Below are positions 1 to 34,927 of a stretch of 34,927 nt of DNA, one piece after another. Position numbers and translations under genes: made by a program. The notes under the pieces were generated by a model. The model was not told the origin of the DNA and searched no databases. It was given only the letters and a program-made list of their open reading frames with translations. This stretch comes from Bacteroidales bacterium. Lineage in GTDB: Bacteria > Bacteroidota > Bacteroidia > Bacteroidales > PWNQ01. The stretch covers positions 1 to 34,927 of the forward strand of contig JAIPAE010000014.1 of NCBI GenBank assembly GCA_021740245.1, in the 5' to 3' direction. Position 1 is the stretch's first letter. Each line of letters starts with the position of its first letter.

Positions 1-1
1 T

Positions 2-1081
2 TTTTTGGTCTCCAGAGTTATTGGGGCATCGTTTCGCATGTTCTTAGTCGTAAATGTTTTGCAGCTATTTGTCTTTAATGCATGGGGAATACCTTTCTGG
101 GCAACGGTGATTGTCTTTATCATTCTGATGGTGCTTTATACATACCGTGGCGGGATTAAAACTATCGTTTGGACCGATACCTTGCAAACTACATTTATGC
201 TGGCGACCATAATTGTTTCCATTGTTTTAATAAGCAAAGAACTGAATTTTAGCTTTGGGGAAATGGTAAATGCCATCACCGATAGTAAATATTCCAAAGT
301 TTTAATTCTGGATTTTCAACATAAATATTTCTTTCTAAAGCAATTTATTAGTGGTGCATTTATTGCCATTGTTATGACAGGCCTGGATCAGGATATGATG
401 CAAAAGAATCTGAGCTGCCGGAACCTGAAAGAAGCCAAAAAAAATATTTATTCGATGAGCTTTGCGTTGGTCCCCATGAATATTTTAATCCTTTCTCTTG
501 GAGTACTGCTGTATATATACGCATCAGCGAATGGCATTGTAGTACCTGAGACTACAGATGATCTGTTCCCGATCATAGCTTTGAAATATCTGGGCAGTTT
601 TGCCGGGATTGTTTTCCTTATTGGTTTGATCTCTGCAGCATATTCCAGTGCAGATAGTGCCTTAACATCATTGACCACGTCATTTAGCATAGACTTTATG
701 CGCCTGGACAAGAATGATAAGCTCAACGAGAAACAAAAGATCAAAACCAGGCAAATAATACATGCAGGCGTGGCGCTTACGGTTATGATCGTTATTGTTA
801 TTTTTAATGAGATCAATGATTCTTCCGTTATCTCAAAACTATTTACTATAGCCGGCTATACTTACGGACCTTTACTGGGAATGTTCTCATTCGGTATATT
901 TTTCAAACGAAAGGTTAAAGACCGCTTTGTGCCATTGATTGCTGTCCTTTCCCCGGCTTTATGCTATTTGATTAGCGCTAATTCTCAAACCTGGCTAAAT
1001 GGCTATGAATTTGGTTTTGAATTGCTATTGCTCAACGGGTCTCTTGTTTTTGCAGGGTTATTTGTAATCTCACGAAATTAA
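2..1081 (+). CDS. Sodium:solute symporter family protein (5'-truncated by window edge)
   Basis: Multi-TM protein with SSS-like segments (YRGGIKTIVWTDTLQTTFML, GLDQDMMQKNLSCRNLKEAKKN, GLISAAYSSADSALTSLTTSF); open to the window start, first 'start' is TTG so the gene continues upstream. Confidence 0.9.
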   Translation, partial: FLVSRVIGASFRMFLVVNVLQLFVFNAWGIPFWATVIVFIILMVLYTYRGGIKTIVWTDTLQTTFMLATIIVSIVLISKELNFSFGEMVNAITDSKYSKVLILDFQHKYFFLKQFISGAFIAIVMTGLDQDMMQKNLSCRNLKEAKKNIYSMSFALVPMNILILSLGVLLYIYASANGIVVPETTDDLFPIIALKYLGSFAGIVFLIGLISAAYSSADSALTSLTTSFSIDFMRLDKNDKLNEKQKIKTRQIIHAGVALTVMIVIVIFNEINDSSVISKLFTIAGYTYGPLLGMFSFGIFFKRKVKDRFVPLIAVLSPALCYLISANSQTWLNGYEFGFELLLLNGSLVFAGLFVISRN

Positions 1082-1212
1082 TATTGATGAGCTAATGGGA
1101 ATGTATTATTTTCGTTGTTTGTTAGTATACCACAACCAATTCAGTTTGATTAAAGTAAGTGACTGATAGCTAAAGTGTTGGTGATTTCAAGATCGTAAAT
1201 AAATAAGAGTCT

Positions 1213-2427
1213 ATGAATAAATTATTCTTTCTGCTTTTGATAATCGCGTTATCATCATGTAAAATTCATGAAACCTTTCATGTTGTACCTGTTGATAATT
1301 TAGGAGAAAAGCCAGTTGAAGAAGGCAAAAAAGAAGCAATCAAAAAAGAGGGTGTTTATTATGCATTGCCGCGGACAAGAGTTATTGTTAATGTGGCCGT
1401 AAAGAAAACATCCCGTTACAGGGGACCATATGCTGGCTTTGCATCCCGGTATCTGGGCATAAATAATGTGATTGAAAAGAATGAATCCGTTTATGATATT
1501 CGGGATATAAAAATATCAACATTTTATGAACCTGATCCGGAACAATTTTATTTTGTGGAGTTTGATGATGAACAATCCGCTTCAGCCCATAGTATTATGA
1601 TGGAATTAACAGAAGCAGGTCTTATTGCCAATGTGAATAATACTTCAAAATATAGCTCAAGCCGTGATTTAACTTATGTGGTTGATGAAGAAAGAAATGA
1701 TCTGAGTAAAACGTTTAAATATTTTCCTGATCAGAATTTATACGAAAAAGTGGATACACTTATTGAAGAAGTTACCCGTGACACAGTAACAATCAAAAAG
1801 CAAATCCTGAAACGTAAAATGGTGGAAAAGACTGAGGAGCAAAAGGCCAGAGAAGCAGCGGATTTTATTTTAAAAGTCCGGGAACAAAAAATGAATTTGA
1901 TCACAGGTTATCAGGAGACTCCATATCCGAAAGAAACAGTGGAATATATGTTTGAAGAACTAGAAAACATGGAAAATGATTATCTGAAATTATTTACTGG
2001 CATGCACACAACACAAGTATTAAATTACAGATATTCATTTATGCCGGTAAAAGACTCTTCTGTAATAAGAAAGCCATTGTTTAAATTTTCAACACAAGAA
2101 GGAGTAATGGATGCAAAAAGCGAAACAGGTGAAATGGTTTATTTGCAGTTGAATACAAAGGATATAGCAACCAGTATGGAAGATCATATGCGTAAAAACT
2201 ATGAACAGGCTCCGGATCAAAACAAAAATGGATTTTACTACCGTATGCCTGCCACTGCGAACATTTCAGTATGGCTCGGCTCAAAGCTCAAAGCCGAAGC
2301 TCTGTATCCAGTCAGTCAGTTTGGTGTTGTTAATGCTTTACCCAACAGGTATGATAAAATCCGCTTTTATCCTTCTACAGGAATGATAAAAACAATTGAT
2401 TCAGCGGGTAAAGACAAATCCCGCTAA
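1213..2427 (+). CDS. DUF4831-family lipoprotein-like protein
   Basis: N-terminal signal with lipobox-like LSSC; sequence GVYYALPRTRVIVNVAVKKT...GPYAGFASRYLGI...YDIRDIKISTFYEPDPEQFYFVEF resembles the Bacteroidota DUF4831 family. Confidence 0.8.
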   Translation: MNKLFFLLLIIALSSCKIHETFHVVPVDNLGEKPVEEGKKEAIKKEGVYYALPRTRVIVNVAVKKTSRYRGPYAGFASRYLGINNVIEKNESVYDIRDIKISTFYEPDPEQFYFVEFDDEQSASAHSIMMELTEAGLIANVNNTSKYSSSRDLTYVVDEERNDLSKTFKYFPDQNLYEKVDTLIEEVTRDTVTIKKQILKRKMVEKTEEQKAREAADFILKVREQKMNLITGYQETPYPKETVEYMFEELENMENDYLKLFTGMHTTQVLNYRYSFMPVKDSSVIRKPLFKFSTQEGVMDAKSETGEMVYLQLNTKDIATSMEDHMRKNYEQAPDQNKNGFYYRMPATANISVWLGSKLKAEALYPVSQFGVVNALPNRYDKIRFYPSTGMIKTIDSAGKDKSR

Positions 2428-2437
2428 TTTTAAATGA

Positions 2438-5431
2438 TTGCTTATGAATTCAAATGATTACAGTTATTATAATCCCGAAAATCAATATTATTTTTCCGAT
2501 ACTTCATTTGATCTATTGATGCGCAAGCGTATCAGTAAGGTCTTGCTGATCTGTTCCACCTATGATGCATTTATGCTAGAGGAGGACGGGCGCATAGACG
2601 AGCAGATATTTAATGAATATGTTTCACTTAACCTTCGCTATCCGCCTCAGTTTATTCAGGCCTCATCAGCAGAGGAAGCCTGGGATATATTGCATGAACA
2701 ACAAATAGACCTGGTGATTTCCATGCTTAGTATTGAAGATATGGACCCGTTTCAGTTGTCCATATCTTTTAAAAAAGAATATCCGCATATTCCGATTGTT
2801 GTTTTGACACCATTTTCCCGGGAAGTAACCATGAAACTGAGCAATGAGGACCTCAGTGCAATTGACCACGTCTTTTGTTGGTTGGGGAATGCGAATATTT
2901 TGCTGGCCATAATAAAACTGATAGAGGACAGCATGAATGCTTCTTATGATGTGGAAAAAGTAGGGGTGCAGGTCATTATTCTGGTGGAAGATAACATCCG
3001 CTTTTATTCCAGTTATTTACCTAATATTTACAGGATCATTTTCAGGCAATCAAAAAAATTCATGTCCGAGGGACTGAATGAACACCAAAAAATGCTTAGG
3101 ATGCGTGGACGTCCAAAAATGTTACTTGCCAGAACATATGAAGATGCCATTAGCTATTATGAGAAATATAAACATAACCTGTTGGGAATCATATCAGATA
3201 TAAGCTATTCCCGAAAAGGAAAGATGGATAAGTTTGCCGGCGTGCGTTTATGCCAGAAAGTGAGAAAAGACGATAAATTTCTACCCTTTCTTTTACAATC
3301 CAGCGAAGGAGCTAATGAAAAACTTGCTAAACGGGAAAGAGTAGGGTTTATCAATAAAAACTCAAAAACACTTTTAAAAGAACTAAGAGATTACATTGTC
3401 CAAAATTTTGCTTTTGGCGATTTTATTTTTTTGGACCCGTCAACCGGTGAAGAGATCGACAGGGCAAATGATCTCCAATCATTTCAGCAAAAGCTTTATG
3501 CCATTCCTGATAAGACCCTCAATTATCACATAAACAGGAATCATGTCTCAAAGTGGTTGAATGCCCGGGCTTTGTTTCCTATTGCTGATATGTTGAAACA
3601 CCTGCGCCCGGAACATTTTGAAAATATTGATGAAATCCGTAGGTTTTTATTCGATACGATTGCCTCTTACCGGAGAGGAAAGGGAAGGGGAGTTATTGCA
3701 AAATTTTATCGTGAACGCTTTGACGAGTATTTAATTTTTTCACGTATCGGAGAAGGTTCAATTGGAGGAAAGGCTCGTGGTCTTGCATTTATTGATTCTC
3801 TGTTAAAAAAGCACAACCTGATGGATAAATTCAAGGATGTTATTATTACAATTCCACGTACTGTTGTGCTAAGCACTGATGTGTTTGATGAGTATATGGA
3901 AGATAATGAATTGTATGATATTGCCTTGTCCGACAGTAGCGATGATGAAATATTGGAGCAATTTGTCAATGCCCGGTTGCCTTTCAGGATTCATAAAGAC
4001 CTGCTTGCCTTTATACAGGTAGTCAGAAATCCGATTGCCATTCGTTCATCCAGTTTGCTGGAAGATTCACATTATCAGCCTTTTGCTGGGATTTACAGTA
4101 CTTATATGATACCCCGGATTGAAAATGACGAACGCCTGATGCTGGAATTGTTGGGAAATGCCATTAAAAGTGTTTATGCCTCTGTTTTTTTTAAAGACAG
4201 CAAGGCATATATGGAGGCTACATCAAATGTTATTGATGAAGAAAAAATGGGAATTGTTTTACAGGAAGTGTGTGGAAGTGAAAACAATGACTTTGATGAT
4301 CTTTTTGCTCCTACAATATCTGGCGTGGCACAGTCTATCAATTTTTACCCTATTGGTGAGGAAAAACCTGAAGACGGTATAGCCAGCGTGGCAGTTGGCC
4401 TGGGGAAATACATCGTGGATGGTGCCCAAACCCTCAGGTTCTCACCAAAATATCCCCGGAAAATACTACAGCTTTCTTCGCCTGAAATGGCCCTCAGAGA
4501 TACTCAAAAGTATTTTTATGCCCTTGATCTTAAAAGCGAAAGCTTTCACCCTTCTGTGGATGATGCTGTTAACCTAAAAAAAATACGTATTAAAGAAGTA
4601 GCCGAATCATCAGCGTTCAGGCATGTCTTCTCAACGTATGATTATACTAATCATATTATTCGCGATGGCGCAAATTATAAAGGCAAAAAAATTGTGACAT
4701 TTGCAAACATATTGAAAAATAATGCTTTCCCATTAGCTGATATAATAAAAGATATGCTGGAAATAGGTCAACGTGCTATGAATAATCCCATAGAAATTGA
4801 GTTTGCTGTTAACCTGAATATACCTAAAGGACATCCACGCATATTCAGTATGTTACAGATCAGGCCTATAGTTGAAAATAAAGAACAACTTAATGTAGAC
4901 ATAGGTAAAGATATTAAAGAAGAAGATACGATCATTTATTCATATTCAGCTCTTGGTAACGGCGAAATAAAAAACCTGAAAGACATTATTTACATCAAAC
5001 CTGAATCATTTGATGCATCAAAAAATCCGCAAATAGCAGTTGAGTTGGAAAAACTCAATAAACAATTCAGGGAACAAAAAGAAAACTATGTTTTAATCGG
5101 GCCGGGCAGATGGGGTTCAAACGATCCATGGCTTGGAATTCCCGTCAGATGGCCGCAAATATCACAGGCCAGATTGATTGTGGAATCCGGATTAGAAGAC
5201 TACAGGATTGATCCATCACAGGGTACGCATTTTTTTCAAAATCTGACTTCATTTCAGGTAGGATATTTTACTGTCAATCCTTTTATTAATGATGGTCATT
5301 ATGATGTTGAATTTCTTAATAAACAGGATGCCGTTTATGAAAACGATTACCTGCGACATATACGCTTTGAAAAACCTTTAATGGTTAAAATAGATGGCCG
5401 ACAAAATAAAGGCGCATTATTTCTGAATTAA
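2438..5431 (+). CDS. Two receiver-like domains fused to a PEP/pyruvate-binding (PPDK N-terminal, ATP-grasp) domain
   Basis: Second receiver-like block VQVIILVEDN...GIISDISYSRKGKMDKFAGVRL; PPDK_N-like GEGSIGGKARGLAFIDSLL, NPIAIRSSSLLEDSHYQPFAGIYSTYMIP, EIEFAVN...FSMLQIRPI. Confidence 0.85.
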   Translation: MLMNSNDYSYYNPENQYYFSDTSFDLLMRKRISKVLLICSTYDAFMLEEDGRIDEQIFNEYVSLNLRYPPQFIQASSAEEAWDILHEQQIDLVISMLSIEDMDPFQLSISFKKEYPHIPIVVLTPFSREVTMKLSNEDLSAIDHVFCWLGNANILLAIIKLIEDSMNASYDVEKVGVQVIILVEDNIRFYSSYLPNIYRIIFRQSKKFMSEGLNEHQKMLRMRGRPKMLLARTYEDAISYYEKYKHNLLGIISDISYSRKGKMDKFAGVRLCQKVRKDDKFLPFLLQSSEGANEKLAKRERVGFINKNSKTLLKELRDYIVQNFAFGDFIFLDPSTGEEIDRANDLQSFQQKLYAIPDKTLNYHINRNHVSKWLNARALFPIADMLKHLRPEHFENIDEIRRFLFDTIASYRRGKGRGVIAKFYRERFDEYLIFSRIGEGSIGGKARGLAFIDSLLKKHNLMDKFKDVIITIPRTVVLSTDVFDEYMEDNELYDIALSDSSDDEILEQFVNARLPFRIHKDLLAFIQVVRNPIAIRSSSLLEDSHYQPFAGIYSTYMIPRIENDERLMLELLGNAIKSVYASVFFKDSKAYMEATSNVIDEEKMGIVLQEVCGSENNDFDDLFAPTISGVAQSINFYPIGEEKPEDGIASVAVGLGKYIVDGAQTLRFSPKYPRKILQLSSPEMALRDTQKYFYALDLKSESFHPSVDDAVNLKKIRIKEVAESSAFRHVFSTYDYTNHIIRDGANYKGKKIVTFANILKNNAFPLADIIKDMLEIGQRAMNNPIEIEFAVNLNIPKGHPRIFSMLQIRPIVENKEQLNVDIGKDIKEEDTIIYSYSALGNGEIKNLKDIIYIKPESFDASKNPQIAVELEKLNKQFREQKENYVLIGPGRWGSNDPWLGIPVRWPQISQARLIVESGLEDYRIDPSQGTHFFQNLTSFQVGYFTVNPFINDGHYDVEFLNKQDAVYENDYLRHIRFEKPLMVKIDGRQNKGALFLN

Positions 5432-5478
5432 TTTAAGTAAATGCCTTGTAGCTTCATCTTGAATAAAATTACAACAGT

Positions 5479-5742
5479 ATGGATTACTCTAACTTAAAAG
5501 TTAAATTGAATGAAAATCATAGCTGGCCTTCAGTATATATGTTTAAATTTATTGTTCATGATGATGCCCATAAGCTGGACCAGGTGCAAAAACTTTTTTC
5601 AAAAGAAGCCGAATTAAGCTATAAGGCTTCCAGAAATGGAAGTTTTATAGCTGTTACAGGAAAAGAACTCATGCTTAGTGCAGATGAAGTCATACGTGTA
5701 TACCAAAAAGCAGAATCAATAAAAAATCTGATTGCGTTATAA
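5479..5742 (+). CDS. DUF493 (YbeD-like) family protein
   Basis: 87 aa; WPSVYMFKFIVHDDAHKLDQVQKLF...SYKASRNGSFIAVTGKELMLSADEVIRVYQKAESIKNLIAL. Confidence 0.75.
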   Translation: MDYSNLKVKLNENHSWPSVYMFKFIVHDDAHKLDQVQKLFSKEAELSYKASRNGSFIAVTGKELMLSADEVIRVYQKAESIKNLIAL

Positions 5743-5767
5743 TATAAATTAGTAAAACAAAATTATT

Positions 5768-6076
5768 ATGTTGGGGAATTTGAAAGAACAAATCAAAGAA
5801 GCTCAGGCTGAGATGAAGCAAAAACTTGAGCAAATGGAAATTGAAGGTGAAGTAGAGCAAGGACTGTTAAAAGTTGTGGTGAATGGTAACAGGAAAGTTC
5901 TGTCAATTGATGTTGATGCTGCATTATATGAACAATTAAACCGGGATAAACTTCAGGATATGATAAAACAAGCCTCTAACCTTGCACTGGATAAAGCTGA
6001 AAAGATCGCAGAAGAAGAAATGATGAACTCTGCAAAAGGTGTATTGCCTGGAATGGCCGGGTTATTTGGAGGATAA
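5768..6076 (+). CDS. YbaB/EbfC family nucleoid-associated protein
   Basis: 102 aa; LGNLKEQIKEAQAEMKQKLEQMEIEGEVEQGLLKVVVNGNRKVLSIDVD...LPGMAGLFGG. Confidence 0.85.
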   Translation: MLGNLKEQIKEAQAEMKQKLEQMEIEGEVEQGLLKVVVNGNRKVLSIDVDAALYEQLNRDKLQDMIKQASNLALDKAEKIAEEEMMNSAKGVLPGMAGLFGG

Positions 6077-6210
6077 ACCTAATTATACCATATAGAATTA
6101 TTTTTTAAAGACGTATATGATCATCAAAATACGTTAAAAAAAAATTATAAAGCATTTTTCTATCTTATTTTTATTATTTTAGTGGATAAATAATCTACAA
6201 ATGAAATGTT

Positions 6211-6471
6211 ATGGATTATGACCTGTTAAATCATAATGAAGATCTGGTTGCTGAGGTTAATGAAATGATTGATATGCATTTGGAAGAAAATGAACCGATA
6301 ATTACAGGGCAAACTTTTAGCCGTTTGGTGAAAGAAGGCTATACTGATTTTCAGGCCAGAAATCTCATTGGTAAATGTATGGCTTTTGAATTGACCAGCG
6401 ATAAAGGTTTCGATGAAAAAAGATATTCTTTTCATCTTTCTCATTTGCCTGATGTGAATTTTGAATGGTAG
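6211..6471 (+). CDS. Hypothetical protein, 86 aa
   Basis: Intact ORF in its own intergenic slot, coding-like acidic composition; no family recognised. Confidence 0.55.
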   Translation: MDYDLLNHNEDLVAEVNEMIDMHLEENEPIITGQTFSRLVKEGYTDFQARNLIGKCMAFELTSDKGFDEKRYSFHLSHLPDVNFEW

Positions 6472-6567
6472 TCATTCTTTTCTTTTCAAGTTAATTGCCG
6501 GACAGATATAACTATTGTGCCTAAAATATGTTATTTTTGCTCACACTTTCTGTCATACCAGGTTATT

Positions 6568-8028
6568 ATGTATTTTTTGCTGCGAATTCTGGAAAAGTTA
6601 TTCATTATATATTTTGTAAGCTACATGCTTGTTGATATTGGGCTTTTCATTTATTCCTTTATTGTCTTCAGAAAGCGAAATCGCAAAATAAAATTACCTT
6701 CTGATGAACCTTTTGAAGACCAAAAAGTAACCATCTTAGTGCCCGCCTTCAATGAAGAGGTTTCCATTGCACATTGTGCTGAAATGCTACTTTATCTGGA
6801 TTATCCAAATTATGAGCTGATCGTTATCAATGATGGGTCTAAAGATGATACGTTAGATCAATTAATAAAAAACTTTAATCTAAAGAAAAACAGGTCTCAA
6901 ATCCTGCAACCATTAAAAACATCAACTATTAAAGAAATATATCAGTCAGAGAACAAGGAGCTTATAGTAATAGATAAAGAGAACGGAGGCAAAGCTGATT
7001 CTTTAAATGCTGGCATAAACTTAGCTTCAGGAAAATATATTTGTACGATTGATGCAGATTCTATACTGGATAATCAAGCTTTAAAATATGTGATCATCCC
7101 GTTTCTTAAAAACCCGGCCACAATGGTAACAGGTGGGCAGCTTGCCGCAGCAAATGATATTACATTAAAAAACAATAAAGTTGTGAGTTCGCGAATGCCG
7201 TCAAATATTTGGGTTTTATGGCAGATAATTGAATATATCAAATCATTTTTGGTTTCCCGTATAGGACTCAGCAAGATTAATGCCTTAATGCTTATGTCTG
7301 GCGCCTTTTCAGTATACAGAAAAGATGAATTGCAGGCAATAGGAGGTTTTTTAAGCCCACAAAATGAGCATCCTTATATTATCAAAAATATAGGCAAGGG
7401 AAAACATACAGTATGTGAAGATATGGAGATTGTTGTCCGCTTGTTTAAGTATCGCAAAGATAATAAGCGGAAAGCTAAAGCCACATTTTTGCCAACGCCT
7501 GTATGTTGGACGGAAGTTCCTGAAAACGCAGGAAGCTTGTTTAAACAGCGAGCCAGGTGGCACCAGGGTTTGATAGAGTCGCTTTTTATTCACAGCTCTA
7601 TGATCATGGAACCACGCTATAAAGCTGCAGGTCTTGTAGGATTACCATATTACTTTTTCTTTGAAATGCTGGCTCCTATCGTTAAGGTTTTTGCTATCAT
7701 ATTTGTCATTGTTGCTGTTAATGCTGGAATGATCGACCTACTATGGATTTCTCTGCTGTTGATTTCTGTCATTTTGCTTACAGCCATTATAACCACTTCA
7801 ATTACTGCCGTTATTGAATATTGGAGCAATTATCAATCTCGCACCAATCGCGATGCATTAAGGTATAAGACTTTCTATGATTGGGTGAAGCTTATTTTTG
7901 CCGGAATTATGGGCGAATTTTCGTATTCGTTTTATAAATTAGCAGCGCAATTAAAGGGTTTTGTTTATTTCTTTGCTAACAAAAGTGACTGGAAAAAATT
8001 TGAAAGAAAAGGAATTAAAAAAGTATAA
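6568..8028 (+). CDS. Processive family-2 glycosyltransferase (PgaC/IcaA-like), membrane protein
   Basis: VPAFNEE, INDGSKDDT, DADSIL, CEDMEIV, QRARW motifs and flanking TM segments. ORF track starts at GTG 6517; the internal ATG at 6568 (MYFLLRILEKL) is the more likely start. Confidence 0.9.
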   Translation: MYFLLRILEKLFIIYFVSYMLVDIGLFIYSFIVFRKRNRKIKLPSDEPFEDQKVTILVPAFNEEVSIAHCAEMLLYLDYPNYELIVINDGSKDDTLDQLIKNFNLKKNRSQILQPLKTSTIKEIYQSENKELIVIDKENGGKADSLNAGINLASGKYICTIDADSILDNQALKYVIIPFLKNPATMVTGGQLAAANDITLKNNKVVSSRMPSNIWVLWQIIEYIKSFLVSRIGLSKINALMLMSGAFSVYRKDELQAIGGFLSPQNEHPYIIKNIGKGKHTVCEDMEIVVRLFKYRKDNKRKAKATFLPTPVCWTEVPENAGSLFKQRARWHQGLIESLFIHSSMIMEPRYKAAGLVGLPYYFFFEMLAPIVKVFAIIFVIVAVNAGMIDLLWISLLLISVILLTAIITTSITAVIEYWSNYQSRTNRDALRYKTFYDWVKLIFAGIMGEFSYSFYKLAAQLKGFVYFFANKSDWKKFERKGIKKV

Positions 8029-8172
8029 CACGGAACTTGTTCCGCCTGTTGGCAGAAACATACAGTGGTATGATTATAAGAGAACTAAAAATAGTAGTTG
8101 CCGGATATTTAGCTTATCATAGCGAGCTTCTCTGATTGTAGCGGGGACCATTAAAATCAAAATTATAAACGA

Positions 8173-9732
8173 ATGAAAATAAAGCTATTGACCGTATTAT
8201 TTCTGTTAGCAGGTATTGCTTTTGGTCAAAAGCATCAAAAAGATTCTCTTCGGGCAGCTGGTTATGAAGCCATGACCGAAGGAGAGTATGACAAGGCAGT
8301 AAATGCTTATTCAAAGATCATTTTTTTGGACAGCAGTGATTATGATGCTCATCTGGCGCTTGGAAGACTCTATTACAAAAAGAACAAGTGCGATTCTTCA
8401 ATTCTTTTTTTCCAAAGGATTTACAGTAAGGATTCAACAGATGCTGAAGCTATGATGGGGTTTACACGTTGCTATATCCGAAAAGAAAAATTTGATACGG
8501 CTATATATTTTGCTCATATGAACATAAAAAATAACCCTGCTTACATTCCTGCTTATTTATTACTCGCAAAAGCGTTAAGTTATGACGGTAAAGTGGATAA
8601 AGCCATTGAAGTTTATAAGCAGGCTAACAGGAAAGATGACACCTGGTCACAGGTTTGGGCCGGGTTAGGTAAAATGTATTACTGGAAATCAATGCCGTAT
8701 ACTGCTGAAGAACATTATAAGAAAGCGATTGAATTGGACCCTGAGAATAATTCCATTAAAAATGAATATGAAACGATAAGGAAAATACTGAAACTTAAAT
8801 TAACCGGGAGTTTTCAGTATTTGCAGGAAAAAGAAGAATCATATCAAATAGATGCTTTTGTTCAACGTTATGGAATAAGCAAAAGATTATCTGATCATTT
8901 TCAATTATCGGTTAATTTTTTACTGGATTACTCAACCCGTGAGTTTGTTTTTGATGATGATACAACCCGTTGGTTTGATAATACATGGATTAAAGCAGGA
9001 TGGATAAATGAAAAAAATCATTTCAGTATTTATGCTGGTGGAAGTAATAGTGATCAAAAAATGTCAACTTATGGAGCAAGCTGGAGGTATAAAAACAAGT
9101 TTGGAAAATTAAAAATTAAAAATACCATAGATGGTGGATACAGCTATTTTTATTACTGGAATGAAGTGGGACGACATGCTGTTTCCAATAAACTAAAAAT
9201 CTCATTTTTTGATTTTGTAACAAATGTTGATGTAAGTGCCGGTATTGTTGATGAAAAAGACGTAAGAACCTATACTTCTGATCCCTACATAAAGGATGTA
9301 AATCCTCACATTAATTATAGATTTGCTTTTAAATGGCAGGTTCTTGAAAATCCTGATTTGAAAATAGGAGGAAGCCATTCCTATTATGATTTTAAATATA
9401 TATCCAGGGATTATTATTCACCGAATGACCGTTTTTTGACAGGACCGTTGGTTTCGGTTTATTACGATATCAGAAATTTTTATGTCTACGGAATGTATTC
9501 TTATAATTTTGGTACGGAAAAATATTATTATCTGGAAACAATAAACCCGGGTAATGGCGCTAACAGTGAGGAAGTTGAAAGAAGCGGAACCATTGATGCC
9601 GATAACTGGTCAGCATCTTTTGAAACCGGCTTTAATTGGGATAAATTTTCGTTATCAGCAGGTATTAGCAGATTTTATAATCCGTATTATGAAAATCTGC
9701 TGATATCTTTGTCCATATCCGCTAAATTATAA
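8173..9732 (+). CDS. TPR-repeat protein with C-terminal YaiO-like outer-membrane beta-barrel
   Basis: Signal peptide ending AFGQ; N-terminal TPRs (AYSKIIFLDSSDYDAHLALGRLYYKKNKCDSSILFFQRIY, AEEHYKKAIELDPEN); aromatic alternating strands in the C-terminal half, terminal LLISLSISAKL. Confidence 0.8.
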   Translation: MKIKLLTVLFLLAGIAFGQKHQKDSLRAAGYEAMTEGEYDKAVNAYSKIIFLDSSDYDAHLALGRLYYKKNKCDSSILFFQRIYSKDSTDAEAMMGFTRCYIRKEKFDTAIYFAHMNIKNNPAYIPAYLLLAKALSYDGKVDKAIEVYKQANRKDDTWSQVWAGLGKMYYWKSMPYTAEEHYKKAIELDPENNSIKNEYETIRKILKLKLTGSFQYLQEKEESYQIDAFVQRYGISKRLSDHFQLSVNFLLDYSTREFVFDDDTTRWFDNTWIKAGWINEKNHFSIYAGGSNSDQKMSTYGASWRYKNKFGKLKIKNTIDGGYSYFYYWNEVGRHAVSNKLKISFFDFVTNVDVSAGIVDEKDVRTYTSDPYIKDVNPHINYRFAFKWQVLENPDLKIGGSHSYYDFKYISRDYYSPNDRFLTGPLVSVYYDIRNFYVYGMYSYNFGTEKYYYLETINPGNGANSEEVERSGTIDADNWSASFETGFNWDKFSLSAGISRFYNPYYENLLISLSISAKL

Positions 9733-9735
9733 TTT

Positions 9736-12700
9736 ATGAAAGCAAAAGTCTTTGTTATATTATTGTTTTTAGGGCTGTTGGCTTTTCTTGTTTACAAGAT
9801 GTTGCAATATGAAACTGAATTGCATAAGAAGGAGGTGGTCAAAGAATATATTCGTGATGAAACAGTACCACTGCTTGAAAAAAAATCTCCCGAAGAACTT
9901 CGCTCAATATCCTATAAAGCTGACTATTATTTCCGTGCCAAAGGAGATTACTTCAGCATACTGGATTATGGATATCAAAAGATTGACCCGCACTGGGATA
10001 CGGTTCTTATGAAAGGCATTAACATGGGATTGGCATTACCTGGTAAATTTCCCGCTGAGTTTGCATTGACTTATGAACAATATATGGATTGGCTTATAAA
10101 AATCGGAAACATGAATACAAACGTTATTCGTGTTTATACAATCCTTCCACCGGTATTCTATGAAGCTTTTGCTCAATATAATTTGCAGCATCAGGATAAA
10201 CCGCTGTATTTATTTCATGGTGTGTGGGCAATTGAACCACCAGAACATGATTATCGAAACGAAACCTATACCAGAGCAATAAAACGGGAAATTAAAAATG
10301 CGTTAGATGTTCTGCACGGAAATGCTGTATTATATCCCGATAAGGGGAAAGCTTCAGGAGTGTATGCTGTTGATGTATCGGAATATGTTGTCGGTCTGAT
10401 TTTGGGCAGGGAATGGGAACCCACTGGTGTTTATGTGACGAATCAGAAATATGATATCGATCATTATTACGGTGATTTTGTTTCTATGATCGGTGGTAAT
10501 GCCATGGAAGCTTGGCTGGCTGAGATTATGGACTTTACTGTTTTGTATGAAACCCAAACATACCAAATGCAGCATCCGGTATCTTTTGTAAACTGGTTGC
10601 CGCTGGACCCAATGTATCACAATACGGAGATTATCGAAAATGAAAAAGTTCGTGAGTTTGATAATGATCTGGAAGTGGTGCACTTTGAACGTTTTCATAG
10701 CAGTGAACTGTTTGATCCGGGAATTTTTGCTTCATATCATGTCTATCCCTATTACCCGGATTATATATATCTGAAAAAACAATATGCTAAAGCACGTAAT
10801 ATTGAATCAAAAGCAGATAATTATTTTGGGTATTTACAGGATTTGAAATCAAGGCATAAAGGAATGCCGTTGATTATAGCTGAGTATGGAGTTCCAAGCA
10901 GCCGGGGAAACAGTCATTTTACACCTTTTGGATTTGATCAGGGAGGACACTCTGAACGCGAGCAAGCTGAAATTTCAATGATGCTGACAAAAGATATTTT
11001 TCATACAGGTTGTGCCGGAGCTGTCTATTTTGAATGGACGGATGAATGGTTTAAGCATAACTGGTTGGTTATGGATTTTGAAAAACCTTTCCAGGACAGG
11101 AAAATCTGGCACAATATGGAAAATCCGGAACAAAATTTCGGAATTATGGCTTTGGAAGCAAGGGAAAGGACAATTGACGGAAAACTGAATGACTGGAAAG
11201 ACAATTGGAAAGACAAGAAGGGAGTAAAAATTCAGTTCCATGCTGATCCTTCCTATTTTTATGTGGCATCCGGGTTTTCAAAACTTGATCTTCAAAAACA
11301 TAACCTTTTCATTGCCATAGATACATATGCTAAAGATAAAGGAGACAAACGGTTGCCGTTCATTGATAAAAAATTCAGCAGAGGATTCGAATTTCTTGTG
11401 GAAATAAACTCAACAGATAGTGCCCGGATTTTGGTGGATGAGCCTTATTCTGTTTATACGGATATTTATCACGATTCTATACCTGTTTATTCTTCCAAAC
11501 CCAACAGTAATGGAAAATATGTAAAGCAGTTGTTATTATCTAACCGGGGCAGGCAATCATTGACCGGAGAAGTTTTTCCGCCGGGAAAATTCAACCGGAG
11601 TAAGCTACAGCACGGTAAAAGTGACCAAAGTGAAACATCAAATGCAGACTGGTTCTGGGATGCGGATCGTAAACAATTGGAAATGCGGTTAACCTGGCAT
11701 TTACTTAATATTAGTGATCCGGCCAAGCGTTATGTGTTGGATGATAAACCCGGCACAGATAAAATAGAATACAGCCGGACAGATGGGTTTTATTTAAAGA
11801 TTTTTGCTACTGATAAAAATAACCGTGTTACTGATGAATGGCCGGAGAATGGATATTTCCAGTACACATGGGAAATGTGGGATGAACCTGAATGGTCTGC
11901 CAGAATCAAACCGCTGTACGATAGTCTGAAAAACTATTTTGGACATATAAAACCTTCGGATTTTGAAATACAACTGAAACAAAAATCCCGGAAAACTGGT
12001 GATTTCACAATCTGTAAGTATTTTGAAAACCATAAAGGAGCTGTATCATTTAGCTTTTCCGGAACTGACTTTTCCCATTATAATCTGGTTTATCCTTTGT
12101 TGGAAAAATATCACACCAAGGCTACCTTTGTCATTAATCCGGAATTGTTATCATCAGTCCCGGAACGCCGGCAAACTGATGATGCAGGCCTTAGAAGAAG
12201 ATTAACAGTTCAGGAAATCAAAGAAATGCAAGCTGATCAACATACACTGGCTTTGTTTTCCGATAATACTAACTTAGAAGCATTGACAGGTTTGTTCCGT
12301 AGTAAACTCGATAAAAAGCCATTTCTGTTACATACCCCACGAACGGATATAAAACAAACTGAACCTTTTTATTTTGTAAGAAAGTATTCAGATAATAACC
12401 CGAATTCGTATAAAGGAATTGATTTTTATAATCTGCATGGAAATGAGTATTCTACAGCTAAATTAGATTCTCTGTTCAAGCATGTTCATCAAAGTTGGTT
12501 TATCCTGAATTATAAATATATAACACCCGATATTCAATCAGAAAGAAATCCGGAATTGTTTATTGCTGAAAAACAGTTTGAATGGCAGCTCCGATTAGCC
12601 AGAAATCATGAATTCTGGCTCTCTGATGAATGGAATGTCTATAAATATCTGTTCCAACGTGAAAATTCTGAAGTCAAAGTATCAAAGTATAATAATTTGA

Positions 12701-12891
12701 TTTTTGTTAACCTGGAAACGAATCTGGATCCGGATGTTTTTGATCATCCACTGACAATTTGTTACAAAACTGATGCACCTTATGTTATGATAAATAAACC
12801 TGATGGAGAATATACGCTGACTAACCGCACCGGAAATATATTTTTTAATATAAGACCTGAGGATCAACTTACAATAAAAGAAATATGGTAA
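9736..12891 (+). CDS. Membrane-anchored glycoside-hydrolase-like (TIM barrel) protein with middle beta-domain and C-terminal polysaccharide-deacetylase-like domain
   Basis: N-terminal TM anchor; GH-A-like GINMGLALPGKFPAEF...NTNVIRVYTILPP...LILGREWEP...PLIIAEYGVPSS...AGAVYFEWTDEW; C-terminal GAVSFSFSGTDFSHYNLVYPLLEKYHTKATFVI resembles the first strand/helix of NodB-fold deacetylases. Confidence 0.75.
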   Translation: MKAKVFVILLFLGLLAFLVYKMLQYETELHKKEVVKEYIRDETVPLLEKKSPEELRSISYKADYYFRAKGDYFSILDYGYQKIDPHWDTVLMKGINMGLALPGKFPAEFALTYEQYMDWLIKIGNMNTNVIRVYTILPPVFYEAFAQYNLQHQDKPLYLFHGVWAIEPPEHDYRNETYTRAIKREIKNALDVLHGNAVLYPDKGKASGVYAVDVSEYVVGLILGREWEPTGVYVTNQKYDIDHYYGDFVSMIGGNAMEAWLAEIMDFTVLYETQTYQMQHPVSFVNWLPLDPMYHNTEIIENEKVREFDNDLEVVHFERFHSSELFDPGIFASYHVYPYYPDYIYLKKQYAKARNIESKADNYFGYLQDLKSRHKGMPLIIAEYGVPSSRGNSHFTPFGFDQGGHSEREQAEISMMLTKDIFHTGCAGAVYFEWTDEWFKHNWLVMDFEKPFQDRKIWHNMENPEQNFGIMALEARERTIDGKLNDWKDNWKDKKGVKIQFHADPSYFYVASGFSKLDLQKHNLFIAIDTYAKDKGDKRLPFIDKKFSRGFEFLVEINSTDSARILVDEPYSVYTDIYHDSIPVYSSKPNSNGKYVKQLLLSNRGRQSLTGEVFPPGKFNRSKLQHGKSDQSETSNADWFWDADRKQLEMRLTWHLLNISDPAKRYVLDDKPGTDKIEYSRTDGFYLKIFATDKNNRVTDEWPENGYFQYTWEMWDEPEWSARIKPLYDSLKNYFGHIKPSDFEIQLKQKSRKTGDFTICKYFENHKGAVSFSFSGTDFSHYNLVYPLLEKYHTKATFVINPELLSSVPERRQTDDAGLRRRLTVQEIKEMQADQHTLALFSDNTNLEALTGLFRSKLDKKPFLLHTPRTDIKQTEPFYFVRKYSDNNPNSYKGIDFYNLHGNEYSTAKLDSLFKHVHQSWFILNYKYITPDIQSERNPELFIAEKQFEWQLRLARNHEFWLSDEWNVYKYLFQRENSEVKVSKYNNLIFVNLETNLDPDVFDHPLTICYKTDAPYVMINKPDGEYTLTNRTGNIFFNIRPEDQLTIKEIW

Positions 12892-14720
12892 ATGAAAAAA
12901 TAAAATTATCTGTTTGGTTATTCGTTGCATTTTTGCTGTTTAATGCATGTAATCCCGGTGAAAAGCCCCGGAATCGCACCTGGGAAAAATTTAACATGAA
13001 CCAACAATTGCCTAAAGCTTTAGTTGTAACTACAGGCTTTGAGGGCGAAAATGCTACCTTACCCAAAGGTATTGTTATTGCATTGCAAGCATTTAACCGG
13101 GAAGGAGTGACGGTTACATTAAAAACCAGAGACATACTTTATCAGCCTGATAAGCTCAATGATTACAACATTTTAATATTATCTACAGCACCCGGTTACC
13201 ATGATGCCGACCGCAAATATTCACTTTCGTATATGTCGGAAAATGAGATGAAGATTATTCGTTCCTTTGTTAAAAATGGTGGTGTTTTAATTTCGGGTGA
13301 TAATGTAGGCAGAAATATGATGGACGGTACAGACAGGATAACGTTGGACAGGAGCCTGGATCATTCTAATTACCCATTAGCTGATATTTTTGGGGTAAAA
13401 CTTACAGAGCATAACATGGAAGGCTTCCGTATATATGGTGGCCTTTCAGGCAATAATCCGGACTACATCCGTCAGGTTGCAGAAAAAAACTTTTATACTC
13501 TTGTTCCTGATTCTATTTATAGTAAAAAGATTGCAATAATGGCACAATGGGTGAATGATAAAGACACTTTACCTGCTGTTCTGAAAAACCGATCTGGAAA
13601 AGGGACTGCTTATCTGCTCGCCTCTTCTGATCTGTTACATCCGGCTAATGAAGGTGGATTCTTAAGTACAAAGCGAATTTGTGAGTTTTACAAAGAAGTT
13701 GTGCAGGATTTTAAACAAAAAAATGACATTTCGTTGAAGCTTATGCCCTGGCCTAATGCTCATGATTTCGCTTTTGCTGTGACGTTAAACGCTTCGGGCA
13801 AACTAAAAGAGTATGAACGAACATTGAAACTGCTTGAGAAAGCTGATATTGTACCTGATATTTTTGTCAGCGGGAATGTTCCGGGTACTATAAAAAAGCT
13901 GTTAATAAAGCAAAAACTACCTATTCATAGTCGTGGGTTTAAATTTACGAACTACAGGCAGTTAAATTATGGACAGGCTACAAGAGATATCCTGGAAAAT
14001 GAAATGTATTGGGATACGCATTTTGATGGATTCCGGTTCCCCTATACCATGACAGATTTTTGGGGACTGATGGCATTGGTTGATAATCAATATGCTTTTG
14101 AAAGCAGTATTGGAGCAAATAATCTGGAATTTATTCACGGTAGCATTGTGCCGCATAATCTTGTCCTTGCCAGCAGCGGCTATTATAAATCAACTGATTT
14201 GATGGAGGTTGCACCAACTTATCATGATGATTATTATTTTCTTAAAAGTGTTGATAATGCGATTATTGACAATAAAAGAGTAATTATTAAAAAAACAAAT
14301 ATTTATCGTAAGTATCTGCAGAATTATCTTACCTATGCTGTCAAACCTTATAATGGTGCTTTTGTTTATCAGGGGCATCCTGCTTATGTGGGCCATAATG
14401 ATACTACAATTACAGCTCTTGATACATTGATAAAGCATGCAAAAAAGGAGAATTCCTGGATCACTACAATCGGAACCATAGCAGATTTTAGATATAACCT
14501 GATGAAGCTGAAGTTTTATGTTCAGAAAAAAAACAAACGTACTATTATCCATGTGGGCGGGCCGGAAAACATTAGAACTGATAATGTAACGATAGCCGTT
14601 GACCGAAAGCCTGATAAAGTGAAGGCTGTAAAAGGGAATGTCAAAACCAAAAGTATGGGCAATTCCTGGTTTATCATATTCGATGCATATCCTGGCCAGA
14701 AACTCAAAATATTCTATTAA
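12885..14720 (+). CDS. Lipoprotein with GATase-like N-terminal region and polysaccharide-deacetylase-like domain
   Basis: Lipobox LLFNAC; flavodoxin/GATase-like NDYNILILSTAPGYH...SFVKNGGVLISGDNVG; deacetylase-like FAFAVTLNASGKLKEYERTLKLLEKADIVPDIFVSG...FDGFRFPYTMTDFWGLMAL. Start overlaps the preceding stop (12885-12891). Confidence 0.65.
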   Translation: MVNEKIKLSVWLFVAFLLFNACNPGEKPRNRTWEKFNMNQQLPKALVVTTGFEGENATLPKGIVIALQAFNREGVTVTLKTRDILYQPDKLNDYNILILSTAPGYHDADRKYSLSYMSENEMKIIRSFVKNGGVLISGDNVGRNMMDGTDRITLDRSLDHSNYPLADIFGVKLTEHNMEGFRIYGGLSGNNPDYIRQVAEKNFYTLVPDSIYSKKIAIMAQWVNDKDTLPAVLKNRSGKGTAYLLASSDLLHPANEGGFLSTKRICEFYKEVVQDFKQKNDISLKLMPWPNAHDFAFAVTLNASGKLKEYERTLKLLEKADIVPDIFVSGNVPGTIKKLLIKQKLPIHSRGFKFTNYRQLNYGQATRDILENEMYWDTHFDGFRFPYTMTDFWGLMALVDNQYAFESSIGANNLEFIHGSIVPHNLVLASSGYYKSTDLMEVAPTYHDDYYFLKSVDNAIIDNKRVIIKKTNIYRKYLQNYLTYAVKPYNGAFVYQGHPAYVGHNDTTITALDTLIKHAKKENSWITTIGTIADFRYNLMKLKFYVQKKNKRTIIHVGGPENIRTDNVTIAVDRKPDKVKAVKGNVKTKSMGNSWFIIFDAYPGQKLKIFY

Positions 14721-14753
14721 AAGGCTGCTCTCAACCATTGAGAACAGCCTTTT
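14719..14753. terminator. Bidirectional intrinsic terminator between convergent genes
   Basis: AAAAGGCTGcTCTCAA-CCA-TTGAGAaCAGCCTTTT: 15 paired positions with one mismatch, A-tract and T-tract on both sides, between convergent CDS ends at 14720(+) and 14783(-). Confidence 0.85.
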
Positions 14754-14782
14754 ACAGATGATTTTTTATCCATTTCCGGAAA

Positions 14783-17700
14783 TTATTCTTTTCCTGTTTT
14801 ATCAGGAAATTCCGGTATTTCAGGCAATTTATGATATTCATCCAGTTGTTTCATGATCACTTTTATAGCTTTTTCCAGTTGTTGGTCGATACCGTTATAT
14901 TCTTTGGCCGGATCATTAACTACAATAATATCCGGTTCCACACCATGGCCTTCGATGATCCATTTACTTTCTTCCGAATGATAAGAGGCAAACTCAGGTT
15001 TGCGTAAGTCGGCGCCGTCAATAAAAGGCAGTGAACCACGGATTCCTACAACACCACCCCATGAGCGCTGTCCAATTACTGTTCCCATATCATGCTTTTT
15101 GAATGCGTATGGGAATAAGTCCCCATCAGAAGCGGAATACTGGTTGATCAATAAAACTTTAGGCCCACGAAGCATCTGTCGTGGCGTATTGCCGGGTATC
15201 TGAACGTTTCTTGCCATGTTGGCACGGGTGATCTCACGCTTTAAACGCTCAATAAGCATAGGAGAAACGTTGCCCCCTCCGTTACCACGGTCATCAATGA
15301 TCAGAGCTTTTTTATTCAGTTGCGGGTAGAAATATTTGACAAATTCATTTAATCCTTCGGAAATCATATTGGGAACATGAATGTATCCAACCTGACCATT
15401 TGTAGCCTCATTTACCCGGTCAATATTATTTCGCACCCAGTTGAAATAATACAGTTCAGATTCATCCTTAATAGGTTCCACTATGATATTTCGGCTTCCA
15501 TCCATTTTTGGTTTTGAGTTAACTGTCAGTTCAACAGGATCACCGGCTGTATTCACCAATGATTTAAACAGATTATCCTTTTCATCCAGAGATTTTCCGT
15601 TAACCGACAGAATATAATCTCCCTCGCTCAGATTTACTCCGATTTCTGTTAATGGTGAACGTAAATCTTTACGCCAGTTTTCTCCTTTTAACAAATGCGT
15701 AATTTTAAAATATCCGGATTTGTCTTTCTCAAACTCTGCTCCTAATAAACCGGTATATATCTTTTCTGCTTCTTCTTTGTCTCCACCGTTTATATAAGCA
15801 TGTCCCACATTCAGCTCGCCAATCATTTCGCCGATGATGTAATTCAGGTCGTTACGGTTTCTGGCATGCTTCACCAGAGGTTTATATTTATCATGAATAG
15901 CTTTCCAATCCAAGCCATGCATACCTGAATCATAAAAGAAATCACGCATCTGACGCCAGCTTTCTTCAAATATCTGATCCCATTCTTCCCGCTTGTCAAC
16001 CAGAACCTGCATGTCAGATAAATCTGCTTTTTCTTTCAGCTTTACTTTACCTGCAGGCAGGTCTATAATTGCATATTTCTTTCCCTGTTTTACCATCATC
16101 TTTTTACCGTTTGATGATATAGTAAAGCTCATTTTAGAACCTAATGTTTTCTCTTCTTCTTTATCCAGATCAAACATCTTAAAGTTATAACCTTTGTGGT
16201 TAAACTGCTTTTCATTGTAATAGACTTTATCTCCCTGGGGGGAAACATTCCAATAATTGGATGCATCTACTGGTAAAGCTGCAATTCGATCCTTAATGCC
16301 GTCAATATCAACTTTTATATTCGTAGTTTTGGAATTATTCTCATCCGTGGATTCCTGATCTTTATTTTTATCTACGTTTACTTCATCATTTTCAGGTGCG
16401 AAAGGTGAGGGGGTTTCTTTGGCCAGTGTAACCAAATAGATTTTGGACATATCGCGATATGCATGATTCCATTCTGTTTCACTGTAAATGGGATTAAAAC
16501 TTCTTTTAGAGGTAAAGAACAAATATTTTCCCTCGGTTCCGAATACAGGTGAGGAGGAGCTGTACCATGTATCTGTTACTTCATATGATTCTTCGTTGTC
16601 CAGGTTGTAAAGAAAAACCTGGGACATATCGTTCATAGCCTGCTTACTGTATGTAATCCATTTACTGTCCGGAGCCCAGTTAAAGTTACGTATTTCCCAT
16701 TTTTTGGATATCGTTACTTCCGTTACCTTTTTACTGTCAATATCCACATAACGCAATCGCATTTTTTTATCACTCCAGAGTAGTTTTTTGCTGTCTGGCG
16801 ACCATTTTACATTGAATTTATAAGTTTCAGCATCTTCAGTGATCTGAACAGGTGTTTCTTTACCTGATTTGTCCTGTATGTATATTTCATATTCACCGGT
16901 TTTATCAGAAATATAAGCTATATATTTTCCATCAGGTGACCAAACAGCGTTCCGGTCATGTGCTGAAGAAGACTGTGTCAAATTTCTTGTGATGCCATTT
17001 TCAGCCGGAACAGTGAATATATCGCCCCGGGCTCCAAACACTAAGCGTTTTCCATCGGGCGCTATATTAGCTGAATTGATGTATTCTGATGCATCAACCC
17101 ATTCCTGTCTTCCGGTTTCTTTGTCGTCATTGATAAATATGTCGAGTTTTTCTGCTGCTTGTGTTTCAAGATCGAAACGATAGATATATCCGCCATTCTC
17201 AAATACAATAGCATCTTTTCCTATTGCCGGAAATTTAATATCAAACTTAGTAAAGTTGGTCACTTTTTTCAGCTCATCGTTATCCAGATCATAAGCGAAT
17301 AAGTTCATCGTACGATCCCTGTCCGAAATAAAATATATGGTGTTTTCATGCCACATTGGAATAATATCCTGGGCAATATGGTCTGTAATAGCTTTTGTTT
17401 CTCTTGTTTCAAAGTCATGAATCCATACCTCATCTGCCATACCTCCTTTATAGTATTTCCAGGTTCTGAATTCGCGAAATACTTTGTTATAAGCCATTTT
17501 TGAACCATCTTTATTAAAGGATAAAAAACCGCCGCGAGGAAGGGGAAGTTGTTTTTCTAATCCACCATCAACGGAAATACTAAAGAGTTGTCCCACAAAA
17601 TCGTTAAATGACTCCTTCCTGGAGCGAAAAACGATTTCGTTGCCATCAGGCTTCCAGTCCATAACAATATTATTGGGGCCCATACGGTCCGATATATCAT

Positions 17701-18028
17701 CACGGCTCAGTGTTGCTGTATATGTCAATCTTTCCGGTTCGCCGCCTTCAGCAGGCATGCGATATACTTCCGTGTTCCCGTCATATTGAGCGGTGAAGGC
17801 GATTTCACTGCCATCAGGTGAAAAACGCGCAAACATTTCATAACCTTCATCCGAAGTGATTTTCCTGGCTACTCCGCCATCTTTGCCTACTAAATATAAA
17901 TCACCGGCGTAAGTGAAAACGATCTTCTCACCGTGGATATCAGGAAATCGCAACAATCTGCTGCTTTCCTGGCCGATTCCACTTATTGTCAGCAATGTTG
18001 CTATTGTCGCTATTATTAAACTTCTCAT
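14783..18028 (-). CDS. Tricorn-like S41 family protease (WD40/TolB-like repeats + PDZ + S41 peptidase)
   Basis: TolB-like repeats (FSPDGSEIAFTAQYDGNTEVYRMPAEGGEPERLT, WSPDGKYIAYISDKTGEYEIYIQDKSG); PDZ-like GVNLSEGDYILSVNGKSL; S41 core ALIIDDRGNGGGNVSPMLIERL...LINQYSASDGDLFPYAFKKHDMGTVIGQRSWGG. Confidence 0.95.
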   Translation of the reverse strand: MRSLIIATIATLLTISGIGQESSRLLRFPDIHGEKIVFTYAGDLYLVGKDGGVARKITSDEGYEMFARFSPDGSEIAFTAQYDGNTEVYRMPAEGGEPERLTYTATLSRDDISDRMGPNNIVMDWKPDGNEIVFRSRKESFNDFVGQLFSISVDGGLEKQLPLPRGGFLSFNKDGSKMAYNKVFREFRTWKYYKGGMADEVWIHDFETRETKAITDHIAQDIIPMWHENTIYFISDRDRTMNLFAYDLDNDELKKVTNFTKFDIKFPAIGKDAIVFENGGYIYRFDLETQAAEKLDIFINDDKETGRQEWVDASEYINSANIAPDGKRLVFGARGDIFTVPAENGITRNLTQSSSAHDRNAVWSPDGKYIAYISDKTGEYEIYIQDKSGKETPVQITEDAETYKFNVKWSPDSKKLLWSDKKMRLRYVDIDSKKVTEVTISKKWEIRNFNWAPDSKWITYSKQAMNDMSQVFLYNLDNEESYEVTDTWYSSSSPVFGTEGKYLFFTSKRSFNPIYSETEWNHAYRDMSKIYLVTLAKETPSPFAPENDEVNVDKNKDQESTDENNSKTTNIKVDIDGIKDRIAALPVDASNYWNVSPQGDKVYYNEKQFNHKGYNFKMFDLDKEEEKTLGSKMSFTISSNGKKMMVKQGKKYAIIDLPAGKVKLKEKADLSDMQVLVDKREEWDQIFEESWRQMRDFFYDSGMHGLDWKAIHDKYKPLVKHARNRNDLNYIIGEMIGELNVGHAYINGGDKEEAEKIYTGLLGAEFEKDKSGYFKITHLLKGENWRKDLRSPLTEIGVNLSEGDYILSVNGKSLDEKDNLFKSLVNTAGDPVELTVNSKPKMDGSRNIIVEPIKDESELYYFNWVRNNIDRVNEATNGQVGYIHVPNMISEGLNEFVKYFYPQLNKKALIIDDRGNGGGNVSPMLIERLKREITRANMARNVQIPGNTPRQMLRGPKVLLINQYSASDGDLFPYAFKKHDMGTVIGQRSWGGVVGIRGSLPFIDGADLRKPEFASYHSEESKWIIEGHGVEPDIIVVNDPAKEYNGIDQQLEKAIKVIMKQLDEYHKLPEIPEFPDKTGKE

Positions 18029-18068
18029 AAATATTGATAATTGTTGGTTTCGATTTTTTATTATTGTT

Positions 18069-18076
18069 CAAAAATA
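18069..18076 (-). promoter_or_regulatory. Candidate Bacteroidota -7 element for the S41 protease gene
   Basis: Minus strand TATTTTTG matches TAnnTTTG, about 40 nt upstream of the start codon; no clear -33 partner seen. Confidence 0.3.
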
Positions 18077-18197
18077 ACAAAAATGATCTGTTATAGTTGG
18101 ATTGTACTCCCTTTACTTTTTGTGAATTGGTGAAAAACACTTCTTTCTGATCTTGTTTTCGAATTAATTGTAATTTAGCCTTTATTTTTTTTCACTA

Positions 18198-18537
18198 TTG
18201 TCCGGTTAAAAATAAATAAAAAGATATTAAGCATTGTATTTCATTCTTTTGAAATGCGTTTACTTTTATGGATCTCTGTTTTTGTGATTTATTATTTTCT
18301 GCCATAATGCCACTTTACAGAGCTTTGTAGTATCCTGGAATTTACTATTCATTACATAAAAGACACTTCAGGAATTTCTTTGCTCCTTAGCGGCCTTTGC
18401 GGTAGAAATCTAAAGGCTACTTTGTACTTCAAACAAGGGGTTGCAACCCTTTGTTTAATAACCACTAAGTTTTTCACTAAGGCGCTCGAAGAATTTTACA
18501 AATCATTAGTATGGGTTCATATAAATTAACCGGACAA
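18198..18537. repeat. Non-coding interval bounded by a perfect 12-bp inverted repeat (possible MITE-like or relic element)
   Basis: TTGTCCGGTTAA at 18198-18209 and its exact reverse complement TTAACCGGACAA at 18526-18537; no CDS between. Confidence 0.5.
18431..18456. repeat. 26-bp near-perfect palindrome
   Basis: AAACAAGGGGTTG|CAACCCTTTGTTT; 12 of 13 pairs Watson-Crick, one G:T. Confidence 0.8.
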
Positions 18538-18593
18538 CAAATGATTTTTTTTATAAAAAGTAAAGATTAGAATCAAAATTTAGATAATAAACA

Positions 18594-18624
18594 TTGCATT
18601 ATGAACAAATGTTCATTATCTTTG
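18594..18624 (+). promoter_or_regulatory. Candidate Bacteroidota promoter with embedded palindromic operator
   Basis: TTG (18594-18596), 20-nt spacer, TATCTTTG (18617-18624, matches TAnnTTTG); spacer contains ATGAACA-AA-TGTTCAT (18601-18616); DUF134 start codon at 18641. Confidence 0.65.
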
Positions 18625-18640
18625 CAACAACATTACCATT

Positions 18641-19180
18641 ATGGCACGACCAAAACGAAGACGTAAAATGAGTAATCCTCCCAATGTGCGGGGGTTCAGG
18701 CCGTTCGGAGCGTCAAATGTTGGCGGTAATCCGGTAGAACTTTTATATGAGGAATTTGAGGCATTACGGCTTGCTGATTATGAGAAATTATCACAGGTTG
18801 AAGCAGCAGAGATTATGGAAGTGTCCAGGCCTACATTTACCAGGATTTACGATCGTGCGCTGAAGAAAATTGCTCAGGCATTAAATGAAACGCGTTCTTT
18901 CATCATTGAAGGAGGAAATATATATTTTGATGATCAATGGTATCGATGTAATTATTGTCATTCGGTATACAAATCCAGTAAGGGAAGACAGAAACATTGT
19001 GCTGTTTGTAGTTCAGCAGATATCGAACATATCAATTCTACGGTCGAAGATTCATTAGAAGCTAAAAAACAATGTATTTGTGACGAATGTGGACGCATCA
19101 TTAATGCAGAAAATGGAACACCGTGTCGAGAAATCAAATGCCCTGATTGTGGTGGCATTTTACGAAAGGAATATGTATGA
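18641..19180 (+). CDS. DUF134 family HTH DNA-binding protein with C-terminal zinc-ribbon-like extension
   Basis: MARPKRRRKMSNPP..FRPFG...LLYEEFEALRLADYEKLSQVEAAEIMEVSRPTFTRIYDRALKKIAQAL typical of DUF134; cysteine pairs CNYC..CAVC..CICDEC..CPDC. Confidence 0.9.
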   Translation: MARPKRRRKMSNPPNVRGFRPFGASNVGGNPVELLYEEFEALRLADYEKLSQVEAAEIMEVSRPTFTRIYDRALKKIAQALNETRSFIIEGGNIYFDDQWYRCNYCHSVYKSSKGRQKHCAVCSSADIEHINSTVEDSLEAKKQCICDECGRIINAENGTPCREIKCPDCGGILRKEYV

Positions 19181-19494
19181 AAGTAGCAGTAGCTGTCAAA
19201 GAAACCCGCCTGATCGGAGCGTTGGAATATCATTTCGGAAAATCTCCGTATTTTGCTATTATTGATGAACTGGAGAACATTGAATTTATCACAAATAAAT
19301 TTGCAAAAGAACCGGCTGCAAAAGGGGTAATGACGGCAAATCAACTGGCAGAAAGAGGAGTGACCAAAGTATATGCAGGGGAGTTTGGAATAAAAGTAAA
19401 AACCACATTGGATGTTTTGGGAATCGAAATGCAACATGCTGATGTACATAAAAAAACATTAAAAGAATTCATACAAACACAATTAAAATACTGA
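19177..19494 (+). CDS. NifB/NifX-type (dinitrogenase iron-molybdenum cofactor biosynthesis) domain protein
   Basis: KVAVAVKETRL...HFGKSPYFAIID...ANQLAERGVTKVYAGEFGIKVKTTLDVLGIEM. ORF track starts at 19147; the ATG at 19177 (ATGA overlap with DUF134 stop) fits better. Confidence 0.85.
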   Translation: MKVAVAVKETRLIGALEYHFGKSPYFAIIDELENIEFITNKFAKEPAAKGVMTANQLAERGVTKVYAGEFGIKVKTTLDVLGIEMQHADVHKKTLKEFIQTQLKY

Positions 19495-19498
19495 TCAT

Positions 19499-19972
19499 AT
19501 GCCAAATAAAGATGGAAAAGGCCTCGCAGGAAGGGGAGGACAAGGCAGAAGAAACGGAAACCGAAAGGGAGCTCACCGTCAACAGGGAGGGCAAGCAAGA
19601 GGTTACGGACGGCCAGAAGCAGGAAAACAACGGCCTGGTAAAGGTATTAATAAAGGAATAATTGCCGTTAGCGCTGAAGGAAATTCAAAAAACAGTCTTT
19701 TTGACTTAAGATTTGGACGTTGCAATTTCTTCATGCTTTTTAATCCAGAAAGCAGGGATATTTCATTCCTGCCCAATCCCGGGAAAGAAGCATCTGGTGG
19801 AGCGGGTCCGATAGCTGCTGAATTACTGGCCAACCATGGAGTGACTAAGGTATTCTCTGGTGATTTTGGACCAAAAGCTGCTGATGCTCTGAAAGCTATG
19901 GATATAGAAATGGTTGTATTACAGACAAAAGGCGAAAGCCTGGAATCATTAATCCATAAATTAAACAATTAA
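19499..19972 (+). CDS. Gly/Arg/Gln-rich N-terminal region fused to NifX-type domain
   Basis: GRGGQGRRNGNRKGAHRQQGGQARGYGRPEAGKQRPGKG then GIIAVSAEG...FDLRFGRCNFFMLFN...AELLANHGVTKVFSGDFGPKAADALKAMDIEM. Confidence 0.85.
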   Translation: MPNKDGKGLAGRGGQGRRNGNRKGAHRQQGGQARGYGRPEAGKQRPGKGINKGIIAVSAEGNSKNSLFDLRFGRCNFFMLFNPESRDISFLPNPGKEASGGAGPIAAELLANHGVTKVFSGDFGPKAADALKAMDIEMVVLQTKGESLESLIHKLNN

Positions 19973-19984
19973 AACAATAAAGCT

Positions 19985-20224
19985 ATGCCTAATTATGACA
20001 GAACCGGGCCAACTGGATCAGGCCCTATGACTGGAAGGCAAATGGGCCGTTGCAATCCTGCAAACAAAGGCCTGACTCGTGATGAATTACCGGAAGGAAA
20101 TTTTCCGAATGAAGACCAACCAGTTCGCGGAATCGGCCTCGGCAGAGGGTTTGCCCGCAGATGCGGTTTTGGAAAAGGCCGCGGATTAGCACGGGGTAAC
20201 CGCTTTGGTAATCGAAACTGGTAA
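19985..20224 (+). CDS. DUF5320-like small Gly/Arg-rich protein
   Basis: MPNYDRTGPTGSGPMTGRQMGRCNPAN...GRGFARRCGFGKGRGLARGNRFG. Confidence 0.75.
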   Translation: MPNYDRTGPTGSGPMTGRQMGRCNPANKGLTRDELPEGNFPNEDQPVRGIGLGRGFARRCGFGKGRGLARGNRFGNRNW

Positions 20225-20233
20225 AATGAATCT

Positions 20234-20255
20234 GTAGCCGGGTTATCCCGGCTAC
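20234..20255 (+). other. Intra-operon stem-loop
   Basis: GTAGCCGGG-TTAT-CCCGGCTAC: perfect 9-bp stem, 4-nt loop, no T-tract follows. Confidence 0.75.
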
Positions 20256-20275
20256 TTAATCAAAAAACAAAAAAC

Positions 20276-20611
20276 ATGAAAAAAATAGCCGTACCGACTA
20301 TTAATGGAAATTTATGCACCCACTTTGGGCATTGTCAAAAGTTTGCCATTATCACTGTTGAAAATGATAAGATTGTAAAAGAAGAAATGGCGGAACCGCC
20401 GGTGCATCAACCTGGTGTTTATCCCAGGTGGTTGCATGAGCTGGGTGTAAGTGAGATTATTGCCGGAGGAATGGGACAAAAAGCAAAGGTCATATTTGAT
20501 CAGAATGATATCAGAGTTAATGTTGGAGTAGAAAGCAAACCAGCCAGACTAGCTGTTAATGAACTATTGCAAAATGAGCTGGAAACAGGTTCCAACCGGT
20601 GTGATCATTAA
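20276..20611 (+). CDS. NifB/NifX-type domain protein
   Basis: KKIAVPTINGNLCTHFGHCQKFAIITVENDKI...WLHELGVSEIIAGGMGQKAKVIFDQNDIRVNVGV. Confidence 0.9.
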   Translation: MKKIAVPTINGNLCTHFGHCQKFAIITVENDKIVKEEMAEPPVHQPGVYPRWLHELGVSEIIAGGMGQKAKVIFDQNDIRVNVGVESKPARLAVNELLQNELETGSNRCDH

Positions 20612-20627
20612 AATTTGATTTTCCGAT

Positions 20628-21506
20628 ATGCCTGATAATTTAAAAATTGCTGTTGCCAGCGGAAAAGGAGGGACAGGCAAAACGACAGTATCTGTTAACT
20701 TGTTTGAATCCGTAAGACGTCAAAATCATCAGGTGACCCTGGCTGATTGTGATGTGGAAGAACCGAATGATCATGTTTTTCTGGATGGGCAGCTTAAACA
20801 TAATGAAATTGTTACAACACCCATCCCCAGTATCAACAAAGATAAATGCGTGTATTGCGGCGATTGTGCGAAAATTTGTACTTTTAATGCCATACTTTTT
20901 GTGAAACCGATTTCTCATATTCAAGTTCTTCCGGACTTGTGTAAGAGTTGCGGAGCCTGCCTGTGGGCTTGTAAATATGATGCTATCACAGAGTATCCGA
21001 AAAAACTTGGGGTTATCAATCATTATGAAGTAAATGGACAATACCTGACAGAGGGAAAACTGGAGATTGGAAGTCCTTTTGCTGTGCCTGTCATTAAAAA
21101 ACTTAAAAAAGAAACTCCTGAAAGTGATATTGTAATTTATGATTCACCACCCGGCACATCCTGTCCGGTGATGGAAACCATAGTGGATGTGGATTTTGTG
21201 GTAGTGGTAACTGAGCCTACCCCTTTTGGCCTTTCTGATCTTAAGCTAATGGTGGAAACACTAAAAAAAATGAAAAAACAAGCCGGTGTGGTCATAAACA
21301 GAAGTACTAACAACAGTCAGACCTTATATGGTTACCTTGAGCAGGAAAGCCTTCCTGTTTTAATGGAAATTCCTTTCGACAGAAAGCTGGCTGCTCAGTA
21401 TTCCAATGGTAAATTGTTTACTGATATGGAAGGGGATTATGAAAATAAGTTCTATAGTTTGTTTGAACGTATTCGGGAAGCGCTGAAAAAAGAAGTCAAC
21501 GAATGA
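20628..21506 (+). CDS. MinD/ParA-superfamily ATPase with inserted 2[4Fe-4S] ferredoxin domain
   Basis: Deviant Walker A SGKGGTGKTT; CVYCGDCAKICTFNAI and CKSCGACLWACKYDAI; DSPPGTSCPV. Confidence 0.93.
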   Translation: MPDNLKIAVASGKGGTGKTTVSVNLFESVRRQNHQVTLADCDVEEPNDHVFLDGQLKHNEIVTTPIPSINKDKCVYCGDCAKICTFNAILFVKPISHIQVLPDLCKSCGACLWACKYDAITEYPKKLGVINHYEVNGQYLTEGKLEIGSPFAVPVIKKLKKETPESDIVIYDSPPGTSCPVMETIVDVDFVVVVTEPTPFGLSDLKLMVETLKKMKKQAGVVINRSTNNSQTLYGYLEQESLPVLMEIPFDRKLAAQYSNGKLFTDMEGDYENKFYSLFERIREALKKEVNE

Positions 21507-22387
21507 AACAAATAACTATTATTAGCGGAAAAGGAGGCACAGGAAAAACAAGCCTCACAGCAGCACTTGCCTCAAAAATGCAAAATACCATATTTACTGA
21601 TTGCGATGTTGATGCGGCTGATTTATATCTTTTGTTAACGCCTGAAGTAAAGCAGAGACATACCTTTCCCGGTGGACAGACCGTACAGATAAATCAGCAA
21701 AAATGTACCTCCTGCGGTATTTGTCAATCGCTTTGCCGGTTTGATGCGATACAAAAAAAGGATGATGTGTATAGCATTATAGATCATCACTGCGAGGGAT
21801 GTAAGCTTTGCATGCATGCCTGTCCTGAGAGTGCAATTGATATGCTGAAATCAGAGAGCAGCGAATGGTATGAGTCAGATACACGCTTTGGGCCGATGAT
21901 CCATGCCCGTCTGGGTATAGGAGAAGATCTATCCGGAAAGCTTGTATCTAAGCTCCGCGAGCAAGCCCGGGAAAAAGCTAAAGAATTAAAGGCTGATTAT
22001 ATCCTTACGGATGGACCCCCTGGTGTTGGTTGTCCTGTTATTGCTTCCATTACAGGAACTGACCTTGGACTTGTTATTACAGAACCCACCATGTCAGGAC
22101 TCAGTGATCTGAAAAGAGTGAGAGAACTGGCCATGCAATTTAATCTCCCCTTAAAAGTGATTATTAATAAATCAGATATCAATCCGGAAATGGCAAAGAA
22201 AATTGAAGAATATTGTTCTGAACATCAGGTGGAAGTCCTGGCGCATATTCCTTATGATAAAGTTTTTCTTGATGCCATGATACAACAAAAGACATTACCG
22301 GAATTTGCCCCTGAGCATGATCTGAATAAGATACTGGAAACTATTCATCAGTCCATCATAACGCATGCGACCGAAAAGCAGGTATAG
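21503..22387 (+). CDS. MinD/ParA-superfamily ATPase with inserted 2[4Fe-4S] ferredoxin domain (paralogue of the preceding gene)
   Basis: SGKGGTGKTS; CTSCGICQSLCRFDAI and CEGCKLCMHACPESAI; DGPPGVGCPVIAS; ATGA overlap with upstream gene. Confidence 0.93.
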   Translation: MKQITIISGKGGTGKTSLTAALASKMQNTIFTDCDVDAADLYLLLTPEVKQRHTFPGGQTVQINQQKCTSCGICQSLCRFDAIQKKDDVYSIIDHHCEGCKLCMHACPESAIDMLKSESSEWYESDTRFGPMIHARLGIGEDLSGKLVSKLREQAREKAKELKADYILTDGPPGVGCPVIASITGTDLGLVITEPTMSGLSDLKRVRELAMQFNLPLKVIINKSDINPEMAKKIEEYCSEHQVEVLAHIPYDKVFLDAMIQQKTLPEFAPEHDLNKILETIHQSIITHATEKQV

Positions 22388-22412
22388 CAATCCCAACATA
22401 TTATTCAAAAAG

Positions 22413-24458
22413 TTATTTATCAAATAGCCTGTAATCCATATTCTTAAGTCGTTTCTCAAGTTCCATGATTTCATCCCGAAAATGAGCTGCATCAATAAAA
22501 TCCAGTTCTTTTACCGCATCTTCCATTTTCTTTTTGGTTTCCTTGATAGATTTTTCCAGTTGTTCCCGGCTCATATATTCTACAACAGGATCAGCGGCCA
22601 CACTTTCTTTGGCCGGTCCTGCATAAGCTTTCACTTTTTCACCGTTAATATCGATCACGGCAGTTTGTCCCAGTATATTACTTTCCGTTTTCTTCAGTGG
22701 CTGAGGTGTGATATTGTGTTCCTGATTGAATTTGACCTGCTTTTCTCTTCTTCTATCTGTCTCGTCAATTGTTCGTTGCATGGAATCCGTAATTTTATCG
22801 GCATACATGATCACCTTCGATTTAATGTTCCTGGCCGCTCGCCCGGCTGTTTGAGTGAGTGAGGTTTCAGACCGCAGAAATCCTTCTTTATCAGCATCCA
22901 GTATAGCAACAAGAGATACTTCCGGAAGATCAAGACCTTCGCGAAGCAGGTTGACTCCAACCAAAACATCAAATTCACCCGTTCTAAGGCCACGAAGTAT
23001 TTCAACACGTTCAAGCGTATCGATATCTGAATGAATATATCGTGTTTTTACATTAATGCCCAACAAATAGTCAGTCAGCTCCTCGGCCATACGCTTTGTC
23101 AGTGTTGTCACCAATACTCTTTCCTGTCTGTTAACTACCTGACGCACCTCTTCCAGCAGGTCATCAATTTGGTTTGCACTGGGTTTCACGATAACAGGCG
23201 GGTCAAGCAAGCCTGTAGGGCGTACAACCTGCTCTACTAAAACACCCTCAGATTGTTGAATTTCATAATCGCTGGGAGTGGCACTCACAAAAATAGTCTG
23301 ATTCACCAACCCCATAAACTCGTCAAACTTTAATGGTCTGTTGTCCAATGCTGCCGGAAGCCGGAAGCCATATTCCACCAGGTTTTCCTTCCGTGAACGG
23401 TCTCCTCCATACATAGCATGTAACTGTGGAATAGTAACATGGCTTTCATCAATAACCGTTAGAAAATCATCCGGAAAATAGTCTAGCAAACAAAACGGCC
23501 TTGTCCCAGGCTGACGTCCATCAAAATAACGGGAATAATTCTCTATTCCACTGCAGTAACCCAGTTCCCGCATCATTTCAACATCATAGGTTACACGGTC
23601 ATCCAGGCGTTTGGCTTCCAGGTTCTTGCCTATTTCCTGAAAATACTGAACCTGCTCTCCCAAATCTAACTGTATCTTTGTTAACGATTGATTCATCCTG
23701 TCTTGAGAGGTAACAAAAATATTAGCCGGGTAAATAATAGCTTCATCCAGCTCCTCAAGCACTTTACCGGTTTCCGGTATAAACGATTCCAACGCTTCAA
23801 TTTCATCATCCCAGAACAAGATGCGGTAAGCATACTCATCCGAATAGGCCGGATAGATTTCTACTGTATCACCGGAAACCCTGAAAGTGCCACGCTGAAA
23901 TTCAGCTTCAGTACGGCTGTATAAGCTTGTGACAAACTGATGCAACAGTTTGTTTCGTGGAATAACATCGCCTTTATGAAGATGTATCACGTTTTTGTTG
24001 AATTCTTCAGGATTCCCTATGCCGTATATGCATGAAACAGAGGAAACGACAATTACATCACGGCGACCGGATAACAGGGAAGAGGTAGCGCTTAGTCTTA
24101 ACTTTTCAATCTCTTCATTGATGGACAGGTCCTTTTCAATATAGGTATTGGATACAGGAATATAAGCCTCCGGCTGGTAATAATCATAATATGATACAAA
24201 ATATTCAACAGCATTGTTGGGAAAAAACTGCTTAAACTCACCATAAAGCTGGGCTGCCAGGGTTTTGTTATGGCTTAGCACAAGTGTGGGGCGTTCCACC
24301 TCCTGAATGACATTTGCAATGGTAAATGTTTTGCCGGAGCCGGTAACGCCAAGCAAAACCTGAGATGTATCACCGCGAATGATACCTTCACTAAGTTGTG
24401 TGATCGCTTCAGGCTGATCGCCTGTTGGCTTATAGTCTGATATGAGTTCAAAGTTCAT
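22413..24458 (-). CDS. uvrB: Excinuclease ABC subunit UvrB
   Basis: [79 protein letters not shown]-terminal UVR motif. Confidence 0.98.
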
Positions 24459-25600
24459 TAGTTGTTCCTGATTTTTATGTTCGTTATCACGGGGTAATGA
24501 TCAGAATATCTTTTTAAAGCGGCATGAGTATTGGCAGATTCCAATACCTTATCATGAAAAATGTAATCAATACGCGAAGCAGGAAATTTACCTTCATAAG
24601 TTTTACTTTTTCCTGAACCACTTTCACGGTAAGCATCTTCCAGTTCTTTATTTACCTGTCCGTATGCAAACCCCGTGGGTGTCTCATTAAAATCGCCACA
24701 GACAACAACCGGGTGTGGACTGTCCTGGATATGCTTTCGCAATATTTTACTTTGATATGATCTTCCTTCATATGCATTTTTTAGTTTTCGGATCAGACTG
24801 ATGGAGTTATTTTTGATTTTCCGGTTATACTCCATGTTATTAAAGTCAGGGCTTTCTGTAAATAAAACATGTTCTTTGGTTAAATAGTTTGATTGTAAAT
24901 GAACGCTGTATACACGTACTGTATCTTCCGGGAAAACAATATCAGAATAAATAAAATAGGTTCGTTCCCGTCCGTGCCAATTCATTTGTTCAAAACCATA
25001 CCTGATAATGGGAAATCTGCTGAACAGGCCAATACACTGTGACTCATCAAAGGTATTGTAGTATTTTTTCAGGTAGTAATGTTCTAAACCGGTTTTATTG
25101 ATAATTTTTTTTCGGAGTTTACGTTCATCAGGTCCATATGCCAGGTGCTCCTGCAGACAGATAATATCGGGATTTTCTGATTTAAAGAAGTTAACAAATT
25201 GATCCTGAGTCTTTACTTTGGTCTGGGATCGCCAGTCCTGACGAGCATAGGAATGAACATTGTAGGTCATTATTTTATGATAATCCTTCAGCTCATTATC
25301 TGATTTCTTATCTGAAATCTGGGAAAACCGCCCAATTAAGCCGATCCCAATTACAATTGCAGTAAGCGAATACAACATATGTCGCTTGCTGAATATAAGC
25401 CAGTAACCAACAAATAAAAGATTAATAAAAAAAAGTAAGGGGTAGACCAAACCAAAAAATGCCAGAGGCCAAAATGCTTCAGGTGAAATCCATGAAGCCG
25501 TATAAGAAGCCAGCAGTGCAATAAAAGCAATTAAATTCAACAAGAATATCAACCTGTTAATAAAGGAAAGTTTTCTTTTCTTTTTATCTGATGAACCCAC
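24458..25600 (-). CDS. Endonuclease/exonuclease/phosphatase family protein, membrane-anchored
   Basis: Three N-terminal TM segments; [47 protein letters not shown]. One-base TAATG overlap with uvrB start. Confidence 0.9.
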
Positions 25601-25603
25601 GTA

Positions 25604-26371
25604 TTAATCTTTACTTTGTCTGAACAATAACTCTTTTTCTTTTTTTGTCAGGCTTTCGTAACCTGATTTGGATATTTTATCCAGTATCTCATCGATTTGT
25701 TTTTGTTCTTCTATCTTTTTTTTATTATAATCGATATCATCGGCCGGAGGTTTTTCATGTGTTTTCTTTCCTCCTTTTTTTGCTTTCATTCTGGGCGATG
25801 ATGATTTGTTAAACCATTTGAACCACTGGTCTGTTTTATAACCTTTTTGCTGCAAATAGATATATCCAAAACCTGTGGCAGCGCCTAACAGGTGTGCGAA
25901 GTGAGAAACACCTGAATCCAGCGCTTGTACATCTGAACCTGAACTAAAAATATCAAGGATGATTAATCCAATGGCCAGGTATTTAAAAGGAAATGGCCCG
26001 AAAAAAAACAAATTCATCGGAGCGTTGGGCATGTATGTGGCTGATCCGGCAATCAGTGCAAGCGCTCCTCCTGCTAAAGCAGCAATAATCAGTCCGCTAA
26101 CCGGGAAAACGCTTAGTGTGCTGGCAAATAAAGCATATACCACACCAGAAGTAAGCGTGGCAGCTATCCAGATATTTATAAAGCCTTTTTTACTGATGTA
26201 ATCATAAAATAACCGGCCACTGAAGAAAACAAGGTAGGTGTAGTAAATAATAGTAAAAAAACCAGCTTGCACAGTTGTCAAACTGACAGCATAAATAATG
26301 CCCAGCCACACCAGTAGTGTGTATCTGTTGTAAAACCCTTTAAGATTAGTATTTGGAGGAACAGGACGCAT
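25604..26371 (-). CDS. Rhomboid-family membrane protein, probably non-catalytic, with charged C-terminal tail (DUF6576-like)
   Basis: Rhomboid-like TM pattern, SHFAHLLGAATGFGYIYL; Ser motif position reads ALAGG; tail DEILDKISKSGYESLTKKEKELLFRQSKD. Confidence 0.8.
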   Translation of the reverse strand: MRPVPPNTNLKGFYNRYTLLVWLGIIYAVSLTTVQAGFFTIIYYTYLVFFSGRLFYDYISKKGFINIWIAATLTSGVVYALFASTLSVFPVSGLIIAALAGGALALIAGSATYMPNAPMNLFFFGPFPFKYLAIGLIILDIFSSGSDVQALDSGVSHFAHLLGAATGFGYIYLQQKGYKTDQWFKWFNKSSSPRMKAKKGGKKTHEKPPADDIDYNKKKIEEQKQIDEILDKISKSGYESLTKKEKELLFRQSKD

Positions 26372-26375
26372 AGTT

Positions 26376-27221
26376 TTAAAATTGATTTCTGTTCATTTTA
26401 TTTTTCCATAATCGCAACAATCCATAGCCAAAAATCATTCCACCCAGGTGAGCAAAGTGAGCTACATTGTCACCGGGATTGGAAGCAATACCAAGATATA
26501 ATTCCAGCCCGATCAGAAAGATTACTAAATATTTTACTCTGACCGGAATAAGAAAATAAATATAAACCAAAACGTTGGGGAACAGTACACCAAAAGCCAT
26601 TAAAATTCCGTAAACAGCCCCGGATGCTCCAACAGTAGGTGTGTTGATCTTGCCCTGATAAAATTTATCAAGGATTCTGTGGGATTCATCAATTAATGCC
26701 GGGCTTGTAGGATTATCTCTGAATTCACGGATAAATCCTTCAATGTTACCACGATTTATTGAATATAGTCCTTCAAAGTGTTCTCTTATTAAACTTAAAA
26801 ATGCATCTGGCCCGGGAGAACCGGCATAGCTGTCAATAGCATTCTCTATGGAAGAATAATCAATCCAGTTAATCAAAGTATGTAGAAGCGCCGCGCCAAT
26901 ACCTGTCACCATAAAATAAATCAGGAACCGCTGAGAGCCCCAAACATTTTCCAGAGCATAACCAAACATCCACATGGCAAACATGTTGAAAAATAAATGG
27001 CCAAAACTCCCGTGCATAAACATATGCGTCACATACTGATAAGGACTGAAGTCCTGGGAACCAGGATAATGAAGAGCCAGTGAATTTGTCAGGTCAATTC
27101 CAAACGCACTTCTTGACAATATATATGTGGCAACAAAAAATAAACCATTCAGGATCAACAAATTTTTGATGACCGGTGGTAGCATAGAAAACCCTCTTGG
27201 GCGAAATTGATTTCCGTTCAT
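26376..27221 (-). CDS. Rhomboid family intramembrane serine protease
   Basis: HMFMHGSFGHLFFNMFAMWMFG, VGASGAVYGILMAFGVLFPN, NVAHFAHLGGMIFGYGL. Confidence 0.93.
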   Translation of the reverse strand: MNGNQFRPRGFSMLPPVIKNLLILNGLFFVATYILSRSAFGIDLTNSLALHYPGSQDFSPYQYVTHMFMHGSFGHLFFNMFAMWMFGYALENVWGSQRFLIYFMVTGIGAALLHTLINWIDYSSIENAIDSYAGSPGPDAFLSLIREHFEGLYSINRGNIEGFIREFRDNPTSPALIDESHRILDKFYQGKINTPTVGASGAVYGILMAFGVLFPNVLVYIYFLIPVRVKYLVIFLIGLELYLGIASNPGDNVAHFAHLGGMIFGYGLLRLWKNKMNRNQF

Positions 27222-27235
27222 AAATCTTCTTTAGT

Positions 27236-29056
27236 TTAATTAAACCTTTGCTTTAGTTCATCTTTATTAATAATCTTAATTACAGGCCTTCCATCAAATG
27301 AATACTCCGGAATGCTACAGGCAAATAACGAATTGATCATGGTTTTCATTTCCTCAGTTTCCAGTTTTTTTCCAACTTTGATCGATGTTCGCTTTGCCAT
27401 TGCCATAGCCAGATTAGAATTTCGATCCACCGAAGGATTCATCATCTGTGACTTATAATCTTCCAATACAGCTTCGATGACGCTTTGTAAATCCTGATGA
27501 AATCCGGCAGGGGTTCCGGAGAACTCCCATAAGCAATTTTCCTGTTTTTTAAAGTCAAAACCTAAAGCTTTAATATCCCTGCTGATTTCGTCAAATAGTT
27601 CAGCATCTGAAGGATTTAGTTTAACAGTTTCAGGAAACATAAGTTTTTGAGATGAACTATCTGTTGTTTGCAAGCGACTAATAAAATGCTCATAGAGGAT
27701 CCGTTCATGGGCACGCTGCAAATGAATCAGTAATAAACCTGATTTAATGCTGGTTACAATATATTCTCCGTGTAATTGAAATACATCACTGTTTGTTCTT
27801 TGCTCTTCCTCTTCTGAGGGTATAATCCGCTGTTCTGAATCGCCAGTATCATCTGATTGCTGTTTGTAAAGCTCCTGCCAGTTTTTGTGATTACTGGATT
27901 CTCTCTGGGAACTACCCTGGGGTGAAAATGATGGGCCACCCTTATTGGACTCAAACGGATTGTATCCGGGACTTACTTTTATTTCCGGTTGCTTTACTGG
28001 TCCGGCTTTAGCAGTGCCGGTATACTGCATGCTTTGCTCTGTTTCAAAGTCGAGGCTGGGAGTAAGGTTGTGCTTGCCCAAAGCTTTTTTTACACCCGAA
28101 CGCAATATGGCATATATGCTTTGACCATCTTCAAAGTTAACTTCTGTTTTCGTTGGATGAATATTGATATCGATCTTAGCGGGATCAGTTTCCAAAAACA
28201 AAAAGTAGGAAGCATGGGCTTTTTCCGGTAATAAATGCTCATAGGCATTTGCTATGGCGTGATCAAAATAAAAGTTTTTAAAAAACCGGTTATTAACAAA
28301 CAAATATTGTTCGCCCCTGGTTTTTTTGGCAAATTCCGGTTTCCCCGTATATCCGTATATATTGACTAAACCTGTTTCCACTTCAACAGGAACAAGTCGT
28401 TCTTCCTGCATGCGGCCAAATAAGTTGATAATCCGTTGTTTTAGTTTTGATGCCGGTAATTGAAATTTGGGTTGCTTATCGTCAAACAGCTCCATGGTGA
28501 TGCCCGGGTTGGCTAAGGCTACCCGGTTGAACTCCTCAACAATGTGTCGCATTTCAACCTGGTTGGATTTTAAAAAATTCCTCCGGGCCGGAACATTAAA
28601 AAAGAGATTTTTAATGCTGATTGATGATCCTTTTGAAGTTTGCGTTGGTTTTTGTGCTTTTACATCAGAGCCTTCTACCTGTAGCAAAGTACCCAGTTCA
28701 TCTTCATGACGACGCGTTTTGATTTCCAGATGGGATATAGCGGCAATAGAAGGCAGGGCTTCTCCGCGAAACCCCATCGACTTTATGGAAAACAGATCGT
28801 TAGCTGTTTTAATTTTTGAAGTAGCATGCCGTTCAATACTTAAACGCACATCCGTATCAGACATGCCGGACCCATTATCAATAACCTGAATTAAAGTGCG
28901 TCCAGAATCCTTAACAATAACTTTTATGGTATCAGCACCAGCGTCAATAGCATTTTCCAGTAATTCCTTCACAACAGAGGCAGGCCGCTGGATGACTTCT
29001 CCTGCGGCTATTTGGTTTGCTACTGAATCCGGAAGCAATTGAATAATATCTGACAT
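27236..29056 (-). CDS. mutL: DNA mismatch repair protein MutL
   Basis: IAAGEVIQRPASVVKELLENAIDAGA, DNGSGM, RHATSKI, GFRGEALPSIAA, NVPARRNFLKS, HPTKTEVNF, AHERILYE. Confidence 0.97.
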   Translation of the reverse strand: MSDIIQLLPDSVANQIAAGEVIQRPASVVKELLENAIDAGADTIKVIVKDSGRTLIQVIDNGSGMSDTDVRLSIERHATSKIKTANDLFSIKSMGFRGEALPSIAAISHLEIKTRRHEDELGTLLQVEGSDVKAQKPTQTSKGSSISIKNLFFNVPARRNFLKSNQVEMRHIVEEFNRVALANPGITMELFDDKQPKFQLPASKLKQRIINLFGRMQEERLVPVEVETGLVNIYGYTGKPEFAKKTRGEQYLFVNNRFFKNFYFDHAIANAYEHLLPEKAHASYFLFLETDPAKIDINIHPTKTEVNFEDGQSIYAILRSGVKKALGKHNLTPSLDFETEQSMQYTGTAKAGPVKQPEIKVSPGYNPFESNKGGPSFSPQGSSQRESSNHKNWQELYKQQSDDTGDSEQRIIPSEEEEQRTNSDVFQLHGEYIVTSIKSGLLLIHLQRAHERILYEHFISRLQTTDSSSQKLMFPETVKLNPSDAELFDEISRDIKALGFDFKKQENCLWEFSGTPAGFHQDLQSVIEAVLEDYKSQMMNPSVDRNSNLAMAMAKRTSIKVGKKLETEEMKTMINSLFACSIPEYSFDGRPVIKIINKDELKQRFN

Positions 29057-29064
29057 ACCCTTAA

Positions 29065-29343
29065 CTAAAACAATTCTGAAAAAAACAATACATATACTAC
29101 AGCACCGATCAGTAAAAGATAAAGCAACAACGTTATATTCGAAGATTTACCTTCTCCTTTATGATTCCGGTGAATCTCCCATCGCCGCTCAATGCGATCA
29201 CGAATTTCTTCTATCTGTTGCGCTTTCTCCGGATCAGAATATTGTTCCTTTACCTTTTCCAGTTCTTCTTTGCGTTCATCATAGTAAAGCGGTTTGTATT
29301 CAAACTGCTTGGGATTTGGTCGTTTAAAAACAGTGAATCTCAT
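29065..29343 (-). CDS. Small conserved-looking protein with one C-terminal TM segment, unknown function
   Basis: 92 aa; charged N-terminal part (KRPNPKQFEYKPLYYDERKEELEKVKEQY) then LLLYLLLIGAVVYVLFF; directly upstream of mutL on the same strand. Confidence 0.7.
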   Translation of the reverse strand: MRFTVFKRPNPKQFEYKPLYYDERKEELEKVKEQYSDPEKAQQIEEIRDRIERRWEIHRNHKGEGKSSNITLLLYLLLIGAVVYVLFFSELF

Positions 29344-29414
29344 TGGTCGTTATTTGTTGCAAAGTTATCAATTTTTGTGCCGCTTTTATTAGATTTTACA
29401 GGATCAAATGGCAT

Positions 29415-29451
29415 AAAAAAAGGTTACCTCTTTTAAAGATAACCTTTTTTT
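29415..29451 (-). terminator. Intrinsic terminator downstream of the DUF6580-like gene
   Basis: AAAAAAAGGTTA ... TAACCTTTTTTT stem, inner part CTTTTAAAG, T-tract on minus strand; lies just past the 29467 stop. Confidence 0.75.
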
Positions 29452-29466
29452 ACCGGATTTGTTGAC

Positions 29467-29997
29467 TTATGCTCCGGCAAAAGATTTCGAATATTGCTTC
29501 ACCAGGTAATATGCCCCAAAAAAGAGTGCACTAAAGGACAGAGTTGCGATAACCTCCGTGCGGAAAAAAGGTATCGCCTGTGTATAACTCATGAGCAGAC
29601 CATTAAAGTTCATAGGATATCCAACCATTCCACTGAGCCAAACCCCAAAATTGGTAATCAGGTAAAATAAAACGGAAGATGCCAGAGCTCCGCCCAAAAC
29701 AGTCCAGGTATTTACACGGTTTCTGGTCCACAGCCCAATACCTACCGCTAATGCAAATGCAAGGTATACATATATCAAGGTACTGTGATAGCCGATGATC
29801 AAATCACTGATGAACATCGCTGCAAAGGGAAGAATCAGGGCTATATGTTTTCTGCCAAAGTATGCACCGCCAAAAAAGGCCAGTGCCATTACCGGTGTAA
29901 AATTTGGTATCTCTACAAATATACGCCATGCAATTACAAGCAACACAACTGCATAAGCTAGCAACATCTTAGGGGAAAACCACTTATTTCTCATCAT
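29467..29997 (-). CDS. DUF6580-like membrane protein (putative ECF-S-like transporter component)
   Basis: PNFTPVMALAFFGGAYFGRKHIALILPFAAMFISDLIIGYH...LITNFGVWLSGMVGYP. Confidence 0.75.
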   Translation of the reverse strand: MMRNKWFSPKMLLAYAVVLLVIAWRIFVEIPNFTPVMALAFFGGAYFGRKHIALILPFAAMFISDLIIGYHSTLIYVYLAFALAVGIGLWTRNRVNTWTVLGGALASSVLFYLITNFGVWLSGMVGYPMNFNGLLMSYTQAIPFFRTEVIATLSFSALFFGAYYLVKQYSKSFAGA

Positions 29998-30123
29998 TAC
30001 TGCGTTTTAATTTCGTGTAAATCTAACAAAAACCCCTGCAAAAACACAGAAGCTGAAATGAATTATTTAACAAAAAAATGAACATATTTTTTAATCTACT
30101 GATTAGCAAGCAAAAATTTATTG

Positions 30124-30465
30124 CTAAACATCATCATTAAAAATAATGTCGTATGGCCGTTTAATTTTATTTTCCAGTTCTGCAACGGAAATATATTTTG
30201 AACCACGATAGGATTCTTTACCATCAAAAAATAAAATTAAAACCGGGTTTTCATATACACCAAATTCAGAAGAAAACTCCGGATGCTTTTCTGAATTTAT
30301 AAACCGTAGTTTAATGTTTTGGTACTTTGCCCTGACAAGATCAATAACCTTTGGCCTCAGGCTTAAACAGGGCACGCAATGATCATTATAGAAATACAAC
30401 AATACAGCTGGCTCATGCTGAATAAGCTCAATGGTTTCATCTATTCTTTGTAATTCTTTTTCCAT
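30124..30465 (-). CDS. Thioredoxin-like protein
   Basis: PAVLLYFYNDHCVPCLSLRPKVIDLV...FGVYENPVLILFFDGKESYRG: CxxC and cis-Pro region. Confidence 0.88.
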   Translation of the reverse strand: MEKELQRIDETIELIQHEPAVLLYFYNDHCVPCLSLRPKVIDLVRAKYQNIKLRFINSEKHPEFSSEFGVYENPVLILFFDGKESYRGSKYISVAELENKIKRPYDIIFNDDV

Positions 30466-30507
30466 ATCTTTGAGGTGATAAACAAAAGTATTTCAAAAAA
30501 GTTAGCA

Positions 30508-32118
30508 ATGAATAAAAAATGGTCTTTTTTATTAATCATTTTATTATGTATCATGTATTCCTGCCAGGATAAAGAGAAAGCAGATGCCATATATACCCAT
30601 GGTGTTGTTTATACGGTCGATGATTCAATGGAAGTAGTTGAAGCCTTTGCCATAAGAAATGGCAGATTCTTAGCTGTGGGGAGCAATAAAGAAATAGTAA
30701 GTAATTACGAGGCCGATACTATAATTGACTTAAAGGGCAGGCCGGTTTATCCGGGTTTTATCGATCCGCATTGTCATTTCTGGGGTTATGGAACTGTTTT
30801 GCAGCAAGCTGATTTAACGGGAATAAAAACGAGAGAGGAGCTTTATAAAAGGTTAAAGGAATACAGCAGTCAACATCCCGATTTAAAATGGATTACAGGC
30901 AGAGGCTGGGATAACACAATGTGGGAAAATACTCAGATGCCGGACAATTCCCGTTTAAACCGGTTATTTCCTGAAACGCCGGTCGTATTAAGGCGTGTTG
31001 ATGGTCATGCGATACTGGCGAACCAGAAAGCTATTGTACTCGCTGGAGCTGAAAATATGGATGGTAAGGCAGGGCCTGCAGGTATTTTTCTTGATAAAGA
31101 TGCTGGAAAAATACTAAAAGCGGTACCGGAACTAAATGAGCAACAGAAAAAACAAGCACTTTTGGATGCCCAGGACGATTGTTTTGCTGTTGGTTTAACA
31201 TCTGTACATGATGCCGGAATGGACTGGCACTGGGTTAAGCGTATACAGGAGCTTCATCAGCAGGGGCAGCTAAAAATGCGAATTTACGCTATGCTGAATC
31301 CTACCCATGAGAATTTAAAAAAAATGTATGAAGGACCCGTAAAAACGGATTATTTAAATGTCCGGTCATTAAAACTGTATGCAGACGGAGCGCTGGGCAG
31401 TAGGGGAGCTAAGTTGATCGAACCATACAGCGATAAACCAGAAACCAATGGCTTGTTGCTGATCAACCCGGATACCATGCTGGAATATTGTCAACTGGCA
31501 TACGACCTTGGCTTTCAGGTAAACACTCATGCTATTGGAGACTCTGCTAACCGTTTGGTATTAGATGTTTATGCTAAAGTGTTGCGCGAAACAAATGATT
31601 TTCGCTGGCGCATAGAACACAGCCAGGTTGTTCATCCGGATGATCTGGAGAAATTTGGCCACTTCAGTATTATTCCTTCAATACAAACAACACATGCCAC
31701 AAGCGATATGGACTGGGCAGGAGAGAGGCTGGGAGTGGAGCGGCTAAAGCATGCCTACCAGTATAAAAAACTGTTAAAGCAAAATGGTTGGTTACCCAAT
31801 GGATCTGATTTTCCCGTTGAAGATATAAATCCTTTGTACGGGTTCTATGCTGCTATCAGCAGGAAGGATAAAGATGGTAATCCTGAAAATGGGTTTATGG
31901 ACGATCAGGCACTTAGCCGTAAAGAAGCGCTTAAAGCCATGACCATCTGGGCCGCAAAAGCAGGTTTTGAAGAATCGGAGAAAGGGTCCATACAGAAAGG
32001 GAAAATGGCTGATTTTGTTATCCTGGAGAAAGACATTATGAAAATCCCTGTAAAAGAAACATTCTCTGTAAACGTAATAGAAACATACCTGAACGGGGAG
32101 AAGGTGATGAAGCGGTGA
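30508..32118 (+). CDS. Amidohydrolase (YtcJ-like), lipoprotein
   Basis: Lipobox-like IMYSC; AIRNGRFLAVGSNKEI, YPGFIDPHCHFWGYG, LKLYADGALGSRGA, VNTHAIGDSAN, WRIEHSQVV, GSDFPVEDINPLYG. ATG at 30508 preferred over the ORF-track start at 30475. Confidence 0.9.
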   Translation: MNKKWSFLLIILLCIMYSCQDKEKADAIYTHGVVYTVDDSMEVVEAFAIRNGRFLAVGSNKEIVSNYEADTIIDLKGRPVYPGFIDPHCHFWGYGTVLQQADLTGIKTREELYKRLKEYSSQHPDLKWITGRGWDNTMWENTQMPDNSRLNRLFPETPVVLRRVDGHAILANQKAIVLAGAENMDGKAGPAGIFLDKDAGKILKAVPELNEQQKKQALLDAQDDCFAVGLTSVHDAGMDWHWVKRIQELHQQGQLKMRIYAMLNPTHENLKKMYEGPVKTDYLNVRSLKLYADGALGSRGAKLIEPYSDKPETNGLLLINPDTMLEYCQLAYDLGFQVNTHAIGDSANRLVLDVYAKVLRETNDFRWRIEHSQVVHPDDLEKFGHFSIIPSIQTTHATSDMDWAGERLGVERLKHAYQYKKLLKQNGWLPNGSDFPVEDINPLYGFYAAISRKDKDGNPENGFMDDQALSRKEALKAMTIWAAKAGFEESEKGSIQKGKMADFVILEKDIMKIPVKETFSVNVIETYLNGEKVMKR

Positions 32119-32127
32119 GACGAGTTG

Positions 32128-32172
32128 GCGACTTAAGCGACTTAAGCGACTTGAGCGACTTGAGCGACTTCA
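32128..32172. repeat. 9-bp tandem repeat, 5 units
   Basis: gcgacttaa gcgacttaa gcgacttga gcgacttga gcgacttca, followed by gcgaac. Confidence 0.9.
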
Positions 32173-32209
32173 GCGAACGAAGAGATGAAGTGACGAAGAG
32201 ACTGAAAGT

Positions 32210-32237
32210 GCGATGATGCGATGATGCGATGATGCGA
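32210..32237. repeat. 8-bp tandem repeat, 3.5 units
   Basis: gcgatgat x3 + gcga. Confidence 0.9.
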
Positions 32238-32294
32238 ATGTGTGTGTTTGTTGTCATTTAAAGGAATCAAACAGGCTTATGGATGATAAAAATA

Positions 32295-34268
32295 TCAGGA
32301 TTTTCTTCCAAGTTCCCGGAATCCTTTCCAAATCGTATTAAAATCATTAGCCAGCTTATAGTCTTTCGCATAAAGCAAATTAAGCCGGTGCAGGGTGGAG
32401 GCAGTCAGTTGTTTGTTGGGAAATACATCAGAAGGGTAGAGCACGCCGGGCCTGGTATCCGGTAAATGAATTTTTTCTGCTTCACCGTCAGGATCATATC
32501 CAACCCAGGAAACCTTTCCGATCATCACTTTGAAAATGTTTAATAAAAAACCGGATGGACGTTTCACTAACCATGCAGCAACCGGATAAAAGACCAGGAG
32601 CAGAAGGGAAGTGATAATATCAAAAAAGCGCTTACGTCTTTGGTTTAAGGGCTTTGTTATTGAATTAATATCGATGGAAAATAAATCTGATGTGGTTGAT
32701 ATGGAATTACTTCCGATCAGATACATGCTTTCTTCCGGAGCAATTTTATAGTCAATATGATCAGAGCTTAGTTCGGCCATGTGGTCAATGATTTGTTCGG
32801 CACTCAGATTTTTCGAACAAAAGATAATTTCATCAATCCGGTATATTTCCACTATTTCATTCAATTGCTCCAGACTACCTGCAAACATTGGATCGTCAGA
32901 TGACCCGGGACTGCAGAACCCGATAAAACCAACAGAAGGAGTGGAATTTTTCAGGATTCCCGCTACTCGCGTAGCTTCTTCCTTGTCTCCGGTAATCAGG
33001 TAACGCTTTTCTTCTGGATTAATGTAATGCTTTAAATTACGACTGGATGATCTTGTTATATAGCGTATTAAAAGAGTAGACAATAATGCCCAGATGGCTC
33101 CAAAAATGATCAGCGCCCTGGAAAACCGGAAGGATTCCGGAAGCAAAGCATAGATAACCAATATCGCTAAGGTTCCTGAAATGATTCCTTTAAACACACC
33201 ACTACTATGATAAGGCTTATCATAGCCGCCATTCATGAAAAGAGTAAAAAGCCATATCAATATATAGGAGGGAACCACATACCGCAGATACTCCGGAGGA
33301 TACATGTTTCCATCCATCGCCTTAACTGCTGTTTCCCAGTAGCTTTTCAGAAACCACATGCCACCAAAAATGACTGTTGCATCCAGTAAAGGAAGATATG
33401 CTTTTTTCCAGAAACGGTTAAAAACAGCTAAGGTAGCACGAAGATAGATTGCTATATTGATCAGAAATGTAAACAAACTGGCGTGACGGCTTGAAAAATG
33501 CTTGCGGGCAAAGATGATCATAGCATTGTAAAATGTAAACACATAATTCACACTACGCTTTTTTGTACTTTCTCCTTTGTAATGTATGATGCGGGTTTTA
33601 GGAAAATAGATGTTTTTATATCCGCCACGGATAATCCGGTAGGATAAATCAATATCTTCACCATACATAAAATAATCTTCATCCAGTTTACCTACTTTAT
33701 CCAGGGTCTCTTTTCTAAGAAGCATAAAAGCACCGGAAAGTATTTCCACTTCGTTAATTTCCTCTTCATCCAGAAACCCCATATGATAGCGGTTAAAGGT
33801 TTTGGAATGAGGGAACAGTCTTGAAAGGCCTGTAATTTTATAAAAAGCAACAGCAGGGGTGGGGAGACCACGCTTGGATTCAGGCAGGAATTTGCCCTGT
33901 CCGTCAATCATCTTAACGCCCATGCCACCGGCATCAGGATGATGATCCATATAGTCGATACACTTTTCAAATGTGTCTTTTTCCACTACCGTATCCGGAT
34001 TAAGCAAAAGAATATATTGCCCTTGCGATTGACGTATCGCCTGATTATTAGCTCTGGAAAAACCTACGTTTTCCTCATTGGCTATAAGTTTAACTTCCGG
34101 AAACGAATTACGGACCATTTCTACCGAACCATCTACTGACTTGTTGTCAACAACGAATACTTCCATTTCAATGTTCTGACCTGCTATTTGAACAGATTTC
34201 AAACATTGTTCCAGGAAATATTTTACATTGTAATTTACTATGACAACCGATAGCTGCATGGCGCTCAA
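32295..34268 (-). CDS. Family-2 glycosyltransferase fused to membrane/Rossmann/sugar-transferase-like C-terminal region
   Basis: VVIVNYNVKYFLEQCLKSV...VFVVDNKSVDGS, LLLNPDT, GAFMLLRKETLDKVG; then TM helices, nucleotide-binding-like region (EKRYLITGDKEEATRVAGIL) and RRKRFFDIITSLLLLVFYP ... KVSWVGYDPD ... TRPGVL. Confidence 0.88.
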   Translation of the reverse strand: MSAMQLSVVIVNYNVKYFLEQCLKSVQIAGQNIEMEVFVVDNKSVDGSVEMVRNSFPEVKLIANEENVGFSRANNQAIRQSQGQYILLLNPDTVVEKDTFEKCIDYMDHHPDAGGMGVKMIDGQGKFLPESKRGLPTPAVAFYKITGLSRLFPHSKTFNRYHMGFLDEEEINEVEILSGAFMLLRKETLDKVGKLDEDYFMYGEDIDLSYRIIRGGYKNIYFPKTRIIHYKGESTKKRSVNYVFTFYNAMIIFARKHFSSRHASLFTFLINIAIYLRATLAVFNRFWKKAYLPLLDATVIFGGMWFLKSYWETAVKAMDGNMYPPEYLRYVVPSYILIWLFTLFMNGGYDKPYHSSGVFKGIISGTLAILVIYALLPESFRFSRALIIFGAIWALLSTLLIRYITRSSSRNLKHYINPEEKRYLITGDKEEATRVAGILKNSTPSVGFIGFCSPGSSDDPMFAGSLEQLNEIVEIYRIDEIIFCSKNLSAEQIIDHMAELSSDHIDYKIAPEESMYLIGSNSISTTSDLFSIDINSITKPLNQRRKRFFDIITSLLLLVFYPVAAWLVKRPSGFLLNIFKVMIGKVSWVGYDPDGEAEKIHLPDTRPGVLYPSDVFPNKQLTASTLHRLNLLYAKDYKLANDFNTIWKGFRELGRKS

Positions 34269-34297
34269 AGATAGTCGATCTTTATGACATAATCGGG

Positions 34298-34678
34298 TTA
34301 ATTAGAGAAGAAATCCTTTAAAGAAGCCATAATTATTTTTTTCCAGCCATATTTGATATTCTCATATGCCGGATCCGGAATATTCGTTTGCTCCAGTTCA
34401 ACAATCGTCTTATCTTTATGTGGGCTAAGTTTCAATGTTACGATCGATTCTTTTTCATCATTGCCAAAATACCATTGTTGCCTGATCATCTGACTGGGAA
34501 TAAATTCGATATTTTTTCCAACTACATCGCCATCCAGCCACTCAAAATCACTCCCGGGCGTTTCATCCATCACAGCCGGATATCCCGTCCATAGTTCAAT
34601 GGTTTGAGGAGTTACAAGTGCCCGGTATAATATCTCGGGTTCGGTATTGATCTTAAACGTGAGTTGGAGTTTTTTCAT
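34298..34678 (-). CDS. START-like/SRPBCC domain protein
   Basis: KKLQLTFKINTEPEILYRALVTPQTIELWTGYPAVMDETPGSDFEWLDGDVVGKNIEF...WYFG; ATG at 34678 preferred over the ORF-track start at 34708. Confidence 0.75.
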   Translation of the reverse strand: MKKLQLTFKINTEPEILYRALVTPQTIELWTGYPAVMDETPGSDFEWLDGDVVGKNIEFIPSQMIRQQWYFGNDEKESIVTLKLSPHKDKTIVELEQTNIPDPAYENIKYGWKKIIMASLKDFFSN

Positions 34679-34927
34679 AATACTGACGATTCGGTTCCTG
34701 TCATACAAATGTACGAAATTTGCACTACTGTAAGCAGAATAATGCCCCTCGCAGATTAAAACAATAACAGACAGACAGGTATAGCCGGATTTATATCCAG
34801 ATATATACGTATCTTTAATAATTTGTAATAATTTGTTGTTTATTAATGTGTCGTGCGGTTTGGAATGTTAATAAAAATGTTAGTATTTAATATTAAAAAA
34901 GTTATGCATTATATTGATATACAATAT

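Follow-up and report, generated by a model that had tools for sequence, protein, structure and literature searches.

The window analysed here, the whole stretch of 34,927 nucleotides, carries at positions 6568-14720 four genes on the forward strand in the order GT2, TPR/barrel, GHdac and LPdac (Table 1). The sequence-only reading had described four same-strand genes with a 3-nt gap and a 7-nt overlap, and the list of open reading frames bears out both coordinates and spacing: 3 nt separate the TPR gene from GHdac, GHdac and LPdac overlap by 7 nt, and a longer gap of 144 nt lies between GT2 and the TPR gene. An in-frame GTG at 6517 offers a possible alternative start for GT2. The grouping of the four genes is more than chance, since 22 further loci show the identical order and a strong hairpin coincides with the end of LPdac. 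A Tricorn-like protease at 14783-18028 is convergent with LPdac. Elsewhere in the window, one protein at 2438-5431 fuses a response-regulator receiver domain with a PPDK_N ATP-binding domain, and the region 18641-22387 holds, by inspection, a DUF134-type regulator, small FeMo-cofactor-type proteins and two ferredoxin-MinD ATPases. No Rfam family was matched in the window.

Table 1. Genes, protein domains and intergenic features of the locus, with the evidence for each.
Feature	Position	Strand	Evidence
GT2, processive synthase, 486 aa	6568..8028	+	Pfam Glycos_transf_2; DxD, ED, QxxRW motifs
Dispersed intergenic repeat copy filling the GT2-TPR gap	8029..8172	.	17 own-genome matches; 3' end contexts
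TPR/barrel-like protein, putative export porin	8173..9732	+	TPR_1 by Pfam; hydropathy alternation
GHdac, 1051 aa	9736..12891	+	AlphaFold mean pLDDT 84.7
GHdac hydrophobic helix	residues 2-31	+	N-terminal
GHdac predicted clan GH-A TIM-barrel domain	9988..11145, residues 85-470	+	Foldseek GH157 9g4n; invariant Glu
GHdac middle region, mostly beta	11146..11955, residues 471-740	+	Model secondary structure; CBM9-like by inspection
GHdac degenerate NodB domain	11998..12888, residues 755-1051	+	S-G-F-T and K replace D-D-H-H and H
LPdac lipoprotein, 611 aa	12885..14720	+	AlphaFold mean pLDDT 91.2; PelA 9cgy whole-length match
LPdac ThuA/GH42M-like alpha-beta domain	13002..13739	+	PF08532 in 21/27 members
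LPdac pseudo-deacetylase domain	13752..14507	+	N-A-R-F replaces D-D-H-H; MT3 Arg/Pro, MT5 His kept
LPdac small C-terminal beta domain	14508..14717	+	Model secondary structure
Terminator-like hairpin between convergent genes	14718..14754	.	-20 kcal/mol, z -6.3

The repeat that fills the GT2-TPR gap is about 130 nt long, and its 3' end adjoins the TPR start codon. Of 22 sites with this 3' end, TAAAATCAAAATTATAAAC, in the window's own genome (sites printed twice being counted once), 21 have an ATG 2 nt further on, and at 12 of them an open reading frame of at least 50 codons begins there. A related element precedes LPdac in the same-genus locus L010, at 12160-12288, and the GT2 and TPR genes overlap by 4 nt in L010, L012 and L013. 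A folded structure was looked for in the repeat and none was found.

Architecture of the four proteins

The GT2 protein matches Pfam Glycos_transf_2 (2.7e-22) and carries the DxD (D162/D164), ED (E284-D285) and QxxRW (Q327-R328-A-R330-W331) motifs, whose residues are invariant (22/22). Its best NCBIfam model is PgaC_IcaA, at 132 bits, far below the 422-bit cut-off. The next protein consists of a TPR region at about residues 25-200 (TPR_1, 1.6e-14) and a C-terminal domain (205-519) for which no Pfam, NCBIfam or PDB family was matched. The alternating hydropathy of this domain (-0.15, 0.14, -0.20 and 0.16 at lags 1-4) suggests a beta-barrel-like fold; the protein is a putative export porin. The barrel had been called YaiO-like; the YaiO models PF19413 (Pfam) and TIGR04390 (NCBIfam) gave no match in the window and profile alignment was of no use, so that this label is abandoned.

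The N-terminal domain of GHdac (residues 85-470) has no Pfam or PDB match by sequence. Foldseek searches with its AlphaFold model returned the GH157 structure 9g4n as the best match (E 1.1e-11), followed by GH2 and GH5. E226, E228 and E383 are invariant (26/26), and in the model E226/E228 and E383 are located at strand ends; the predicted TIM barrel, with conserved Glu terminating strands 4 and 7, has the features of clan GH-A. GH157 endo-beta-1,3-glucanases are the nearest fold, although identity is 10-12%, no match exists at the sequence level and the context is different. A GH72 identity was considered from one weak match in a relative (E 0.27) and rejected. The hydrolase of PgaB is of the GH153 type with a catalytic Asp (PMC5933820), and the GHdac domain is not this domain. 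The order first proposed for GHdac, glycosidase N-terminal and deacetylase fold C-terminal, stands, whereas the hydrolase belongs with clan GH-A and not with PgaB.

LPdac begins with a lipobox, FNAC (Cys22), identified by inspection. Its best whole-length fold match is PelA (9CGY; TM 0.51 over 632 columns), and its middle part matches CE4 deacetylases in Foldseek. PelA is built of hydrolase, mixed alpha/beta, deacetylase and beta-rich domains (PMC12022489), of which LPdac has the last three; what had been listed as an extra lipoprotein is thus not unexplained but a three-domain match to PelA. Between them, the predicted models of GHdac and LPdac show the glycosidase and the deacetylase folds.

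Conservation and spread of the locus

A scan of the genome catalogue with GHdac as query yielded 31 loci, a set that samples only loci containing GHdac. They come from Bacteroidota and from MAGs labelled Delongbacteria, Calditrichaeota, Electryonea, WOR-3, Chlorobiota, Gemmatimonadales and Deltaproteobacteria, so that its range extends beyond Bacteroidota, the group named in the first reading. Apart from the window, 22 loci carry all four families in the order GT2-TPR-GHdac-LPdac, including four that came from a subsequent sampling of the order, and several of the remaining loci are broken by contig ends. This neighbourhood survey upholds the co-conservation of the four genes. In L014, L020, L025, L030 and L031 the locus has six genes, GT2 being preceded by an LPdac-type gene and a small deacetylase; the genes flanking the loci are otherwise mostly unrelated. 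Pairwise distance matrices of the four families over 23 loci correlate (r 0.86-0.93), which fits joint inheritance, although a common history of the species would by itself push r up as well.

In even samples, GHdac as query found matches in 9 of 396 genomes of the phylum and in 22 of 393 genomes of the order, the window's own genome being counted; the other eight matches in the phylum sample are proteins of about 850 aa without a deacetylase domain. The composition of the locus also varies. L033 has GHdac with no GT2 or TPR gene upstream, and in L034 an LPdac-type gene with an intact motif sits upstream; both count against the reading proposed below. The Gemmatimonadales locus L036 holds GT2, GH and TPR genes together and no LPdac, showing that a core without deacetylases exists. 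In L045, L046 and L048, GT2 and a GH-only relative are paired with a YaiO-type barrel (the YaiO family models were run on L045, and the barrels of L046 and L048 are its homologues). A HEAT-like protein lies near the GH-only relatives and GT2 in these three loci, and the GH protein of L045 bears a Por_Secre_tail. Beside GT2, the loci L027, L029, L034 and L038 carry an additional gene made up of bacterial Ig (Big_7) repeats. No published description of the cluster was found in a literature search covering open-licence papers.

Loci for polysaccharide degradation often contain glycosidase and deacetylase folds, and the genes could on that ground be taken for a degradation rather than a synthesis locus. 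We regard this as very improbable, since an invariant processive GT2 and a TPR-plus-barrel-like protein are present in every complete locus, and no SusC/SusD-like gene was recognised by inspection among the open reading frames of the window.

Live and dead deacetylase domains

The NodB domains were scored for the base Asp, the metal Asp and two His, DDHH denoting an intact site. In the window, the NodB domains of both GHdac and LPdac are degenerate, with catalytic and metal ligands missing, so that active deacetylation by this locus is not supported. Nine loci encode a small deacetylase as a gene of its own upstream of GT2; this enzyme is DDHH in 9/9, and the GHdac NodB domain is degenerate in all nine. 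The GHdac domain itself is DDHH in L017, L023, L027, L029, L034, L038 and L094, where the small deacetylase is absent. At its usual downstream position, LPdac carries Asn instead of the base Asp in 28/28 cases, and its metal site is never intact; of the LPdac-type copies encoded upstream, 6/6 are DDHH. Neither a live GHdac domain nor a small deacetylase is found in the window, L010, L012, L028 and L095-L097. The GHdac domain of L011, whose contig begins inside the TPR gene, is dead too, and L013 and L018 are not fully scorable because of contig ends. A concatenated tree places the window together with L010 and L012 and has degenerate GHdac domains in more than one branch.

The rate of change differs among these domains, with the reservation that the ratios are rough because synonymous sites are near saturation: pN/pS is 0.29-0.41 for the dead domain of LPdac among four close members, 0.47-0.65 for that of GHdac over six pairs, and 0.14-0.20 for the GH domain of GHdac in pairs with the window. 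We read LPdac as a retained pseudoenzyme whose domain appears constrained. The dead domain of GHdac is a weaker case and may be decaying, given its fast divergence in the three pairs with the window (0.52-0.65).

Since neither NodB domain of the locus is catalytically competent in the window's clade, the locus there should itself not deacetylate the polymer. A NodB enzyme encoded elsewhere might still do so: at least one short Polysacc_deac_1 protein lies outside the locus in 8/8 genomes searched, the window's own included, where a short Polysacc_deac_1/NodB protein was found on another contig (C17). That protein is, however, generic and unlinked to the locus, and no second live deacetylase of the small or LPdac type was found in the own genome (67% complete) or in two same-genus genomes (G446 and G553). 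We therefore consider deacetylation in trans unlikely, though by no means negligible.

Proposed function and comparison with known systems

We interpret the locus as one for synthase-dependent synthesis, processing and export of an exopolysaccharide, with dead local NodB domains in the window's clade, at a probability of roughly 0.7. The invariant GT2 motifs, the TPR protein, the modifying folds and the co-conserved gene order support this interpretation. Of the elements that characterise synthase-dependent secretion, GT2, TPR and modifying folds are present, and hydropathy periodicity is the one pointer to the porin. GT2 would polymerise a probably beta-linked sugar and drive the chain across the inner membrane. 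GHdac, held by its N-terminal helix, would face the periplasm, where its clan GH-A domain may cut or transglycosylate the chain and so set its length or release the polymer. LPdac and the TPR domain would hold the chain and guide it to the barrel-like C-terminal domain for export, with the dead NodB domains possibly binding or guiding it; in the ancestral state the polymer would also have been deacetylated. Hints at the polymer's identity diverge, the GH157-like fold pointing to a beta-glucan and the ancestral deacetylases to acetamido sugars.

More tentatively, and with considerable doubt, the locus could represent a distinct class of exopolysaccharide machine, combining an undescribed clan GH-A family with an obligate pseudo-deacetylase lipoprotein as non-catalytic polymer handler, among which live and dead deacetylase domains have been repeatedly exchanged. 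The system would add a means of polysaccharide secretion to Bacteroidota and neighbouring phyla and, with it, a new family of glycosidases that probably serves in biosynthesis. Natural loci with live or dead deacetylase domains make a non-catalytic role of such domains directly testable.

Like the Pga system (PgaABCD, PNAG), the locus combines a GT2 synthase, a TPR protein with a putative outer-membrane porin domain and one protein joining hydrolase and deacetylase folds. The initially proposed part list (processive GT2, TPR protein, glycosidase/deacetylase-fold protein and lipoprotein) holds, the first two by Pfam and the folds by AlphaFold and Foldseek. The TPR domain of PgaA binds PNAG and also modulates PgaB (PMC9384988), and active hydrolases are borne by both PgaB and PelA (PMC5933820, PMC12022489). 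PgaB, however, has an N-terminal active deacetylase and a C-terminal GH153 domain, whereas in GHdac the order is reversed, the fold is GH-A and the deacetylase residues are lost. A true Pga system whose domains have been shuffled and whose product is poly-beta-1,6-GlcNAc would agree with this general part list and with PgaC_IcaA as the best curated model of GT2, but is improbable: GT2 does not reach the curated level of that model, the invariant Glu residues of the hydrolase differ from the catalytic Asp of GH153 (PMC5933820), the locus has no live deacetylase, and PgaD (PF13994) was not detected in the five genomes searched, of which the own genome is 67% complete. Pga is thus a poor main template, also because LPdac resembles the C-terminal three domains of PelA.

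With Pel, the likeness lies in LPdac, whose alpha-beta, deacetylase and beta domains follow the order in PelA, its best whole-length fold match. LPdac differs in having neither the hydrolase domain nor the catalytic residues, and the synthase is a GT2. That LPdac is a PelA relative within a Pel-type system, with a GalNAc/GalN polymer, seems quite improbable, as PelG (PF16933) was not detected in five genomes, the own one (67% complete) among them, a GT2 synthase stands in place of PelF, and PelA-type active-site residues are absent from 28/28 LPdac proteins at the usual position.

The NfrA/NfrB system of E. coli, which makes the NGR glycan, pairs a GT2 with a TPR-barrel export protein (PMC8669472). 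The present locus likewise has a GT2 plus a TPR-barrel-type protein, the barrel here being suggested by hydropathy periodicity. NfrB is activated by c-di-GMP, and to our knowledge NfrA/NfrB has no counterpart of GHdac or LPdac. Since searches of five genomes detected neither PgaD nor PelG and GT2 scores 132 against 422 bits, the locus is a member of neither Pga nor Pel, and its functional resemblance to synthase-dependent systems holds.
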